This document shows, piece after piece, positions 1 through 64,000 of a stretch of 64,000 nt of DNA (position 1 is the first letter of the stretch; every line of letters starts with the position of its first letter). This DNA comes from Bacteroidales bacterium (GTDB lineage Bacteria; Bacteroidota; Bacteroidia; Bacteroidales; F082). The position numbers and the translations under genes are program-made. The notes under the pieces are model-generated. The model did no database searches. It saw nothing but the letters and a program-made list of their open reading frames with translations, and was not told where the DNA came from. Location of the stretch: the NCBI GenBank assembly GCA_016290215.1, contig JAEETH010000008.1, positions 38,690 to 102,689 on the forward strand, read 5' to 3'.

Positions 1-424
1 GTTGGAAATCGGCATCGGTGAGCAGGAGGGAGTCATGCTGCGAATGGATGTCAACCAGCTGGCTGCCAATCTCTTTCATGGTCTGCAAGGCCACGGGTGT
101 GTCGTTGATGAAGGCACGGCTTTTCTTTTGTGGGTTCAGCTCGCGGCGGAAGATGCATTCGGTTTCAAAATCGAGGTCGTTTTCTTCAAAAAGCGACTTC
201 AATGTATTGTCAGTCAGCACAAACTGGGCTTCAACCACGCATTTCTTATCCTTGTCGAAAAGCACATTGGTGTCGGCACGTTCGCCCAAGGCAAAACTCA
301 AAGCGCCGAGCAAGATGGACTTGCCGGCACCTGTTTCGCCCGTTATGACATTGTATCCTGGTTGGAAATTGACCTCCAAGTCGTCAATCAAGGCGTAATT
401 GCTGATGTGCAATTGCTTAAGCAT
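1..424 (-). CDS. recN: DNA repair protein RecN, N-terminal part, cut by window edge
   Basis: Read on the minus strand from an ATG at 424, the sequence encodes the start of RecN, the SMC-like ATPase that acts in double-strand break repair. A Walker A motif GETGAGKS lies at about residues 29-36, inside the typical RecN opening (ISNYALIDDLEVNF, then GYNVITGETGAGKS). About 141 residues are visible and the rest lies beyond the left edge. The gene follows a DUF4835 gene by 9 bp, an order usual in Bacteroidales. Long plus-strand frames here are antisense shadows. Confidence 0.93.
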   Translation of the reverse strand, partial: MLKQLHISNYALIDDLEVNFQPGYNVITGETGAGKSILLGALSFALGERADTNVLFDKDKKCVVEAQFVLTDNTLKSLFEENDLDFETECIFRRELNPQKKSRAFINDTPVALQTMKEIGSQLVDIHSQHDSLLLTDADFQ

Positions 425-433
425 AAAGCGTGG

Positions 434-1351
434 TTAGTAGCCAGGGGCTTGAAGAATGGCATCGTAACGCGACGACTGCGATGGGTCAATGGCCTTCATG
501 ATGTTGGCGGCTTCAACTCTGACTTTCTGTTCGCCTTGTGTGAAGATTTGGACGATTTCGTCGCGTTTGCTTTCAATAATCAGCTGCAAGAAGTAGCACA
601 TTGAATTGCGTTCATAAATGCCTTGCAACAAACGCAGCGACCTCAACACGGCTTCGCGGCCTTGGTCGGGATGCTCGGCCATGACATCAAGTCCTTGACG
701 ATGGTAAATGTAATAGAACTCATGCAACGGCTGGTAGCTTTGATTATTGACATCGTTGATGATGGCATAGCGGTTTTGGCGTCCCGTGGAGCTCCAACCG
801 TTTTCGTTGCCGGCTTCTTGTGGTGCAGCATTGGCGATGGTCTCGGCAATGGCAAAGAACGGGGCGCCACCATTGGGTGAGAAGGAGTCAAATTCGAGGC
901 CGAGGAAGAGATAGACGTAGAAGCCTATCGTGCTGGTAATGTTCGAAGAGAACGTGTTGGGGTTGAAGTCGAGGGCCTCGCCGTCAGTATATTCAAAGAA
1001 GAACTTGCGGTCGACGTAATTGAGCATTGGCGTGTTGTAGTTCGACTTGTAGACCGGTCGACGCAAGGCCATATTGATTTCGGCAGTGAAATAGTCGCCT
1101 TCTCTGCTCTTTATGTCAACCATCATCGAGCACTCAATTTTTTCGTTCGTCTTGATGTTGATGTCAGTGAATTTCGTGTTGTTGATGAATTCGTTGATGG
1201 CGGTTTGCAGGTTCTGGTATATGGTTTTGTCGCTGCCTTCCACCTTGTTGGAAATGACGCGCACATTGCATTGCAGTTCTTGCGCCTTCAAGCCGCTAAC
1301 GGTCATCAAGAAGCCGAAAAGTATGAGTAGTATCGATGAAGCTCTTTTCAT
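434..1351 (-). CDS. DUF4835 family protein (PorD-like, T9SS-associated)
   Basis: The 305-residue protein has an N-terminal signal peptide (about residues 1-24, ending GLKAQ) and then the DUF4835 body, including the region around YVDRKFFFEYTDGEALDF. The family is Bacteroidetes-specific. In Porphyromonas gingivalis its member is called PorD and is linked to type IX secretion, though its exact role is unsettled. It sits between the omega subunit gene and recN, its usual place. coaBC, often found in this cluster, is absent. The family call rests on pattern memory. Confidence 0.8.
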   Translation of the reverse strand: MKRASSILLILFGFLMTVSGLKAQELQCNVRVISNKVEGSDKTIYQNLQTAINEFINNTKFTDINIKTNEKIECSMMVDIKSREGDYFTAEINMALRRPVYKSNYNTPMLNYVDRKFFFEYTDGEALDFNPNTFSSNITSTIGFYVYLFLGLEFDSFSPNGGAPFFAIAETIANAAPQEAGNENGWSSTGRQNRYAIINDVNNQSYQPLHEFYYIYHRQGLDVMAEHPDQGREAVLRSLRLLQGIYERNSMCYFLQLIIESKRDEIVQIFTQGEQKVRVEAANIMKAIDPSQSSRYDAILQAPGY

Positions 1352-1357
1352 GGCGGA

Positions 1358-1696
1358 TCAGAATGCGTCCTGTTGCTCCTTGGCGGGATTGCGGAAGTAA
1401 ATTTGGTCGTGCAGGAACTCGTGGATGGCAATCAGCGTGGGTTTGGGAAGACGCTCGTAGAACTTGGCGATTTCGATCTGTTCCTTGTTCTCAAACACTT
1501 CTTCCAAACTATCGTTGGTGGCAGCGGCAAACGATTCGATTTTCTCGTTGAGCTCGGCTTTCATCTCTGAGGCGATTTGGTTGGCCCTGATGGAAAGGAT
1601 GGCGACAGTTTCGTAAATGTTGCCGGTGCCTTTGTAGAATTGGTCTTTCTGACGGGTAACCACCGTCGTTTCTGTCTTAATCTTCTTAAAATCCAT
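1358..1696 (-). CDS. rpoZ: DNA-directed RNA polymerase omega subunit (Bacteroidetes type)
   Basis: The 112-residue protein starts MDFKKIKTETTVVTRQKD. It contains the Bacteroidetes omega/Rpb6-like core around NIYETVAILSIRANQIASEMK, the helix that packs against beta-prime. The ATG at 1696 is preferred over an upstream in-frame start at 1798, which would run deep into bamD. The gene starts 2 bp after the bamD stop and ends 6 bp before the DUF4835 start, so the three are probably co-transcribed. Confidence 0.88.
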   Translation of the reverse strand: MDFKKIKTETTVVTRQKDQFYKGTGNIYETVAILSIRANQIASEMKAELNEKIESFAAATNDSLEEVFENKEQIEIAKFYERLPKPTLIAIHEFLHDQIYFRNPAKEQQDAF

Positions 1697-1698
1697 GG

Positions 1699-2496
1699 TT
1701 ATTGTATGTTTTCTAATTTCTTTCTTGCTTTGGCGGCAATGCCGTTCACGTCTTGCAGGTATTTGCTGTCGGGGTAGAGATACGACAACGTGTTGCAATG
1801 CTCAACGCACGACTCGTAGCGTTCGCGTTGCTTTTCAGTGATGCTGTTTTCGGCATAGTCGTAATAAGTCTTGGCCATATCGAAAAGTATCTCTTCACGG
1901 TGCTCCGTGTTGGGATATTTCTTCAGCATGTTCTCGAATGAGGTGATGGCAGCACTGTAGTTTTCCATGCGATAGAAGAGTCGGCAAATATTGTAGTCTT
2001 TCTCTTCCAATTTGTTGTTGAGGTCGGTCAAAAGTTGGTTGGCACGCGTCAAGCTGTCGCTGTTAGGATAGTGCTCGATGAAGCTTTTCAACTGCTTGAT
2101 GGCGCTGTGGGTGTTGGTTTGGTCCAGTCCCGACTCGGGCGAGAGCATGTAACTGCAATAGGCGTTCATGAAAGCGGCTTTTTCGGCATCTTTCGAGAAG
2201 GGATAGGTTTGGGTGAAGCGGTTGAAGTAATACCCCGCAATCTCATAGTCGCTTTGAAGATAATAGCATTGCGCAGTCCTGTAGTTGATGGCTTCGCCCT
2301 TCGGTGTGTTGCGGAACGAAGCTTGCAACAGGTCGAACAACTGCAAGGCATGGTTGTAGTCGCCACGGTCGTAATAGTCCATGGCCACTTCATACTTCAT
2401 CTCGTTGTCGGTGCTTTTCACCATGCGGTTAAAGTCGTTGCACGAGGTGAGTGCCACAAAGCCACAAAATGCCAATATCAAAAGTCTGTTTTTCAT
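1699..2496 (-). CDS. bamD: Outer membrane assembly lipoprotein BamD
   Basis: The 265-residue protein has a lipoprotein signal with lipobox LTSC (Cys19) and then TPR-like helical repeats (YYDRGDYNHALQLFDLL, YYLQSDYEIAGYYF, FYRMENYSAAITSFENML). This is the BamD/ComL plan. BamD is an outer membrane lipoprotein of the BAM complex that inserts beta-barrel proteins. It heads the bamD-omega-DUF4835-recN cluster. A -7 box lies just upstream at 2504-2511, giving a very short 5' leader. Confidence 0.9.
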   Translation of the reverse strand: MKNRLLILAFCGFVALTSCNDFNRMVKSTDNEMKYEVAMDYYDRGDYNHALQLFDLLQASFRNTPKGEAINYRTAQCYYLQSDYEIAGYYFNRFTQTYPFSKDAEKAAFMNAYCSYMLSPESGLDQTNTHSAIKQLKSFIEHYPNSDSLTRANQLLTDLNNKLEEKDYNICRLFYRMENYSAAITSFENMLKKYPNTEHREEILFDMAKTYYDYAENSITEKQRERYESCVEHCNTLSYLYPDSKYLQDVNGIAAKARKKLENIQ

Positions 2497-2503
2497 CAGG
2501 CTG

Positions 2504-2511
2504 CAAAATTA
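2504..2511 (-). promoter_or_regulatory. Bacteroidetes -7 box upstream of bamD
   Basis: The minus strand reads TAATTTTG, matching the TAnnTTTG -7 consensus of the Bacteroidetes primary sigma factor. The bamD ATG lies only 7 bp downstream, implying a nearly leaderless transcript. I see no clear -33 TTTG at the right distance. Confidence 0.55.
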
Positions 2512-2546
2512 CTGATTTTTGCTGAACTAACGATTGCTTTCCGTTT

Positions 2547-4841
2547 TTATTTTTCGACGACGATTTTTTCGACGTGAATTCCTTGCTCTCCAGTAAGTTG
2601 AAGGAAGTAAATGCCTTGGCTTAGTTGCTTGGCATCGATTTGCGTTTCATCGCTGAAACGACCCGAAAGAACGCGTTGCCCCAAGCTGTTGCATAACTGG
2701 TATTCCATCTCGCCTTGTGCCTTGATGGAGAAGCTGCCTTGGGTAGGATTGGGATAGATCAGTGGATGCTCTTCCGCTTCGTTAACTGATTGAGAATCAT
2801 AGCAGCTGACATGGGCTTCCCAGCCAAGCTCATTTACGCCTCGGTCGGAATGGAAGCGGAAGGTGAGTGCTCCTTGTGAATTGGAGGCAGTAACTGTGCC
2901 AGGACTATTGATGCCATCGTATTTGCCAATGAGTGTTGCGTTCGTCGAACTGCCATCGTAAATATAGAGAAAGTCATATCCTTCTTCGGTGTTGAAAACA
3001 AGGAACTCAACCCGAATCTTGTTGCCTTCAATACCAGGTTTGAAAGTCAGCGTGTAGTTTTTGTTGTTGTTGTAATTGTCGTCTGGCCCGCCATCGTCAT
3101 AGAAATAAGCATTGCATGTCTCGATGTTGCCACTGTGCATGTTGTAGGCTTCGTAGGGAAGGACATGAATGAAATCGTTGTGGGTCAGCGTTTCACTGTT
3201 GCCGTAAACGTCGGTAACGGTAAGTGTGACATCGAAGTCGCCGGATTCGTTGTAGACGATGCCAGTCGGGTTTTGTTGAGCGGAAGTGGCTGGGGTTCCG
3301 CCTTCGAATTCCCAACTCCATGAGGCAATTTCTCCGAATGAGTTGTCGGTGAAGTCGACACTTTGCCGCAAAGGGATTTCGGTGGCAGAGGCGTTGAAAA
3401 GAGGTATCATGCAATAGCCAGGCGAAAGTTGTATGTCCAAATGAAGTGTTTCCCCATCGGCAATGGTGACATCAACCAGTTTCGTGCAATAGCCTTCCTT
3501 GCTGATGGCGAAGGTGTAGTCGCCGCCTTTGATGGGACGGTAGAAATCGCCCAAAGCATGGGTGCTGACCTGTGAGCCGTGGTGGTCGTGTCCACAGACG
3601 GTTATCATAGCGCCACTGATGGGTTCTGAAGTAATGCTGTCGGTAACGATGCCTTGGACCCCTTTTGTGGCTTGCTCGATAAATGTCAACATGCTGTTGT
3701 GGTTGTAGTCCCAGAAGCTGGGTAGACGCGAGGCGGAAGGCGTTTTGTCGTTGGAACACTCGATGGTCACTTCACGGCATTGGGCATAATAGTTCATATA
3801 GTCTTGACGGCTACCCGTGATGGTGTACCAGATGTAGCCATTGATGATGCCATTTTCGGCATTTTGATGAGGCATGTTCATGTAATTATAGTCCCATTCG
3901 TGACACAGGTCGGCGTATTCGTGGCAGACTAATTTCCACCAAGCATCATCGGCATGTCGGGGCTGGTAAGTGTCCCAAGGATAGTTCAATACTTCCGCGC
4001 CGCCGTGATAGTTGGCACTCATCGTAAATAGGTGCTCTTGGGCTAAGTCCATCATCCATTGGCACTCGTCTTCATAATGGTCGGCGTCATCGGGATGCGG
4101 ACCGTCATCGAAGTCGGGGAAATGGCGGTTTAGGTCGACATCGTTTCCATTGTTGCGTGTGGCACCTGAAACCGTGTGGTTACCGCTATGGTAGGTACCA
4201 TCGGGGTTGGTGTTGGGGAAAATGAAGAGGTCTACGTTGTCCAAGATGTTTAGGATTCGGGCATCGTTGCTGGTGCAGAATTCGTCAATGAGGCGGAGCA
4301 TGAGGATCATGCCAGTCACCTCGTCACCGTGCATGGTGGAAGTGTAAAGGAATTTCACCTTGCCATCGGGACTGCCATTGCCGAGACGGACGCCCATCAT
4401 CTTTCTACCGCTGGCTAAAGTGCCTAATTCGAGGTAGGTGCAACGGTCAGGATGCTCAAAGGCAAAATCTTGCATCATGTCTTCGTATTGTTCGTAGGTG
4501 AGATACGAGTCCCAATCATAAGTGCCGCGCGATGCGTCGTACATGACGGGTGTCTCGCGCAACGAAGGCGGAGTCAACAATTTGAGTTGATAACCTTGTT
4601 GGATGAGTCGGTCGTACTCTTTTTGGTTGGCGTAGGCGATAACGGTTTTGCCATCGCTGCCGTCAACGGAGCAAATATCGCTGATGGCTTGAATGTCAGA
4701 GCTTTTCTGAACGGTGAGCGAAAAATAATACTCGCCTCTTTCGCGCATAAGTTGCTCCAGTTCTTTTTGACTCTTTTGGGCGTAGATGCTGCCGCAAACG
4801 ATGGCGGCTAGAAGAAGTAGAATATAGCGTAGCTTTTTCAT
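2547..4841 (-). CDS. Secreted M14 zinc carboxypeptidase with PKD, CUB-like and T9SS sorting domains
   Basis: The 764-residue protein has, in order, a signal peptide (1-21), a prodomain-like region, an M14 catalytic domain (about 110-390), a carboxypeptidase-regulatory-like beta domain (about 395-470), a PKD domain (about 480-560), a CUB-like domain (about 570-680) and a C-terminal T9SS sorting domain starting at IYPNPTQGSFSI and ending KIVVEK. Zinc ligands fit HGDE (His171, Glu174) and the His of NYHGG (His279). Substrate-site residues fit DLNRH (Asn238-Arg239), and the catalytic Glu fits VTIE (Glu361). It should be exported by T9SS and anchored at or released from the cell surface. Confidence 0.9.
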   Translation of the reverse strand: MKKLRYILLLLAAIVCGSIYAQKSQKELEQLMRERGEYYFSLTVQKSSDIQAISDICSVDGSDGKTVIAYANQKEYDRLIQQGYQLKLLTPPSLRETPVMYDASRGTYDWDSYLTYEQYEDMMQDFAFEHPDRCTYLELGTLASGRKMMGVRLGNGSPDGKVKFLYTSTMHGDEVTGMILMLRLIDEFCTSNDARILNILDNVDLFIFPNTNPDGTYHSGNHTVSGATRNNGNDVDLNRHFPDFDDGPHPDDADHYEDECQWMMDLAQEHLFTMSANYHGGAEVLNYPWDTYQPRHADDAWWKLVCHEYADLCHEWDYNYMNMPHQNAENGIINGYIWYTITGSRQDYMNYYAQCREVTIECSNDKTPSASRLPSFWDYNHNSMLTFIEQATKGVQGIVTDSITSEPISGAMITVCGHDHHGSQVSTHALGDFYRPIKGGDYTFAISKEGYCTKLVDVTIADGETLHLDIQLSPGYCMIPLFNASATEIPLRQSVDFTDNSFGEIASWSWEFEGGTPATSAQQNPTGIVYNESGDFDVTLTVTDVYGNSETLTHNDFIHVLPYEAYNMHSGNIETCNAYFYDDGGPDDNYNNNKNYTLTFKPGIEGNKIRVEFLVFNTEEGYDFLYIYDGSSTNATLIGKYDGINSPGTVTASNSQGALTFRFHSDRGVNELGWEAHVSCYDSQSVNEAEEHPLIYPNPTQGSFSIKAQGEMEYQLCNSLGQRVLSGRFSDETQIDAKQLSQGIYFLQLTGEQGIHVEKIVVEK

Positions 4842-4863
4842 ATTGTAAATGTATTAGTGTTTT

Positions 4864-4937
4864 GGTCGGGCCTTCGACGGGCTCAGGTACCTTATTTTCT
4901 TCGTGAAATCTATGATCCTTGAGTCTGTCAAAATGCT
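4864..4937. repeat. Imperfect palindrome of the CCTTCGACGGGCTCAGG family
   Basis: Between the M14 gene and dapA, CCTTCGACGGGCTCAGG (4871-4887) is followed by a degenerate reverse-complement half (around CCTTGAGTCTGTCAAAA). Together they could fold into a long hairpin. Related sequences occur inside aroA (15399-15424) and after the Fe-S gene (16681-16730), so this looks like a dispersed repeat rather than a dedicated terminator. Confidence 0.6.
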
Positions 4938-4970
4938 GCGTATGCAACGTAGTTAAAAGCCGACTTTATA

Positions 4971-5858
4971 TTATAATTTTCTTAGTCGTTCCCATTCTTC
5001 GATAATGTCTGCCTCCACTTTTTCGTTTGCCTTTACCAAAGGGAGCCTTAACACGTTCTCGCACAGTCCCATGTGGCTCATCAGGCACTTGATGCCGGCA
5101 GGGTTGCCATCGGCAAAGATGAGTTGGTTCATCTTCAACATGGCATAATGAAGGCGTAACGCTTCGTCGGTACGCCCCTCTTTCATGGCGCGCATCATGC
5201 GACTGAAAGGCTTGGTGTAGGCATTGGCAGCCACCGAAATCACTCCTTGTGCGCCAAGGGCTATCAAAGGTTGGGTGATGCCATCGTCGCCCGAAAGCAC
5301 ATCGAAATCTGCGGGCTTGTCGCGCAATATCTCCATGATTTGCTGCAAGTTGCCTGAAGCTTCTTTCACGGCGATGATGTTGGGATGCTTGGCCAGATCA
5401 ACGCAGGTAGCGGCTTGCAGGTTGACACCCACGCGCCCCGGCACATTGTAGACCACCGTGGGGACTGGGCAGGCATCGGCGATGGCTTCAAAATGGGCTT
5501 TCATGCCACGCTGATTGGGCTTGTTATAATAAGGTACAACGCTCAAAATGCCTTGAATGCCCGTGAAGTCTTGTGCTCTGACGGCATCGATGACGGCTTG
5601 TGTGTTGTTGCCGCCCATGCCGAGCAGAACAGGCAGACGATTGTTGTTGGCTTCAAGTATTGTGTTGATAACCAATTTCTTTTCTTCTGCTGTAAGGGTG
5701 GGAGCTTCAGAAGTCGTTCCCAAGACCACCAAGAAATCGGCGCCATTGTCGATGACATGGTTGACGATTTTGTCCAAGGCCTCAACGTCAACGGAATGGT
5801 CTTGCTTGAAAGGAGTAATAAGGGCAATGCCTGTGCCTTTAAATATGTTGTTTTTCAT
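4971..5858 (-). CDS. dapA: 4-hydroxy-tetrahydrodipicolinate synthase
   Basis: The 295-residue protein is DapA, which condenses pyruvate with aspartate semialdehyde in lysine and diaminopimelate synthesis. Hallmarks are GTTSE (residues 47-51), the YNVPGR motif (137-142) with the catalytic Tyr, and the Schiff-base Lys165 in AVKEASG. Length is normal for the family. It stands alone between the M14 gene and a DUF6913-like gene. Confidence 0.97.
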   Translation of the reverse strand: MKNNIFKGTGIALITPFKQDHSVDVEALDKIVNHVIDNGADFLVVLGTTSEAPTLTAEEKKLVINTILEANNNRLPVLLGMGGNNTQAVIDAVRAQDFTGIQGILSVVPYYNKPNQRGMKAHFEAIADACPVPTVVYNVPGRVGVNLQAATCVDLAKHPNIIAVKEASGNLQQIMEILRDKPADFDVLSGDDGITQPLIALGAQGVISVAANAYTKPFSRMMRAMKEGRTDEALRLHYAMLKMNQLIFADGNPAGIKCLMSHMGLCENVLRLPLVKANEKVEADIIEEWERLRKL

Positions 5859-5885
5859 TGATTTCGATAAATTTAATTCTTAATA

Positions 5886-5956
5886 TGTCTCTCCGCCCCT
5901 TGTCCTTAGTCCTTCGTCTCTCGTTCCTCGTCTTTCGTCCCCCGTCCTCCGTCTTA
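5886..5956. repeat. Degenerate CGTC-rich low-complexity tract
   Basis: The gap between dapA and the next gene is a pyrimidine-rich run of loosely repeated YYCGTC/TCCTTCGTC words. It has no coding frame of note. Similar word-repeat tracts are common in Bacteroidetes intergenic DNA. No function is apparent. Confidence 0.5.
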
Positions 5957-5958
5957 AG

Positions 5959-6504
5959 TTATTGTTGCGGCCCCACCAAAGCTTTCAGGTAGTTGTGCAA
6001 GACGTGGATGTTGGAAACAGGGTCGGTGCTTCTCGGGTTATCAATGACTAAATCATAGATTTCCACATTCTTGCTCTGCTGAAAGCTGATTCTGAAATCT
6101 GATTTCGGCAGGGTGCAAAGATAGTCGCTGATTTCAGGAGTCTTGCCGGCCATGTTGATTATCATTGTGCTGTAAGGCAGCTTCTTAAGGAATTCGTGCT
6201 TGTCAGGTTTCAGCACGCTCATGAACCCGAAGTCCTTGGGTGTAATCTCGCAGTAGAGGTCACTTTGCAATATGGTCTCCGACATCTGGTTGCAGAGAAT
6301 GATGAAGCCGCAACGTCCGGCACCAAAGAGGGCTTTCACGCTGCTTTCAATGTTCTTATGTATGCTCTTGTCGTGCTCGTCGAGGATGACCAATACCGAG
6401 GTAACTCGTTGAAGATTGGGCATTTTGGCTGCCGTCTTTTCGGCGAGAAACTGCTCGAAGGCACGCGATAAGGCTCTGTTTCTGAGATAAGAAGAGATTT
6501 TCAT
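5959..6504 (-). CDS. DUF6913-like conserved protein
   Basis: This 181-residue protein begins MKISSYLRNRALSRAFEQF and has a Rossmann-like alternation (VTSVLVILDEHDKSI, CGFIILCNQM, YSTMIINMAGKTPEISDYLC). I recognise it as a Bacteroidetes conserved protein of the DUF6913 type, and no biochemical role is known to me. The ATG at 6504 is chosen because a -7 box (6509-6516) lies immediately upstream. A longer frame to 6588 would run past it and across the divergent promoter. Confidence 0.6.
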   Translation of the reverse strand: MKISSYLRNRALSRAFEQFLAEKTAAKMPNLQRVTSVLVILDEHDKSIHKNIESSVKALFGAGRCGFIILCNQMSETILQSDLYCEITPKDFGFMSVLKPDKHEFLKKLPYSTMIINMAGKTPEISDYLCTLPKSDFRISFQQSKNVEIYDLVIDNPRSTDPVSNIHVLHNYLKALVGPQQ

Positions 6505-6508
6505 GCCG

Positions 6509-6516
6509 CAAATGTA
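6509..6516 (-). promoter_or_regulatory. -7 box for the DUF6913-like gene
   Basis: The minus strand reads TACATTTG (TAnnTTTG). The chosen ATG is only 4 bp downstream, so the transcript would be leaderless or nearly so. It is the left half of a divergent promoter pair with 6559-6566. Confidence 0.55.
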
Positions 6517-6558
6517 GGGAAATTCTATGAAATGGAATAGTATTTTGCCTAAAATCGC

Positions 6559-6566
6559 TAAATTTG
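6559..6566 (+). promoter_or_regulatory. -7 box for the metallo-beta-lactamase fold gene
   Basis: TAAATTTG matches the Bacteroidetes -7 consensus and lies 48 bp upstream of the ATG at 6615. It is the right half of a compact divergent promoter region. Confidence 0.55.
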
Positions 6567-6614
6567 CAGTCGTATTCTCTTGGCGCATTTCTGATGCATG
6601 CGAAAGGTAAAAAT

Positions 6615-7376
6615 ATGATTGTTACAGTATTAGGAAGCGGAACTTCGCAAGGCGTGCCTGTTATCGGCTGCAATTGTCCCGTTTGCAAGTCGAATGACCC
6701 GCGCGACAAACGACTCCGCACCTCCATTTTGATTCAGACCGACGAGGTCACGGTGGCCGTGGATGCCGGTCCCGACTTCCGCCAGCAGATGTTGCGCGAA
6801 AACGTCACCAAGCTTGATGCAGTGATTATTTCACATGAGCATAAGGACCATATCGGAGGTCTTGACGACTTGCGTCCGTTTATTTTCAAGCAGGAAAAGC
6901 CCATGACGCTTTATGTGGCCGACACGGCACTGCCCGAAATCAAGCGCGAGTATTCCTATGCCTTCGACGAGCATCCTTATCCCGGCGCCCCGACCTACGA
7001 CATCCGCCGCCTCGACGAGACGCCGTTCGACTTCGGCGACTTGCACATTGTCCCGATAAAGCTGAAGCATTTCACGCTGACTTGCTATGCCTTCCGTATC
7101 GGCAACTTCGCATACGTCACCGACCTGAGCGAGATTTCCGAGGAAGCGATTGAAAAACTACAGGGCGTTGAATACCTGATTATTGAGGCATTACAAAAGA
7201 AGAAGCACTATTCGCATCTCACCTTGGACGAGGCGATTGAAATATCAAGAAAGGTAGGAGCGAAGAAAACTTGGTTCACGCATTGCAGCCACAGCATGGG
7301 TCTCGCTGCTGACGTCAACCGCGAGCTCCCTGAAGGCATGATGCTTGCTTATGACGGACTGAAAATAAAGATATAG
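6615..7376 (+). CDS. PhnP-like metallo-beta-lactamase fold hydrolase
   Basis: The 253-residue protein has the metal-binding HEHKDH motif (residues 74-79) and an N-terminal GSGTSQGVPVIGC segment followed by Cys19, Cys21 and Cys24. These fit the PhnP-like branch (phosphoribosyl cyclic phosphodiesterase) of the metallo-beta-lactamase superfamily. Further metal ligands fit VTDLSE and THCSHS near the C-terminus. The substrate here is unknown and there are no phn genes nearby. The ATG at 6615 directly precedes the first beta strand (MIVTVLGSG). Confidence 0.85.
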   Translation: MIVTVLGSGTSQGVPVIGCNCPVCKSNDPRDKRLRTSILIQTDEVTVAVDAGPDFRQQMLRENVTKLDAVIISHEHKDHIGGLDDLRPFIFKQEKPMTLYVADTALPEIKREYSYAFDEHPYPGAPTYDIRRLDETPFDFGDLHIVPIKLKHFTLTCYAFRIGNFAYVTDLSEISEEAIEKLQGVEYLIIEALQKKKHYSHLTLDEAIEISRKVGAKKTWFTHCSHSMGLAADVNRELPEGMMLAYDGLKIKI

Positions 7377-7385
7377 CTATCAGCC

Positions 7386-7439
7386 ATCAGCAGTCAGCTA
7401 TCAGCTCCGATTTAACCTAGCTGAAAGCTGACGGCTGAC
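7386..7439. repeat. Imperfect inverted repeat of TCAGC words
   Basis: The arms 7386-7406 and 7419-7439 are complementary at about 18 of 21 positions around a 12-base loop. It could form a hairpin at the end of the PhnP-like gene. No T-run follows, so it looks more like a dispersed palindrome than a classical terminator. Confidence 0.6.
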
Positions 7440-7483
7440 AGCCAAACAATTCAACGATTAAACAAATAAACAATTCAACAATA

Positions 7484-7963
7484 ATGAAATCCACCTATTC
7501 CCAAAGATTAATCAAACTCGCCGACCTCAACCACCACCAAACCTTCTTTGCAGGTCGTTGCTCCGAGTACTTTTTAGAGAGTTCCTATTTTGCTGTGGCG
7601 CAGTATGTTGATACTAAGGATACAGTTCTTCTCGTCCTCCACGGCATCGACTTCAAGTTCCCGATTTTCGCGGGCGACATCGTCACCTTCGAGAGCAAAG
7701 TCATTTCCGTGGGTCGCAGCACACTGACCGTTTACACGAAAATGTACCGCAGCCGCGAACCCGAAAAAATTGCCGCTGACGGCTTCGCCACCTTCTCCTA
7801 TTTGGACGAAAACCACCATTCCCGCCCGCACGGCATCACGCTTGAGCTGGAGACCGACGAGGAAAAATTCTTGCAGCAGCAGGCACTTGAAGTAATGGAA
7901 GATTCGAAAAGGAGGGCTCTCGCAATGAATTCCGCTGAGAAAAAGAGAAAGGACACACTTTAA
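7484..7963 (+). CDS. Hotdog-fold acyl-CoA thioesterase
   Basis: The 159-residue single-hotdog protein has the acyl-CoA hydrolase pattern around HGIDFKFPIFAGDIVTFESKV and VGRSTLTVYTKMY. This family hydrolyses acyl-CoA thioesters in the cytoplasm. Chain-length preference cannot be read from the sequence. It is the last plus-strand gene before a convergent GT61 gene. Confidence 0.8.
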   Translation: MKSTYSQRLIKLADLNHHQTFFAGRCSEYFLESSYFAVAQYVDTKDTVLLVLHGIDFKFPIFAGDIVTFESKVISVGRSTLTVYTKMYRSREPEKIAADGFATFSYLDENHHSRPHGITLELETDEEKFLQQQALEVMEDSKRRALAMNSAEKKRKDTL

Positions 7964-8129
7964 GATGTTATGAATGAAAGTGATAATATTATTATTAAGT
8001 AACTTTCCATAATTAAGATAACATATCTTTTTGACTTCGGAACTCGGGACTCCGGGACAAGTCAATATCGCCTATTCTCACAGTCTCGTAGTCTCGTGTT
8101 TTTTATGTAAACTAAATTTGCTCATCCAC

Positions 8130-9245
8130 TTATCCAAATAAATCCAACTTTTTGCAAATTCTTTTTAATTTCTTGACACACTTTGTGTTTTTCAAATACA
8201 CGAGAAAACTATTTAGCGGAAATCTTCCATATTCAATTTCTGGGGCGAATCTCTTCAAATTTTTCCCACAATACAGAAAAAATGGTCCGTCCCATGGGCA
8301 ATCCTTGTCAACGGCAACTGATTTATGTGAGTCTATTATAGTGACTTGTAGTCTCTTTATCTCATTTATTGGTAACTGAAATTCATTAACCCAATGGGCT
8401 TTTCTAATCAAAACCAGTTTTGTTCCTTCATTTAGAAAAAGGCTATTGTGTGAAATCGAACCTTCCGTGGTGGCCAACACTTTACAATGCCTTAAAACAT
8501 AAATTAATTCGTCCAATTCCAATTTTTCAGGAGAAATAACATGATAACCCATTTTTTGAAATGCATCTTCAATGCTTTTCTCACCATAATCTTTGTTCCC
8601 CCAATTTGTTCTTGAAAAATAAATCTTTTCATGTATTGGAATTTCCAATTTAGGAGTAGGGATGACCGAATTGTCGTATAACCGAGCAAATTCTTTTGTG
8701 TAGTATCTTTCCTCTTTGATAGCAATAAAAGATTCGTCAGCTAGATACACTCTTTTATATCTTGTAGGTTTCTCAATTCTAATGACGTTCCGTGTGTTTA
8801 CGCCCCATTTCCTCAACAACTTCCACATATTATGACTCTCACAAAGAGTTTCGCTCCAAATTTGACTATACACCCATTTGTGCTTTTTTAAGTAATCATA
8901 TTCGGGATGAGAAAGAAACCATAGATGTTTAAGATTATCCGTCAAACAATGTCCCCAAACATCTAGCCACATCCCAATATATACCACCTCTTCATCTGAA
9001 TTGACAACGTCAGTCTCATCAAACTCATATACTCCATTAGTATCTTTAAGATAAGGTGATTGCGCTAACAATTTCCCATTAGATAAAACTCCACCACGAG
9101 CCGCATTGTCTCCAGGAAGAATAATAGCATTTGCAATTGCATTAACATGTAAATCTACATCGCAAATATGCTTTCGTCCACATTTAGTCTTAGTTTCCTT
9201 TTCGCATTTCTTATCTATATAAAAACTATAAGATACTTCTTTCAT
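8130..9245 (-). CDS. GT61-type glycosyltransferase, orphan copy
   Basis: The 371-residue protein resembles GT61 (DUF563) enzymes: WLDVWGHCLTDNLKHLWFL, then EKIYFSRTNWGNKDYGEKSIEDAF, VISPEKLELDELIYVLRHCKVLATTEGSISHNSLF and VLIRKAHW. It is a clear paralog of the gene at 20775, with the same GHxxTDNLxxxWFL and ATEGSxxHxSLF blocks. The ATG at 9245 is preferred because a -7 box at 9294-9301 leaves an upstream in-frame ATG at 9296 without a leader. The gene is AT-rich, lies among housekeeping genes about 7.5 kb from the main cluster and faces the other way. Confidence 0.8.
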   Translation of the reverse strand: MKEVSYSFYIDKKCEKETKTKCGRKHICDVDLHVNAIANAIILPGDNAARGGVLSNGKLLAQSPYLKDTNGVYEFDETDVVNSDEEVVYIGMWLDVWGHCLTDNLKHLWFLSHPEYDYLKKHKWVYSQIWSETLCESHNMWKLLRKWGVNTRNVIRIEKPTRYKRVYLADESFIAIKEERYYTKEFARLYDNSVIPTPKLEIPIHEKIYFSRTNWGNKDYGEKSIEDAFQKMGYHVISPEKLELDELIYVLRHCKVLATTEGSISHNSLFLNEGTKLVLIRKAHWVNEFQLPINEIKRLQVTIIDSHKSVAVDKDCPWDGPFFLYCGKNLKRFAPEIEYGRFPLNSFLVYLKNTKCVKKLKRICKKLDLFG

Positions 9246-9293
9246 ATTTCCATGTTTTAAACTGTTTCTGCAACAAAACATTGCAATAAAGTG

Positions 9294-9301
9294 CAAAGGT
9301 A
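9294..9301 (-). promoter_or_regulatory. -7 box upstream of orphan GT61 gene
   Basis: The minus strand reads TACCTTTG, matching TAnnTTTG, 48 bp before the chosen ATG at 9245. It helps decide that start. Confidence 0.5.
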
Positions 9302-9681
9302 AACATTTTATCGAATATACTATACTCTGCCAGTATATTTCCTTGCTTTATGAGGCAAGAATCCTCAAAACTAGCCGCGAGATAGGCGGCGAATGCTATG
9401 TGAAATACTTCGATGTATGGCAGAACATAGTCATGATTCTCTGGTCATTGAGTGCTTCGACTCTCTGCATGAGATTATGGTGTCTCTTTTGGCCGAGGCT
9501 CATCGAGCGCAAGTGGAACTTCTCGGAACAAGTTGCATAATGTGATGTGTTTCCTTGAGATTTGTTTGTTGCCAATTATTTGGAAAAGAAAGGCATAGAT
9601 GCCGAATTGGTTGTCAGATGAATAGGTTTTGTTAGAAATTCCAATTCTAAGACGTTCGTCACGGAAATCGCCAAGCAATTG
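9302..9681. other. Gene-free stretch between GT61 and HD-domain genes
   Basis: About 380 bp without a gene I can support. Short frames on both strands (for example 9343-9540 plus and 9475-9678 minus) have fairly protein-like composition but no family I recognise. They may be decayed remnants. No RNA gene, repeat of the families described elsewhere, or clear terminator is seen. Confidence 0.4.
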
Positions 9682-10920
9682 TTAGTTACCCTCCAACTCC
9701 TTCGGATAGCAAATGAAATGCTTCACCACGGGCTGTGAGAGCACCGAGATGTTCAGCTGGTCGGAGGCTTCGCTGATGTCTTTCATCGTGCCGTCCTTGT
9801 ATAAGATGTTGATAGCCGGCTTCTTGGGATGGTAGGCGTGGTTCGATGAAACACCCTGCAACAACGCGAAATCCGCTTCCTCTTTGGTCCAGCCGTAATA
9901 CTCCGCAATCTTATTTCTTATACCCTCGATATAATTCGAGTCAAATTCTGAGTCACGCATCTCGATTCTGAACAAATGTCTGTCCGTCAGCCGCCTGCAT
10001 AGTTCAGAAAGGACGCGATCCTCGTCGTCGCACCAAACTTTCACTGCCGTCATCACGTCGAAGTCGTCGAGCTGGCAGAACTTGTCCAAGACGAAGTCGG
10101 GGTTGCCGTCTTCGAAGGGATGTTGGTGTTTCAGGAAGAACGACAGGGCTGGGGTGGCAAACAGGTCACGCTCCTGGCTGAGCATCTTGGCCCTCTTCAG
10201 GATGTTGCGCAGCATGTACTCGGCACTCAGCACCGCCTTGTGCATATACACCTGCCAATACATGATGCGGCGCGCCACGATGAAACTTTCCACGGAATAG
10301 ATGCCTTTGGCCTCGATGGCGAGTTCGTTGCCGACTACTTCCATCATCTCCAACAAACGCTCGGCATTCACGCTGCCCTCGGCTACGCCGGTGAAGAAGC
10401 TGTCGCGCTTCAGGTAGTCGATGCGGTCGACGTCCAACTGGCTGGAAATGAGTTTGGTGAGGAAGCCTTTTTCATATTCTCCCTTGAACATTTGGGTGGC
10501 CATGTCGAGTCGCCCGCCATGGATTTTGTTGAGCTTCTGCATTACCATCAGCGAGAGTTCCTCGTGCGAGATGCCTTGCACTATGCTATTCTCCAAGGTG
10601 TGCGAAAACGGCCCGTGACCGCTGTCGTGGAGCAGGATGGCCAACGAGGCGGCTTCAAACTCCTCATCCGTAACTTCATAGCCCTTGCCTCGCAGTAGCT
10701 GAATGGCACGCCGCATGAGGTGCATGGTGCCGAGGCTGTGGGCGAAACGCGTGTGGTTGGCACCCGGATACACCAAGTTGGTCATGCTGACTTGCTTGAT
10801 GCGTCTAAGGCGCTGGAAATAAGGGTGTTCGATGATGTCGAAATGCAACTCGTCGGGGATGCTGACGAAGCCATAGATAGGGTCGTTGAAGATTTTCTTT
10901 TTGTTGGAGGAATTGGCCAT
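9682..10920 (-). CDS. HD-domain phosphohydrolase (dGTPase-like)
   Basis: This 412-residue protein opens with KIFNDPIYGFVSIP and carries the HD-domain metal ligands in NHTRFAHSLG (His61) and LLHDSGHGPFSH (His98-Asp99), with a further Asp in DVDRIDYLKRD. It matches the YwfO-type HD proteins related to dGTP triphosphohydrolases. The ATG at 10920 is chosen because a -7 box sits at 10939-10946. A longer frame to 11112 is translated repeat DNA (copy A). Confidence 0.88.
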   Translation of the reverse strand: MANSSNKKKIFNDPIYGFVSIPDELHFDIIEHPYFQRLRRIKQVSMTNLVYPGANHTRFAHSLGTMHLMRRAIQLLRGKGYEVTDEEFEAASLAILLHDSGHGPFSHTLENSIVQGISHEELSLMVMQKLNKIHGGRLDMATQMFKGEYEKGFLTKLISSQLDVDRIDYLKRDSFFTGVAEGSVNAERLLEMMEVVGNELAIEAKGIYSVESFIVARRIMYWQVYMHKAVLSAEYMLRNILKRAKMLSQERDLFATPALSFFLKHQHPFEDGNPDFVLDKFCQLDDFDVMTAVKVWCDDEDRVLSELCRRLTDRHLFRIEMRDSEFDSNYIEGIRNKIAEYYGWTKEEADFALLQGVSSNHAYHPKKPAINILYKDGTMKDISEASDQLNISVLSQPVVKHFICYPKELEGN

Positions 10921-10938
10921 GTAGAGCGAAATTTGCCG

Positions 10939-10946
10939 CAAAGGTA
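10939..10946 (-). promoter_or_regulatory. -7 box for the HD-domain gene
   Basis: The minus strand reads TACCTTTG (TAnnTTTG), 18 bp upstream of the ATG at 10920. It argues against the longer start inside the repeat region. Confidence 0.6.
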
Positions 10947-10983
10947 ATGCTTTTTTCGTAAAGTATGACGCCTTAGGGTTGCA

Positions 10984-11053
10984 GGCCTCAACAGGTATGT
11001 CATCCCCAGGAAGGCTGGTGGGCAAAGGCAAGGGATCTATAGCTGTTGAGGCC
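10984..11053 (+). repeat. Palindromic element copy A
   Basis: A 70-bp element with perfect 11-bp arms GGCCTCAACAG / CTGTTGAGGCC. Between them lies the family core TATGTCATCCCC...GGGATCTATA. Its arms match copy C but no other copy. Confidence 0.9.
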
Positions 11054-11082
11054 GTCATGCTAAGGTTATTCCCCTTTGCGCA

Positions 11083-11138
11083 GCCTCCCATAAGATTCCC
11101 GCTCACGCACACGCCTGCGTTGGAATGACATGGGAGGC
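11083..11138 (-). repeat. Palindromic element copy B
   Basis: The element lies in the opposite orientation to A, with perfect 9-bp arms GCCTCCCAT / ATGGGAGGC. The core on the minus strand is ATGTCATTCC...GGGAATCTTAT. Confidence 0.85.
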
Positions 11139-11168
11139 TGGTATCGACCTCTTATTACAGTTGTTGCA

Positions 11169-11238
11169 GGCCTCAACAGGTATGTCATCCCCAGGCAGGC
11201 TGGTGGGTAAAGGCATGGGATCTATAGCTGTTGAGGCC
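11169..11238 (+). repeat. Palindromic element copy C
   Basis: A second 70-bp copy with the same GGCCTCAACAG / CTGTTGAGGCC arms as copy A and a few internal base differences. It arose by the tandem duplication at 10981-11337. Confidence 0.9.
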
Positions 11239-11271
11239 GTCATCTTGAGGTTTTTACCTTTTGCACCGTAT

Positions 11272-11318
11272 CCCATAGATTCCCGCTTACCCACTTGCCT
11301 ACGCAGGAATGACATGGG
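11272..11318 (-). repeat. Palindromic element copy D, arms eroded
   Basis: This is the counterpart of copy B in the second unit. The core is kept on the minus strand (ATGTCATTCC...GGGAATCTATGGG). The arms are reduced to about 5 bp (CCCAT / ATGGG). Confidence 0.75.
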
Positions 11319-11368
11319 CGGCTGGTTTTGACCTCTCAAAAAAGTTCATCCTTTCAAAACAAATTGCT

Positions 11369-11376
11369 TATTTTTG
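11369..11376 (+). promoter_or_regulatory. -7 box upstream of porX
   Basis: TATTTTTG matches TAnnTTTG and lies 27 bp before the porX ATG. An in-frame TTG at 11374 overlaps this box, so it cannot be the start. Confidence 0.6.
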
Positions 11377-11403
11377 CGTTACCTCCATATAAACACACAA
11401 ACT

Positions 11404-12957
11404 ATGGACAAAACCACCATCCTTTGGGCCGACGATGAGATTGACCTCCTGAAGCCCCATATCATGTTTTTGGAACGGAAAGGCTATGAGGTAGTTACGG
11501 CCAATAATGGTTCCGATGCCATCGACCTCGTGCGCCAACGCCATTTCGACATCGTATTTTTGGACGAACAGATGCCTGGCATTTCTGGAATCGAAGCCCT
11601 CGAAGTCATCAAACGAGAATACCCTAACTTGCCCGTGGTGATGATTACCAAGAGTGAGGAAGAACGTATTATGGAAGACGCCATCGGCTCTAACATAGCG
11701 GATTACCTCATTAAACCCGTCAACCCGAACCAAATCCTGCTTTCGCTGAAACGCAACCTTGAGAACAAGAAACTCCGCGACGAGAAGTCGACGATGGGCT
11801 ACCAGCAGGAGTTCCGTCAAATCAGCATGGACCTCAACAACAACCTGAACTTTGATGAGTGGGTTGACCTTTATAAGAAATTGGTACGCTGGGAGTTGGA
11901 ACTGCAAAAATCGACCGACGAGGGTATCAAAGGCATCCTTGCCGACCAGAAACAAGAGGCCAACACGCAGTTCACACGCTATATCGAGCGTAACTATGTG
12001 GATTGGATCCAAGGCAAGTCGGAGAAACCCGTCATGTCGCATACCGTGGTGCGCGACAAGGTGATTCCTCGCCTTGACGACAGCGACAAACCGCTGTTCC
12101 TCATCGTCATCGACAACCTGCGCTACGACCAATGGAAAGCCATCCAGCCGTTGATTGAGACTTATTTCCGCGTGGAGGCCGACGACATCTATTACAGTAT
12201 CTTGCCCACTACCACGCAGTACGCCCGCAATTCACTCTTTGCGGGACTGATGCCACTCGAAATCCGCCGCCGCTACCGCCAATGGTGGGTCGACGAGGAC
12301 GAGGAAGGCACCAAAAATCAATTCGAGGGCGAACTGCTTGGCGAGCAACTGAAGCGATTCGGCAAGAACATCAAGTACTCTTATAATAAGGTGTTGAACT
12401 TTCAAGCAGGCAAGAAGCTCTTCGAGCAGATGGCCAACCTGATGCCTAACAAGCTGAATGTCATTGTGTACAACTTCGTCGATATGCTCTCTCACGCCCG
12501 CACCGAGATGGAAATCATCCGTGAGCTGGCCGACGACGAGGAAGCCTACCGTTCGCTGATGTACTCGTGGTTCGAGCATTCCAGCCTCTTTGACATGATG
12601 CGTTTCATCGCCGAAAAGGGCTGCGACATGATTATCACCACTGACCACGGTTCCACCTACGTCGAAAAACCTGTCCGCATCCTTGGCGACCGCGAGGTGA
12701 ACACCAACCTGCGCTACAAGTATGGTAAGAACCTGAAATACACCCCGAAAGAAGTCTTCGAGGTGAAAGACCCGGAGAAGATTTTCCTGCCGAAGGCCAA
12801 TCTCAGCACGACCTTCGTTTTTGCCGGCGAGAGCGACTTCTTCGCCTACCCGAACAACTACAACTATTACGTCAGTTATTACCGCAACACCTTCCAGCAC
12901 GGCGGCATCTCGATGAGTGAAATGCTGATTCCAGTGACGCACCTCACGGCGAAATGA
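11404..12957 (+). CDS. porX: T9SS regulator PorX: response regulator with PglZ-type effector domain
   Basis: The 517-residue protein has a receiver domain (about 1-120) with the acidic pair Asp10-Asp11, phospho-acceptor Asp54 in FLDEQMPG and Lys104 in YLIKPV. A helical linker follows, and then a PglZ/alkaline-phosphatase-like domain (FLIVIDNLRYDQW; ITTDHGS near residue 420). This architecture is PorX, the cytoplasmic regulator that with PorY and SigP controls type IX secretion in Porphyromonas gingivalis. The ATG at 11404 follows the -7 box. It fits with the DUF4835 gene and the T9SS-sorted peptidase in the window. Confidence 0.93.
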   Translation: MDKTTILWADDEIDLLKPHIMFLERKGYEVVTANNGSDAIDLVRQRHFDIVFLDEQMPGISGIEALEVIKREYPNLPVVMITKSEEERIMEDAIGSNIADYLIKPVNPNQILLSLKRNLENKKLRDEKSTMGYQQEFRQISMDLNNNLNFDEWVDLYKKLVRWELELQKSTDEGIKGILADQKQEANTQFTRYIERNYVDWIQGKSEKPVMSHTVVRDKVIPRLDDSDKPLFLIVIDNLRYDQWKAIQPLIETYFRVEADDIYYSILPTTTQYARNSLFAGLMPLEIRRRYRQWWVDEDEEGTKNQFEGELLGEQLKRFGKNIKYSYNKVLNFQAGKKLFEQMANLMPNKLNVIVYNFVDMLSHARTEMEIIRELADDEEAYRSLMYSWFEHSSLFDMMRFIAEKGCDMIITTDHGSTYVEKPVRILGDREVNTNLRYKYGKNLKYTPKEVFEVKDPEKIFLPKANLSTTFVFAGESDFFAYPNNYNYYVSYYRNTFQHGGISMSEMLIPVTHLTAK

Positions 12958-12966
12958 TTGTTTGGG

Positions 12967-13055
12967 CACGCAGAATTCGCAGAATTATATGAAGCGCAAA
13001 AGCGAAAAATAATATGCGTCCGAAAAGCTTCTGCGATTTCTGCGGATTCTGCGTG
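12967..13055. repeat. Long hairpin of GCAGAATT-type words between porX and tsaE
   Basis: The 18-bp arms 12967-12984 and 13038-13055 match at 17 of 18 positions. A second stem (GAAGC 12991-12995 with GCTTC 13027-13031) lies inside. It begins 9 bp after the porX stop and ends 12 bp before the tsaE -7 box. It may work as a boundary hairpin, but the word-repeat style resembles dispersed Bacteroidetes palindromes. Confidence 0.75.
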
Positions 13056-13067
13056 AAACAAAATCAC

Positions 13068-13075
13068 TATCTTTG
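13068..13075 (+). promoter_or_regulatory. -7 box upstream of tsaE
   Basis: TATCTTTG matches TAnnTTTG and lies 18 bp before the tsaE ATG at 13094. It probably drives tsaE-aroB-aroA, whose coding regions overlap. Confidence 0.6.
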
Positions 13076-13093
13076 CGGCGAAAAACGTTTGCC

Positions 13094-13531
13094 ATGAAGG
13101 ATAAACAATTCAAAATAAGCAATGTGGAAGCCTTGGGCGAGGTCTCCGAATACCTGATTTCCCTGCGTGAGGAGGCCGACATCATAGCCTTTTACGGTTC
13201 AATGGGTGCGGGCAAGACCACGCTCATCAAGAATCTCTGCCACAAAATGGGTGTCACTGATGAGGTGAACAGCCCGACTTTTGCTATCGTCAATGAGTAC
13301 ATTACTGAGAAAGGAGAGTCGGTCTATCATTTTGATTTCTATCGTATTAAGAAATTGGAAGAGGCCTACGACATAGGCTATGAGAACTATTTCGACAGCG
13401 GTAACCTCTGCCTCATCGAGTGGCCCGAAATGATTGAACCATTGCTGCCCGAAAAGTATATTCGCGTGGAAATTCAGCATGGTGAAATGGATGATGAAAG
13501 GTTGATTCATTGTCAAGTAGTCGAAGAATGA
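13094..13531 (+). CDS. tsaE: tRNA t6A biosynthesis ATPase TsaE
   Basis: The 145-residue protein has Walker A GSMGAGKT (residues 35-42), then VNSPTFAIVNEY and YHFDFYRI, and NLCLIEWPE, all typical of TsaE. It partners TsaB and TsaD in making threonylcarbamoyladenosine at tRNA position 37. The ATG at 13094 follows a -7 box; an in-frame TTG at 13073 lies within that box. The stop codon overlaps the aroB start (ATGA). Confidence 0.93.
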   Translation: MKDKQFKISNVEALGEVSEYLISLREEADIIAFYGSMGAGKTTLIKNLCHKMGVTDEVNSPTFAIVNEYITEKGESVYHFDFYRIKKLEEAYDIGYENYFDSGNLCLIEWPEMIEPLLPEKYIRVEIQHGEMDDERLIHCQVVEE

Positions 13532-14649
13532 GAAAAATGATGGACATGGCCCTAACCTCAGAAAGCATAGATTCCCACCAACGCACTGGTCAACCTTGGA
13601 ATGACATGCTTCCTGAAGCCTTAGAAAGTATGTCATCCCCGCGTGAGGAGGTGCGGGGTATGGGATCTATACTTTCTAAGGTTTCTCAAGTCTTCATCCT
13701 CACCGATGAAAACGTAGCCCCGTTTTGGCTGCCCGAAGTAGAGTATGGGTTGAAATGCGAAAAAGCTGTTGAAATTGTCATCAAGCCTGGCGAACAGCAC
13801 AAAAACCTGCAAACCGTCCAACGTATCTGGAAAATCTTGATGAAGCATCATGCCGACCGGAACTCCTTGCTAGTTAACCTCGGTGGTGGAGTAATCACCG
13901 ACTTGGGAGGTTTTGCGGCCTCGACTTACAAACGTGGCATCAAGTTCATCAACGTACCCACGACTTTGTTGGCTATGGTGGATGCGGCAATAGGAGGGAA
14001 GACAGGCATTGATTTTGGTGGCGCGAAAAACCAGATTGGCACCTTCGCTGAGGCTGAGGATGTGTTGGTTGACCCTGTGTTTTTGTCGACTTTGCCCCGA
14101 AGGGAAATCCTCTCTGGCTTGGCTGAAATGCTGAAGTATGGTTTTGTCGCTGATGCTGACTTGTTGAAATCCAATTTGAAAGACTATCAGCAATACATCA
14201 GTCGTGCAGGTGAAATCAAACGCGAAATAGTTGCAAAAGACCCTATGGAAAATGGTTTACGCAAAATTTTGAATTTTGGCCATACCTTAGGCCATGCCAT
14301 CGAAAGCCATTGTTTGACAATAGATTATCCCTTGCTTCACGGCGAGGCAGTGGCATTGGGTATGGCTGGAGCTTTATGGCTATCTGTGAAACGATGTGGC
14401 CTTGATGAAAAAGTTCTGAAAGATTTCGAGAAAAAGCTACTCGTGTTGCTTTCGGAAACGGAAATCGCTTTTGCCGATGCCGATGTCGAATCTGTCATGG
14501 GTTATCTTGCTCACGATAAGAAAAACCAAGGAGACAAGCCGCAATTTGTGTTGCTTGAGGCCATAGGAAATCCTGTTTGGAATGTGGAAGTGGAGCCAGA
14601 TTTGGTGAAAGCATCTTTGTTATATATTATTAAGGTGTCACGTCGATGA
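13528..14649 (+). CDS. aroB: 3-dehydroquinate synthase with two palindromic elements in its N-terminus
   Basis: The protein is AroB, the second shikimate-pathway enzyme: NLGGGVITDLGGFAAS, VPTTLLAMVDAAIGGKTGID, KNQIGTF, LAEMLKYG and the metal-binding HTLGHAIE and HGEAVALGM segments. From the ATG at 13528 (overlapping the tsaE stop) it has 373 residues. The first 45 or so are unlike AroB: they are the translation of two repeat copies (13556-13618 and 13619-13681). Normal homology resumes at VFILTDENV. An in-frame ATG at 13660, inside the second copy and preceded by AGGAGG at 13646-13651, could be the working start. Confidence 0.92.
   Translation: MRKMMDMALTSESIDSHQRTGQPWNDMLPEALESMSSPREEVRGMGSILSKVSQVFILTDENVAPFWLPEVEYGLKCEKAVEIVIKPGEQHKNLQTVQRIWKILMKHHADRNSLLVNLGGGVITDLGGFAASTYKRGIKFINVPTTLLAMVDAAIGGKTGIDFGGAKNQIGTFAEAEDVLVDPVFLSTLPRREILSGLAEMLKYGFVADADLLKSNLKDYQQYISRAGEIKREIVAKDPMENGLRKILNFGHTLGHAIESHCLTIDYPLLHGEAVALGMAGALWLSVKRCGLDEKVLKDFEKKLLVLLSETEIAFADADVESVMGYLAHDKKNQGDKPQFVLLEAIGNPVWNVEVEPDLVKASLLYIIKVSRR
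13556..13618 (-). repeat. Palindromic element inside aroB, copy 1
   Basis: Core on the minus strand is ATGTCATTCC...GGGAATCTATGC. Arms CCTCAGAAAGCAT / ATGCTTCCTGAAG match at 11 of 13 positions. In the aroB frame it reads SIDS..RT...WNDM, the same frame and near-identical peptide as the aroA copy. Confidence 0.88.
13619..13681 (+). repeat. Palindromic element inside aroB, copy 2
   Basis: It directly abuts copy 1 in opposite orientation. It has perfect 13-bp arms CCTTAGAAAGTAT / ATACTTTCTAAGG around core GTCATCCCC...GGGATCT. Its arms are variants of the copy 1 arms (CCTYAGAAAG), though the cores differ. It contributes an AGGAGG and an in-frame ATG (13660) to aroB. Confidence 0.92.
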
Positions 14650-15878
14650 AATTGTACTGCGACATCACCTTACCCGCCAGCAAAAGCGAAAGCAATCGCG
14701 CCTTGATGATTGCGGCGTATGGTGGATTTGCTCATGATTTCCAGAATCTGTCGGATTCTAAGGATACTAAAGTGCTGTATGAAGCTTTAGTAAGCATAGA
14801 TTCCATGCCCCGCACTGTCCCATGCTGGAATGACATGCATACTAAAGCTTCATTCATTGACATTGCTGATTGCGGTACTGCGGCCCGTTTCATGGCCACC
14901 TATTTGGCCTGCCATCCTGGCGATTGGCTTCTGACAGGAACGGAACGGATGCAACAACGCCCGATGGCTCCTTTGGTAGACGCATTGAGGTCTTTGGGCT
15001 CCGACATTCAATATGTTGAAAACGAAGGTTGTCTTCCTCTGAGAATCAAAGGAAATCCTGTTGCGGGTGGGAAGATTTCGGTGGATATGACACAAAGCAG
15101 TCAATTTGCCTCATCTTTGCTGTTGGCTTCACCAATGTTTTCGCAAGGTCTTGAAATGGAGCTGCTTGGCGAACTCAGTTCCTTGCCATATCTCGATATG
15201 ACCATTGCTATGCAGCGACACTTTTTTGCACAGGTGGAAAGACAAGGCCGGATGGTCGTCGTGAAGCCCCAGCCTTACCAGCCACGACCTTTTTCGGTCG
15301 AACCCGATTGGAGCGCGGCTTCCTATTGGTACGAAATGGCGGCTTTGAGTGAGGATTGTGAGATTAGATTGTATGGGTTGGGCGGCCCGTCGTCCCATCG
15401 GCCCTTCGACGGGCTCAGGGGCCGTAGGGTTTCACGGACCACATGCCTTCAAGGTGATGCCGTCATTGCTGAATGGATGCAGCAATTGGGCGTCGGTACG
15501 TTCGTTGATGGGAATGACGTCGTTTTGAGGAAGATACCTTTTGAAAAACGTCCCCTGCATTTCGATTTTTCCTTCAATCCTGACCTTTATCCTACCATGG
15601 TTGCCACATGTGCCGGTTTGAATGTAGAAGCCACTTTTACCGGCCTTGACAATCTTGCTCTCAAAGAGTCGGATAGGGTGAGAGCCATGCAGAAGGAATT
15701 GGCCAAGTTGGGTAAACCATCACTACATTTTTGCGCCCATAACGATCATCGCATCGTCATGGCCTTAGCACCACTCGCATTGCTCTATGGCCCAGTCACT
15801 TTCGACTATCCCGAGGTGGTTGAAAAATCCTACCCAAACTATTGGATAGATGCTTCATTTTTACCCGTTAATAGGTGA
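14646..15878 (+). CDS. aroA: 5-enolpyruvylshikimate-3-phosphate synthase with two in-frame insertions
   Basis: The 410-residue protein is AroA: LPASKSESNRALMI, DCGTAARF, TGTERMQQRP, QSSQFASSLLLASP, DWSAASYWYEMAALS, LKESDRV, HNDHRIVMALA and the C-terminal EVVEKSYPNYW. It makes EPSP in the shikimate pathway and starts inside the aroB stop (ATGA). Two segments do not belong to the family: about 15-20 extra residues between KVLYEAL and FIDIADCG from the element at 14780-14852, and about 17-20 extra after LYGLGG from a second repeat family at 15399-15424. Both keep the frame. The active-site motifs I can check are intact, so the enzyme may still work. Confidence 0.93.
   Translation: MKLYCDITLPASKSESNRALMIAAYGGFAHDFQNLSDSKDTKVLYEALVSIDSMPRTVPCWNDMHTKASFIDIADCGTAARFMATYLACHPGDWLLTGTERMQQRPMAPLVDALRSLGSDIQYVENEGCLPLRIKGNPVAGGKISVDMTQSSQFASSLLLASPMFSQGLEMELLGELSSLPYLDMTIAMQRHFFAQVERQGRMVVVKPQPYQPRPFSVEPDWSAASYWYEMAALSEDCEIRLYGLGGPSSHRPFDGLRGRRVSRTTCLQGDAVIAEWMQQLGVGTFVDGNDVVLRKIPFEKRPLHFDFSFNPDLYPTMVATCAGLNVEATFTGLDNLALKESDRVRAMQKELAKLGKPSLHFCAHNDHRIVMALAPLALLYGPVTFDYPEVVEKSYPNYWIDASFLPVNR
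14780..14852 (-). repeat. Palindromic element inside aroA
   Basis: A 73-bp element with perfect 13-bp arms TGAAGCTTTAGTA / TACTAAAGCTTCA and minus-strand core ATGTCATTCC...GGAATCTATG. The arms are unique to this locus. In frame it encodes SIDSMPRT..CWNDM between two conserved AroA blocks. Confidence 0.93.
15399..15424. repeat. CCTTCGACGGGCTCAGG repeat inside aroA
   Basis: Arms CGGCCC / GGGCCG flank the TTCGACGGGCTCAG core. The same core occurs at 4871-4887 and, split, at 16681-16730. It encodes RPFDGLRGR within a stretch that AroA proteins normally lack. The inserted segment probably extends beyond the palindrome on both sides. Confidence 0.8.
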
Positions 15879-15926
15879 AAATGATTGTTTTTTTGAAAAA
15901 AAGGCTTCTTTCTAATAGAATTTCCG

Positions 15927-15934
15927 TACTTTTG
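15927..15934 (+). promoter_or_regulatory. -7 box upstream of the CCG Fe-S protein gene
   Basis: TACTTTTG matches TAnnTTTG and lies 23 bp before the ATG at 15958. Confidence 0.55.
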
Positions 15935-15957
15935 CGCGGTATTATGAATCATAGGCT

Positions 15958-16680
15958 ATGAAAGTTGAGTTGTTCGTGCCCTGCATCATTGATCAGTTCT
16001 TTCCCTTTGTGGCATCCAATACCATGAAGGTTTTGGAACGTGCTGGCGTTGAGGTGGAGTACAACCCCGAGCAGACTTGTTGTGGTCGCTTTGCGTATCA
16101 GGCGGGCTTTATGGAGGAGGCGAAAGATTTGGGTGATAAGTTTCTCCATGACTTTTCATACGACGGCCCGGTTGTGGCTCCTTCTGCGGCTTGTGTGCAT
16201 TATATCAGGAAGCATTATCCTGAGTTGTTTTTTAACACTGCCAATCACTTGAATTTCAAGAAAATGGTAGCGAATATTTTTGAGTTGACTGATTTTTTGA
16301 TCAACAAGTTGCATTTTGATGATTTCAATGCAGAATTTCCCCATAAGGTGACCTTCCACGACAGCTGTAGTGCTTTGCGTGGCATGGGTCTTGGGAAGGA
16401 AGCACGTCAGCTGCTTTCGAAGGTGAAGGGCTTAGAGTTGGTGGAGATGAAGCAGACCGATATGTGTTGTGGAGCCGATTTCTCGTTACAAGTCAATCAG
16501 GAGACTTTGGCAGTGGGGATGGCAAGTCATAAGGTCAAAAATGCTTTGAATACTGGAGCGGAGTACATTGTCTCGACCGATATGACCTGCCTGATGCATC
16601 AAAAGGCATATATTGAAAAGGAAGGCCTGCCTATCAAGGTGATCCATATCGCTGATGTGTTGGCCTCGGGTTGGGAGTAA
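15958..16680 (+). CDS. lutA: CCG-domain Fe-S oxidoreductase subunit (LutA/YkgE family)
   Basis: The 240-residue protein has two cysteine-rich CCG motifs: VPC plus QTCCGRF (Cys9, Cys41-Cys42) and HDSCSALR plus DMCCGAD in the second half. These fit LutA/YkgE, the (Fe-S)-binding subunit of the L-lactate utilisation complex. No lutB or lutC follows here, since a repeat and then wbpD come next. The gene symbol is by family only. Confidence 0.8.
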   Translation: MKVELFVPCIIDQFFPFVASNTMKVLERAGVEVEYNPEQTCCGRFAYQAGFMEEAKDLGDKFLHDFSYDGPVVAPSAACVHYIRKHYPELFFNTANHLNFKKMVANIFELTDFLINKLHFDDFNAEFPHKVTFHDSCSALRGMGLGKEARQLLSKVKGLELVEMKQTDMCCGADFSLQVNQETLAVGMASHKVKNALNTGAEYIVSTDMTCLMHQKAYIEKEGLPIKVIHIADVLASGWE

Positions 16681-16730
16681 TGGCCCCTGAGCCTGTGGTC
16701 CTTGAGGCCACTCGAAAGGTCGAAGGGCCA
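16681..16730. repeat. Nested palindrome of the CCTTCGAC/CCTGAGCC family
   Basis: Arms TGGCCC / GGGCCA enclose CCTGAGCCTGT and TCGAAGG halves. Between the halves lies another degenerate copy, CCTTGAGGCCACTCGAAAGG. The layout suggests one copy inserted into another. It starts directly after the Fe-S gene stop. Confidence 0.65.
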
Positions 16731-16763
16731 AAAGGCCGGTTATTAACTAAAACTGTAAACAAA

Positions 16764-17324
16764 ATGAGTGACTACTATATACACGAAAGCAGTTATGTCG
16801 ATGACAATGTGAGCATTGGCAAAGGAACTAAGATTTGGCATTTTTGCCATATTCAGTCGGGTGCCGTGATTGGCGAGAACTGCTCATTGGGCCAAAATGT
16901 GAATGTTGGCAACAATGTAAAGATAGGCAATGGCGTACGCATCCAAAACAACGTGTCGATTTATGAAGGCGTTGAGATTGAGGATCATGTGTTTTGTGGT
17001 CCGAGCTGCGTCTTCACCAATGTGACTACGCCTCGCTCACATTTCCCCGTACACGGTGTCTATGCCAAAACCAAGATTTGCGAAGGTGCTTCTTTGGGAG
17101 CCAATTGTACCATAGTTTGCGGCCATACGGTGGGCAAATGTGCCCTTATAGCCGCAGGTGCCGTGGTGACCAAGGACGTGAAACCTTACGCATTGATGGC
17201 TGGTGTTCCCGCCCGACGACTTGGTTGGGTCTGTGAATGTGGCAAACGTCTCAATGTCACTCTACAATGCGATTGTGGCAGAAGTTATAGCGAGAGCAAT
17301 GGCCAATTAACCCCTAACTATTAA
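16764..17324 (+). CDS. wbpD: WbpD-like N-acetyltransferase (left-handed beta-helix)
   Basis: The 186-residue protein is built of hexapeptide repeats (VSIGKGTKIWHFCHI, VIGENCSLGQNVNVG, CGPSCVFTNVTTPRS, LGANCTIVCGHTVG). It ends in a Cys-rich CECGKRL...CDCG tail. It matches WbpD/WlbB, which N-acetylates the 3-amino group of UDP-GlcNAc3NA. The ATG at 16764 starts just before the first repeat; an upstream frame only reads through the palindrome at 16681-16730. It pairs with the WbpE-like gene next to it. Confidence 0.85.
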   Translation: MSDYYIHESSYVDDNVSIGKGTKIWHFCHIQSGAVIGENCSLGQNVNVGNNVKIGNGVRIQNNVSIYEGVEIEDHVFCGPSCVFTNVTTPRSHFPVHGVYAKTKICEGASLGANCTIVCGHTVGKCALIAAGAVVTKDVKPYALMAGVPARRLGWVCECGKRLNVTLQCDCGRSYSESNGQLTPNY

Positions 17325-17364
17325 CTCCAAACTGAACAATTGCAAACTGCAAACTGAAATAACG

Positions 17365-18495
17365 ATGCAATTCAGAGATCTTAAAACACAATATAACGTA
17401 CTGAAGGACGAAATGGACAAGGCCATCTTAGAGGTGGTTGCGTCGTCGGCCTATGTTATGGGACCGAAAATCAAGGAGATGGAAGCAGCTTTTGCCGACT
17501 ATGTCGGCGTGAAGCATTGCATAGCCTGCAATAGCGGCACCGATGCCCTGCTGCTGGCCTTGAAGGTTTGGGACGTGAAAGCTGGCGATGCTGTTTTCGT
17601 ACCCAGTTTCACCTTCTTCGCCTCTGCCGAGGTCATTGCCATGCAAGGTGCGACCCCCGTTTTCGTCGATGTTGACAAAGATACCTTCAATATGGATGTC
17701 GCCGACCTTGAGCGTAAGATTGAGCAAACCTTGAAAAATGGGAAACTTTCACCTCGAGTCATCATTGCTGTTGACTTGTTTGGCCTGCCTGCAGACTTCA
17801 AAGCTATCAGAAAGTTGGCCGAAAGATATCATCTTTATGTGCTTGAAGATGGTGCCCAAGGCTTTGGCGGTCGCATCGGAGAGCAAAAGGCCTGCACTTT
17901 TGGCGATATTTCCACTACTTCATTCTTCCCTGCCAAGCCCGTGGGTTGCTATGGCGATGGTGGTGCGGTGTTTACCGACAATGACGAATGGGCCAAGTTG
18001 CTTGAATCCTATCATATCCATGGCAAGGGTAGCGACCGTTACGACAACGTGCGCATCGGCATGAACTCACGCCTGGACAGTATCCAAGCGGCCATTCTCT
18101 TGGTGAAGCTCAAGGCTTTCAAGGAATATGAACTCGTTGACGTCAACAAAGTGGCGGCGCGTTATACGGAGAAGTTGAAGGACGTGGTGAAAACGCCTGT
18201 CGTTCCCGAAAGTTTCTATTCGAGTTGGGCTCAATATACGATGCAAGTTGAAAATAAAGAGGTTAGGGCTAAACTGCAAGCTGCTTTGAAAGCTTGCGAC
18301 ATCCCGACAGCCATCTATTATCCAATCCCGATGCATCGTCAGACAGCGTTTAACTATCTGAACTTTGACGAGAACCGTTGTCCAGTTTCCGATCAGCTGG
18401 CCGACACGGTTATCTCACTTCCGATACATCCTTACCTTTCGGAATCCGATCAGGATATGATTTGTAAGGTGGTTTGTGATTGTCTCGGTAAATAA
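17365..18495 (+). CDS. wbpE: WbpE/PorR-like DegT aminotransferase
   Basis: The 376-residue PLP enzyme has EDGAQ (Asp162) and PLP lysine Lys191 in FFPAKPVGCYGDGG. It fits WbpE, which aminates UDP-3-keto-GlcNAcA. In P. gingivalis the equivalent gene, porR, is needed for A-LPS, the glycolipid that anchors T9SS cargo. Together with WbpD it would give a UDP-2,3-diacetamido-glucuronic acid type sugar. The dehydrogenases WbpA and WbpB are not in the window. Confidence 0.85.
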   Translation: MQFRDLKTQYNVLKDEMDKAILEVVASSAYVMGPKIKEMEAAFADYVGVKHCIACNSGTDALLLALKVWDVKAGDAVFVPSFTFFASAEVIAMQGATPVFVDVDKDTFNMDVADLERKIEQTLKNGKLSPRVIIAVDLFGLPADFKAIRKLAERYHLYVLEDGAQGFGGRIGEQKACTFGDISTTSFFPAKPVGCYGDGGAVFTDNDEWAKLLESYHIHGKGSDRYDNVRIGMNSRLDSIQAAILLVKLKAFKEYELVDVNKVAARYTEKLKDVVKTPVVPESFYSSWAQYTMQVENKEVRAKLQAALKACDIPTAIYYPIPMHRQTAFNYLNFDENRCPVSDQLADTVISLPIHPYLSESDQDMICKVVCDCLGK

Positions 18496-18507
18496 ACACC
18501 TGAATTC

Positions 18508-19629
18508 ATGGGAATTAGGGCATATCTCAGCGATTGGGCTTCGCGCGACAACTACGACGAAGTGATGGAGTATTTGGCCGTCACTGAAACGCAGCATGCC
18601 CCGAGGTTTGAGTTTGATGATGCCCCGCAAGAATTAAGGGAATTGATTACGGTGGCCGAAACGCCCAGAAGTCCAGAGCGTTCACAATGGCTGAATGACT
18701 TTGCAAAAAAGACTTGGGCGGTTCCTGATGGCGAGGCTGAAATTGTTTTTGCCGAAGACCACCTTAATGCCATTCGTCATCTGAATCGTTATTTGCGCAG
18801 TGCCAATGCCAAATTGAAGCAAGACGGTTACTTCGTTTGTGCTTTCGATACGTCGCAGAAACACCGCGCCCAAATTTTTAGCCGTTACCCCAAAATTATT
18901 GCATATATTGTTTATTTCTTTGATTTCCTGTGGCATAGAGTGTGTCCTAAATTGGGTTTGACTCGTCATTTTTATTATTACTGCACAAGGAAAGTGAGGA
19001 AGGTGTTTCCGAGACCGGAAGTGTTGGGCAGGTTGTATTACTGTGGCTTTGATGTAGTAAGTGAGCAATACATCCATGACCGTTATTGTGTTGTCGCGCA
19101 GAAAAAACGTCAGCCGAGCCAAGACCCGCATACCTATGGTCCCCTAATCAAACTGAGAAGGATTGGGAAGGATGGAAAAAAGTTTAACGTTTTCAAATTC
19201 CGAACCATGTATGCCTATTCGGAATACCTGCAGACTTATATTTATGAGAACAACGACTTGGATATTGGTGGAAAATTCCGTGACGACTACCGCGTCACCG
19301 AATGGGGACGATACCTTCGCAAGACATGGCTCGATGAGTTACCAATGTTCATCAACCTATTGAAGGGACAGATGAAATTAGTTGGCGTTCGTCCTTTGAG
19401 TCAGCAGTATTTTGATTTATATGATAAAGATTTGCAAGAACTTAGAATAAAAACTAAGCCGGGACTTTTACCGCCATTTTATGTTGACATGCCCGAAACT
19501 TTGGAGGAAATCCAGGATAGCGAACGTTGCTATTTAGAAGCCTATCTGGAGCATCCTTTCCGCACCGACTGGAAGTATTTCTGGAAAATTGTCGGAAACA
19601 TTCTTTTCAGAGGGAAGAGGTCAAAATAA
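18508..19629 (+). CDS. Polyprenyl-phosphate sugar-1-phosphate transferase with unusual N-terminus
   Basis: The C-terminal half of this 373-residue protein is a bacterial sugar transferase domain: RRIGKDGKKFNVFKFRTM, VTEWGRYLRKTWLDELPMF, GQMKLVGVRPLS and KPGLLPP. Such enzymes move a sugar-1-phosphate onto undecaprenyl phosphate and start glycan assembly. The N-terminal 200 residues lack the usual clear membrane hairpin and the KRxFD opening. They look more like a worn methyltransferase-like domain (KLKQDGYFVCAFDT, GRLYYCGFDVV...YCVVAQKK), with one hydrophobic stretch (IIAYIVYFFDFLW). It follows the WbpD-WbpE pair and may use that sugar. Confidence 0.8.
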   Translation: MGIRAYLSDWASRDNYDEVMEYLAVTETQHAPRFEFDDAPQELRELITVAETPRSPERSQWLNDFAKKTWAVPDGEAEIVFAEDHLNAIRHLNRYLRSANAKLKQDGYFVCAFDTSQKHRAQIFSRYPKIIAYIVYFFDFLWHRVCPKLGLTRHFYYYCTRKVRKVFPRPEVLGRLYYCGFDVVSEQYIHDRYCVVAQKKRQPSQDPHTYGPLIKLRRIGKDGKKFNVFKFRTMYAYSEYLQTYIYENNDLDIGGKFRDDYRVTEWGRYLRKTWLDELPMFINLLKGQMKLVGVRPLSQQYFDLYDKDLQELRIKTKPGLLPPFYVDMPETLEEIQDSERCYLEAYLEHPFRTDWKYFWKIVGNILFRGKRSK

Positions 19630-19645
19630 AATTGTCTTGTTTTTC

Positions 19646-19677
19646 TTGATATATTCAATAAAAATTCCATATTTTTG
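19646..19677 (+). promoter_or_regulatory. Promoter of the exporter operon
   Basis: -7 box TATTTTTG at 19670-19677 and TTG at 19646-19648, 21 bp apart. This fits Bacteroidetes -33/-7 spacing. The long leader that follows reaches the permease ATG at 19828. Confidence 0.65.
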
Positions 19678-19680
19678 CAG

Positions 19681-19747
19681 CGGATAAGTGGGCTTCTGCC
19701 CCAAGGGTAGAAGTTACTTATTCGGCTCTCTCCGTTTAATGGGAGAG
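19681..19747 (+). promoter_or_regulatory. Double-hairpin leader RNA before the ABC permease
   Basis: The first hairpin has an outer 9-bp stem CGGATAAGT (19681-19689) / ACTTATTCG (19716-19724), with one G-T pair, and an inner stem CTTCT (19693-19697) / AGAAG (19709-19713). The second is CTCTCC (19728-19733) / GGAGAG (19742-19747). They begin within a few bases of the expected transcription start. This may be an attenuator or an antitermination target. Bacteroides capsule leaders are controlled by UpxY antiterminators, but no UpxY is in the window. Confidence 0.5.
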
Positions 19748-19827
19748 GCAAGATTTTGAATTACTGATAATTAAGGCTTTCGTATGGGAGTCAGAATAGC
19801 GAAGCTATAACTTTTTAGAATTGAAAA

Positions 19828-20709
19828 ATGGCACAAACTGTATCGGAAAATGAAAATTGGAGCACCGTCATCAAGCCTCGTAACAAGCTTTTTGAGGTGA
19901 ACCTTAAGGAAATATGGGACTATCGTGACTTGTTGACGCTGTTTGTGAAGCGTACCATAACAGTGGCTTATAAACAGACCGTCTTAGGGCCGTTATGGTG
20001 GGTTATTCAACCTGCCTTTACCGTCATCATGTATATGGTGGTGTTTGGAGGCATCGCTGGCATTCCCACCGATGGTATCCCACAGCCTTTGTTCTACCTT
20101 GGCGGTGTTGCCATGTGGCAGTATTTTTCTGATTGTTTGGGGAAGTCCTCAAGCACGTTTGTGAGCCATGCGGGCATTTTTGGCAAGGTCTATTTCCCGC
20201 GTCTTATCATGCCATTAGCGGATACCGTTAGCAATCTGGTGCGTTTTGGCATACAGCTTGGATTGTTTGTATTAGTTTATTTGTATTATGCAATAATTGG
20301 TCAGGCGCCGAGTCCTAATTGGTATCTATTGCTGTTCCCATTATTGGTGGTGATGTTAGCAGGATTGGCTTTGGGTTTTGGCATCATTGTCTCGTCGATG
20401 ACGACCAAGTACCGTGACCTTCAGATTTTATTTTCATTCTTTGTGTCACTGTGGATGTATGCTACGCCTATCGTCTATCCTTTGAGTGAAGTGAAAGGGA
20501 AAATGGTGAAAGGTTTTGACTTGTACAAACTCATGCACTTCAATCCTATTACTCCTATCATCGAGACTTTCAAGCATGGTGCCTTGAGTGCTGGCGAATT
20601 CATCGGCTGGGGTTGGCTGGCTTATAGCTTTGTGTTTATGCTCATCGTGTTGGCTCTTGGTATCTTGATATTCAATAAAGTACAGAAGAGTTTTATGGAT
20701 ACAGTGTAA
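19828..20709 (+). CDS. wzm: ABC-2 polysaccharide/O-antigen exporter permease (Wzm-like)
   Basis: The 293-residue integral membrane protein has about six hydrophobic segments and the ABC-2 pattern VAYKQTVLGPLWWVIQPAFTVIMYMVVF. It would carry undecaprenyl-linked glycan across the inner membrane with the ATPase at 30918. Exporter halves are usually adjacent; here about 10 kb of glycosyltransferase genes separates them. It has its own promoter and structured leader. Confidence 0.9.
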   Translation: MAQTVSENENWSTVIKPRNKLFEVNLKEIWDYRDLLTLFVKRTITVAYKQTVLGPLWWVIQPAFTVIMYMVVFGGIAGIPTDGIPQPLFYLGGVAMWQYFSDCLGKSSSTFVSHAGIFGKVYFPRLIMPLADTVSNLVRFGIQLGLFVLVYLYYAIIGQAPSPNWYLLLFPLLVVMLAGLALGFGIIVSSMTTKYRDLQILFSFFVSLWMYATPIVYPLSEVKGKMVKGFDLYKLMHFNPITPIIETFKHGALSAGEFIGWGWLAYSFVFMLIVLALGILIFNKVQKSFMDTV

Positions 20710-20774
20710 GATTGTCAAATCTAAATAGAATGAGCTTTTTCAGTAATTGAAAGCGTTGCTATTCGACAAATCGT

Positions 20775-21908
20775 ATGAAGGTAAATTTCAACTACATATC
20801 ACGAGAACTGAGAGAATGTAAAGAAATTGGTGTATCGATAAAACATAGGAGAGACTTAAAACTCGGCGTTACAGAGTTGCATCATGGATATGTGTCGACG
20901 TTTGTGAATTGGGATGCTTGTGGAGGGGCGATTACATCTGAAAATGAATGTGTGGTTGATGATCCGTGGAAAAATGACGCATCATTCTTTGATTTTGATA
21001 CTGCTTTTGTTGAACATAAGAGAGTTATTTATCTCGGAAATGTAGTGAATTGTTTTGGCCATTTTTTTACCGACAATCTAAGGAAAGTTTGGTTTTTAAA
21101 AACGACACAAGGCAAAAAGCTTATTGAAGAAGGTGCTGAGATAGTTTATACAACAGATCAAGCTCCTCTTATCCCTGTCGCCTTTGAGATATGGAAAATG
21201 GCGGGCGTAGATTTGTCTCGGGCCCGATTAATAGATAAACTTACTAGGTTTGATGTTGTTTATATACCAGACAATTGCTTTTTTGAGATAGAAGCTAAGT
21301 TGTATACCCCCGAATGGGCTGAATTGGTTGAAAGTATTAAAGAAAATGCCATTAAAAGCAGGCCTTATTCGAGCGAATTTGGCAACTCATCGAGGAGGGT
21401 GTATTTAACAAGAGTTGGAATTGATAACAGAAGCAAGACGGAAATAGGCGAAAGGGAAATTGTTAAGGTATTTAAAAGGAGGGGGTACGAAATTGTCTCT
21501 CCGGAAAAGTTGAGTATTTGCGAGCAAATTTGCCTGATGGATGGTTGCAGTCATTTGGTAGCGACAGAAGGTTCGGTGGCGCATCTGAGTTTGTTTTGCA
21601 AGCCCAAGACGGAGGTCGTAATACTTTGTAAAGCCAACTATAATAACGATTACCAAAATGTAATTAATGAATATGCTGATTTGAATGTGACTTATGTGGA
21701 GTCACACAAATCTGTAATGGCTTCAAAAGAGGCTCCCTGGGGTGGACCGTTTTATTTGTGTGTGACGAAGTATCTTGAACAGTATATTGGGCATCCCATT
21801 CTTCATGTGCCATATTGGCTAAAGCCATCGTATTGGAAGTATAGCCGAAATATCTTATATGGAAGTTATTTAAGAACCAAGAAAGCAATCAAAAGAATTG
21901 TTGGCTGA
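20775..21908 (+). CDS. GT61-type glycosyltransferase
   Basis: The 377-residue protein is a GT61/DUF563-like enzyme: VIYLGNVVNCFGHFFTDNLRKVWFL, RRVYLTRVGIDNRSKTEIGE, YEIVSPEKLSICEQICLMDGCSHLVATEGSVAHLSLF. It is a paralog of the orphan gene at 8130-9245. A cytoplasmic retaining or inverting role in glycan assembly is likely; the sugar is unknown. Confidence 0.8.
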   Translation: MKVNFNYISRELRECKEIGVSIKHRRDLKLGVTELHHGYVSTFVNWDACGGAITSENECVVDDPWKNDASFFDFDTAFVEHKRVIYLGNVVNCFGHFFTDNLRKVWFLKTTQGKKLIEEGAEIVYTTDQAPLIPVAFEIWKMAGVDLSRARLIDKLTRFDVVYIPDNCFFEIEAKLYTPEWAELVESIKENAIKSRPYSSEFGNSSRRVYLTRVGIDNRSKTEIGEREIVKVFKRRGYEIVSPEKLSICEQICLMDGCSHLVATEGSVAHLSLFCKPKTEVVILCKANYNNDYQNVINEYADLNVTYVESHKSVMASKEAPWGGPFYLCVTKYLEQYIGHPILHVPYWLKPSYWKYSRNILYGSYLRTKKAIKRIVG

Positions 21909-21934
21909 TTATTGATGTTGTGTAATAGTTGCAT

Positions 21935-22308
21935 GGGAAAAGAATCCCTTGGCCTCTATTATTGTTCCTAATTTATGATAAAGAGTTGTGCCTTCCCCGT
22001 TGTATTGACAGCATTCTCAGGCAGAGTTTTACTGCCTTTGAGTCGCTGCTCATTGACGACGGCAGTACTGACGGCAGTGGCGCAATTTGCGACTTATATG
22101 CCGAGAAAGACAATAGTATCCGTGTTTTCCATAAGGAGAATGAAGGTTCAGCAGATACAAGATAGTATGGATTTGTATTGGCTATTGGGGAGTATATTGC
22201 CGCCTCGACAGACTATGTTGAGCATATAGAGGGCAACGGCATCGCCATCAGCATGGACAGTCGGGGGCTGCGCCTTGGACGACATCTATACAGTGTAAAT
22301 GAAAAATG
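21935..22308 (+). pseudogene. Decayed GT2 glycosyltransferase fragment
   Basis: A GT2 start is recognisable in pieces. One frame reads PLASIIVP then a stop near 21975. A second frame carries LPRCIDSILRQSFTAFESLLIDDGSTDGSG and HKENEGSADTR, then a TAG, then YGFVLAIGEYIAASTDYVE. A frameshift, an in-frame stop and loss of the rest of the gene mark it as dead. Its closest relatives are the neighbours at 24844 and 25730, which share CIDSIL and the DDGS.DGSG.ICD block. Confidence 0.8.
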
Positions 22309-22333
22309 ATAAGGTAATTAATGGAGTTTTGTT

Positions 22334-23368
22334 ATGAATCCTATAATATCAATATTGATAATTACGCATAATCAGCGGTATCTGTTAGAACGTTGTTTGG
22401 ATAGTGTATTGAATCAAAAAATTGATGTTCCTTATGAAATAATTGTATCTGATGATGGAGCGGATGATGGCACAAAAGATTATATCCAACAGCTATGTTG
22501 TTCAGAACGAGTTTTAGGGAAAAAGAATCTTATCGAATTAAAATACGTTTATTGTTCTAATGAAATGACCTTTGGAAGAATCGGTTGGAACAAGCTCTCG
22601 GCCTACAAGCAAGCGCGCGGTAAGTATTTTGTGAATGTTGATGCCGATGATTTTTTAATTGGTGAAGATTTGTATCAGGAAGAGTATGAAATGTTGGAGT
22701 CTCATCCTGAGTGCTCGATGGTACAGACACGTCTTCTCATGTTAGATGATGGAGATAATATCGAAAAAATAAGGAAGGGCTATCCTTTTAGCGAAAAGAT
22801 TGAAAATGGGGTGAAATATTCATTGCAGGATTTTATTCGATACAAGTTGATAGGCCAGCACCAAACCTATATGTATCGACGTCGCCCTCAAGACGACATG
22901 GAACAGTTATTAGGTTGTGGGTTTGACGATTATAATATTACATATTATCATCTTCAATTTGGCCCAGTTGTCTTTTTAGACAAGACTGGCTATGTATGGG
23001 TGCAATATCCTAATAGCGCTTCGCAAGGTAAGACTAATGATGAGAATGTATTTTTTACATTGTTGCTACCTTTGAGGCTTTCAATGCAGAAGGCATTCGA
23101 AAAATCAAAGTATGTGCTTCTTTCTGGTGGATTTTGTTGGTTTACGTCTTTGATTAAAATTCCACCTTATTATCCGAAATTGGGTGACGTTAGAAATAAA
23201 GAAGAGGCGGCTCCAGATATCTTTATATGGAAGTTTTTTTCAGGACATCATCATAGATTTAGATCTTGGGTTAGATATGTGTTAATTTGGCTATTGTTGC
23301 AGGTAATGAATCGTTTACAAATTAGATCCAAGTTCTGCCTTGAATTATTATATAAGGCTATGGTATGA
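22334..23368 (+). CDS. GT2 family glycosyltransferase
   Basis: The 344-residue protein has a GT-A start IISILIITHNQRYLLERCLDSVLNQ, EIIVSDDGADDGT and the metal-binding segment YFVNVDADDFL. It is a cytoplasmic inverting GT2 of unknown donor and acceptor. The C-terminal end has a hydrophobic patch (WVRYVLIWLLLQVM) that may touch the membrane. An IS3 remnant begins 11 bp after its stop. Confidence 0.88.
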   Translation: MNPIISILIITHNQRYLLERCLDSVLNQKIDVPYEIIVSDDGADDGTKDYIQQLCCSERVLGKKNLIELKYVYCSNEMTFGRIGWNKLSAYKQARGKYFVNVDADDFLIGEDLYQEEYEMLESHPECSMVQTRLLMLDDGDNIEKIRKGYPFSEKIENGVKYSLQDFIRYKLIGQHQTYMYRRRPQDDMEQLLGCGFDDYNITYYHLQFGPVVFLDKTGYVWVQYPNSASQGKTNDENVFFTLLLPLRLSMQKAFEKSKYVLLSGGFCWFTSLIKIPPYYPKLGDVRNKEEAAPDIFIWKFFSGHHHRFRSWVRYVLIWLLLQVMNRLQIRSKFCLELLYKAMV

Positions 23369-23379
23369 GGGTGGTATAT

Positions 23380-23793
23380 TGTACCCCAAAATTGAGAACA
23401 TGAGTTAAGGTGAAAAAACAGTAGTTTTGCAGAGGATAAAAAACGTTAGGATTGCTTCGTCCCTCGCATTGACGTATGACAATAAAACGAAAGAAATTCA
23501 TAAACATATTCAAGGCCATGGTCGCCTTGGCCGCGATAAGGGAGCAGAAGATCCAGTCAGACCATCAAACGCGAGTACATCTACCTGAATCCTTGTGATA
23601 ATGCGATTGAGTTGCGGAAGGGAATTGAGAAGTTCATGTAGTATTACAACACTGAACGGCTCCATCAGTGCATTGAAAACGAAACCCGGAGCGCAAATAC
23701 GAAAACGACAACAAATTATTAATCCGTACCCATAAAGCTGCTTGATGATTCAGATTGATTCATTATACTTGCAGTCTCAATTAATGGGGTACA
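23380..23793 (+). mobile_element. Internally deleted IS3-family element
   Basis: Imperfect terminal repeats, TGTACCCCAAAATTGAGAAC on the left and the complement of TGTACCCCATTAATTGAGAC on the right, are flanked by ATAT on both sides, a likely 4-bp target duplication. Inside are the start of an OrfA-like transposase (IKRKKFINIFKAMVALAAIREQKI from 23476) and, fused to it, the end of an IS3 OrfB (KREYIYLNPCDNAIEL, YYNTERLHQ) with an in-frame TAG. The catalytic DDE core is gone, leaving a 414-bp non-autonomous remnant. Confidence 0.85.
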
Positions 23794-23809
23794 ATATAGA
23801 AAAACAGTT

Positions 23810-24847
23810 ATGAAGCAATTAATCACTATAGTAATTCCAGTCTACAACGTAGAATCATACATTTCCGATTGCCTTCAATCCGTGATGCGCCAGACCTATA
23901 AAGGTCCGTTAGAGTGCATCTTGGTGGATGATTGCGGCACGGACAAGAGCATTGAGATTGCGCAGAACATGATTGCGGAATACAATGGCCCGATTGAGTT
24001 CAAGGTTTTGCATCACGAACACAACAGAGGGGTTTCGGCAGCGCGCAATACAGGTATAGATGCAGCAAAGGGTGATTACGTGTGTTTTTTGGATAGCGAC
24101 GACTGGATTTCGGATGATTGTATTGAGAAGTTGGCTCAACCGCTTCAGAATGAGGTTTTTGATATAGTCATTGGAGATTACGAATTAGTAGGATATATGC
24201 CTTACCCTTTGGTGTTGTCATTGCCAGAAGGTTCTTATCACGAGGGAATCAGCGAAGTGTTTAGCAACCACGGTGTTTATATTATGCCCTGGAATAAACT
24301 GTATTCCAAAGAATTCCTGAATAGAAATAGATTGCGATTCGAGGAAGGCAAGAATCAAGAAGACGAGATTTTTGCTTTTGAAATTTCGTGCATTGAGAAG
24401 TCGTTTTATGTGGTCAAGACGGTGACTTATTATTATAGGATGAGGGAGGGTTCCATTGTCCATACTAACGACAAAGTATTACTCGCCAGGCATGCTGATG
24501 TAATCAATGTGCTGAAAGGGAAGGTGGAACAACGATACAAAGATATTGAAGGGATATTCGACTTCTATATGTTTTGGGTTATTAGAGTGTTTAGTTGGAC
24601 TTTTGGTTTAGAGATGGATGAGGAAATGAAAGCTTTTTTCGAGAAGCAAACGAAAGGCTTTCTTGAGCCCATTCCTAATGTTTGCTATTTGAAGAGTAAG
24701 CACTATAGGCTGCTTTATTTTGCCTGTAAAAGGGATCAAACCTATTCGCGGTTTCTATATGTTTATAATGTGTACCCTGAAAAGTTGAAAGGACGAGTCT
24801 TACGGAATGTGCTGAATCTGCTTCCATATAAAAGAAATGTTATATGA
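23810..24847 (+). CDS. GT2 family glycosyltransferase
   Basis: The 345-residue GT-A protein has TIVIPVYNVESYISDCLQSVMRQ, CILVDDCGTDKS, NRGVSAARNTGID and CFLDSDDW. It is the first intact gene after the IS3 remnant, and its start lies 12 bp beyond the remnant's flank. Its stop overlaps the next GT2 start (ATGA). Confidence 0.9.
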   Translation: MKQLITIVIPVYNVESYISDCLQSVMRQTYKGPLECILVDDCGTDKSIEIAQNMIAEYNGPIEFKVLHHEHNRGVSAARNTGIDAAKGDYVCFLDSDDWISDDCIEKLAQPLQNEVFDIVIGDYELVGYMPYPLVLSLPEGSYHEGISEVFSNHGVYIMPWNKLYSKEFLNRNRLRFEEGKNQEDEIFAFEISCIEKSFYVVKTVTYYYRMREGSIVHTNDKVLLARHADVINVLKGKVEQRYKDIEGIFDFYMFWVIRVFSWTFGLEMDEEMKAFFEKQTKGFLEPIPNVCYLKSKHYRLLYFACKRDQTYSRFLYVYNVYPEKLKGRVLRNVLNLLPYKRNVI

Positions 24848-25737
24848 AGATTTCTGTGATAGTTCCTGTATACAATACTGCCCAATTCTTGCCTCATTGC
24901 ATTGATAGCATCCTTAGCCAAAACTTTTCTGATTTTGAGTTGTTGCTCATTGATGACGGTAGCACTGACGGCAGTGGCCAGATTTGTGATTCCTATGCTG
25001 AAAAGGACAACCGTATCCGTGTGTTCCATAAGGAGAATGGAGGAGTGAGTTCTGCTAGGAATATGGGATTGGATAATGCACAAGGAGAATGGATAAACTT
25101 TGTGGATAGCGATGACTGGCTTGAGCAGGATTTTTTTGTGATTGGCAATAATGAAAATGTTGACTTGATATATCAGCACAGGGTTTTTGCGGATGGAAAA
25201 TGTGATAGTATTATACAACCAGGTATATTTAGAGGAGAGGATTATCTGGATTTTTTGACAGAGAATAGTCAAACTAATTTATTCTTAATGTGCTATAGCA
25301 TGTTGCTTAGAAGTGCTATTTTGACAGATAATCATATCCGATTTGATGAAAATCTGCGATTTGGTGAAGATAGGATATTTATAATGGAGTATCTCATCCA
25401 TTGCAGTTCAATACAGGTGTTGGCAAACTCACGTTATGTTTATAATCAATGTGAAAACTGGAATAATAAATTCGTGTTATCTTTCCATGAGGTTGAAAAT
25501 TTTATGGATTCTTTCATGAAGATTTGCGATAGGTTTCCTTTGAAAACCACATGGATAATTCACAATGCTGATTTTATTTTGAATTTTATTGATAAAAATG
25601 AGAAAAACGTGAGAATCAAGAGGGCTATATCGAAGCCTATGTTAAAATATCGTAAGGCGTTATTCGGTGAAAAATCGGTAGGGTTTAAAATTAAATATTA
25701 CATTTCAAGGATTCTAATAATGTTCTTACATGAGTAA
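24844..25737 (+). CDS. GT2 family glycosyltransferase
   Basis: The 297-residue GT-A enzyme has SVIVPVYNTAQFLPHCIDSILSQ, LLIDDGSTDGSG, NGGVSSARNMGLD and NFVDSDDW. Its first 100 residues are close to the gene at 25730 and to the pseudogene at 21935, so the three are recent paralogs whose C-terminal halves differ. It overlaps the next gene by 8 bp. Confidence 0.9.
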   Translation: MKISVIVPVYNTAQFLPHCIDSILSQNFSDFELLLIDDGSTDGSGQICDSYAEKDNRIRVFHKENGGVSSARNMGLDNAQGEWINFVDSDDWLEQDFFVIGNNENVDLIYQHRVFADGKCDSIIQPGIFRGEDYLDFLTENSQTNLFLMCYSMLLRSAILTDNHIRFDENLRFGEDRIFIMEYLIHCSSIQVLANSRYVYNQCENWNNKFVLSFHEVENFMDSFMKICDRFPLKTTWIIHNADFILNFIDKNEKNVRIKRAISKPMLKYRKALFGEKSVGFKIKYYISRILIMFLHE

Positions 25738-26695
25738 GATTTCCATCATCGTCCCTATATACAATACAGAGCAATACCTTCCGCGTTGCATTGACAGCAT
25801 TTTAAGCCAAAGTTTTACTGACTTTGAATTACTACTTATCGATGATGGCAGTATTGATGGTAGTGGTGCCATTTGCGATGCATTTGCTGAGAAAGACAAC
25901 CGAGTCCGTGTGCTTCACAAGGATAATGGAGGTGTGAGTTCGGCGAGGAATATAGGTCTTATTGAAGCAAAAGGCGAGTGGATATGCTTTGCGGATTCCG
26001 ATGATGAGTTGCTTCCCGATGGACTGAAGGTGATGGCAGAAGGAATTTCGAAAGAGGTAAGTTTGGTGATGGCTGGATACGTTATTTGTGATGATAATGG
26101 AAAGTTAATCTATTCTATTGATAAATTGATTTCTTATTTGATTGACCCAAGGCAAGCAGTTAAGGAAATGTTTATCCCTACGGATTATGGATATTATGGT
26201 TATATTTGGTGTAAATTATTTAGGTTGTCCGAGATTAGGAAAAATAAGATTCGCTTTTCAGAAGATGTTTTTTTCGACGAAGATCGCTTGTTTTTGACGC
26301 AGTATATTTGTGCGATGGAGAAAAGTGCCTATTATAATACAAAACCGGTTTATATGTATTATGAGCGTTCGGGGAGTGCAATGATGTTGTTGAAAAAAAG
26401 GTTTAATCCCCAATTTGTTACTGATTTTGATGCACAAGTAATGATAACAGAGAGTGTGAGTTCAAGGTTTTTGGATGGAGAATTAAAAGAATTAGCTGAT
26501 TATGAAGTGTATAGATCCTATAGGAGAATTGTAGGGATGATGGACGATTTTCAAGTTGATGATAAATCGCTTTTGCATCAGTTGCGTTCAAAACTCATTT
26601 CAACAATTGGGAGAGGGAAGTATATTAACTACGAATATCAGAGAGATAAAAGGCGAGTGCATAATAAGTTAAAGAAAATATTGTGTCATGGATAA
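25730..26695 (+). CDS. GT2 family glycosyltransferase
   Basis: This 321-residue paralog of the upstream gene has SIIVPIYNTEQYLPRCIDSILSQ, LLIDDGSIDGSGAICD, NGGVSSARNIG and CFADSDDE. After about residue 105 the two diverge, which suggests different acceptors. The stop overlaps the next gene by 8 bp. Confidence 0.9.
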   Translation: MSKISIIVPIYNTEQYLPRCIDSILSQSFTDFELLLIDDGSIDGSGAICDAFAEKDNRVRVLHKDNGGVSSARNIGLIEAKGEWICFADSDDELLPDGLKVMAEGISKEVSLVMAGYVICDDNGKLIYSIDKLISYLIDPRQAVKEMFIPTDYGYYGYIWCKLFRLSEIRKNKIRFSEDVFFDEDRLFLTQYICAMEKSAYYNTKPVYMYYERSGSAMMLLKKRFNPQFVTDFDAQVMITESVSSRFLDGELKELADYEVYRSYRRIVGMMDDFQVDDKSLLHQLRSKLISTIGRGKYINYEYQRDKRRVHNKLKKILCHG

Positions 26696-27719
26696 ACTTT
26701 TAACAATTGTTATTCCAACCTATAACATGCAAGACTACCTAAATAGATGTCTTGATTCCCTTGTTATTGAATCATCCTTGATGGAACAATTGGAGGTTTT
26801 GGTTGTCAACGATGGCAGCAAAGATAGTTCCTCTACCATTGCTCATGAGTATGAAGCCAAGTTTCCGGGTACATTTAGGGTAATTGATAAAGAAAACGGC
26901 AATTATGGCTCTTGTGTGAACCGTGGCTTGGCTGAAGCGAAAGGTAAGTACATCAAGGTATTGGATGCCGATGATTGGTTTGACACAGAGGAATTTGCGT
27001 CGTTTATGCAAAAGTTGGATGGTATTAATGGCGTCGATATGGTGTTGACGGATTTTCAAAGGGTTTCTAACAAAGGAGAGGTCTTGGAGACTTGTAAGTT
27101 TGAATTGGAATATGATACCCCTTTCTCATTCCGACAAATGAATAATATGGAGTATTATGCACATCATTCTATTACATATCTTACACAGTTGTTGAGAGAC
27201 ATTAGTTACCACCAAACCGAAGGCATCCCCTATACTGATAATGAATGGATGTATTTCCCTCAATTGTATGTAAACCAGGCTTTATATGCCAACAATAATG
27301 TCTATCGTTATTGTATTGGGCGTGAAGGTCAGACTATGGATCCACAGGTAAAGTCGCGGAATGGTAAACATGTGATAACCTTGTTGATGAATATGATAAG
27401 TTATGCTTCAATTATAACAAGTGATATAAAAGCTGGTTTTTCTTATAAAAGATTGGAAAGCTTTATAATTCATTCGAGCAAGGGGTTGTATAAAGATTTT
27501 TTGGTAAATATGGATGAGGGAAGTTTTGATGCTGATACTCTTAGGTTATATGACAATTTCTTGTTTAAAGAAAGAAAAGATATTTATGACATATTAGATA
27601 AGGAATTAAGATTGAAAGTGGTGCCTGTTCATTATGTGAGGTATTGGAGAAAGCATGGAAAACGTTTCCCTGTTGATTGGTTTCGTGAGGCTTATAGATC
27701 TTTTAGATATGGGAAATGA
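26688..27719 (+). CDS. GT2 family glycosyltransferase
   Basis: The 343-residue protein has TIVIPTYNMQDYLNRCLDSL, VLVVNDGSKDSS, NGNYGSCVNRGLAEAKGKY and VLDADDWF. The NYGSCVNRG form of the acceptor loop separates it from its neighbours. Its specificity is unknown. Confidence 0.9.
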   Translation: MDKLLTIVIPTYNMQDYLNRCLDSLVIESSLMEQLEVLVVNDGSKDSSSTIAHEYEAKFPGTFRVIDKENGNYGSCVNRGLAEAKGKYIKVLDADDWFDTEEFASFMQKLDGINGVDMVLTDFQRVSNKGEVLETCKFELEYDTPFSFRQMNNMEYYAHHSITYLTQLLRDISYHQTEGIPYTDNEWMYFPQLYVNQALYANNNVYRYCIGREGQTMDPQVKSRNGKHVITLLMNMISYASIITSDIKAGFSYKRLESFIIHSSKGLYKDFLVNMDEGSFDADTLRLYDNFLFKERKDIYDILDKELRLKVVPVHYVRYWRKHGKRFPVDWFREAYRSFRYGK

Positions 27720-27796
27720 AAAATGTGTTCATCATCATGCGTATACGTGAATAGGATTGAGGCTAATTAGTAGAATGACGTTTTTGGGGTTTAGAA

Positions 27797-28750
27797 ATGA
27801 AACATCATCGGTTAAGTTTTTATATCAAATATAGAAAGAAAACGGGCAAACGTGGTCTTGCATTATTAAAAAAAGTCAGCCATGATGTTATGTCTGAGCT
27901 TGTTGGAACGGCGTTTGAATTTTTGTGTAAAACTCACGTATGCAAACCATATTTGGTTGTAATGGTAGATGGGGGTATATGCTCTCAGATGAATCAGTAT
28001 TTGTTAGGTCAAATCTATGCTCAACGTGGAGAAGACGTTCTCTATGATTTGAATTGGTATGAAAAAGTTGGGACGGATGTGGATGGGCATTTTGCCCGGA
28101 CATTTGAATTGGAGGAAATGTTTCCTGACATCCATGTGCAAACTTTGGGAAAGCTGAAAAGATGGTTTTATCGTACTTTTTTAATGTATGTTTCTGCCGA
28201 CCGAAATCAACCTGATCAATCTTCTTCAGTTTCTCCTGCTTATTTTGGTGGCTATTACGATATTGATGATGATGTCTTTTCGGAGCATTTTGACCGATTG
28301 TTTAATGATGTCAAGAGATCTGAGGTTCCTGATGTGTTGAAATTGTCATCATCCAATCAGTTTTCGTGTGCAGTGCATGTCCGTCGAGGTGATTTGGCAC
28401 GTGGCGATAATCCCTGGTATGGAGGTGTGGCAGATGACTATTTTTTCCGAGCCATTGAGTATGTGGAAAGGCTTTATCCTCATACGCGATTCTTTTTCTT
28501 TTCGGATGAAATGGCGTATGTGAAAACTAATATTGTCCCGAATTTGTCTGTGGATTATGTATTGATACCCGAAACGAATAAAGCTTTTGAAGATTTATTG
28601 CTTATATCAAAGTGTGATATTATAGTTGCGAGTCAGGGTAGTTTTGGTAAATTTGCTGCAATGTTGAATAGGAACAGTATGCTTGTTCTCTGTGATAACG
28701 GATATGCTAAACCTTGGTTGACTCGGAAAAAGAATACGGTGGTATTGTAG
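27797..28750 (+). CDS. GT11 family alpha-1,2-fucosyltransferase-like enzyme
   Basis: The 317-residue protein has the GT11 signature HVRRGD (residues 194-199), a GGICSQMNQY loop like the family's GGLGNQMFQY, and FFFFSDEMAYVK and DLLLISKCDIIVASQGSFGKFAA motifs. Such enzymes move L-fucose from GDP-fucose. It implies a fucose-like side chain in the glycan. No gmd or fcl is in the window, so GDP-fucose would come from elsewhere. Confidence 0.85.
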   Translation: MKHHRLSFYIKYRKKTGKRGLALLKKVSHDVMSELVGTAFEFLCKTHVCKPYLVVMVDGGICSQMNQYLLGQIYAQRGEDVLYDLNWYEKVGTDVDGHFARTFELEEMFPDIHVQTLGKLKRWFYRTFLMYVSADRNQPDQSSSVSPAYFGGYYDIDDDVFSEHFDRLFNDVKRSEVPDVLKLSSSNQFSCAVHVRRGDLARGDNPWYGGVADDYFFRAIEYVERLYPHTRFFFFSDEMAYVKTNIVPNLSVDYVLIPETNKAFEDLLLISKCDIIVASQGSFGKFAAMLNRNSMLVLCDNGYAKPWLTRKKNTVVL

Positions 28751-28778
28751 CGTTAACGAGGTTCAGACTGATTGAATC

Positions 28779-29762
28779 ATGTTGATTTCATTTATTATTC
28801 CGGCGTTCAATGCCTCAGGTACAATAAAACGATGCTTGGACAGTATCTATGGCTTGTTTGTTAACCAATTTGATTTTGAAGTAATTGTCATTGACGATTG
28901 TTCAACAGACAATACAGTTGAAGTGGCTAAAGACTACGCCTTGCAGCATCCTAGCTTGGTTTTGCTATGCCAGCCTGAGAACCATCGGCAAGGCGCGGCG
29001 AGAAATAGAGGCGTTGCCTTGGCCAAAGGAAAGTATATTGTGTTCGTTGATAGTGATGATGAATCTTCAAAGGGTGTAATATGTGCAGTCCAATTGGCAG
29101 AGAAGAATGGGGCGGATATGGTGGCAATGCGTTATTCAAAGGTCGGTAATGATGGAAAAATTGATGGAGAGGTAAGTTTACCCTACAATAAAATGTTCAC
29201 TGGAAAGGAGATGCAAACAGAGTTCCCGTTTTGGGGTACAGCGCCTTGGTCGTATATTTATCGAAAAGCATTTTTGGATGAAACTAATTATCCATTTGCA
29301 GAGGATGTGCTTTTTGAGGACTCTGATTTCGTCAATGTTCATTTGTTTTTTGCGAAACGAATGATGTATTGCGATGAATGTGGATATGTCATGCATTATA
29401 ATGCGGAATCAACAACTCACACGATATCGTACAAGCATCTGGCAGACTATGCGTTGTTGGGGACTAGGATGTTGCATTTTTACGAAAGTCTTGATAATAA
29501 GAATGATAAATATGCCGAAACAATACTTGAAGGCGGAAGTTATAATATAATGAAGGCTTTGTACAAGTTGCCACGACTGAAGTCTCGTACAGAGGTAAGC
29601 GCGTTTTATGATAGGTTTGATGCTTTTTATGATCGAAAATTGTTACTTGGATACCGAAAACCTGCTTACTGTTGGACCCATTGGACTCGGAATTGTCTAA
29701 AACATCGGGAATTGATTACTATGATTATGGGGATTGTTATTCCATTGGTAAAAAGGAGTTAA
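28779..29762 (+). CDS. GT2 family glycosyltransferase
   Basis: The 327-residue GT-A enzyme has SFIIPAFNASGTIKRCLDSI, VIVIDDCSTDNT, RQGAARNRGVALAKGKY and FVDSDDE. It lies between the fucosyltransferase and glf. The sugar used is not deducible from the sequence. Confidence 0.9.
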   Translation: MLISFIIPAFNASGTIKRCLDSIYGLFVNQFDFEVIVIDDCSTDNTVEVAKDYALQHPSLVLLCQPENHRQGAARNRGVALAKGKYIVFVDSDDESSKGVICAVQLAEKNGADMVAMRYSKVGNDGKIDGEVSLPYNKMFTGKEMQTEFPFWGTAPWSYIYRKAFLDETNYPFAEDVLFEDSDFVNVHLFFAKRMMYCDECGYVMHYNAESTTHTISYKHLADYALLGTRMLHFYESLDNKNDKYAETILEGGSYNIMKALYKLPRLKSRTEVSAFYDRFDAFYDRKLLLGYRKPAYCWTHWTRNCLKHRELITMIMGIVIPLVKRS

Positions 29763-29789
29763 AAGTAAATATAAAGGAGTTAAAATTAA

Positions 29790-30914
29790 ATGAAGCTATA
29801 CAATTACCTCGTCGTTGGCTCCGGACTTTACGGTGCCACTTTTGCCCATTTTGCCAAGCAATTGGGTAAGCGATGCTTAGTGATAGACAAACGACCGCAT
29901 TTGGGTGGCAATGTGTATTGTGAAAACATAGAGGGCATCAATGTTCATAGATACGGTCCTCATATCTTCCATACCTCTAACAAGGAAGTGTGGGATTTTG
30001 TGAATAGGATAGTGCCTTTCAATCGCTATACCAACTGTCCTGTGGCGAATTATAAAGGTAAACTCTATAATTTGCCTTTCAACATGAACACGTTCTACCA
30101 GATGTGGGGCGTAATTACGCCCGAGGCGGCTAAGGCCAAGATTGAGGAACAACGATTTGAGGCAGTGAAGGCTCTGCAAGGTCGTGAGCCAGCCAATCTT
30201 GAGGAACAGGCGCTGAGTTTGGTCGGAAGAGATATCTATGAGGTGCTCATCAAAGGCTACACGGAGAAACAGTGGGGGAGAAGTTGCTCCGATTTACCTG
30301 CTTTCATTATCCGTAGACTCCCACTTCGATTTGTGTTCGACAATAACTATTTCAATGATCTCTATCAAGGTATTCCCATTGGTGGCTACAATAAACTGAT
30401 AGATGGCCTACTTGATGGTGTTGAAACACAAGTCAGTTGTGACTACTTTGAACATCGTAGTGAATTGACTGCCTTGGCGGATAGAATTGTTTATACCGGA
30501 CAGATTGATAAGTTCTACAACTATTGCTTTGGCCATCTTGATTTTCGCACGGTGTCGTTTGAGCAAGAAATATTGGACAGACCCAACTATCAAGGTAATG
30601 CTCTGATAAACTATACTGAACGTGAAGTGCCTTACACTAGAGTGATAGAACATAAGCATTTCGAGATGTTCGGTCAAATGGTGTTTGATTGCCCGAAGAC
30701 GATCATTTCGAGAGAATATAGCACAGAATGGAAGCCAGGGATGGAGCCGTATTATCCAGTGAATGATGTAAAGAACAATGAACTATACTTGAAATACAAG
30801 GCCTTGGCTGACAAAGAAAATAATGTTATCTTCGGTGGGCGTTTGGCCGAGTACAAGTATTATGATATGGCGCCTGTCATTGAGCAGGTAATGAAAATGA
30901 GAAATATTATTTAA
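29790..30914 (+). CDS. glf: UDP-galactopyranose mutase
   Basis: The 374-residue flavoenzyme opens with a dinucleotide fold (YLVVGSGLYGATFAHFAKQLG) and has RPHLGGN, RYGPHIFHT, YTEKQWG, RRLPLRF and a C-terminal GRLAEYKYYDM block. It converts UDP-galactopyranose to UDP-galactofuranose, so the polysaccharide should contain Galf. An AAAGGAG stretch lies just upstream of the ATG. The gene is 3 bp from the ABC ATPase gene. Confidence 0.97.
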   Translation: MKLYNYLVVGSGLYGATFAHFAKQLGKRCLVIDKRPHLGGNVYCENIEGINVHRYGPHIFHTSNKEVWDFVNRIVPFNRYTNCPVANYKGKLYNLPFNMNTFYQMWGVITPEAAKAKIEEQRFEAVKALQGREPANLEEQALSLVGRDIYEVLIKGYTEKQWGRSCSDLPAFIIRRLPLRFVFDNNYFNDLYQGIPIGGYNKLIDGLLDGVETQVSCDYFEHRSELTALADRIVYTGQIDKFYNYCFGHLDFRTVSFEQEILDRPNYQGNALINYTEREVPYTRVIEHKHFEMFGQMVFDCPKTIISREYSTEWKPGMEPYYPVNDVKNNELYLKYKALADKENNVIFGGRLAEYKYYDMAPVIEQVMKMRNII

Positions 30915-30917
30915 ATT

Positions 30918-32204
30918 ATGCCAGTAGCAATAGAATTCAACAATGTTAGCAAACTCTACCGTCTGGGTTTGGTCTCAAGTGGAACGTTGAGTAGCGATCT
31001 TCAGAGGTGGTGGGTTATGAATATTTTGGGTAAGGAAGACCCTTTCATGAAAGTTGGCTCGATTAATGACCGTTCCAAAGCTGCCGACAGTGATTACGTA
31101 TGGGCCTTGAAGGACATTGACTTTAAGGTGGAACAGGGCGATGTGGTGGGCATCATCGGCAAAAATGGAGCAGGAAAGAGCACACTGCTCAAACTGCTTT
31201 CTAAAGTGACAGCTCCAACTGCTGGTACGATTCGGGCTAAGGGTCGTATCGCTAGTCTTTTGGAAGTGGGTACAGGGTTCCATTCAGAATTGACAGGACG
31301 CGAAAACATATATATGAATGGAACAATCCTTGGCATGACCAAAAAGGAGATTGATAGTAAGATAGATGAAATAATTGATTTTTCCGGTTGTGAGCGCTAC
31401 ATTGATACACCAGTAAAGCGTTACAGTTCGGGTATGAGCGTACGCCTTGGTTTCGCCGTGGCAGCTCACTTGGACCCTGAAATTTTGGTGGTAGATGAAG
31501 TGTTGGCGGTAGGTGATGCTGAATTCCAAAAGAAGGCTATTGGGAAAATGCATGATGTGAGCAAAGGTGAGGGAAGAACGGTACTTTTTGTGAGTCATAA
31601 TATGACGAGTATCAAGGCTCTATGTAAACGTGGTGTGATTTTGAAGAATGGTTTGCTTGTGGATGATGGCCCCGTAGATACTATTGTGACGCATTATTTG
31701 CGCGGTGACAATGAAGTGGATAATTATAAGTGTTGGGAAATACCTGAGATTAAGGGCGGAGAGTTTGAATTACTGGAAATTGGGGTGAGACGCAAAGGTG
31801 GAGATTTTTCGGATGTAATGCGTATGGATCAAGATATAGAAATTGTGATTAAATATCGTTTGAAAAAGCCTATTGAGAATTTCTGGATAACCATGCACAT
31901 GAAAAACGAACAAGGAAATAAGATTTTTTCATTTGGTGGTGGTGGGCGCTGCTATGACAAGCATCATGAAGCAGGCGAATATTTGCAAATATGCACAATT
32001 CCTGCCGATTTTCTCAATTGGGGAAGTTATGCCATCGATTTTGTAGCAATAAAACAGGATCCGAATATTAATCTTATGGTGGTGGAAAACGATGTAGTTT
32101 CGTTTGTCGTTTCAAATAAAATTGTTGCCATAGGAGACTATATGGGCAAAGAACCTGGAGATGTTACTCCCAAGTTTGACTTCGTTGAGGAAAGAATGAA
32201 ATGA
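30918..32204 (+). CDS. wzt: ABC exporter ATPase with Wzt-type carbohydrate-binding tail
   Basis: The 428-residue protein has Walker A GKNGAGKST (81-89), signature YSSGM, Walker B ILVVDEV and FVSHNM. A C-terminal region of about 170 residues follows (from roughly 255), predicted as the beta-sandwich domain that reads the glycan's end before export. It should pair with the permease at 19828. Such a tail fits O-antigen or A-LPS style export with chain-end recognition. Confidence 0.92.
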   Translation: MPVAIEFNNVSKLYRLGLVSSGTLSSDLQRWWVMNILGKEDPFMKVGSINDRSKAADSDYVWALKDIDFKVEQGDVVGIIGKNGAGKSTLLKLLSKVTAPTAGTIRAKGRIASLLEVGTGFHSELTGRENIYMNGTILGMTKKEIDSKIDEIIDFSGCERYIDTPVKRYSSGMSVRLGFAVAAHLDPEILVVDEVLAVGDAEFQKKAIGKMHDVSKGEGRTVLFVSHNMTSIKALCKRGVILKNGLLVDDGPVDTIVTHYLRGDNEVDNYKCWEIPEIKGGEFELLEIGVRRKGGDFSDVMRMDQDIEIVIKYRLKKPIENFWITMHMKNEQGNKIFSFGGGGRCYDKHHEAGEYLQICTIPADFLNWGSYAIDFVAIKQDPNINLMVVENDVVSFVVSNKIVAIGDYMGKEPGDVTPKFDFVEERMK

Positions 32205-32255
32205 ACCTCTTGTGCAAGAGAACAATGTTGATGATATAAAGATAAGAAATTAAAT

Positions 32256-33317
32256 ATGGCGGTGTTGGATGTCATTAGAATAGGGGTCATTTGTCCATCG
32301 GAGATTGCATTTCGGAGGTTTTTGCCAGCGCTTACCCAAAACGAGTTGGTGAATAAGACATTTCGCTTTGCAGGTGTCGCTGTGGCAAGTCCGGAAGAAT
32401 GGTTTGGAGATCTGTCTGATGTACCTCAGGAACAAATTGAATCCCAGCAAATCAAGGAATTAGAAAAAGCACGATTGTTCATAGATGGTTATGGAGGGAT
32501 GGTGTTCCATGGTTATGAGAGTATTATCAAGTCCGAAGAAATAGATGCCATTTATATTCCGCTTCCTCCAGCATTACATTATAGATGGGCCAAAATGGCA
32601 CTTGAGTGCGGCAAACATGTTATGGTTGAGAAGCCATCGACAACGTGTTTAAGAGATACACAACGCTTGATCGAAGTTGCTGGGAAGAATGGCTTGGCAC
32701 TCCATGAGAACTATATGTTCGTGTTCCATAACCAGATACAGGCTGTGAATCGTATTGTCGCAGATGGAAAGTCGGTAGGCATTCCATGGTTGTATCGCAT
32801 TACATTCGGTTTTCCCAAACGTGCACTTACTGATTTTCGCTATAATAAGAAACTAGGAGGTGGAGCTCTTCTTGATGCTGGCGGCTATACCATGCGTTAC
32901 GCTTCAGAGTTACTCGGCCCAACGGCCAAAGTGACTACGGCACAAGCAAATTATGAACCTGATTTTGAGGTTGATGTGTTTGGGACTGCTACGATGGTCA
33001 ATGCTAACGGCGTGACAGCTCAACTGGCTTTTGGCATGGATAATGACTATCGGTGCGACATTGAAGTGTGGGGAAGCAAGGGAACGCTTACTTCCGGAAG
33101 GATACTCACTGCGCCTGCGGGCTATACCCCTAAGTGCTTGCTTAAGCAGAACCGGGAATATACAGAATACGATTTGCCTGAAGACGATGCGTTCGGCAAA
33201 TCGTTACTTCGCTTCGCGGCTTGCATTAATGACGAAAGGACTCGCTTTGAAAATTATGAAATCCTTGAGCGTCAGGAGTCGTTGTTGCAACAGTACAAAG
33301 ACCTGGTAGGGATTTAA
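32256..33317 (+). CDS. Gfo/Idh/MocA oxidoreductase, probable NDP-sugar 3-ketoreductase
   Basis: The 353-residue protein has the family EKP motif (Lys126), NYMF and GGGALLDAGGYTMRYASELLG. It resembles the 3-ketoreductases (OleW/KijD10 type) that act after a 2,3-dehydratase in 2-deoxysugar pathways, and it sits directly before such a dehydratase. An alternative is a WbpB-like 3-dehydrogenase for the uronic acid pathway. Position favours the first reading. Confidence 0.8.
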   Translation: MAVLDVIRIGVICPSEIAFRRFLPALTQNELVNKTFRFAGVAVASPEEWFGDLSDVPQEQIESQQIKELEKARLFIDGYGGMVFHGYESIIKSEEIDAIYIPLPPALHYRWAKMALECGKHVMVEKPSTTCLRDTQRLIEVAGKNGLALHENYMFVFHNQIQAVNRIVADGKSVGIPWLYRITFGFPKRALTDFRYNKKLGGGALLDAGGYTMRYASELLGPTAKVTTAQANYEPDFEVDVFGTATMVNANGVTAQLAFGMDNDYRCDIEVWGSKGTLTSGRILTAPAGYTPKCLLKQNREYTEYDLPEDDAFGKSLLRFAACINDERTRFENYEILERQESLLQQYKDLVGI

Positions 33318-33353
33318 AGCATATTGTAAATAACTAGAATAAAGCACAATAGC

Positions 33354-34730
33354 GTGATACGCTCATTACTTACAACTGATAATTCCATCAATAGCACCGA
33401 ATCGCTGAGGCAATGGATTGAACAGCGCAATCGCGACGTTCAGGTCGATGTCGAGCTTATTCCTTTTGAGAAAATGGAAGGCTGGCATATTGATGACGAC
33501 GGAAGTCTGCATCACGATTCAGGTAAGTTTTTCAGCATACAAGGCATTCATGTTGAGACTGATTATGGAAGCATCTCTGCGTGGGATCAACCTATTATCT
33601 GTCAACCAGAAATCGGTTATCTTGGAATCATCACCAAAGAGATTGATGGGATGCTGTATTTTTTGATGCAGTCGAAGATAGAACCTGGTAATGTCAATTG
33701 TGTTCAAATCAGCCCCACAATTCAAGCGACGAAGAGCAATTATTCCAGAATCCACAAAGGGAAGAAACCTGCGTATCTCGACTATTTTTTGAATGTCAAG
33801 CCTGAAAACATATTGCTTGACCAACTTCAATCGGAACAAGGAGCGCGCTTCCTTAGGAAACGCAATCGCAACATTATCATCAAGGTGGATGATGAAGTTG
33901 AGGTGCTCCCTGACTTTCGGTGGATGACACTTGGACAGATCAAGTCATTCATGCATGAGAACAATAGGGTCAATATGGACACGCGTACTGTGTTGTCGGG
34001 AATTGATTATTGTGATTATTTGACACCATTGACAGATTTGAGCGGGATGAGTCCATTCGGGCGAGATATGATGAAGTCGGCGCATACAATTGAGGGCTTG
34101 CATTCCATGAAGCAGATTTTGAGTTGGCTTTCTGGGCTTAAATCTCGCTATGACTTGTCCGTGAGTAGTAAACCCATTGATGAATTGCTGGGATGGCATA
34201 GAACAGCTTGTGAAATAGCCAATGACGAGGGTAGGTTTTTTAGAATTGTCGGAGTTAAGGTAAGCATTTCAAATCGGGAGGTCACAAGTTGGTGCCAGCC
34301 TTTGGTGCAACCTCTTCAACAGGGTTTGTGTGCTTTCATCATCCGAAAAATAGACGGCATTTATCATTTTTTGGTGCAAGCCAAATTGGAGTGTGGCAAT
34401 TATGATGTTATGGAGTTGGCCCCAACGGTTCAGTGTTTGACAGGCAATGTATATGATGTGAAACCAGAATTGCGTCCACCGTTCGTTGAATATGTGTTGA
34501 ATGTCCCCAAAGAACAAATAAGATATGATGTGCTTCAATCTGAAGAAGGTGGACGTTTTTTCCGAGAACAGAACCGAAATATGATTGTGGAAGTTGGTGA
34601 AGACTTCACTCAGGAGGTCCCCGAACATTATAAATGGATGACACTGAGACAAATCAATCATTTTCTGATGTTTAACAATTACCTTAATATTCAAGCCAGA
34701 AGTATTCTTTCGGCTATCAAATACATCTAA
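33354..34730 (+). CDS. NDP-hexose 2,3-dehydratase
   Basis: The 458-residue protein is an internal duplication. Repeat one has FFSIQGIHVE, SAWDQPII, FLMQSKIEPGN and ISPTIQAT; repeat two has FFRIVGVKVS, TSWCQPLV, FLVQAKLECGN and LAPTVQCL. This two-domain plan is that of EvaA/TylX3/OleV, which removes the C-2 hydroxyl of dTDP-4-keto-6-deoxyglucose in antibiotic sugar pathways. It lies 2 bp before an aminotransferase gene. The start is a GTG at 33354. Confidence 0.88.
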   Translation: MIRSLLTTDNSINSTESLRQWIEQRNRDVQVDVELIPFEKMEGWHIDDDGSLHHDSGKFFSIQGIHVETDYGSISAWDQPIICQPEIGYLGIITKEIDGMLYFLMQSKIEPGNVNCVQISPTIQATKSNYSRIHKGKKPAYLDYFLNVKPENILLDQLQSEQGARFLRKRNRNIIIKVDDEVEVLPDFRWMTLGQIKSFMHENNRVNMDTRTVLSGIDYCDYLTPLTDLSGMSPFGRDMMKSAHTIEGLHSMKQILSWLSGLKSRYDLSVSSKPIDELLGWHRTACEIANDEGRFFRIVGVKVSISNREVTSWCQPLVQPLQQGLCAFIIRKIDGIYHFLVQAKLECGNYDVMELAPTVQCLTGNVYDVKPELRPPFVEYVLNVPKEQIRYDVLQSEEGGRFFREQNRNMIVEVGEDFTQEVPEHYKWMTLRQINHFLMFNNYLNIQARSILSAIKYI

Positions 34731-34732
34731 GT

Positions 34733-35818
34733 ATGGCTAACAAACCAATTTATGTTACAATGCCAACCTTGGCTCCGCTGGAGGAGGTCAATGAGATTAT
34801 GAAGGGTATTTGGGAGAGTGGCATCATGACACATAACGGTCCGCTCGTTCAGCGTTTTGAGAGAGAAGTGTGTGAACACCTTGGCGTGCCCAAGATGGTG
34901 GCATGTAGTAATGGCACGATAGCTCTCCAAATGGCTATCAAGGCATTAGGGAAGACGGGTGAAATCATCACAACTCCGTTTACCTTTATTGCTACCATCA
35001 GTTCCATCATGTGGGAGCATTGCACCCCTGTTTTTGTCGATATTGATCCGGAAACGTTGAACATTGATCCAAAAAAGATAGAAGAACGCATCACTTGCCA
35101 TACAGTGGCCATCATGCCGGTACATGTATTCGGCAATGCCTGCCAGATAGATGAGATTGATGCCGTTGCAAAGGCTCACAATATCCCTGTCATTTATGAT
35201 GCCGCTCATGCAGTGGGTGTCAAATATAAAGGTAAGTGTATCATGGAGTATGGGGACTTGTCGTGTACAAGTTTTCATGCCACCAAAATGCTGAATACCG
35301 CAGAGGGTGGTGGCGTTTTCACCCTAAATGAGGAGCTTGATGAACGGTTGCGTCGGATTCGATTCTTCGGCTTTGAGAACCATGCGGATATTGTGGAGGA
35401 TGGCTTTAATGGCAAGATGACCGAGGTGCATGCCGCTTTGGGACTGGCTAATTTGAGGTATCTCGACAAGGCACTTGCTGACCGTAAGGAAAAATATGCC
35501 TTGTATAAAGAAATGTTGAGTGAAAACCCTGAAATTGGATTTCAGAAGATTACCACAGATTGCAATTACAGCTATTTCCCTGTTATCTTTAGGGACGAAG
35601 AGACCATGCTGAAGGTGACGGCTGCGCTGAATGCAGAGAATGTCTATCCTCGTCGGTATTTCTATCCGTCAGTCAACACTTTTACCAAGATTGTTCCATA
35701 CATACCCATGCCGATGTCAGAAGACATTGCTAGTCGAGTTCTATGTTTGCCCTTGCATGTGCGTATGACGATGCAGAATGTGGAAGAGATTGCGCGATTG
35801 GTATTAAAAACTATTTGA
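34733..35818 (+). CDS. DegT/DnrJ/EryC1 sugar aminotransferase
   Basis: The 361-residue PLP enzyme has the internal aldimine Lys185 in SFHATKMLNTAEGG and Asp156 in YDAAHA. The FHATK...EGG form is common in enzymes that aminate C-4 of dTDP-4-keto-6-deoxysugars (VioA-like). After the upstream dehydratase and ketoreductase, it would give a 4-amino-2,4,6-trideoxyhexose; C-3 amination cannot be excluded. Confidence 0.88.
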   Translation: MANKPIYVTMPTLAPLEEVNEIMKGIWESGIMTHNGPLVQRFEREVCEHLGVPKMVACSNGTIALQMAIKALGKTGEIITTPFTFIATISSIMWEHCTPVFVDIDPETLNIDPKKIEERITCHTVAIMPVHVFGNACQIDEIDAVAKAHNIPVIYDAAHAVGVKYKGKCIMEYGDLSCTSFHATKMLNTAEGGGVFTLNEELDERLRRIRFFGFENHADIVEDGFNGKMTEVHAALGLANLRYLDKALADRKEKYALYKEMLSENPEIGFQKITTDCNYSYFPVIFRDEETMLKVTAALNAENVYPRRYFYPSVNTFTKIVPYIPMPMSEDIASRVLCLPLHVRMTMQNVEEIARLVLKTI

Positions 35819-35820
35819 TT

Positions 35821-36375
35821 ATGGGAACATCTTATTATTCACAAAGTGAATTGGTAGGGCTTGGTCTTAAATCCTATGGTCAAAATGTGTATATTAGCCG
35901 TTTTGCTCAGTTTTATGGCGCCAATAGGATTTCAATAGGAGATAATGTTCGTATTGATGACTTTTGTGTGTTTTGCGGTGATGTGACCATCGGGTCAAAT
36001 ATCCATATTGCGCCATATTGTATATTGTATGGTGAATATGGGATTCAAATGGATGACTATTCTGGCTTGTCAGCTCGAGTGACGGTATACAGCGCTATTG
36101 ATGATTTTAGTGGAGAATGGGCGGTGGGGCCAATGGTGGATGAATCATTAAGGAAACTGACAAAAGGGAAAGTGCATATTGAAAAATATGTGCAACTCGG
36201 AGCTGGATGTGTCGTTTTTCCTGACTTGACAATTGGTGAAAACACATCAGTTGGAGCCATGTCGTTGGTTAACAAGACATTGGAAAGAGGAGGGGTGTAT
36301 GCTGGTATTCCTGCTCGAAAGATAAAAGACAGAAAAGATAGAAATATTCAGATTATCAACGATTTTATGTCGTGA
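35821..36375 (+). CDS. Hexapeptide-repeat acyltransferase
   Basis: The 184-residue left-handed beta-helix protein has ISIGDNVRIDDFCVFCGDVTIGSNIHIAPYCILYG and VQLGAGCVVFPDLTIGENTSVGAMSLV. It probably acylates the amine made by the gene just upstream (2-bp gap). The ATG at 35821 is chosen; an earlier in-frame start lies within the aminotransferase gene. The acyl donor is unknown. Confidence 0.82.
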   Translation: MGTSYYSQSELVGLGLKSYGQNVYISRFAQFYGANRISIGDNVRIDDFCVFCGDVTIGSNIHIAPYCILYGEYGIQMDDYSGLSARVTVYSAIDDFSGEWAVGPMVDESLRKLTKGKVHIEKYVQLGAGCVVFPDLTIGENTSVGAMSLVNKTLERGGVYAGIPARKIKDRKDRNIQIINDFMS

Positions 36376-37322
36376 AAGCACCCAAAGTTTCCGTTTTGTG
36401 TATGGTTTACAAGCATGAGGCATATCTTCGCCAATGCTTTGATGGCTTTGTCATGCAAAAGACCACATTTCCTATAGAAATATTGGTCAACGACGATTGC
36501 AGCCCCGATGGCTCGGCTGACGTTATGCGTGAATATGAAGAAAGCTATCCTAAATTGTTCCATTGCATATATCAAGAAGAGAACCAATATTCGAAGGGGA
36601 TAATGCCTTTGTGCGAAACCCTTTTCCCAATGGCTCAAGGCGAATATATAGCGATTTGTGAAGGTGATGATTATTGGACAGACCCACTGAAGCTGCAAAA
36701 ACAAGTTGATTTTTTGGAAGGGCATGAAGAGTATTCGATGTGTTGTACTGGTTTTTCTCAAACAATTGAAGGTGATGAAAGCGAGAAAAGCCCCATGGTT
36801 TTCGATTTGGATGATATCACAGTTGAGCATCTTATTAAAGGTCAATGGATAGGAACGCTTACGGTGGTTTGCCGAAGAGAATTATTGGTTGATTTTAAAC
36901 CGCCTTTTCCTTCTCTTCCTTTTGTAGATGTGCCAATGTGGTTCCATTTGGCTCTCAAAGGAAAAATAAAATACTTGAAAGACATAACCGGTAATTATCG
37001 TAGATTGAATGAATCGGCATGCCATTTTTTGGATAAAAAAAAGGAGTATTTGTTTGGGCTTGATGTCATGCGTGTGAGGGAGTACTATGCTATGTTAGTT
37101 GATAAGGTAGAAGTTGCACAGCCCATGTTTTCAAAAGACTCCCATTATTATCTTGAACAATGCTATCAGAATCAGTGGTTCGATTTCCCTATAGATACCT
37201 TGTGGCATTTTGTCAAGGAGTATGGACATCCTTCTGGATACGATAAATTAAAGTATTGGGGAATGAAATCAAAGCTAAGATACAGGTTTTCCAAAGAGGT
37301 TCTCTCAATAAAAAAAAAGTAA
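36372..37322 (+). CDS. GT2 family glycosyltransferase
   Basis: The 316-residue protein has KVSVLCMVYKHEAYLRQCFDGFVMQ, ILVNDDCSPDGS and CEGDDYWTDPLKLQKQVDFLE. The EGDDYWT form marks a common GT2 subfamily of surface-glycan loci. Translation starts at a GTG that overlaps the previous stop (GTGA). Confidence 0.9.
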   Translation: MKAPKVSVLCMVYKHEAYLRQCFDGFVMQKTTFPIEILVNDDCSPDGSADVMREYEESYPKLFHCIYQEENQYSKGIMPLCETLFPMAQGEYIAICEGDDYWTDPLKLQKQVDFLEGHEEYSMCCTGFSQTIEGDESEKSPMVFDLDDITVEHLIKGQWIGTLTVVCRRELLVDFKPPFPSLPFVDVPMWFHLALKGKIKYLKDITGNYRRLNESACHFLDKKKEYLFGLDVMRVREYYAMLVDKVEVAQPMFSKDSHYYLEQCYQNQWFDFPIDTLWHFVKEYGHPSGYDKLKYWGMKSKLRYRFSKEVLSIKKK

Positions 37323-37326
37323 GATA

Positions 37327-38283
37327 GTGACAATTCCAATCATATTTGCCATTGATAATAATGTGGTAATGCCATGCGGTGTCACCATCACTTCGTTGTT
37401 GAAGAATGCGAAAGCAGATACTTTTTATGATATTTACGTCCTTTGCAATCAATCAAAGTTGGATGTGGATGGGAGGAAAAAGCTGAATGATGCTTTTGCG
37501 AATTCTAGCCAATGTAGAATAACGTTTGTGGATGTTAGTTTGGACGAGGATTTCAAGGAAACCGACTGGCAAACTACGGGTCATCTTACCACCGCAGCTT
37601 TTTATCGTTTAGCTATCCCTTTGCTGTTTCCGCAATTTGTGAAAGTGATATATGCTGATGTCGATATGATTTTCCAACAGGATTTGTCAGAATTGTTTGT
37701 TAATTCTCTACAACAACAAGAGCTTTTAGCAGCGGTTCTTGATTTGGCTATTGACGATAAGTATTATTTCCAATCAAAACTACCATCGATGATTGGGAAA
37801 AGCGTCAAAGATTATTTCAATTCGGGCTTTTTGGTGATGAATCTCAAGCAGATGCGTGAAGAGAACATTGTGGAACAGTTTAACGAGCATGCTAAAATTA
37901 AGTATGATCAAAACGACCAGGACGTTCTTAACGTGGTGTGCAGCGGTCGCGTGCAGATTCTGCCGACAATGTATAATTTTCAAATGAATCATTTTGCCAG
38001 TTTTATGTGGGGGAGAACGTCTACTGACATTCATTTTGGAGAGTTGTTCAAGTATGCAACGCTTCATTATACTGGGAAATTCAAACCTTGGAATTCATTG
38101 GAATGTGTGGCGAGTGACACTTGGTGGCATTATTACAAGATGTCGCCATTTTATGATGATGTGTTTTATTTTAAGAGGCAGTACGACTTGATAGAGTCAC
38201 ATAAAAATGATTATCGTGTGAAATCCAACAATCAGTTGCTGACTCGGGTTATGGTGAATATCAAGCATAAACTGTTCGGATAA
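37327..38283 (+). CDS. GT8 family glycosyltransferase
   Basis: The 318-residue protein begins TIPIIFAIDNNVVMPCGVTITSLL and has the metal-binding DxD in VIYADVDMIF, then YFNSGFLVMNLKQMR and DQDVLNVV. GT8 enzymes are retaining galactosyl- or glucosyltransferases of LPS type. The start is a GTG at 37327. The next ATG lies 45 bp in and would remove the first beta strand. Confidence 0.9.
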   Translation: MTIPIIFAIDNNVVMPCGVTITSLLKNAKADTFYDIYVLCNQSKLDVDGRKKLNDAFANSSQCRITFVDVSLDEDFKETDWQTTGHLTTAAFYRLAIPLLFPQFVKVIYADVDMIFQQDLSELFVNSLQQQELLAAVLDLAIDDKYYFQSKLPSMIGKSVKDYFNSGFLVMNLKQMREENIVEQFNEHAKIKYDQNDQDVLNVVCSGRVQILPTMYNFQMNHFASFMWGRTSTDIHFGELFKYATLHYTGKFKPWNSLECVASDTWWHYYKMSPFYDDVFYFKRQYDLIESHKNDYRVKSNNQLLTRVMVNIKHKLFG

Positions 38284-39275
38284 TGGTAAAGATTTCATTT
38301 GTTTTGCCTTGTTACAATGTAGAGCGATTCATTGCCGACTGTTTGAACAGCATTTATGCGCAAGATCTTCCCGAAGCTGACTTTGAGGTAATATGTGTTG
38401 ATGATTGTTCCTCAGATGGAACTTGTAAGATTATTGAGGAGTGGCAGTCTGTTTATCCGAATCTACAATTGATACGCCATCCAAAAAATATGCATGTTGG
38501 TATTGCTCGTAATACTGGGGTTAAACATGCCATCGGTAAGTATGTGTGTTTCGTGGATGCAGATGACTATTTGCCGGAAAAAATAATGAAAAAAATAGCT
38601 TCAGCAGCGATTGATGAGGATGTGGATGTCTTGCTGTATAATAACGTGGTTGATGTTAAAGGAGAGTACATAACAGAACGGATAATGTATCCCGATTCGT
38701 GTGTGATGTCGGGCGGCGATTTTGTTGAGAATTGCTTGAGTGGCGACATTGGCAAACTCGGTTCACCTTGGGCAAAACTGTTTAATAGGTCTTTTTTGTT
38801 GCAGCATTCTATTTGGTATAGTGATTTGGTTTATTCCGAGGATGCCGCATTTGTATGGGAGGTGATTATTTGTGCAAAAAAAGTAAAGTCTATTTCTGAT
38901 ATTGGATATGTTTATCGGGCGAATGATACCTCTTTTTCGGCAGATATAAAAAAACCATTCGTTTTATATACCAGTTCGATTTTATATCCAGAAGTGCTTA
39001 TAACTATTTTGAATAAATATGGAAATGCAGTTCCTGGTGTTATTCTTTGGGGGATTGTGAATGAAATCAGAACGGAAATAAATGGTTTCTTTGGGAAATA
39101 TTTAAGTTATGGGGAAGAAGGCAGAAGGGAGATATATTCCATGATTCGACACACAACCGCACCAATATGGAAATTGTACGAATATATGAATAGAAAACAA
39201 AGGATGGCTTTTTTGTCACGAAAAATGGGCTATGGCATATTTGAGGCTGTCGTAAAGAAATTGTATAATAATTGA
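38283..39275 (+). CDS. GT2 family glycosyltransferase
   Basis: The 330-residue GT-A enzyme has SFVLPCYNVERFIADCLNSIY, VICVDDCSSDGT, HVGIARNTGVKHAIGKY and CFVDADDY. Its ATG overlaps the GT8 stop (TAATG), so translation is probably coupled. Base composition is AT-rich. Confidence 0.9.
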   Translation: MVKISFVLPCYNVERFIADCLNSIYAQDLPEADFEVICVDDCSSDGTCKIIEEWQSVYPNLQLIRHPKNMHVGIARNTGVKHAIGKYVCFVDADDYLPEKIMKKIASAAIDEDVDVLLYNNVVDVKGEYITERIMYPDSCVMSGGDFVENCLSGDIGKLGSPWAKLFNRSFLLQHSIWYSDLVYSEDAAFVWEVIICAKKVKSISDIGYVYRANDTSFSADIKKPFVLYTSSILYPEVLITILNKYGNAVPGVILWGIVNEIRTEINGFFGKYLSYGEEGRREIYSMIRHTTAPIWKLYEYMNRKQRMAFLSRKMGYGIFEAVVKKLYNN

Positions 39276-39306
39276 GTAAATAATTGTGGATTAAATTATT
39301 GTGATT

Positions 39307-39543
39307 ATGGATAGAAAAGAAGTTGTGAATCGTATTGCTCCAATGGCCAGAGAGGTGTTTGAGAAACCTGATTTGGAATTGTGCGATACGTTGGATGCGA
39401 CCCAAGTCGATACTTGGACTTCGTTTGCATTTATGCAACTGCTCGGAAAAATTGAAGAAGAGTTCGGCTTCAGATTTAAGATGATGGAATTGATAAAAAT
39501 CCAGAATATTGGGACATTGGTTGATGTGGTCATGCAGCACTAA
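39307..39543 (+). CDS. Acyl carrier protein-like, locus-specific
   Basis: This 78-residue protein has an ACP-like helix set. Ser39 in DTWTSFAFMQLLGKIEEEF is the likely phosphopantetheine site (the W-x-S form seen in dedicated carrier proteins). A GTG lies two codons upstream, but the ATG at 39307 is simpler. It overlaps the next gene's start (TAATG). A carrier protein in a glycan locus suggests an acyl or aminoacyl group is delivered as a thioester. Confidence 0.8.
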   Translation: MDRKEVVNRIAPMAREVFEKPDLELCDTLDATQVDTWTSFAFMQLLGKIEEEFGFRFKMMELIKIQNIGTLVDVVMQH

Positions 39544-40625
39544 TGGTTTTTATGGAAGAGAATATCGTAATTCAAACCTATTCCGTAGCCGATCTGAAGA
39601 ATTGGCTGTTGCACAATCGTGCAATAACTGGTCTTTCATCTGAGGTGATTGCTCCTACCAGAGCATTTGCCATCATGAACAATCCTTTTGTGACTGATGA
39701 AACGCGCGTGGTCTGTGCGTTGTTTGTAAATGACAAATTGGCTGCCTTTACCGCAGCGTTTCCCGAGGTGCTGCAAAAGCCAGAGAATCGTTTGGCATGG
39801 TGGTTTACCACACTTTGGTGTGATGAGAAATATGAAGGTAGAGGCTTTGGTCTTGTAGTTATAGGAACCTTGTGTGAACTGATTGGAGAAGGGAATTTCT
39901 TTGATGTGGAAGGTGCTAAAGAAACGGTTGAAATTTTTAGACTGCTTGGCCTCAAATGCAAGTACATCCCTCGCTATGAATTTTTTAAAAGGAAAATCCA
40001 TGCGGATACGATTCGCGGAAAACTAGCATGGTGTCGCGAGGCTCTGTCGCAAATGAGTTGTGAGAGGAGAAGAAAAGTTATGATGCATCAAAAAGGTGGC
40101 GATTCTAATTATACTGTTGAATATCCTCGATTTGTTGATGACGAGACCTTTGCTTTTATTGTGGCACATTCTGACAAGGATGTGTTGCTAAGAAAACAAG
40201 AGATGTTTAACTGGATGTTGCAATATCCGTTTGTTCAGGTTTCTCCTCTCCATGATCATACACCTTTTGATAATAGGTTTTCTTCAATTGTAAAGGATTA
40301 TTTGTTTGTGTGCTGTAAGATTGTAATGGATGGTAAAATAATTGGTGTTACTATTCTATCTGTTTCTAGGGGGTGTATGAGTGTTAGATACCTTTATTAT
40401 GAGCAGGAATCAGCCAAAACTGTATTTCGGGCCATTGTTGATCATATATTGTCATTACGGATAAAAGGGTTCGAAACCAACGATGTGAAACTCGCTGATT
40501 ATGTAATACCTTTGAGGATTTTTACGAAAAATTACATATTGCAAAAGTCATTTTCCTATCCTCAAGATTTTGTTTTCTCGAGCGATAGCGGGCTTCAGGC
40601 TGGTGAAGGAGATATGTTTGTTTGA
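39543..40625 (+). CDS. GNAT-like acyltransferase next to carrier protein
   Basis: The 360-residue protein has a GNAT-like N-terminal domain with the acyl-donor loop pattern WCDEKYEGRGFGLVVIG and the following helix. The C-terminal half, with LFVCCKIVMDGKIIGVTILSVSRG, may be a second GNAT fold. I do not recognise a characterised homolog. Its coupling to the ACP gene by TAATG suggests it takes an acyl group from that carrier. Confidence 0.6.
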   Translation: MVFMEENIVIQTYSVADLKNWLLHNRAITGLSSEVIAPTRAFAIMNNPFVTDETRVVCALFVNDKLAAFTAAFPEVLQKPENRLAWWFTTLWCDEKYEGRGFGLVVIGTLCELIGEGNFFDVEGAKETVEIFRLLGLKCKYIPRYEFFKRKIHADTIRGKLAWCREALSQMSCERRRKVMMHQKGGDSNYTVEYPRFVDDETFAFIVAHSDKDVLLRKQEMFNWMLQYPFVQVSPLHDHTPFDNRFSSIVKDYLFVCCKIVMDGKIIGVTILSVSRGCMSVRYLYYEQESAKTVFRAIVDHILSLRIKGFETNDVKLADYVIPLRIFTKNYILQKSFSYPQDFVFSSDSGLQAGEGDMFV

Positions 40626-40678
40626 TTAAAAGCATTGCGCAACCGATTGTGCAGATTTGTGGGAAACAATTTAAAAGT

Positions 40679-41539
40679 ATGATTGAAAAAGTATCAATCT
40701 TAATAGCGAATTATAATAACGGTAGATACCTTATGGATGCTATCGACAGCATCCGTCACCAATCGTATCATAATTGGGAAATCGTTATCGTGGATGATCA
40801 TTCCACGGATAATTCTGTTGATATTTATAAGAAGCTGGAGGGTGATGACAGAATTCATATTTTCTTCAACAGCGACAATATGGGCTGTGGCTACACAAAA
40901 CACCAGTGTGTGATTCATGCAAGTGGAGATATTTGTGGATTTCTCGACCCTGATGATGCTTTGACAGAAGATGCAATACAGATTATGGTAGACGAGTACG
41001 AGAAGCATCCTGATGCTAGCCTAATCAATTCAACCTGTTTTAACACAGATGAACACCTAAATGTTATTTCTATCAGTTCATATGGTTGTTCAATTCCTCA
41101 AGGTCATTCGTTTCTTACGTATAGGCAAGGTATCACGGCCTTTGCTACATTCAGGAAAAAGTGTTATGAACAAACGGAGGGTATTGATCCTTTAATGTTA
41201 AGGGCAGTTGACCATGATTTATATTACAAATTGGAAGAGGTGGGAAATGTATATTATATAGATAAACCTCTTTATTATTATAGGCAAAACACATCTAACA
41301 ATATTTCTTTGGGAGAAGTGAATATGCTAAAAGCTCATGCTTGGGACGTCTATGCAATGGTGAATGCTTGCAGACGTAGGGGTGTTTCCATAGAAGAAAA
41401 TGCACTCAAGAATGTGGATGTTTTTGTGAAATATGGAATTAATATGGGCGCAAGCCAAGTTAGGAACTCAAAATCATATAAACTTGGGCGATTTTTGTTG
41501 CATCCCATGGACTCTATTCTAAGACGTCGGAAGGATTAA
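40679..41539 (+). CDS. GT2 family glycosyltransferase
   Basis: The protein, 286 residues from the ATG at 40679, has KVSILIANYNNGRYLMDAIDSIRHQ, IVIVDDHSTDNS, NMGCGYTKHQCV and FLDPDDAL. An in-frame TTG at 40622 overlapping the previous stop would add 19 residues before the first strand. The ATG is preferred, though the TTGA overlap keeps the longer form possible. Confidence 0.88.
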   Translation: MIEKVSILIANYNNGRYLMDAIDSIRHQSYHNWEIVIVDDHSTDNSVDIYKKLEGDDRIHIFFNSDNMGCGYTKHQCVIHASGDICGFLDPDDALTEDAIQIMVDEYEKHPDASLINSTCFNTDEHLNVISISSYGCSIPQGHSFLTYRQGITAFATFRKKCYEQTEGIDPLMLRAVDHDLYYKLEEVGNVYYIDKPLYYYRQNTSNNISLGEVNMLKAHAWDVYAMVNACRRRGVSIEENALKNVDVFVKYGINMGASQVRNSKSYKLGRFLLHPMDSILRRRKD

Positions 41540-42264
41540 TGTGGAAGATTTGGGACGGTATGGTATCTGTTAATTCAATAAAAAGGAAATGGACGAGATT
41601 GCGCTTAAGGCCTGTTCGAGTGTTTTGTTTCCATCATGTGAGCGATGTGTTTGAGCCTGAAACCATGTGGGAGTGCGATTGGATGCAAACCGAAGTGTTC
41701 AAGAAAAGGATTTTGACCTTGAAAGAAAAATACACTTTTATTTCATTGGAAGAAGCTCATGCTCACATTGCGAATGACAGATTTCGTGTTAACAACTTTG
41801 CGGTTTTGACTTCCGATGACGGCTGGGCCTCATTGAAAAACATTCTGCCTTGGCTGGCTGAAGAGAAGATTCCTATTACTTTGTTCCTGAATCCTATGTA
41901 TATGGATGGAAAGCATTTTCAGAGTAGGGATTCGGAAGTGTTTCTTACCAAGGAGGAAGTGGCCGATTTGACAGAACGATATGAGCCATTCATAACCATT
42001 GCTTCGCACGGATGGTCGCACGAGGATTGCTTAAAAATGTCTATGGAATCTTTCAAAGACTCTGTCAGTAAATCTGAGGAGTATTTGACGCCAATGAAAG
42101 GTAAAGTGCCATTTTATGCCTTTACATTTGGTAGACACACCACCAAACAGTTGGAGTTTTTAGAACAGCATTCCCTTGTCCCGGTTTTAATAGATGGAAT
42201 AGTGAACTATGACGATGCGTCATGTATACATCGAGAATGTATTGATGATGGAAGGATAAGTTAA
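41539..42264 (+). CDS. NodB-type polysaccharide deacetylase-like protein
   Basis: The 241-residue protein has FCFHHVSD, LTSDDGWASL (the NodB TFDDG position, with Asp-Asp) and ASHGWSHED, the metal-binding SHxxxH. These fit carbohydrate esterase family 4. It could remove N- or O-acyl groups from the glycan or a precursor. No signal peptide is seen, so it would act in the cytoplasm. Its ATG overlaps the previous stop. Confidence 0.8.
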   Translation: MWKIWDGMVSVNSIKRKWTRLRLRPVRVFCFHHVSDVFEPETMWECDWMQTEVFKKRILTLKEKYTFISLEEAHAHIANDRFRVNNFAVLTSDDGWASLKNILPWLAEEKIPITLFLNPMYMDGKHFQSRDSEVFLTKEEVADLTERYEPFITIASHGWSHEDCLKMSMESFKDSVSKSEEYLTPMKGKVPFYAFTFGRHTTKQLEFLEQHSLVPVLIDGIVNYDDASCIHRECIDDGRIS

Positions 42265-42285
42265 TTATTTTATATTTAAAACATT

Positions 42286-43176
42286 ATGAATCAATATGAT
42301 AATATTCCTGCCCAGCAAGGATTGAGACAGAAAGAGCGTTGTAAGGTTTCGGTGATTGTACCAGTTTACAATCAAGGCGAGTTTTTGGCTGAGGCATTGG
42401 ACAGTGTCCTCCAGCAAACGTATTCAAATTGGGAATGCGTTATCGTTAACGATGGTTCTACAGACAATTCAGAGGAAGTCGCCAAAAGCTATTTGGATAA
42501 GGACAACAGATTCAAGTATCTATATCAAGAAAATTCAAGGCTCGCAGCAGCTAGAAACAATGGCATTAGGCATTCCGATGGCTATTTTATTCTCCCATTG
42601 GACAGCGATAATGTGTTGTGCCCTGCATATTTGGAAAAAGCTGTGAGCTATTTTTTGCTTCATCCTGAAACGACCTTGGTATATGGAAAAGCAGAGTTGT
42701 TTGGCGATAGGAGTGGAATTTGGAATTTGCCTGAGTATTCGTGGGAAAAGATTATTTGGTCGAATTGTATTGATGCTTGTGCTATGTACAAACGCAGCGA
42801 TTTTGAAGCCATAGGTGGTTATAGAGATGTATTAATGGAGGATTGGGACTTTTGGTTGTCATTGTTGAAGCCTGATAGCGTCGTTTATCGGTATGATGAT
42901 GTTTTGTTTCGGTATAGAGTGAGGACGGAATCACTTGGAAGTGGTGCTTCAAATAAAAATAAATTAGAAGCGACAACAACTCAGATATGTGAGAATCATA
43001 AAGAGATATACGCGCCATATCAATCAAAGATTTTGTATTTCGGGATTAGTAGGTTGATATATGAAAATTATTACGAAGACATGAAGAAAAAATATGAACA
43101 TGTTTTGGATACTAAGGCATATCGGTTGGGGAAAAAGTTGTTGCAGCCTTTGATGTGGCTTAGGGATCGATTGTAG
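42286..43176 (+). CDS. GT2 family glycosyltransferase
   Basis: The 296-residue protein has SVIVPVYNQGEFLAEALDSVLQQ, VIVNDGSTDNSEE, NSRLAAARNNGIRHSDGYF and LPLDSDNVL. The C-terminal half has MEDWDFWLSLLKP, the ED-x-D catalytic-base motif of many GT2 enzymes. Confidence 0.9.
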   Translation: MNQYDNIPAQQGLRQKERCKVSVIVPVYNQGEFLAEALDSVLQQTYSNWECVIVNDGSTDNSEEVAKSYLDKDNRFKYLYQENSRLAAARNNGIRHSDGYFILPLDSDNVLCPAYLEKAVSYFLLHPETTLVYGKAELFGDRSGIWNLPEYSWEKIIWSNCIDACAMYKRSDFEAIGGYRDVLMEDWDFWLSLLKPDSVVYRYDDVLFRYRVRTESLGSGASNKNKLEATTTQICENHKEIYAPYQSKILYFGISRLIYENYYEDMKKKYEHVLDTKAYRLGKKLLQPLMWLRDRL

Positions 43177-43272
43177 AATAATGGTTGTGGAAGAATAGAA
43201 AGGGTGGGTCATTTAGCATTTAGCTATTGTTGAAGAAACAGTTGATATTGCTCTTTTTTGTGTTGTCATTGA

Positions 43273-44310
43273 ATGCCTGAAAAGCAAAATCAAATACTAT
43301 TGACGTTCATCGTTCCGTGCTACAATGTTGAGAAATACGTCCAGCGTTGTTTGGATAGCATTTTTGCTTGTGGTTTGGAGGAAGATTGTTTTGAAGTGCT
43401 TTGTGTGAACGATTGTTCTCCTGATAACACGATTGTTATTCTGAATTCGAATCAAAAGAGCCATAGCAATCTAAGGGTTATCAATCATGAGACGAACAAG
43501 GGACTTGGTGGGGGACGAAATACTGGCATTAGGGAAGCGCGGGGAAAATACCTGTGGTTTGTTGATTCGGATGATGAGATAACCCCGGATGGTTTTGCGG
43601 ATGCTTTATCTAAGGCTATGAAAGACGCTTTGGATGTTTTGTGTTTTAACTATTGTAGGATTGATGATGAGGGTAAACCCCTGTCTAAGCATATAGTATT
43701 TGGAGAATCGTCAGTTGGAAATGGCTTTTCTTTTGAGAAGGAGGTCTTCCAGCATGGGCTAGTTAATCATATGGGATATGTTTGGCGATTCTTATATCGA
43801 ACAGAGTATCTAAGATGCCACGATTTATTCTTTCCAGAGCAAGTACATTGGGAAGACACGGTGTTTATGCCGAAATCCATTTTGTTGGCTGAACGTATAG
43901 CTTCTGTCTCTCAAGTGTTTTATGCCTATCGTGTTAATCCCGATTCAATTTCAGGTGTTTTTGGCAAGGCTTATCCTGCCAAGTCGATTTATGATTTCTC
44001 TTTTTGTGCAGGGTGGGACCTGCTCCGCTTCTCAGAAGAAATCAAGGACAATGCGCTTAGAGATTCTTTTAAGAATATAGCTATTCAAAAATACATCAAT
44101 GGATTTGCAATTCATCTGCTCAGGACGAGCAAAAAGGAACGCAAACGTTTTTTTGGATTGATATGGGAAAGAAAAGAAGAAGTAAAGTCTTGGAAACAGT
44201 ATTTGAATCTTATAAACAGGATTATGCTTATACCATTATTTGGCCCATTGGTCACGGATTTAATGGCTAGAGTTTATTTAATGAAGAAAAAGAATGGGAA
44301 TAAAGTCTAA
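43273..44310 (+). CDS. GT2 family glycosyltransferase
   Basis: The 345-residue protein has TFIVPCYNVEKYVQRCLDSIFA, VLCVNDCSPDNT, NKGLGGGRNTGIREARGKY and WFVDSDDE. Its end overlaps the ATP-grasp gene by 17 bp. Confidence 0.9.
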   Translation: MPEKQNQILLTFIVPCYNVEKYVQRCLDSIFACGLEEDCFEVLCVNDCSPDNTIVILNSNQKSHSNLRVINHETNKGLGGGRNTGIREARGKYLWFVDSDDEITPDGFADALSKAMKDALDVLCFNYCRIDDEGKPLSKHIVFGESSVGNGFSFEKEVFQHGLVNHMGYVWRFLYRTEYLRCHDLFFPEQVHWEDTVFMPKSILLAERIASVSQVFYAYRVNPDSISGVFGKAYPAKSIYDFSFCAGWDLLRFSEEIKDNALRDSFKNIAIQKYINGFAIHLLRTSKKERKRFFGLIWERKEEVKSWKQYLNLINRIMLIPLFGPLVTDLMARVYLMKKKNGNKV

Positions 44311-45448
44311 GATTAGAACTCGAATTGGAAGGGCTAGAAACAGTATAGGATTATTTACAACATGGATGGAGAATGAAATTCCTTCATACCGTCATTACAG
44401 ATTATATAAAACATACTCTTCTCGATATAAGCATTACATAGAATTACAGCATTTCGATAACAAGAAAGCAGAAGGTGAAGATGCATATTTGCAGAAATGG
44501 AAGGTCATAAGTTCGCGTGTGGACCCATATTCATACAGGTTTCTTAGTAATTATTTGGGACACACCCCAAACATTGTTCCAGAGGATATAGGGCATTTTT
44601 ATATTGAGGATATCTTGAATCCCCGTGCATTTCGACCTTTTTATTATGACAAGAATCTTTTCCCTGAGATTATTGGAAAAGAGTATGTCCCTCGGACTGT
44701 GGTCTGTAGAATAAATGGCAGTCGATTATTGGATGCAGAATATCGGTTAGCCGAAAAGGAACTGTCTGAATATATTGGCGAGACTGACAATCTCATATTA
44801 AAGCCAAGTGGAGATTCCCGTTCTGGCCGAGGTGTTATTAAGTTCATAAAGAAAGGTGATGCATTTGTTTCAATGGATGGCAAGATAAATCTGTCAAAAG
44901 CATTCCTTGATACTTATCGTGAGGATTTTTGTCTGCAAGAAGCTATAGCCCAACATGATTTCTTGAAGATGCTCTGCCCGACAGCAAACAATACTATCCG
45001 ATTGTTTTTATATCGTTCTGTGAAAGATGAAAAAACAAGGGCTACAGCATCAGTAATACGAATAGGAAAGAATGGTACATTTGATGACAATGCTTGTGCA
45101 AGCGGAATGTTCATTGGGGTAAATGTGGCAACGGGTGAAATGGGGAGGTTTGTTGTTGATCAGTATGGAAACAAAGGGAATGTTTGGAATGGTATAGATT
45201 TTTCCCAGAATTCATTTGTTGTTCCCCACTGGAAAGAAGTTATTGCGTTCGCGGAATATGTTGGGAATAGGATCCATCATCAAAGGTTAATGGTGCTTGA
45301 CTTGGTATTGAAAAATGATGGGAAACCAATTTTGACAGAGTGCTATTTTGATTGGTTTGGATTTTGGATTTATGAGTACACGAATCAAGAAGTGTTTGGT
45401 GAATTTACAGATGAAATCATAGCTTATTGCAAAAAAAGAAAAAGATGA
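44294..45448 (+). CDS. Sugar-transfer-associated ATP-grasp protein
   Basis: The 384-residue protein has ATP-grasp features: LILKPSGDSRSGRGVIKF (phosphate-binding loop), CLQEAIAQHDFLKML, NTIRLFLYRS and VLDLVLKNDGKPILTE. It matches the sugar-transfer-associated ATP-grasp family found in glycan loci. Such enzymes form amide or thioester bonds through acyl phosphates. The substrate is unknown; an amino acid substituent on the glycan is one possibility. Confidence 0.82.
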   Translation: MGIKSKIRTRIGRARNSIGLFTTWMENEIPSYRHYRLYKTYSSRYKHYIELQHFDNKKAEGEDAYLQKWKVISSRVDPYSYRFLSNYLGHTPNIVPEDIGHFYIEDILNPRAFRPFYYDKNLFPEIIGKEYVPRTVVCRINGSRLLDAEYRLAEKELSEYIGETDNLILKPSGDSRSGRGVIKFIKKGDAFVSMDGKINLSKAFLDTYREDFCLQEAIAQHDFLKMLCPTANNTIRLFLYRSVKDEKTRATASVIRIGKNGTFDDNACASGMFIGVNVATGEMGRFVVDQYGNKGNVWNGIDFSQNSFVVPHWKEVIAFAEYVGNRIHHQRLMVLDLVLKNDGKPILTECYFDWFGFWIYEYTNQEVFGEFTDEIIAYCKKRKR

Positions 45449-45515
45449 GGGTACAATAAGAATTTAAACAACTGAAAAATGAATGTTTAACTAAAATAGC
45501 AAAAAACTCTAGTTT

Positions 45516-46451
45516 ATGAATCCAAGTGAGAGAAAAAACTCAATTCCGCTTATTAAATACATACCAGGACCTCGGAAAATCAAGAGACTGTTTTTTGAAA
45601 AGGTAAAATTGCCATATTTAATGCGTTTCAGGAGTTGGAAATATGCTGATTATCTGTTCAAGAGGAGATTCGGCTATTCGATTGATTGGGAACACCCAAG
45701 AGACTTGAACGAATGGATGAATTATTTGGAACATAAAACTGACACATCGGAATGGACTCGGTTGGCAGATAAGTATGCAGTTCGTAAGTTCGTTGAAGAG
45801 CGTGGATTGGCGCACATCCTTTTGCCTTTATACGGGAAGTGGGAGAAACCTTCTGACATTGATTTCGATAAGCTACCGACCAGTTTTGCTATGAAGACAA
45901 ATGGAGGCTGTGGAGATGTGGCTCTTGTCGAAGATAAAACCAAAGTTGACCCGGAAAGCATCAGAAAAAAAATGAGTCAGGCTATGACTCAAAGAGACAC
46001 TGTGTTTTTAAGGTCGGGAGAACCTCATTATCTTGGAATCAAACAACTTGTTATTTGCGAACAACTTCTTACCCCCAATCCTTTAGAGTATAAGGTTTTT
46101 TGTTTTCACGGGGAACCATTATGCATTTTGGCATGTAGTGAACGGGATCTGGTGGCGCATACGGTGAATTGGGTGTTATATGATTTGGATTGGAATAGAA
46201 GGTTGGATTGGATGGCTCCTGCATTCAGAAAAGACATAGAAATACAAAAACCTTCTCGTCTTAGTGAGATGATAGAGTATTCTAAAGTGCTTTCAAAAGG
46301 GTTCCCACATGTTCGGGTGGACTTTTATGCACCGGATGATCATATTTATTTTAGCGAAATGACGTTTACATCAACTGCGAGTAGAATCAATTGGTGTACG
46401 CCAGAGTTCCTAAAAACTATGGGAGATAAGGTCAGAGAAGGCATGAAATAG
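45516..46451 (+). CDS. TupA-like ATP-grasp protein
   Basis: The 311-residue protein has WADKYAVR-like LADKYAVRKFVEERG, LPTSFAMKTNGGCGDVALVEDK, CEQLLTPNPLEYKVFCFHGEP and HVRVDFYAPDDHIYFSEMTF. These fit the TupA-like ATP-grasp family, named after a teichuronopeptide biosynthesis protein. A second ATP-grasp enzyme next to the first suggests peptide- or amino-acid-type decoration. Confidence 0.85.
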   Translation: MNPSERKNSIPLIKYIPGPRKIKRLFFEKVKLPYLMRFRSWKYADYLFKRRFGYSIDWEHPRDLNEWMNYLEHKTDTSEWTRLADKYAVRKFVEERGLAHILLPLYGKWEKPSDIDFDKLPTSFAMKTNGGCGDVALVEDKTKVDPESIRKKMSQAMTQRDTVFLRSGEPHYLGIKQLVICEQLLTPNPLEYKVFCFHGEPLCILACSERDLVAHTVNWVLYDLDWNRRLDWMAPAFRKDIEIQKPSRLSEMIEYSKVLSKGFPHVRVDFYAPDDHIYFSEMTFTSTASRINWCTPEFLKTMGDKVREGMK

Positions 46452-46491
46452 GAGGGTAAGTGATAGTTGTAGAGAGGAAACAATAAGAAAA

Positions 46492-47496
46492 ATGTCAAAT
46501 ATCCCAATTCTCCTTATAACATTTAATCGCCCTGAGCATACTCGACGGGTGCTGGAAGCCATCATGGCTGCCCAACCGCAAGATTTATACGTCTTTCAAG
46601 ATGGCGCTCGCAATGGCAATGAAGATGACCTCAAGAAATGTGCAGAGGTGCGGCAGGTGGTCGAGAGAATGATGGCAGGGGAATCGGTTCGGTTGCATAC
46701 AAATTATTATGGGAAGAATTTGGGGTGTGGTGCTGGCCCAATGACGGGCATCACATGGTTCTTCGAACAAGTGGAGATGGGCATAGTCATGGAGGACGAT
46801 TGTTTGCCGCATCCTGATTTTTTTGGTTATTGCGAAGAATTGTTGGAACGGTATAAAGATGACGAGAGAGTTTGCTTCATCAATTCTACCCTCTACGATG
46901 ACCGATGGAAATGTAATGCCTCGTATGATTTCTCTCATTACATGGTTACGGGAGCTTGGGCAGGCTGGCGCAGGACTTGGCAAGGCTTTGACTTGGATTT
47001 GATGACTTTGGATGCCAAGGCTTTCCGCAGGCACGTCTTGCAACTGACGGATAACAGGGCAGAAGCTAACTGGTGGTTTTCCATCGTCAGGGAAATACAA
47101 CAGGATACAAGGAAAAAGTCGTATTGGGACTACCAAATGCAAATCCATTTGTTTGGCAACAGTGCCATGACTATTCATCCGCAACGTAATTTAGTGAGCA
47201 ATATCGGCTTTGATGGTGCAGGAACACATACGTTAAGCAATTACGACAACCGAGGCAATCGTGATGTATTTCCAATTTTGCCTTTGACGCATCCGGAAAA
47301 GTTAATTGTTGATAAAAAGCGTGATGCCTATTGTTGGGCGAAGGCAAATAGTGAAGGTTGGCTGAAAGATGAGATGGATTATCTTTACCAAAGTTTGCTT
47401 TGGTCGGATGGCTTGGGACACGAGTTGTTGATGGCATACAAGAAATTGAGGGGCAAAGGAATCAATTCCAGGAAAATATGGGCGAGCGACCTTTGA
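46492..47496 (+). CDS. GT-A fold glycosyltransferase (GNT-I/HlpA-like)
   Basis: The 334-residue protein has PILLITFNRPEHTRRVLEAI, VFQDGARNGNED, YGKNLGCGAGPMTGITWFFEQ and GIVMEDDCLPHPDFF (metal-binding EDD). It resembles a Bacteroidetes group of GT-A proteins close to GT2 and GNT-I. The end overlaps the next gene by 19 bp. Confidence 0.82.
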   Translation: MSNIPILLITFNRPEHTRRVLEAIMAAQPQDLYVFQDGARNGNEDDLKKCAEVRQVVERMMAGESVRLHTNYYGKNLGCGAGPMTGITWFFEQVEMGIVMEDDCLPHPDFFGYCEELLERYKDDERVCFINSTLYDDRWKCNASYDFSHYMVTGAWAGWRRTWQGFDLDLMTLDAKAFRRHVLQLTDNRAEANWWFSIVREIQQDTRKKSYWDYQMQIHLFGNSAMTIHPQRNLVSNIGFDGAGTHTLSNYDNRGNRDVFPILPLTHPEKLIVDKKRDAYCWAKANSEGWLKDEMDYLYQSLLWSDGLGHELLMAYKKLRGKGINSRKIWASDL

Positions 47497-48770
47497 AAGT
47501 TTTATCCGTGAGCACTTCCGATACCGGAGGTGGCGCTCCTCGCGCAGCATATCGAATCCATCAAGGCGTGCGGGAATTGGACATTGATAGTCGCATGTTT
47601 GTGAAGAATAAGGACACTAAGGATGCCAATGTCATGGCATTGGATGAGTTTGTCCCTCATAATCCAATATATCAGGCTTTCGACTGGACTCGCAACAAGG
47701 TCAAGAACAAAATACAGCATTTTCGTTGGAATCGTTATCCCAATCGGGAAGATGTTTTTATGTCTGACCTACGTGGGACGGCATTGCATGGTGCTTTAAA
47801 GAAGTTGGATTATGATGTGCTGCACTTGCATTGGATCAACCAAAGGTTCATTCCATTGGAGGACTTGCCTAAGGATAAGCCCATCGTATGGACACTTCAC
47901 GACAGTTGGCCGTTTTGTGGCGTCTGCCATTACTTTTTTGATTGTGATGGGTATCAAAAGCAATGTGGAGAGTGCCCGTTTTTGCATTCTGGAAAACAGA
48001 ATGATTTAAGTTATAAAGTTTGGAAGAGGAAAGCTGAACTTTATAAGGATTTAGATTTGCATATCGTAAGCCCGAGCAGATGGCTGGCCAATTGTGCCAA
48101 ACGGAGTAGCTTGTTCGGAAGATTTCCTGTAGAAGTTATTCCGAACTGTTTAGATGTTGAAGCGTTTCGCCCGCTTGGTGAAATGGAATTGTCGCCTAGA
48201 TGGCGAGCTTTCCAAGAGAAAAGAATAACAAAGCCATTTGTCTTATACGGGGCAGTGAATGCTGCAACGGACAAGATCAAAGGTTTTGCAAACCTTTTGT
48301 CTGCACTGAAAATACTGGAGAAGAACGGCCATGCGGATGACTTTGAATTGATTGTATTTGGTGCGGATGAATCGGAATTGAATATGGATGTAAACATTCC
48401 TATCCATTGTGTGGGCTATATTGGCAATGCGAAGGATTTGGTTTCATTGTATAGTATTGCCAGCATGATGGTGGTGCCATCGCTTACCGAAAACTTGTCG
48501 TGTGCTATTATGGAAAGCCTTTCGTGTGCTACACCTGTAGTTGCTTTCGAAATTGGAGGTAACGGTGATATGATTGAGCATAAAGTCAATGGGTATTTGG
48601 CCAAGGAAAAGGATGATGTGGATTTGGCTGAAGGCATTCGGTGGTGTCTTGAAAATAATTCTGATAATTGTCTTGGCAATGCAGGTCGTGAGAAGGTATT
48701 GCAAAACTATACCTTCGATGCGGTTTGCCAGCAGTATAAGTTGTTGTATGAAAGTTTCATAAAACAATAG
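47478..48770 (+). CDS. GT4 family glycosyltransferase (WcaC-like)
   Basis: The protein, 430 residues from the ATG at 47478, has the GT-B start LKVLSVSTSDTGGGAPRAAYRIHQG, LHLHWINQRFIPL, WTLHDSWPFCGVCHYFFDC with a Cys-rich patch, and the GT4 donor site SIASMMVVPSLTENLSCAIMESLSC with the E-x7-E motif. It is a retaining enzyme. An upstream in-frame start at 47400 lies inside the preceding gene and lacks fold support. Confidence 0.9.
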   Translation: MGERPLKVLSVSTSDTGGGAPRAAYRIHQGVRELDIDSRMFVKNKDTKDANVMALDEFVPHNPIYQAFDWTRNKVKNKIQHFRWNRYPNREDVFMSDLRGTALHGALKKLDYDVLHLHWINQRFIPLEDLPKDKPIVWTLHDSWPFCGVCHYFFDCDGYQKQCGECPFLHSGKQNDLSYKVWKRKAELYKDLDLHIVSPSRWLANCAKRSSLFGRFPVEVIPNCLDVEAFRPLGEMELSPRWRAFQEKRITKPFVLYGAVNAATDKIKGFANLLSALKILEKNGHADDFELIVFGADESELNMDVNIPIHCVGYIGNAKDLVSLYSIASMMVVPSLTENLSCAIMESLSCATPVVAFEIGGNGDMIEHKVNGYLAKEKDDVDLAEGIRWCLENNSDNCLGNAGREKVLQNYTFDAVCQQYKLLYESFIKQ

Positions 48771-48772
48771 TT

Positions 48773-49624
48773 ATGCGTCTTTCTATCATCACCATCAACC
48801 GCAACAATGCCGCTGGCCTTGAAAAGACCATGCGAAGTGTTGCTGCCCAAACTGCTAAGGAGTTTGAGTACATAGTCATTGATGGAGCCTCAACGGACGA
48901 AAGTGTTGCCGTAATTGAAAGCTTAAAGACAGAGTTTGCCTGCCTGAAGTGGGTGTCAGAACCTGATAAGGGCATTTATAATGCCATGAATAAGGGTATC
49001 CGCATGTCTTCAGGCGATTATATCCAAATTCTTAATTCAGCGGATTGCTTGGCGTCAGAACATGTTATAGAACGAATGCTTGCAGAAGTAGGGAAACTCG
49101 GTAATCCTTCTATCGTTTATGGCAATATGATTAAGTGTTTCCCAGATGGAAAAATGATAGTGGACAAGTGCTTTGCTGGACAAGAGATCACGATGTTAGG
49201 GATGTATATAGGCACTTTGAACCATGATCCAGCTTATATCAGTCGCGACTTGTTTGAAAAATACGGCTATTACGATGAAAGTTTGAAGATTGTTTCCGAC
49301 TGGAAATGGTACCTGCAAGCCATTATTTTGGGTGGCGAGAAGCCAAAATATGTAGATTTGGATGTGACTTTGTTTGATATGACAGGTATCAGCGAAAATG
49401 CCAATAGTAAACTGATGATAAGAGAAGAAAGACAGCAAGTTCTGGATGAATTGGTGCCTTCGGTTTATTTGCGTGATTACCAGCAGTATGCCGATGATAT
49501 TTATTTAATGCGACGTATTCATAGACATCCTTGGGTTTACAAATTGGTTTGGTTTGCCGAGAGGTGTCTGTTTAAAATGGAAAAGTGGAAAATAAATAAT
49601 AAAAATAGGCAAGAATGGGGTTGA
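48773..49624 (+). CDS. GT2 family glycosyltransferase (colanic-type)
   Basis: The 283-residue protein has LSIITINRNNAAGLEKTMRSVAAQ, IVIDGASTDES, WVSEPDKGIYNAMNKGI and QILNSADCL. The SEPDKGIYNAMNKG block is typical of GT2 enzymes of the WcaE/WcaA kind. It overlaps the next gene by 10 bp. Confidence 0.9.
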   Translation: MRLSIITINRNNAAGLEKTMRSVAAQTAKEFEYIVIDGASTDESVAVIESLKTEFACLKWVSEPDKGIYNAMNKGIRMSSGDYIQILNSADCLASEHVIERMLAEVGKLGNPSIVYGNMIKCFPDGKMIVDKCFAGQEITMLGMYIGTLNHDPAYISRDLFEKYGYYDESLKIVSDWKWYLQAIILGGEKPKYVDLDVTLFDMTGISENANSKLMIREERQQVLDELVPSVYLRDYQQYADDIYLMRRIHRHPWVYKLVWFAERCLFKMEKWKINNKNRQEWG

Positions 49625-50586
49625 AATTGAGTGTCATAGTTCCTATTTATAAGGTGGAACAATATCTTTGCAAATGCGTTGATAGTTTGCTGAATCAAGA
49701 TTTGTCCGAAGAGGAATATGAGATTATCCTTGTGGATGACGGTTCACCCGATAGATGCGGCGCCATTTGTGAGGATTATGCTATTAATCACCCCAATGTG
49801 AAAGTGATTCATCGAAAAAACGGTGGTCTGAGTTCGGCGCGTAATAGTGGCATCGAGGTAGCGCGGGGTCAATATGTTCAATTTGTTGATTCGGACGATT
49901 ATTTAGAGCACAATGTGCTGAAAACGCTTGTTGATAAGATGGATGCCGATAAAGTGGACGTCCTTCGCTTCAACTATCAGAATGTCAATGAGCGTTATGA
50001 ATTTTTTGAACCAAACAAGGTGAGTAAACCCTTCGTTGATTATCGCGACGAAATATGTAGCGGTTTGTCATTCTTGACAGAACGTTTGGGCTTCGGTTGC
50101 TATGCTTGGCAGTTCATGATTCAACGTGAGTTGTTAGACAATTGTCGCTTTCAGGAGGGCATCTATTTTGAGGATACGGAATGGACACCGCGCTTGTTGC
50201 ATAAGGCTTCTTGTGTGACTTCAACGGATTTGATAGTTTACAATTATCTGATGCGCGAGGGCTCAATCACCCAAAGTGTGGATGAGAAAAAGAAAAGAAA
50301 GGTTCTGGACGACAAGTTGCGACTGATTGATTCTATGAATGAACAAAAGCAGGCTGTGGATGATAAAAGGTGGTTTGAAGGAATGGTTGCACAAATAGTG
50401 CTTTCTGTATTAGGCTATGTTAGTGAGCATTATTATGATGAAAGTGCAGCTATTTGTAAGAGTTTAAAATTGAAAAAAGTATTTCCTCTTTCATCCTATC
50501 ATTCCACTAATGCTGCTTCCCGAAAAATAAGGATAGCGAATGTCTCTCCAAGGCTTTTGTGTTGGTTCTTGAATAAAAGAAAATAA
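49615..50586 (+). CDS. GT2 family glycosyltransferase
   Basis: The 323-residue protein has KLSVIVPIYKVEQYLCKCVDSLLNQ, ILVDDGSPDRCGAICEDYA, NGGLSSARNSGIEVARGQY and FVDSDDYL. Its C-terminal half has YFEDTEWTPRLL, the ED-x-E/D catalytic-base motif. Confidence 0.9.
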   Translation: MGLKLSVIVPIYKVEQYLCKCVDSLLNQDLSEEEYEIILVDDGSPDRCGAICEDYAINHPNVKVIHRKNGGLSSARNSGIEVARGQYVQFVDSDDYLEHNVLKTLVDKMDADKVDVLRFNYQNVNERYEFFEPNKVSKPFVDYRDEICSGLSFLTERLGFGCYAWQFMIQRELLDNCRFQEGIYFEDTEWTPRLLHKASCVTSTDLIVYNYLMREGSITQSVDEKKKRKVLDDKLRLIDSMNEQKQAVDDKRWFEGMVAQIVLSVLGYVSEHYYDESAAICKSLKLKKVFPLSSYHSTNAASRKIRIANVSPRLLCWFLNKRK

Positions 50587-50588
50587 TA

Positions 50589-51308
50589 ATGATTCCCCAA
50601 ATAATACATTATTGTTGGTTCGGTAATGGCGAAATGCCGCAGTTGGCTAAGGATTGCATCGCAAGTTGGCATAAATATATGCCTGATTGGGAATACAAGC
50701 TTTGGAATGAGGATAATTTCGATGTGTATAGTATTCCATATACAAAAGAGGCGTATGAGGCAAAAAAATATGCTTTTGTGAGTGATTATGTGCGCTTGTA
50801 TGTTTTGAATAAAGAAGGAGGACTGTATCTTGATGTTGATTTTGAAGTGTATAGATCTTTTGATAACTTGTTACATTGGAATGCTTTTGCAGGTTTCGAG
50901 GGCAGCAAACATGCTCCATTGATGATGGGTGTAATCGCGAGTTGTCGTGATGGCGTTTGGGTGAAAGAACAACTTGGCCATTATCAGGAGCGACATTTCG
51001 TGAATGATGATGGTTCGCTTGACCTGACCACCAATGTCAAGTTTGTCACGGAACACATGAGAATGAATGGCTTTGTGCAAAATGGTAAAGAACAAGATTA
51101 CAAAGATTTACATGTGTTTCCAGTGGATTATTTTTGTCCAAAACAGACAACGGGAGAGTATTTTCGTACCGAAAACACCTATTGTGAGCATAAAGGGTTG
51201 GATTCGTGGGCTGGTCCGAAACAGGGATGGAAAGCAAAAATAGGAGAAATAGTTGGCACGAAAAACTTGGTTTATTTAATTAAGATAAAACGCAAATTGT
51301 TCGGCTAA
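50589..51308 (+). CDS. GT32 family glycosyltransferase
   Basis: The 239-residue protein has IPQIIHYCWFGNGEMP, YKLWNEDNFD and YVRLYVLNKEGGLYLDVDFEVYR with the DxD metal site. It fits the capsular polysaccharide GT32 family, retaining enzymes often using galactose or mannose donors. It ends a run of transferase genes; a new promoter follows at 51297-51329. Confidence 0.9.
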   Translation: MIPQIIHYCWFGNGEMPQLAKDCIASWHKYMPDWEYKLWNEDNFDVYSIPYTKEAYEAKKYAFVSDYVRLYVLNKEGGLYLDVDFEVYRSFDNLLHWNAFAGFEGSKHAPLMMGVIASCRDGVWVKEQLGHYQERHFVNDDGSLDLTTNVKFVTEHMRMNGFVQNGKEQDYKDLHVFPVDYFCPKQTTGEYFRTENTYCEHKGLDSWAGPKQGWKAKIGEIVGTKNLVYLIKIKRKLFG

Positions 51309-51329
51309 AGAGAAAAACTATATTTTTGC
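51297..51329 (+). promoter_or_regulatory. Internal promoter before the membrane protein gene
   Basis: -7 box TATTTTTG at 51322-51329 with TTG at 51297-51299, 22 bp away. The next ATG is at 51352. It would allow the last third of the locus to be expressed apart from the upstream genes. Confidence 0.55.
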
Positions 51330-51351
51330 AGCCGTTTAGTATAGAATTGAT

Positions 51352-52755
51352 ATGTTGACATATTTCCCTAGATTTTTTTCATCACGTGCAATTATTTGTT
51401 ATGTGGTAACTTTGGCTTTGGTGAGTGCTATGTTCATCAATTACGCTTTGCCTTTCCAATTTATGTTGTTTGGTTTTGTCCCAGTGGTAGTTTTTTTTAC
51501 CTATTCCACTCAATTGACAAAGGACTGGCAAAGATATGGTGAGTTTCTTTTTCCTAAGAAACTTTTTTCTACTGCTTTGACGATTCGTTTATTGTACGTG
51601 ATTTTCATATATTTCTATTATATTGAAATGACTGGGTTGCCTCACATGTATTATGCTGGTGATGAAATGTTCTATGAATATATTGGTGCACTGTTGAGAG
51701 AAGAGGGTAGTATACGTCGTTTTGTGGAATTGTTGAAAGCGTATAACGTCGATCTTTCGGATTCGGGCTATTGTTGGTGGTTAGCTTTTGAGAATTTGAT
51801 TATGGGTACTCATCCCCTGCCTTACAGATTTGTTAAATGTGTTATTGATGCGTTTTCTTGTGTGCTGATATATAACTTAGCCAAGCGAAATTTTGGAGAG
51901 TCAACCGGACGAATGGCAGCTATTTTCTGTATGCTTATGCCTAATATGTGGTATTATTGTGGCATAACCTTGAAAGAGACGGAGATGACATTTTTGGTTA
52001 TTCTTTTCACCGAACGCGCTGATTTTGCGCTCCATTCTCCCAAGATTACCTTTAGCAATATTATTTTGCCGGGTATTGTCATTTTGGTCATGTTCACATT
52101 TAGGACAGCGTTGGCTGCGGTTATGATTGCTGCTTTGGCAGGATCCTTAATCTTGAGTTCGGGAAAACAAATGCAATCATGGAAAAAAGTGCTTTATGTA
52201 TCAATATTCGCGATTTGGATGTTTTTAACTATGGGCGCAGAAATGGTTGAGGAAGCCCAACAACTATGGGCAGGTAGGACTGAAAATCAAAGTGTAGGTT
52301 ATGAATGGCGTGCTCAACAGGGTAATACATTTGCTAAATATGCCTCTGCTTCTGTGTTTGCTCCGTTTATTTTTACTATCCCATTCTCTTCTATGGTGTA
52401 TGTCGATGGGCAAGAGAACCAAATGATGATGAATGGTGCCAATTTTATCAAGAATATTATGTCAGGCTTCACCATTTTTGCAGTTATTTTGCTATTGGTT
52501 CGAAGAGATTGGCGAAAGCACGTCTTAACCCTTGCTGTGATGTGTGGATATTTGGTGGTGCTTGTGTTTAGTAATTTTGCCCACTCCGAACGCTTCCATT
52601 TTCCAGTTTTGGCTTTGGAGTTGATGTTTGCAGCTTATGGAGTGTCCCAAGTGACTAACAAGCACAAACGATGGTTTACGATGTGGCTTATTGGTATGTG
52701 TGTTGCGAACCTTGTTTGGGCGTGGATTAAATTGGCAGGAAGAGGTATGGCATGA
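51352..52755 (+). CDS. Polytopic membrane protein, GT-C/PMT-like
   Basis: The 467-residue protein has about 9-11 hydrophobic segments. An early loop carries YYAGDEMFYEYIGALLREEG, resembling the acidic catalytic loop of GT39/PMT-type enzymes, followed by GYCWWLAFENLIMG and YNLAKRNFGESTGRMAAIFCMLMPNMWYY. A GT-C transferase using a polyprenyl-linked sugar donor is likely. A Wzy-type polymerase cannot be excluded. Confidence 0.65.
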   Translation: MLTYFPRFFSSRAIICYVVTLALVSAMFINYALPFQFMLFGFVPVVVFFTYSTQLTKDWQRYGEFLFPKKLFSTALTIRLLYVIFIYFYYIEMTGLPHMYYAGDEMFYEYIGALLREEGSIRRFVELLKAYNVDLSDSGYCWWLAFENLIMGTHPLPYRFVKCVIDAFSCVLIYNLAKRNFGESTGRMAAIFCMLMPNMWYYCGITLKETEMTFLVILFTERADFALHSPKITFSNIILPGIVILVMFTFRTALAAVMIAALAGSLILSSGKQMQSWKKVLYVSIFAIWMFLTMGAEMVEEAQQLWAGRTENQSVGYEWRAQQGNTFAKYASASVFAPFIFTIPFSSMVYVDGQENQMMMNGANFIKNIMSGFTIFAVILLLVRRDWRKHVLTLAVMCGYLVVLVFSNFAHSERFHFPVLALELMFAAYGVSQVTNKHKRWFTMWLIGMCVANLVWAWIKLAGRGMA

Positions 52756-53678
52756 GAGTACTTGTCGTGGCATCATTTAACAAGGGACGTTTTGCGCCTT
52801 TCATCATTGAGCAGGCGGAAGCCCTCAAGGAACAAGGATGTGAAATTGAGTTTTTCGGTCTGCAAGGTAAAGGATTGCGAGGCTATTTAAACAATGTCCC
52901 TCAGCTAAAACAAAAGATTCGAGAATTCCGTCCAGACGTCATTCATGCGCATTACGGACTGTCAGGCCTTTTTGCTAACCTGCAACGAGAAATTCCTGTA
53001 GTTACTACTTATCATGGTTCGGATATCAACGACAAAAGTGCATTGCCTTTTTCAAAAATGGCTATACGGTTGTCGGGTTGGAACATTTTTGTTTCACGTA
53101 AGATAATTGAAATTGCAAAACCCAAGAAAAACTATTCATTGTTGTCTTGTGGCATTGATTTGCATGAACTTCAACAGATGAATAAAAGCGAGGCAAGACA
53201 AAGAATGAATTTGGAGGCAAACAAACGTTACGTCCTTTTTTCAGGAGCTTTTGACAATGAAGTGAAAAACGCACCTTTGGCACGTAAAGCAATGGAAGAA
53301 TTATGTGATCCTAGTGTTGTGTTGCTCGAATTGAAAGGTTATTCTCGAGAGGAAGTGACGCTCCTTATGTGCGCCGTTGATGCCTTGTTAATGACTTCCT
53401 TCACCGAAGGATCTCCTCAAGTAATCAAGGAAGCACTGGCTTGTGGCTGTCCGATTGTGAGTGTGGATGTGGGTGATGTGAAGGAACGAATAGATGGTGT
53501 GGATGGGTGTTATGTGGCTGAAACGCGCCATGCTACGGAATTGGCCAGCTTGCTACAAAATGCGATGGGTTTTGAGGGAAAAACAAAGGGTCGGGAAAGA
53601 GTGATTTCGGATCAATTCGATAATCGATTGGTGTCGCAACAACTCATGAAGATTTTTAAAATAGTATGCCGAAAGTAG
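52752..53678 (+). CDS. GT4 family glycosyltransferase
   Basis: The 308-residue GT-B protein has VIHAHYGLSGLFANL, TTYHGSDIN, SLLSCGIDLHEL and the donor-site block DALLMTSFTEGSPQVIKEALACGCPIVSVDVGDVKE. Its ATG overlaps the upstream stop (ATGA). Confidence 0.9.
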   Translation: MRVLVVASFNKGRFAPFIIEQAEALKEQGCEIEFFGLQGKGLRGYLNNVPQLKQKIREFRPDVIHAHYGLSGLFANLQREIPVVTTYHGSDINDKSALPFSKMAIRLSGWNIFVSRKIIEIAKPKKNYSLLSCGIDLHELQQMNKSEARQRMNLEANKRYVLFSGAFDNEVKNAPLARKAMEELCDPSVVLLELKGYSREEVTLLMCAVDALLMTSFTEGSPQVIKEALACGCPIVSVDVGDVKERIDGVDGCYVAETRHATELASLLQNAMGFEGKTKGRERVISDQFDNRLVSQQLMKIFKIVCRK

Positions 53679-54670
53679 TTGATTTTAAAGATATTGTCTC
53701 ATCGAAATGGGATGCGTTGATTAGAGCATCCTCTGTCGCTACTTGGTTCCAAACCAAGGAAGCATTCGATTTCTTCGATAGTCTTTCGTTTTTAAAGGCA
53801 TTTGCTTTTGGCGTTGAGAGGGATGGACGCTTGGTAGGTGTAGTAGTTGGCTTCATCCAAAAAGATGGTGGCAAACTCAAGCAGTATTTCTCAAGAAGGG
53901 CTATTATCAATGGCGGCCCTTTATTGGATGATAGTATCACCGACGAAGAATTGGCAATGCTTCTTAACGCGTTGAAATCGAGGTTGAATCGTAAGACTAT
54001 TTTCATTGAGACACGCAATTTCAATGATTATGGCCGCTGGCGCCACGTTTTTGAAGCCTGTGGATTCGGATATGAGCCTCATTATGATGTCATAGTGGAT
54101 ACGACTTCGATGGAAAGCGTTGGTAATCGTTTGGATAGGAATCGAAGAAGAAATATCAAAAAAGCCAACGAGAACGGATTGATAATCGAACAGTCTGTTT
54201 CGGACGATGATTTATACCAGTTTTATCAAATGCTTAATGAATTATATAGGTCTAAAGTGAAAACGCCTCTGTTTCCTTTTGAGTTTTTCCAGAAGTTAAA
54301 AAACTTGGAGTCGGCTCGCTTTTTTATGGCTAAGGATTCAGAAGGTAAATTGGTAGGAGGTCTAGTTTGTTTGGCTTTGGAAAGTCGGATAGTCCATGCT
54401 TTGTTTGCATGTGGCGATGACCAAAACCACAAAACATTATCTCCTTCAGTTATGGTCAATTATGCTGGGATTTGTTATGCAGCCGAACATGGTTTTTCTA
54501 AATTTGATTTTATGGGTGCTGGCAAACCTGACGACGGTGGATATGGTGTGCGCGACTTCAAGTTGAAGTTTGGAGGTGAGTTAGTGGAATTAGGCAGGTT
54601 CGTTCATGTATGCAACTGTTTGTTGTTTGCTGTTGGCAAGTTTGGCGTGAAAATAATGAAAAAACTATGA
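53666..54670 (+). CDS. FemAB/GNAT-like peptidoglycan-type aminoacyltransferase homolog
   Basis: The 334-residue protein has the FemAB-like double-GNAT plan: ATWFQTKEAFDFF, RDGRLVGVVVGF, LDRNRRRNIKKANENG, FFMAKDSEGKLVGGLVCLALESRIVHALFACGDD and FDFMGAGKPDDGGYGVRDFKLKFGGE. FemAB proteins pass amino acids from aminoacyl-tRNA onto cell-wall or glycan amines. Here the target may be an amino sugar of this locus. It overlaps the upstream GT4 gene by 13 bp. Confidence 0.82.
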   Translation: MPKVVDFKDIVSSKWDALIRASSVATWFQTKEAFDFFDSLSFLKAFAFGVERDGRLVGVVVGFIQKDGGKLKQYFSRRAIINGGPLLDDSITDEELAMLLNALKSRLNRKTIFIETRNFNDYGRWRHVFEACGFGYEPHYDVIVDTTSMESVGNRLDRNRRRNIKKANENGLIIEQSVSDDDLYQFYQMLNELYRSKVKTPLFPFEFFQKLKNLESARFFMAKDSEGKLVGGLVCLALESRIVHALFACGDDQNHKTLSPSVMVNYAGICYAAEHGFSKFDFMGAGKPDDGGYGVRDFKLKFGGELVELGRFVHVCNCLLFAVGKFGVKIMKKL

Positions 54671-55752
54671 ACATTCTTATCGATATCAACCATCCAGCAC
54701 ACGTGCATTTATTGCGCAATGCTTATTTCAAGCTTTTGGAAAAAGGGCACAAAGTGCTTGTCGTTGTGAAGGAAATTCCTTCTGCAATAAAATTGTTGGA
54801 TTTGTATGGTATTCCATTTACCTGCATTGGAAAAAAGAACGATGGAATTGGCAAAAAGGGATTTGACCAGTTGAAACACGACTTACGCATACTCAAGTTA
54901 GTGCGTCAGAATCATATCGATTTAGGTTTCGGGTCCTCAATCAACATCGCTCATGTCAGCAAATTGAGCAAGATGAAAAGTATTGTCTTGGATGACGATG
55001 ACGATGAGGTGGAACCGTTGTTCGTCAAGTTTGGACATCCATTTGCCGACACCATTCTCAGCCCCGTTGATACTCCACGGAAGTCGAAGAAAACCGTATA
55101 TGTCCATTCTTATCATGAATTGGCCTATCTCCATCCCAATAGCTTTACTCCCGATGCATCTGTTCTGACTGATGCAGGCGTTAAAGAAGGGGAACCTTAT
55201 TTCGTTTTGAGATTCAATGCTTTCAAGGCGCACCATGATGTTGGCGTCGTGGGCTTGACTATTGAGAACAAGCGACGTTTGGTCAAGTACCTGAGCTCGA
55301 AAGGAAAGGTCTTTATCACGACAGAACGTGATATTGATGATGAATTCAAGCCTTATCAATTGAAAGTTTCACCCGAGAAGGCCCATTCGTTGATGTATTA
55401 TGCCACAATGCTTGTCGGCGATAGCCAGACAATGACTTCCGAGGCCGCCGTGTTGGGTACGCCAGCCATTCGCTGTAACACATTTGTGGGTAGAATCCAT
55501 TATTTGGAGGAGGAAGAACACAAGTATGGCCTTACCTATGGTTTCCGCCCTGAGCAGTCGGAAGAGATGTTTGCCAAGATAGACGAGCTGCTTGCCATGC
55601 CTAACCTTAAAGAGGAATGGCAACGCCGTCGCAAAAAAATGCTTTCCGAGAAGATAGATTATGCGCAATTCCTGACCTGGTTTATTGAAAACTATCCGGA
55701 AAGCCAGAAGATTATGCGGGAGAATCCCGATTATCAATTTAGATTCAGATAA
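54667..55752 (+). CDS. DUF354 family GT-B-like protein
   Basis: The protein, 361 residues from the ATG at 54667, begins MNILIDINHPAHVHLLRNAYFKL and has LGFGSSINIAHVSKL and ATMLVGDSQTMTSEAAVLGTPAIRCNTF. The latter is the nucleotide-sugar-binding end of a GT-B/2-epimerase-like fold. DUF354 members are found in archaeal and bacterial glycan loci and are thought to be glycosyltransferases. A longer frame from 54610 lies inside the FemAB gene. Confidence 0.82.
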   Translation: MNILIDINHPAHVHLLRNAYFKLLEKGHKVLVVVKEIPSAIKLLDLYGIPFTCIGKKNDGIGKKGFDQLKHDLRILKLVRQNHIDLGFGSSINIAHVSKLSKMKSIVLDDDDDEVEPLFVKFGHPFADTILSPVDTPRKSKKTVYVHSYHELAYLHPNSFTPDASVLTDAGVKEGEPYFVLRFNAFKAHHDVGVVGLTIENKRRLVKYLSSKGKVFITTERDIDDEFKPYQLKVSPEKAHSLMYYATMLVGDSQTMTSEAAVLGTPAIRCNTFVGRIHYLEEEEHKYGLTYGFRPEQSEEMFAKIDELLAMPNLKEEWQRRRKKMLSEKIDYAQFLTWFIENYPESQKIMRENPDYQFRFR

Positions 55753-55754
55753 TT

Positions 55755-56843
55755 ATGCGCCATATTACTCTTATTGCGGGTGCACGCCCCAATTTTATGA
55801 AAATTGCCCCTTTGATTCATGCTATTCAAAAGGCGGAGGAAGAAGGGAAAGATATCCATTATCGCCTTGTGCATACGGGTCAGCATTATGACCATCAGAT
55901 GAGCGAGACTTTCTTTGAGGAGCTTAATATCCCCCAACCTGATGTCAATTTGGGTTGTGGTGGCGGCACACAGGCCGAACAGACGGCTGCCATCATGGTG
56001 GCTTTTGAGAAGGACCTGATGGAGCATCCCACCGATTTGGTTTTGGTGGTGGGTGATGTCACTTCTACAATGGCTTGCTCCATTGTGGCCAAGAAATTGT
56101 GCACAAAAGTGGCGCACGTGGAGGCAGGTATTCGCTCATGGGACTTGACCATGCCCGAAGAAATTAACCGAATGGTGACCGATAGTCTGGCGGATTATTT
56201 CTTCACTACCTCAGAGGTGGCAAATGCCAATCTGCGTCGTTTCGGGGTGGAGGAGAAGGATCTGTTTTTTGTCGGCAATGTGATGATAGATACTTTGTTG
56301 GCAAATCGTTCCAGATTCATTAAGCCTTTAGTGTATGACGAACTGCATCTTCAACCTAAGCAGTTTCTAGTGCTGACCATGCACCGTCCGGCTAATGTGG
56401 ATGAGGCCGAGAAGTTGAAAAAGATGATGAATGAAATCGTTTCCAACGTGCATGGCTTGCCTATAGTTTTCCCCATTCATCCGCGCACAGCTAAGATTTT
56501 TAAGGATTTAGGTATTGAGGCCGACAACCTTCATATCGTTGAGCCGATGGGCTACTTGGAATTCAATTATTTGGTGGAAAAGGCTAAGGCTGTGATTACC
56601 GACAGTGGCGGTATCACTGAGGAAACCACTGTGATGGGTGTGCCTTGTGTCACTTTGCGAGACAACACAGAGCGCCCTGAGACATGCACAATTGGTACCA
56701 ACGAGTTAATCGGAACGAATCCCGATAATATCAAGCCCGCGTTGGACAAGCTTTTTGCAGGGCAATGGAAGAAAGGAGGCATTCCACCGCTTTGGGATGG
56801 ACATGCAGCGGAAAGAATAGTGGACATTCTGATAGAATTGTAG
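55755..56843 (+). CDS. wecB: Non-hydrolysing UDP-GlcNAc 2-epimerase family (WecB/WbpI)
   Basis: The 362-residue protein has IAGARPNFMKIAPLIHAI, HTGQHYDHQMSETFFEEL, VVGDVTSTMA, HVEAGIRSWDLTMPEEINR and VITDSGGITEETTVMGVPCVTLRDNTERPETC. It would epimerise UDP-GlcNAc to UDP-ManNAc. Since WbpD and WbpE are in the locus, a WbpI role (epimerising UDP-GlcNAc3NAcA to the Man form) is equally possible. Confidence 0.88.
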   Translation: MRHITLIAGARPNFMKIAPLIHAIQKAEEEGKDIHYRLVHTGQHYDHQMSETFFEELNIPQPDVNLGCGGGTQAEQTAAIMVAFEKDLMEHPTDLVLVVGDVTSTMACSIVAKKLCTKVAHVEAGIRSWDLTMPEEINRMVTDSLADYFFTTSEVANANLRRFGVEEKDLFFVGNVMIDTLLANRSRFIKPLVYDELHLQPKQFLVLTMHRPANVDEAEKLKKMMNEIVSNVHGLPIVFPIHPRTAKIFKDLGIEADNLHIVEPMGYLEFNYLVEKAKAVITDSGGITEETTVMGVPCVTLRDNTERPETCTIGTNELIGTNPDNIKPALDKLFAGQWKKGGIPPLWDGHAAERIVDILIEL

Positions 56844-56849
56844 TATAAA

Positions 56850-57773
56850 ATGTCAAAAGAACGTATTTGTCTCATTACAAACGATGTGGAAACCACGTCA
56901 ATCTTAAATCACAAGTTGCGTGACAAGACGGGGGAATACGTGTTGAATCAAGGTATGCCCCGACTGCTCGACTTGTACGACAAATATGGTCTAAAGGCAA
57001 CTTTTTTCTATACAGGGCATATTGCAAAGCTTTATCCTGAGGTGGTCAGAATGGCGTATGGGCGTGGCCATGAAATTGGGTCGCACGGCTTGACGCATGA
57101 GGTGAGTAAAGCTTTTGATGTGTTGTCGCCCGAAGAACAGCTTTCACATTTGAAGCAGTCAAAGCAAATCCTTGAGGATATTATTGGCGAAGAGGTGGTT
57201 TCATTCCGGGCGCCTGCCGCTAGGGTTGACAAAGGTTTCCCGCAAGTGCTGACTGAAGCAGGATTTAAAGTGGATAGCTCCGTCTCGTCGCAGCGTTTGG
57301 ACATGATGTTTTCCTTTGGTGCTTTGAAAAAATTGCATTGGCTGACGGCACCTCGAAAAGCCTATTTCGTGCAAACAGATAATATATTTAAGAAAGGTGA
57401 TTCGATTATTCTTGAAGCTCCCATTTCTGCATTTGGGTTCCCATATATAGGCACGTTTATGCGCATTGCTCCTTCGTTGAATCGATTCACTAGGCGTGTT
57501 TTGTATTGGGAAACTATGTGCAGTGGGAGGCAGTTCGTATTTCTCACTCATCCCAACGAGTTTATCGATGAGGTACAAGAGACGACAGAGATAGAACGAC
57601 GTGGTAGCAATTATATATCCTATATGTTTGGGGATGTGATTCGCCATAAGCTAAAAATAAAGAATCTGGGTGAAAAAGCCTTGCCGATCTATGATAGGGA
57701 ATTGGCTTTCTTCAAAGAAAAAAGATTCGAATTTGTCACATGTAAAGAATTGTATAATAAGAAGAAACCATGA
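56850..57773 (+). CDS. NodB-type polysaccharide deacetylase
   Basis: The 307-residue protein has ITNDVETTS (catalytic Asp and metal Asp positions), GLKATFFYTGHIA, GHEIGSHGLTHE (SHxxxH metal site) and SFRAPAARVD. It fits the CE4 branch with a DUF3473-like tail often found in exopolysaccharide loci. No signal peptide is visible. Its end overlaps the next start (ATGA). Confidence 0.88.
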   Translation: MSKERICLITNDVETTSILNHKLRDKTGEYVLNQGMPRLLDLYDKYGLKATFFYTGHIAKLYPEVVRMAYGRGHEIGSHGLTHEVSKAFDVLSPEEQLSHLKQSKQILEDIIGEEVVSFRAPAARVDKGFPQVLTEAGFKVDSSVSSQRLDMMFSFGALKKLHWLTAPRKAYFVQTDNIFKKGDSIILEAPISAFGFPYIGTFMRIAPSLNRFTRRVLYWETMCSGRQFVFLTHPNEFIDEVQETTEIERRGSNYISYMFGDVIRHKLKIKNLGEKALPIYDRELAFFKEKRFEFVTCKELYNKKKP

Positions 57774-58372
57774 AAGATTATTGGCCATTGGAAAAACGAC
57801 CTCTGCCTAATCACAAGGAGAGAGGATTCTTCCAAGCATGTAGACTGTCGGCAAAGGAGCATGGCTACACAGGCTTTTTGGCAAGTGCAAGGTTTTTATA
57901 TCGCCGCTATATGGATTATTTTTGGCAAGTGTTGGCTTTTAGGGTTATTCCATATAGCAAGATGCGTGTGAAACTGCATAAATGGCGAGGCGTGAAGATA
58001 GGGAAGAATGTGATGATTGGTCCTCAAGTAGTCATTGATGATGTGTATCCCAATTTTGTTGTCATCGAAGATGGTGTTTCGTTGGCTGCTAATGACTATA
58101 TTTTGACACATAGTAAGCCGCTTGAATATCATCGGTATCTCACCGAGTCATACGTGGCTCCTGTCATTATCAAGAAAAATGCATGGATTGCTATCAGTGT
58201 GACAATTCTTCCGGGGGTGACGGTGGGCGAGGGTTCTATTGTGGCTGCAGGTTCGGTGGTGACCAAAGATGTGCCTCCATTTTGCATGGTGGCTGGGGCT
58301 CCTGCGAAAGTGATTCGAGAATTTGAAATGAAGGATGGCGTTCCTGTAGGCTTTAAGCACAAAGAGAAATGA
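57770..58372 (+). CDS. Hexapeptide-repeat O-acyltransferase
   Basis: The 200-residue protein has a beta-helix with WRGVKIGKNVMIGPQVVID, IKKNAWIAISVTILPGVTVGEGSIVAAGSVVTKDVPPFCMVAGAPAKV, the pattern of WbbJ/NodL-like acetyltransferases. The first 70 residues are helical and of unknown role. It is coupled by ATGA overlaps to the deacetylase before it and the MaoC gene after it. Confidence 0.88.
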   Translation: MKDYWPLEKRPLPNHKERGFFQACRLSAKEHGYTGFLASARFLYRRYMDYFWQVLAFRVIPYSKMRVKLHKWRGVKIGKNVMIGPQVVIDDVYPNFVVIEDGVSLAANDYILTHSKPLEYHRYLTESYVAPVIIKKNAWIAISVTILPGVTVGEGSIVAAGSVVTKDVPPFCMVAGAPAKVIREFEMKDGVPVGFKHKEK

Positions 58373-58770
58373 ACATAGATGATTTTTATATTGGACAGAC
58401 AGCATCGTTGAAAAAGGTATTCAAGTCTGACGAAGTGATGGCCTTTGCTGATATGTCATTAGACAAGAATCCGATTCATATTGATGAGAATTATGCTGAA
58501 CATGGATTGTTTGGCAGAAGAATAGTCCATGGCTTTCTGGTCGGCTCGTTGATTAGTGCGGTTTTCGGTACGAAGTTGCCAGGTGAGGGTGCTATATATC
58601 TTCATCAGGAAATGAATTTCCGAAAACCAGTGTTTCATAATGAAGAGATTACGGCAACGGTGGTTTTAACACGCATAAGAAAAGACAAGCCGATTTTGTA
58701 CTTTGACACAAAATGTGAGAACGAGATGGGTGAGGTCGTAATAGAAGGAAAAGCCATTTTGAAAGTCTAG
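58369..58770 (+). CDS. MaoC-like (R)-specific hydratase
   Basis: The 133-residue hotdog protein carries the hydratase-2 motif ADMSLDKNPIHIDENYA, with catalytic Asp32 and His37, and then VHGFLVGSLIS. Such enzymes hydrate enoyl-CoA or dehydrate (R)-3-hydroxyacyl-CoA. In a glycan locus it may supply a 3-hydroxyacyl group for an acyltransferase, such as the gene it overlaps (ATGA). No other fatty-acid genes are close apart from the carrier protein at 39307. Confidence 0.88.
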   Translation: MNIDDFYIGQTASLKKVFKSDEVMAFADMSLDKNPIHIDENYAEHGLFGRRIVHGFLVGSLISAVFGTKLPGEGAIYLHQEMNFRKPVFHNEEITATVVLTRIRKDKPILYFDTKCENEMGEVVIEGKAILKV

Positions 58771-58776
58771 CACGAT

Positions 58777-59583
58777 ATGCGTGATTTCACTTTAAAATCA
58801 TACCGTTCGTTGTTGCATGCTTTGCTGCAGGCGGGTTATAGGTTCTTGACATTTGAGGAGTTTTTGTCACAACCCAAAGAAGCCAAAACCATCGTGCTGA
58901 GGCACGATGTCGATGAACTGGCTTGGAATGCATTGGAGATAGCTCGACTTGAAAATGAAATGGGTGTCAAGGCTACCTATTATTTCCGTATTGTAAAACA
59001 GAGCAATGTCCCCGAGGTGATTGTTGAGATTGTCAGCCTGGGGCATGAGATTGGCTATCATTATGAGGATTTGGTATTGGCGGATGGAGATGAGAAAAAA
59101 GCGTTGGATACCTTTGAGAGTCATCTGGCCTATTTTCGGAATTATTATCCGGTAAAGACTGTTAGTATGCACGGCAGTTCGTCGTCGAAGTACGACAATA
59201 GGTTACTTTGGAAAAACCATGGATTGTCGGATTATGGTTTGTTAGGCGAACCTTATCTTTCCATTGATTTTAATCAAGTGTTTTATATGACAGACACAGG
59301 CTTCGCATGGGATGGTGGGAAATACGCTGCCAGAGATGTCGTTGAGAACGGCTTTGACATGAAGTTTCATTCCACAAGCCAAGTGGTGCGGTGTGTAGAA
59401 CGAGGTGATTTCCCTGAGCATGCTATGATCCTTGCTCACACCCTGTGGACGGACAATCTTTTGCAATGGTACGGACTGCATATTCGGGAGTTCTTTAGGA
59501 ATAACTTGAAACTCATTGCTAAAAGGAATCGTTTTATAGGCAATTTGTATGGGAAGATGGTGAAATGGTATTGGAAAAAATAA
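58777..59583 (+). CDS. NodB-like polysaccharide deacetylase-related protein
   Basis: The 268-residue protein has TIVLRHDVDELAWNALEIARLE (catalytic-type Asp pair), GVKATYYFRI, GHEIGYHYED and VSMHGSS. These resemble a CE4-like domain with HYE in place of the usual SHxxxH. It may be an active relative or a non-catalytic form. It lies 6 bp after the MaoC gene. Confidence 0.75.
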   Translation: MRDFTLKSYRSLLHALLQAGYRFLTFEEFLSQPKEAKTIVLRHDVDELAWNALEIARLENEMGVKATYYFRIVKQSNVPEVIVEIVSLGHEIGYHYEDLVLADGDEKKALDTFESHLAYFRNYYPVKTVSMHGSSSSKYDNRLLWKNHGLSDYGLLGEPYLSIDFNQVFYMTDTGFAWDGGKYAARDVVENGFDMKFHSTSQVVRCVERGDFPEHAMILAHTLWTDNLLQWYGLHIREFFRNNLKLIAKRNRFIGNLYGKMVKWYWKK

Positions 59584-59624
59584 AATGGGAAAGAGAAGAA
59601 ATCCATATATTTAGAATTTTTTTG

Positions 59625-59632
59625 TATTTTTG
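59625..59632 (+). promoter_or_regulatory. -7 box upstream of the wza-wzc-cpsB operon
   Basis: TATTTTTG matches TAnnTTTG and lies 34 bp before the chosen wza ATG at 59667. It follows the end of the glycan-building genes, so export and control genes can be transcribed separately. Confidence 0.6.
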
Positions 59633-59666
59633 CACGATATATATAATGATTAAATATAGTATTTCT

Positions 59667-60437
59667 ATGAGAATCAATAGATTGTTTCTGCTTATTGTTT
59701 TGGCTGTTTTAGCCTTGGTTTCCTCGTCATGCGTAACCTCGAAAAAGGTGCGTTATTTGCAGGATATGCCTATTCAAGGTATGCCTTTGAATGAGGCATT
59801 GGAAGCCACTGTTGCTCCATACGATGAACTGAGAATCCAAGTATTGAGTAATACAGGTAAGGATGATGAACTGATTAAACCATTTAATGTGTATAATAAT
59901 GCGGGTGTGGGCTATTATCAAGGCTATCTTGTAGATGCAAATGGAAATATTCAGTTTCCTGTTCTGGGCGATCTTCATGTGCAAGGCTTGACGCGCTTGC
60001 AGTTGCAGGATACCATCGCTGCCCATTTGGAACGTAATGGATATATCAAGAATCCGTTGGTTGCAGCTCGTTTTTTGAATTTCAAGGTTTTCTTTTTGAG
60101 CAGTTCTGGTGGTAAGGTGCTTAATATAACTGACGAACGTTGCACTTTTTTGCAAGCTTTGGCCATGTCTGGTGGATTGGATTGGTACACGCGCCGCGAC
60201 CGTATTGGCGTTATGCGTGAAGTGGATGGGAAGCGTGTTGTCCATTATTTGGATCCGCGTTCCACTTCTGTTTTTGAGGATGATTTCTTCGTGTTACAAC
60301 AAAACGATATTATCTTTACCGAAGAGATGTCGTATAAGTTCTTCAGCACCAATTTGAATACTGTGTTGGCTTTGATTTCTTCGGCTGTCTCATTGGTTTC
60401 AGTTTATACTTTGATTCGATCATTCATAAAGAATTAA
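59667..60437 (+). CDS. wza: Polysaccharide export outer membrane lipoprotein (Wza-like)
   Basis: The protein, 256 residues from the ATG at 59667, has a lipoprotein signal with lipobox VSSSC near residue 20. A polysaccharide-export domain follows (VAPYDELRIQVL, VDANGNIQFPVLGDLHVQGLTRLQLQDTI), then a SLBB-like segment (CTFLQALAMSGGLDW). A C-terminal hydrophobic helix (LISSAVSLVSVYTLI) would cross the outer membrane. It forms the exit pore for glycan chains. Upstream in-frame starts at 59565 and 59646 would bury the signal peptide. Confidence 0.9.
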   Translation: MRINRLFLLIVLAVLALVSSSCVTSKKVRYLQDMPIQGMPLNEALEATVAPYDELRIQVLSNTGKDDELIKPFNVYNNAGVGYYQGYLVDANGNIQFPVLGDLHVQGLTRLQLQDTIAAHLERNGYIKNPLVAARFLNFKVFFLSSSGGKVLNITDERCTFLQALAMSGGLDWYTRRDRIGVMREVDGKRVVHYLDPRSTSVFEDDFFVLQQNDIIFTEEMSYKFFSTNLNTVLALISSAVSLVSVYTLIRSFIKN

Positions 60438-60475
60438 TCTTGTTTTGGTTTTGTTTATTTTAAATTGACAAGAAA

Positions 60476-63061
60476 ATGGCTACTGACAGCAATACCAATA
60501 TTAATACCAATACTAATACCAATAGTGAAAACTTGAGGCCTAACGACATGAATGCGTTTTTTGACGAAAGCGCAAACAGTGGTTTCAAGTTTAAGGATTT
60601 GGTGTATTTGATTCTTCATAATTTGCCAGTGTTCCTTATTTGTGCTACAATAGGAGGCTTGATTGCATTTTATAATGTAAGAGGTCAGGAAAGAATCTAT
60701 TCCAGCTCATCTTCGATTCTGATAAAGACCTTAGCTAATGGCGGCTCCGAATCGTTCCGTGGATCGGCTCCTTTGAATCTGATTTCTGGTCCAGGTCTTG
60801 TGGTGAGTACCGTCAATAATGAAATCATGGTTTTACGCTCGCAAAAAAATATGGAAAACATGGTGCGCAATCTGAACTTGTGTACAATGTATTCCTTTAA
60901 AACCAAGGTGTCGAGAAGAAACACGGATTTGTATAAGGATGCTCCAGTCACGGTATCGTTCCCTGAAATGGATGAGAATAGTAGTGCAGCTTTTAGTGTA
61001 AAACCCTTAGACTCAAAGTTTGTGTTGTTGGATGATTTTGGCGAGAATATCCCGTCTATGAAAGTAAAGTTGAATGATACTGTGATTTCGCCTATCGGTA
61101 AATTGGTGGTAACTCCTACTTGGAAATATGATGACTTCATTAATACGGCTATACTGGTCCGGCATGTTCCTTTGAGGTCCGTGGCTGGCTCTTATCGTGG
61201 GCGTATCGGTGTTTTAAGAGATAGTGAACGTAATGCTTTGCTTCGTTTGACTTTGAGTGACACATCTCCGCTTAGAGCTGCGGATGTCCTCAATATGTTG
61301 ATGGAAGTGTACAATCAAGAATCTGTTGATGACCAGCAACGTATCTTGGATTATACTGAGAAGTTTATCAATGATCGTATTGACTATTTAATGGAGGATA
61401 TTGAAGAATATCAGCAATATTCAGTGAATTTCAAAAAAGGCCATAACATCATCGATATGGGTAGTTATGGACAATCATACGTTGCCAAGAGTAATTCGAA
61501 AACAGAGGAGATGCAGCAACTGGAAGCTCAGAAAGACATGCTACGTTATTTGTTGAATTTTATAAAAAACAACCAAGACCAGATTATCCCGGTTGGCGTA
61601 GTTCATGTTACTTCGGAAGCTGCTTCTGTTATTGCAAAATACAATGATAATTTGGTGAAAATCGACAAGTATAGAGCAGATGGAACGGTTAACAATCCGG
61701 TTGCCCAAAGTGTGATGGAGGAACAAGTTGCGCTTCATGCCAGCATCATTTCTATACTTGAAACGAACCTAATGGGACTTGAAAACCGTATTGAGGCCGC
61801 CGATAGGGAAAGGATGATTGCTAATTCACAGATCCAGACTGTCCCGGAAGCTCAAGTGGAGTTCCAGTCTTTGGCTCGTATGCAGAATATCAAGGAACAG
61901 CTTTATTTGAATCTGTTGACAAAGCGTGAAGAGTTACTGATGACTAGCCCTCAATTGGAAGCTACAGGAAAGATTATCGATTATGCCTCGGCGAATTATG
62001 GTCCTGTCGCCCCGAATGAGAAACGCGCGACATTGATTGGCATATTGATAGGCTTGGCTATCCCAATTGCACTTATGTTTCTCCGCAGTATGTTGGATAC
62101 GACGATTCATGACAGAATGGATGTGCAGAAGAGTTCCAACGTGCCGTTCTTGGGCGATATTCCCTATGATGGAAGTGTTAAAGGTCATGTCGTTTCGGTG
62201 AAGGAAAATGGACGAGACTCGCTTTCCGAGTCGTTCCGATTGATTCGATCTAGTCTGGAGTATATGAAGGATCGAAAGGACGGAGGCCATGTCATTATGT
62301 TTACTTCGTTCATGGTTTCCTCCGGTAAGACCTTTGTCTCTGCCAACTTGGCTACCAGTTTTGCCTTGGCTTCGAGGAAGACGGTCATCGTCGACTTGGA
62401 TATCCGTAAAGGTACCTTGTTTAAGGTGTTTGGCGTCAATACAAGAGCGGGCGTTTCCAATTATTTGTCGGGCAAGACGGATAATATAGATGACATCATT
62501 CATTCCAGCGCAGATTCACCCAACCTTGATATTGTGTTCTCGGGTCCAGTGCCGCCTAATCCGGCTGAGTTGTTGATGAGTACTCGACTCGAGACTTTAG
62601 TTGCAGAATTGCGCAAACGCTATGAGTACATCTTCCTGGATAACGTTCCTGTTGGTATGGTGGCCGACTCTGATATTGTGAAACGCGTTGCTGATACCAC
62701 CATCTTGGTGTTGAGGGCTGAAACGACCGATAAACGTTTGCTCTTCGATGTTGACAAGTTCTATCATGACAATAAGTTCCCGAACCTTTGCGTGGTGTTG
62801 AATGGCGTGAGTAAGAAGAAGCGTGGTTACGGCTATTACGGTTATGGCTATGGTTATGGCTATGGTTATGGTTATGGTTATGGCTATGGTTATGGTTATG
62901 GCTATGGTTATGGCTATGGCAACGAGGAGGAAGGAAAGAAGAAAGAGAAGAAATGGTACGAAAAATGGTACAAATGGGTGCTCAAAAAGCTTCATCTCAA
63001 TCATCGTCACCATCATCATTCCCATAGTCATTTTAAGTCAGCTGATGACGGCAAAGAATAA
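60476..63061 (+). CDS. wzc: Wzc-like chain-length regulator and tyrosine kinase with Tyr-Gly and His-rich tail
   Basis: The 861-residue protein has an Asn-Thr repeat near the N-terminus, a membrane segment (about 48-68), a Wzz domain and coiled coils, a second membrane segment (about 519-539) and a BY-kinase domain. The kinase has Walker A SSGKT (Lys near 618), Walker A' VIVDLD and YIFLDNVP. The Tyr cluster at the end is a run of about 14 Tyr-Gly units (62837-62920), followed by a Lys/Glu stretch and a His-rich end. Such tyrosines are the autophosphorylation sites that set chain length, and the CpsB-like gene next door should dephosphorylate them. Confidence 0.93.
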   Translation: MATDSNTNINTNTNTNSENLRPNDMNAFFDESANSGFKFKDLVYLILHNLPVFLICATIGGLIAFYNVRGQERIYSSSSSILIKTLANGGSESFRGSAPLNLISGPGLVVSTVNNEIMVLRSQKNMENMVRNLNLCTMYSFKTKVSRRNTDLYKDAPVTVSFPEMDENSSAAFSVKPLDSKFVLLDDFGENIPSMKVKLNDTVISPIGKLVVTPTWKYDDFINTAILVRHVPLRSVAGSYRGRIGVLRDSERNALLRLTLSDTSPLRAADVLNMLMEVYNQESVDDQQRILDYTEKFINDRIDYLMEDIEEYQQYSVNFKKGHNIIDMGSYGQSYVAKSNSKTEEMQQLEAQKDMLRYLLNFIKNNQDQIIPVGVVHVTSEAASVIAKYNDNLVKIDKYRADGTVNNPVAQSVMEEQVALHASIISILETNLMGLENRIEAADRERMIANSQIQTVPEAQVEFQSLARMQNIKEQLYLNLLTKREELLMTSPQLEATGKIIDYASANYGPVAPNEKRATLIGILIGLAIPIALMFLRSMLDTTIHDRMDVQKSSNVPFLGDIPYDGSVKGHVVSVKENGRDSLSESFRLIRSSLEYMKDRKDGGHVIMFTSFMVSSGKTFVSANLATSFALASRKTVIVDLDIRKGTLFKVFGVNTRAGVSNYLSGKTDNIDDIIHSSADSPNLDIVFSGPVPPNPAELLMSTRLETLVAELRKRYEYIFLDNVPVGMVADSDIVKRVADTTILVLRAETTDKRLLFDVDKFYHDNKFPNLCVVLNGVSKKKRGYGYYGYGYGYGYGYGYGYGYGYGYGYGYGYGNEEEGKKKEKKWYEKWYKWVLKKLHLNHRHHHHSHSHFKSADDGKE
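60491..60523 (+). repeat. AATACY hexamer repeat at the wzc start
   Basis: Five Asn-(Thr/Ile) codon pairs, mostly AAT-ACC/ACT, encode an NT-rich cytoplasmic tip. It is short but is the same hexamer period as the tract at the other end of the gene. Confidence 0.7.
62837..62920 (+). repeat. (TAYGGY)14 tandem repeat encoding Tyr-Gly tail
   Basis: Fourteen consecutive hexamers, TACGGT once and then 13 TATGGC/TATGGT units, encode Tyr-Gly pairs in wzc. Loss or gain of units by slippage would keep the reading frame and change the number of phosphorylatable tyrosines. Confidence 0.97.
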
Positions 63062-63067
63062 AGACTT

Positions 63068-63802
63068 ATGTTCAGTTTTTGGAGAAAACATAGTTTGCCT
63101 GAGGATTTCTTTCAAGGGGCGCATGACATTCATTGTCATTTGCTACCTGGAGTCGATGATGGTTTCCCGTCAATGGAGAAGTCGCTGCAAGCCCTGAAGA
63201 AACTTGAGGAACGTGGCGTGAAAAGGATGATACTTACGCCTCACTTTATGAATATTTATCCTAATAATAACAGAGAAAGTATCTCTGCTGAGTTTGAGTC
63301 TTTTCAGGCTGAAGTCAATAAGGTCTGTCAAATAGAGCTCCGATTGGCTGGTGAGTATATGCTTGAAGGTGGCTTTATGGAGCATTTCGGGGAAGGCTTT
63401 CTGACGTTGGATAAAGCGGGCACTCATGTGTTATGCGAGACTTCTTATTTGATGTACGAGTTGAATTACACCAATATGTTATACGATATTATGTGTGAAG
63501 AATTGCAGCCTGTCATAGCACATCCTGAACGATATGAGTATGCAAATACAGATGTTTATTTGCGCTGGAAAGACAAGAGGTACAAGTTCCAACTGAACTT
63601 GCTTTCGCTGGCTGGCGTATACGGCGAACCAGCTTTAGTAAAAGCGCACTATTTGTTGAACGAGGGGCTGTATGACTATATTGGTTCGGATATGCATAGC
63701 TTGGATAATTTCAGGCGTTTCTTGCCGGAAATCAGGCTGAAGAAGAATGAGATAGATGCCTTGGAGCAGCTGCTGGAAAACAACAAGACACTATTTGATT
63801 GA
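63068..63802 (+). CDS. cpsB: PHP-type tyrosine phosphatase (CpsB/YwqE-like)
   Basis: The 244-residue protein has PHP metal motifs DIHCHLLPGVDDG, LTPHFM, HPERYEY and GSDMHS. It is the metal-dependent phosphotyrosine phosphatase that partners BY-kinases in Bacteroidetes and Firmicutes. It lies 6 bp after wzc and should reset the kinase tail. A terminator follows. Confidence 0.93.
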   Translation: MFSFWRKHSLPEDFFQGAHDIHCHLLPGVDDGFPSMEKSLQALKKLEERGVKRMILTPHFMNIYPNNNRESISAEFESFQAEVNKVCQIELRLAGEYMLEGGFMEHFGEGFLTLDKAGTHVLCETSYLMYELNYTNMLYDIMCEELQPVIAHPERYEYANTDVYLRWKDKRYKFQLNLLSLAGVYGEPALVKAHYLLNEGLYDYIGSDMHSLDNFRRFLPEIRLKKNEIDALEQLLENNKTLFD

Positions 63803-63831
63803 TACCCCAACATCCGTTGGCTTTATAAAAC

Positions 63832-63868
63832 AACAATCCCGATGAGCGATGCTCGTCGGGATTGTTTT
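63832..63868 (+). terminator. Rho-independent terminator after cpsB
   Basis: A stem AACAATCCCGATGAGC / GCTCGTCGGGATTGTT with a short loop and one G-T pair, followed by TTTTGTTTTT. It marks the end of the polysaccharide locus, about 30 bp after the last stop. Confidence 0.9.
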
Positions 63869-63872
63869 GTTT

Positions 63873-64000
63873 TTATTGCTGTCCGCTAAAAGTCAAAGAG
63901 TAGTAGATGACGGGGTCGGAAAGCCAATAAATAGGCGATGAGGAAGGTTGCTTGGAAAAGTAAGCCCCCCTCAGTCAAACAGGGTCGGCTCTGGGGGTGA
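63873..64000. other. Window end, nothing assignable
   Basis: On the minus strand there is an open frame ending at a TAG near 63888 (reading LLFQATFLIAYLLAFRPRH) that could be the tail of a gene lying to the right. It is too short to name. The CCCCCCTCAG...GGGGG stretch near 63967-63997 is weakly palindromic. Confidence 0.25.

What the first reader, a model, noticed from the sequence alone, without database searches (positions are those of the whole stretch)
10984..14852. Palindromic element family with a shared core but locus-specific inverted arms
At least seven copies share the core ATGTCATYCC...GGRATCTAT, yet their outer inverted repeats differ by locus: GGCCTCAACAG (A and C), GCCTCCCAT (B), a CCTYAGAAAG type (both aroB copies), TGAAGCTTTAGTA (aroA). 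Four copies have perfect 11- or 13-bp arms and B a perfect 9-bp arm. The two aroB copies have different cores and opposite orientation but variants of one arm. Ordinary MITEs carry the same ends everywhere. Here the arms look as if they were copied from, or made to match, the target. The core resembles GTCATTCC...GGAATC repeats known in other phyla (for example Neisseria dRS3-type ATTCCC-N-GGGAAT). Arms that follow the locus suggest an unusual spread or repair mechanism.
Basis: partly seen in the sequence, partly recalled or inferred. Interest (0 to 1): 0.8.

Follow-up and report, generated by a model that had tools for sequence, protein, structure and literature searches.

The report
Palindromic repeats with self-matching arms
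A bacterium with relatives in ruminant guts carries dozens of short hairpin-forming DNA repeats, some inside essential genes, whose two arms differ from place to place yet stay matched to each other, probably because DNA copying keeps rewriting one arm from the other.

Summary
The window has seven copies; the genome has 68 exact-pattern copies of a TGTC-tagged core and none of the reversed pattern. Each copy's arms pair with each other, not with other copies' arms: 59 of 68 have 5 or more perfect pairs, against 6% after swapping flanks.

Arms are not simply copied from the target: 49 of 68 share most of a left arm with another copy, and pairing drops to background after 13 bp. At the two coding sites read closely, none of 6 and 18 empty orthologues holds the second arm. 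At six orthologous coding sites the arms change together: 125 double changes on the same branch and position, 38 expected. At one site an 86-bp nested core is inverted between similar arms.

I read this as a long-loop, outer-stemmed variant of CGTC/TGTC REP palindromes, whose arms are homogenised and cores flipped in place by hairpin template switching. How copies reach new sites is unknown; no Y1-transposase neighbour was found in 24 loci. At three of six coding sites other species carry other palindromic repeats. In AroA the insert is a low-confidence loop.

The parts
10984..11053 (+). copy A, 13-bp-stem type; core 10997-11040; arms 10984-10994 / 11043-11053
   Evidence: z -4.8
11081..11140 (-). 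copy B (CAGCCTCCC..GGGAGGCTG); core has one extra A; faces copy A with tags outward
   Evidence: z -5.4
11169..11238 (+). copy C, same arms as A; core 11182-11225
   Evidence: z -4.4
11272..11318 (-). copy D, core 11275-11315 intact, arms decayed to 3 bp; faces copy C with tags outward
   Evidence: z 0.0
13557..13620 (-). aroB copy 1, near the 5' end of the aroB reading frame; core 13567-13607; imperfect arms
   Evidence: z -0.7
13615..13685 (+). aroB copy 2, in frame; core 13630-13670; arms CCTTAGAAAGT / ACTTTCTAAGG
   Evidence: z -7.5
14776..14856 (-). aroA copy, in frame; core 14796-14836; arms GAAGCTTTAGTA / TACTAAAGCTTC
   Evidence: (z -6.9)
13510..14649 (+). aroB (3-dehydroquinate synthase), host of two copies; start codon uncertain
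   Evidence: PF01761 E 6.5e-46
14646..15878 (+). aroA (EPSP synthase), host of one copy
   Evidence: (PF00275 E 5.8e-60)

Best explanation
These are copies of a short palindromic repeat of the CGTC/TGTC-tagged REP kind (core AT-GTC-ATNCC, loop, GGNAT-CTA-T). Each is wrapped in an extra outer stem of about 7 or about 13 bp that mostly belongs to the element. The imperfect palindrome lets a nascent DNA strand fold back during replication, so that one arm is copied onto the other (arm homogenisation) and the core is sometimes flipped (spacer inversion). The arms of each copy therefore drift together, may take up bordering host bases, and end up matched to each other but different from locus to locus. 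Shown: the shared core, private arm matching, joint arm changes at orthologous sites, an inverted nested core at one site, and in-frame insertions. Inferred: template switching as the cause. Unknown: the enzyme or route that spreads copies to new sites.
For: Private arm matching: 68 copies; 57 copies in a second genome. Within one orthologous site, own partners pair better than partners swapped between species: 0 of 5000 permutations reach the observed value at radSAM, FADox and aroA, and 11 of 5000 at L079b. Joint change on host-gene trees over six sites: 222 left and 257 right changes, 125 at the same branch and position against 38 expected, 88 of them Watson-Crick to Watson-Crick. In two species 94.2% identical over 14 kb, aroB copy 2 differs at three positions of its 15-bp stem and all three are compensated in the other arm. 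Core inversions: at radSAM an 86-bp nested block is inverted between similar outer arms (16-20 of 24 bases alike; inverted identity 0.92-0.93, direct 0.70-0.71); at aroA, G000 and G029 have identical arms (24 of 24) and inverted core identity 0.90 against 0.61 direct; at L079b 0.93 against 0.68 with arms alike at 15 of 24. No G-T excess over A-C mismatches on the mRNA strand at four coding sites (20 against 26). PMC8604942 (abstract read) names arm homogenisation and spacer inversion as results of template switching between inverted repeats; PMC8794818 (abstract and opening text read) names stem creation and multi-base compensatory change.
Against: The sharp end of pairing at 13 bp, with conserved CA and GTC bases just outside in copies of that type, points to a fixed element with a maintained stem, which selection would also give. 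In G000, G-T exceeds A-C on the core strand in the first seven pairs (23 against 6), which fits RNA pairing, though copies are related. The aroA and L079b inversions are weak alone: unrelated 41-nt cores already average 0.79 identity, 95th percentile 0.88. Some aroA loci carry wholly different arm types, which suggests repeated insertion or replacement rather than drift, and this inflates the joint-change count there. aroB copy 1 shows little joint change (2 observed, 0.5 expected), and in the 94%-identical pair its arm differences are not compensated. Only one genome per species was compared, and template switching itself was not observed.
Confidence: 0.55

Rival explanations
1. Selection keeps the stem paired. 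A hairpin in DNA (for an unknown mobilising enzyme) or in RNA is needed, so any arm change is compensated.
For: Set stem lengths near 7 and 13 bp with conserved bases outside; covarying core-stem base (T-A 91, C-G 35, A-T 4, G-C 3, unpaired 1); G-T excess on the core strand in G000 (23 against 6).
Against: No G-T excess on the mRNA strand at coding sites (20 against 26); three compensated changes with no intermediate seen in a 94%-identical pair; core inversions are not predicted.
Confidence: 0.25
2. One reading: on insertion one arm is the target sequence and the other an inverted copy of it.
For: GC[CT]TTGGAA is in the left arm of 8 of 24 occupied radSAM loci and in 3 of 6 empty ones; GGGAAACC in 6 of 12 occupied FADox loci and 6 of 18 empty ones; the inverted copy is in none of the 6 and 18 empty loci.
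Against: Arms recur in shared classes at unrelated loci (49 of 68); the FADox arm GAAACCGACCGTCC of L337 resembles the G000 arm GAAATCGACCGTCT of L103 at 12 of 14 bases; pairing ends at a set length. In 11 of 24 occupied radSAM loci the net insertion is 63 bp, that is 41 plus 22, as expected for an element bringing 11 bp of arm on each side.
Confidence: 0.12
3. Arms are swapped between dispersed copies by ectopic gene conversion, giving different but matched arms at the same site.
For: Arm classes are shared between loci; aroA shows several arm types at nearly the same codon position.
Against: In aroB copy 2 the arms change while the site's core stays alike (mean core identity 0.86 among 11 species).
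Confidence: 0.08

Closest known systems
CGTC-tagged REPs (Di Nocera 2013, PMC3733652; includes Neisseria dRS3 and Rickettsia RPE-4/RPE-6)
   Same: TGTC form of the tag, stem starting with AT, three bases after the stem, tags outward in most close pairs, copies inside genes in frame, no Y1-transposase neighbour found
   Different: 5-bp core stem and long loop in place of an 8-9 bp stem and 4-5 nt loop; an added outer stem that varies by locus and changes in concert
REPs set inside palindromes with one consensus (H. neapolitanus CGTC-1, A. variabilis GTAG-15, T. roseum GTAG-23; PMC3733652)
   Same: a REP nested within a longer palindrome
   Different: there the flanking palindrome has one consensus; here it differs by copy
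Template switching between inverted-repeat arms (PMC8604942, PMC8794818)
   Same: arm homogenisation, spacer inversion, multi-base paired change
   Different: the abstracts describe yeast inverted repeats and RNA genes; here it would act on a dispersed bacterial repeat family
REPIN/RAYT systems and MITEs
   Same: short dispersed hairpins, often paired
   Different: no GTAG tag, no Y1-transposase neighbour found, no common terminal repeat

Membership tests
CGTC-tagged REP superfamily | unpaired CGTC tag (TGTC allowed) at one end | tested here: met
   TGTC in 68 of 68, but this is set by the search pattern; the test is the reversed control, 0
CGTC-tagged REP superfamily | complementary AT at the first two stem positions | tested here: met
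   AT..AT is also set by the pattern; the next stem base is free and pairs in 133 of 134
CGTC-tagged REP superfamily | stem of 8-9 bp and loop of 4-5 nt | tested here: not met
   67 of 68 G000 cores are 39-45 nt long, one is 25 nt; the core stem common to all is 5 bp
CGTC-tagged REP superfamily | three-base unpaired tail, mostly CCA | tested here: inconclusive
   a three-base CTA stands there instead, set by the pattern
CGTC-tagged REP superfamily | tags outward (head-head) predominant among close pairs | tested here: met
   13 of 20 neighbours within 100 nt; 6 tags inward, 1 tandem
CGTC-tagged REP superfamily | no associated transposase gene | tested here: inconclusive
   no core in 24 fetched Y1_Tnp neighbourhoods of 2-4.5 kb, a part of the matches in 70 of 99 genomes; other transposases not tested
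REPIN/RAYT (GTAG REPs) | GTAG tag and a flanking RAYT gene | tested here: not met
   tag is TGTC; 0 of 24 Y1 loci flanked
Rickettsia palindromic elements | in-frame insertion in protein genes | tested here: met
   11 of 68 G000 copies lie in frames open for at least 60 codons on both sides, besides aroA and aroB
Rickettsia palindromic elements | sequence kinship with an RPE family | not tested
   no RPE sequence was fetched
MITE | same terminal inverted repeats on all copies | tested here: not met
   swapped flanks mostly do not pair (5 or more pairs in 6.0%)
Template-switched inverted repeats | arm homogenisation and spacer inversion at orthologous sites | tested here: met
   the patterns are met, the cause itself was not observed
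Rfam RNA families | match above gathering score | tested here: not met
   two hits far under the gathering score in window 10501-15300

The most novel reading that the evidence does not exclude
The core is a seed of directed mutation. By folding, it makes replication rewrite the flanking arms and flip the core again and again, inside essential genes. A dispersed repeat family would then act as a standing engine of multi-codon change in protein loops, and its stems would stay paired without any selection for pairing.
Probability: 0.35. Interest if true: 0.75.

Novelty: new variant of a known kind. Interest (0 to 1): 0.52.

Why it matters
The 2013 survey (PMC3733652) leaves open how CGTC-type palindromes are mobilised. 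This genus gives many orthologous occupied and empty sites, so arm origin, concerted change and core flipping can be measured directly. It also shows that the same protein loops (AroA, a GH3 enzyme, and a protein without Pfam match at L094) carry different palindromic repeats in different species, which bears on how such repeats become protein parts.

Tried and rejected
Mobilising enzyme: Y1 transposases are in 70 of 99 genus genomes; I saw no relation to copy number by eye and made no formal test. None of 24 fetched neighbourhoods holds a core. Close-species empty sites: the fetched contigs of G024/G125 and G021/G016/G132 gave no clean recent insertion; the two G021 copies near 45500 of the joined contig lie where G016 and G132 have other DNA. 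The empty FADox site of G024 against occupied G125 is confounded, because the two alleles differ beyond the insert. Early idea that left arms are always host codons: weakened once the arm classes and the 13-bp limit were seen. Early idea of a GG^CC target: it fits some radSAM alleles and one aroA allele by inference only, and three empty radSAM sites read AAGCC; not claimed. RNA function: no Rfam match above its gathering score.

Selection effects: the 30 loci per site are the best-scoring hits to a query that contained the insert, so occupied-to-empty ratios are biased. The site table counts 11 FADox loci as occupied and leaves out the decayed L339 (one search counts 12); at aroA it leaves out the decayed L109/L041/L194 and L063. 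Loci identical in arms and core were merged before (aroA: 51 loci to 19 rows). In one search two aroB rows (L112, L116) were in the wrong orientation; this was corrected. The joint-change test counts parsimony changes on one tree per site; no error was put on it. The 13-bp and 7-bp groups were sorted by pairing itself; only the unsorted profile is free of that.
Full report
What is there. Between 10984 and 14856 the window holds seven copies of a palindromic repeat: A, B, C and D between genes, two near the 5' end of aroB, and one in aroA. Pfam confirms AroB and AroA. The shared core is ATGTCATYCC, a loop, then GGRATCTAT. In the window's own genome (3.80 Mb draft, 153 contigs) the exact pattern occurs 68 times and the reversed pattern never; copy B has one extra base and is not among the 68. 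Core lengths are 39-45 nt in 67 of 68 copies and 25 nt in one. Five of the seven window copies fold as single DNA strands at z -4.4 to -7.5; D and aroB copy 1 do not.

Who has it. The exact pattern is in 24 of 60 genomes of the same genus and in 0 of 40 from other families of the order (counted from its table). A looser pattern over 393 genomes of the order hits 12: 3 of 5 genus members with 20-74 hits each, and 9 of 388 others with 1-5 hits, against 3 reversed-pattern hits in all. Outside hits in G439, G441 (4 of its 5) and G379 are 29-31 nt long and look like the classical short CGTC-REP form. The closest named relatives are uncultured Bacteroidales assemblies, several with ruminants in their titles, one called bacterium F082; the genus name itself is not given by the tools.

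The arms. Reading outward from the core, 59 of 68 copies have at least 5 perfect arm pairs and 22 of 68 at least 11. After pairing left flanks with right flanks of other copies these fall to 6.0% and 1.4%. In G021 the figures for 5 or more are 44 of 57 against 7.9%. So the arms match privately. Yet 49 of 68 copies share 10 or more of 13 left-arm bases with some other copy, against a mean of 0.7 (maximum 6) in shuffles. The unsorted pairing profile stays high to position 13 (42 of 68) and drops to 18 of 68 at position 14; G021 drops less sharply, from 28 to 18 of 57. Sorting by pairing gives 37 copies with a stem of about 13 bp, 26 with about 7 bp and 5 others in G000, and 27, 27 and 3 in G021. 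That sort uses positions 1-13, so only the unsorted profile is free of selection. In G000, copies of the 13-bp type also share bases just outside the stem (left A in 29 and C in 16 of 37; right G, T, C in 21, 25 and 22 of 37). The arms therefore belong to the element for the most part.

Empty sites. For five coding sites found from G000 copies and for aroA, orthologues with and without the repeat were read. RadSAM: 24 of 30 occupied, 6 empty. FAD-oxidase: 12 of 30 occupied (one decayed), 18 empty. L079b: 22 of 30 occupied. The loci are the best hits to an insert-bearing query, so these ratios are biased. By reading, no empty radSAM or FADox locus holds the second arm. Against a general rule of target copying, the same arm types occur at unrelated loci, for example the FADox arm of L337 and the G000 arm of L103 at 12 of 14 bases. 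I cannot separate host take-up at insertion from later take-up.

Concerted change. At each of four orthologous sites own partners pair better than partners swapped between species: 0 of 5000 permutations reach the observed value at radSAM, FADox and aroA, 11 of 5000 at L079b. On trees of the host genes, over six sites, there are 222 left and 257 right arm changes; 125 fall on the same branch and position, against 38 expected if independent; [quoted passage not shown] Observed and expected by site: radSAM 9 and 2.8, L079b 40 and 14.7, FADox 17 and 3.5, aroA 48 and 15.3, aroB copy 1 2 and 0.5, aroB copy 2 9 and 1.6. Part of the aroA and L079b excess is whole-arm replacement. The clearest close case is aroB copy 2 in two species 94.2% identical over 14 kb: three differences in a 15-bp stem, all compensated. 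In the same pair the arm differences of aroB copy 1 are not compensated.

Core inversions. At radSAM, L285 and L290 hold an 86-bp block (one element nested in another) that is inverted in L283, L287 and L291, with inverted identity 0.92-0.93 and direct 0.70-0.71, between outer arms alike at 16-20 of 24 bases. At aroA, G000 and G029 have identical arms and inverted core identity 0.90 against 0.61 direct; at L079b the best pair has 0.93 against 0.68. The last two are weak alone because unrelated 41-nt cores average 0.79 (95th percentile 0.88) in the same call. Arm homogenisation and spacer inversion are together the named results of template switching between inverted repeats (PMC8604942, abstract read).

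Selection or mutation. On the mRNA strand of four coding sites, mismatched arm pairs are G-T 20 and A-C 26, so there is no sign of RNA pairing. In G000 on the core strand they are 23 and 6 in the first seven pairs, which does hint at RNA pairing, with the caution that copies are related. The core-stem base after CAT covaries with its partner (T-A 91, C-G 35, A-T 4, G-C 3, T-T 1). Both readings remain open; I favour template switching at 0.55.

Insertion-tolerant loops. The coding copies keep the frame. In a model of the window's AroA (mean pLDDT 89.8) the stretch 57-65, inside the insert, is one of two below 50. Nearly the same codon positions carry other palindromic repeats in other species. 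At aroA 20 of 79 readable loci (of 81) have the TGTC core, 4 a short CGTC repeat and 1 a CCCCCTTAAAGGGGG type. At L094 6 of 30 have the TGTC core, 5 a short CGTC repeat and 15 the CCCCCTTT type. At GH3 15 of 30 have the TGTC core, 6 GAGACG..CGTCTC and 9 TGTATCCA..TGGATACA (some loci called by eye because the script's motif missed them: 3 at GH3, 2 at L094, 3 at aroA).

Comparison with the known. Di Nocera and co-workers (PMC3733652; parts 1-5 of 8 and passages read) describe CGTC REPs by tag, AT-initial 8-9 bp stem, 4-5 nt loop, three-base tail, head-head pairs, intragenic copies and no transposase. Tag and AT start (both set by my pattern), head-head pairs (13 of 20 close neighbours) and intragenic copies are met; no core lies by 24 Y1 genes; stem and loop size are not met. 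I therefore call it a variant, not a member. They report REPs inside palindromes of one consensus in three species. Locus-variable, jointly changing outer stems did not show in paper searches, of which I saw the listings and parts of the papers named here; the library holds open-licence papers only.

Noticed in passing
window 15380-15440 (AroA residues about 246-265): A second low-confidence insertion in the same AroA holds a different palindromic repeat of the CCCTTCGACGGGCTCAGGG type.
   Followed up: partly
L283, L285, L287, L290, L291 (radSAM site); L126; G024:C1 near 114512: Elements of a second core family (ATGTCATACC..GTATCTAT) with their own arms, nested with other copies of the same or the first family.
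   Followed up: partly
L365, L366, L373, L374, L385, L386 (GH3 site): GAGACG..CGTCTC hairpins at the same codons that carry the TGTC core in other species; they look like GTAG-type repeats, by recall.
   Followed up: no
L375, L377, L378, L380-L384, L387 (GH3 site): GH3 orthologues without the repeat carry a coding hairpin of the TGTATCCAAAATGGATACA type at the insertion point.
   Followed up: no
window 10984-11327; L115 6530-6663; L118 6225-6570: The tags-outward pair (A with B, C with D) stands twice in the window and in G125 but once in G024, 94% identical to G125: the pair as a unit was duplicated or lost.
   Followed up: no
window 12967-13055: A 29-bp imperfect inverted repeat (CACGCAGAATTCGCAGAA / TTCTGCGGATTCTGCGTG) between the PglZ-domain response regulator gene and tsaE; a similar hairpin is at L120 8169.
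   Followed up: no
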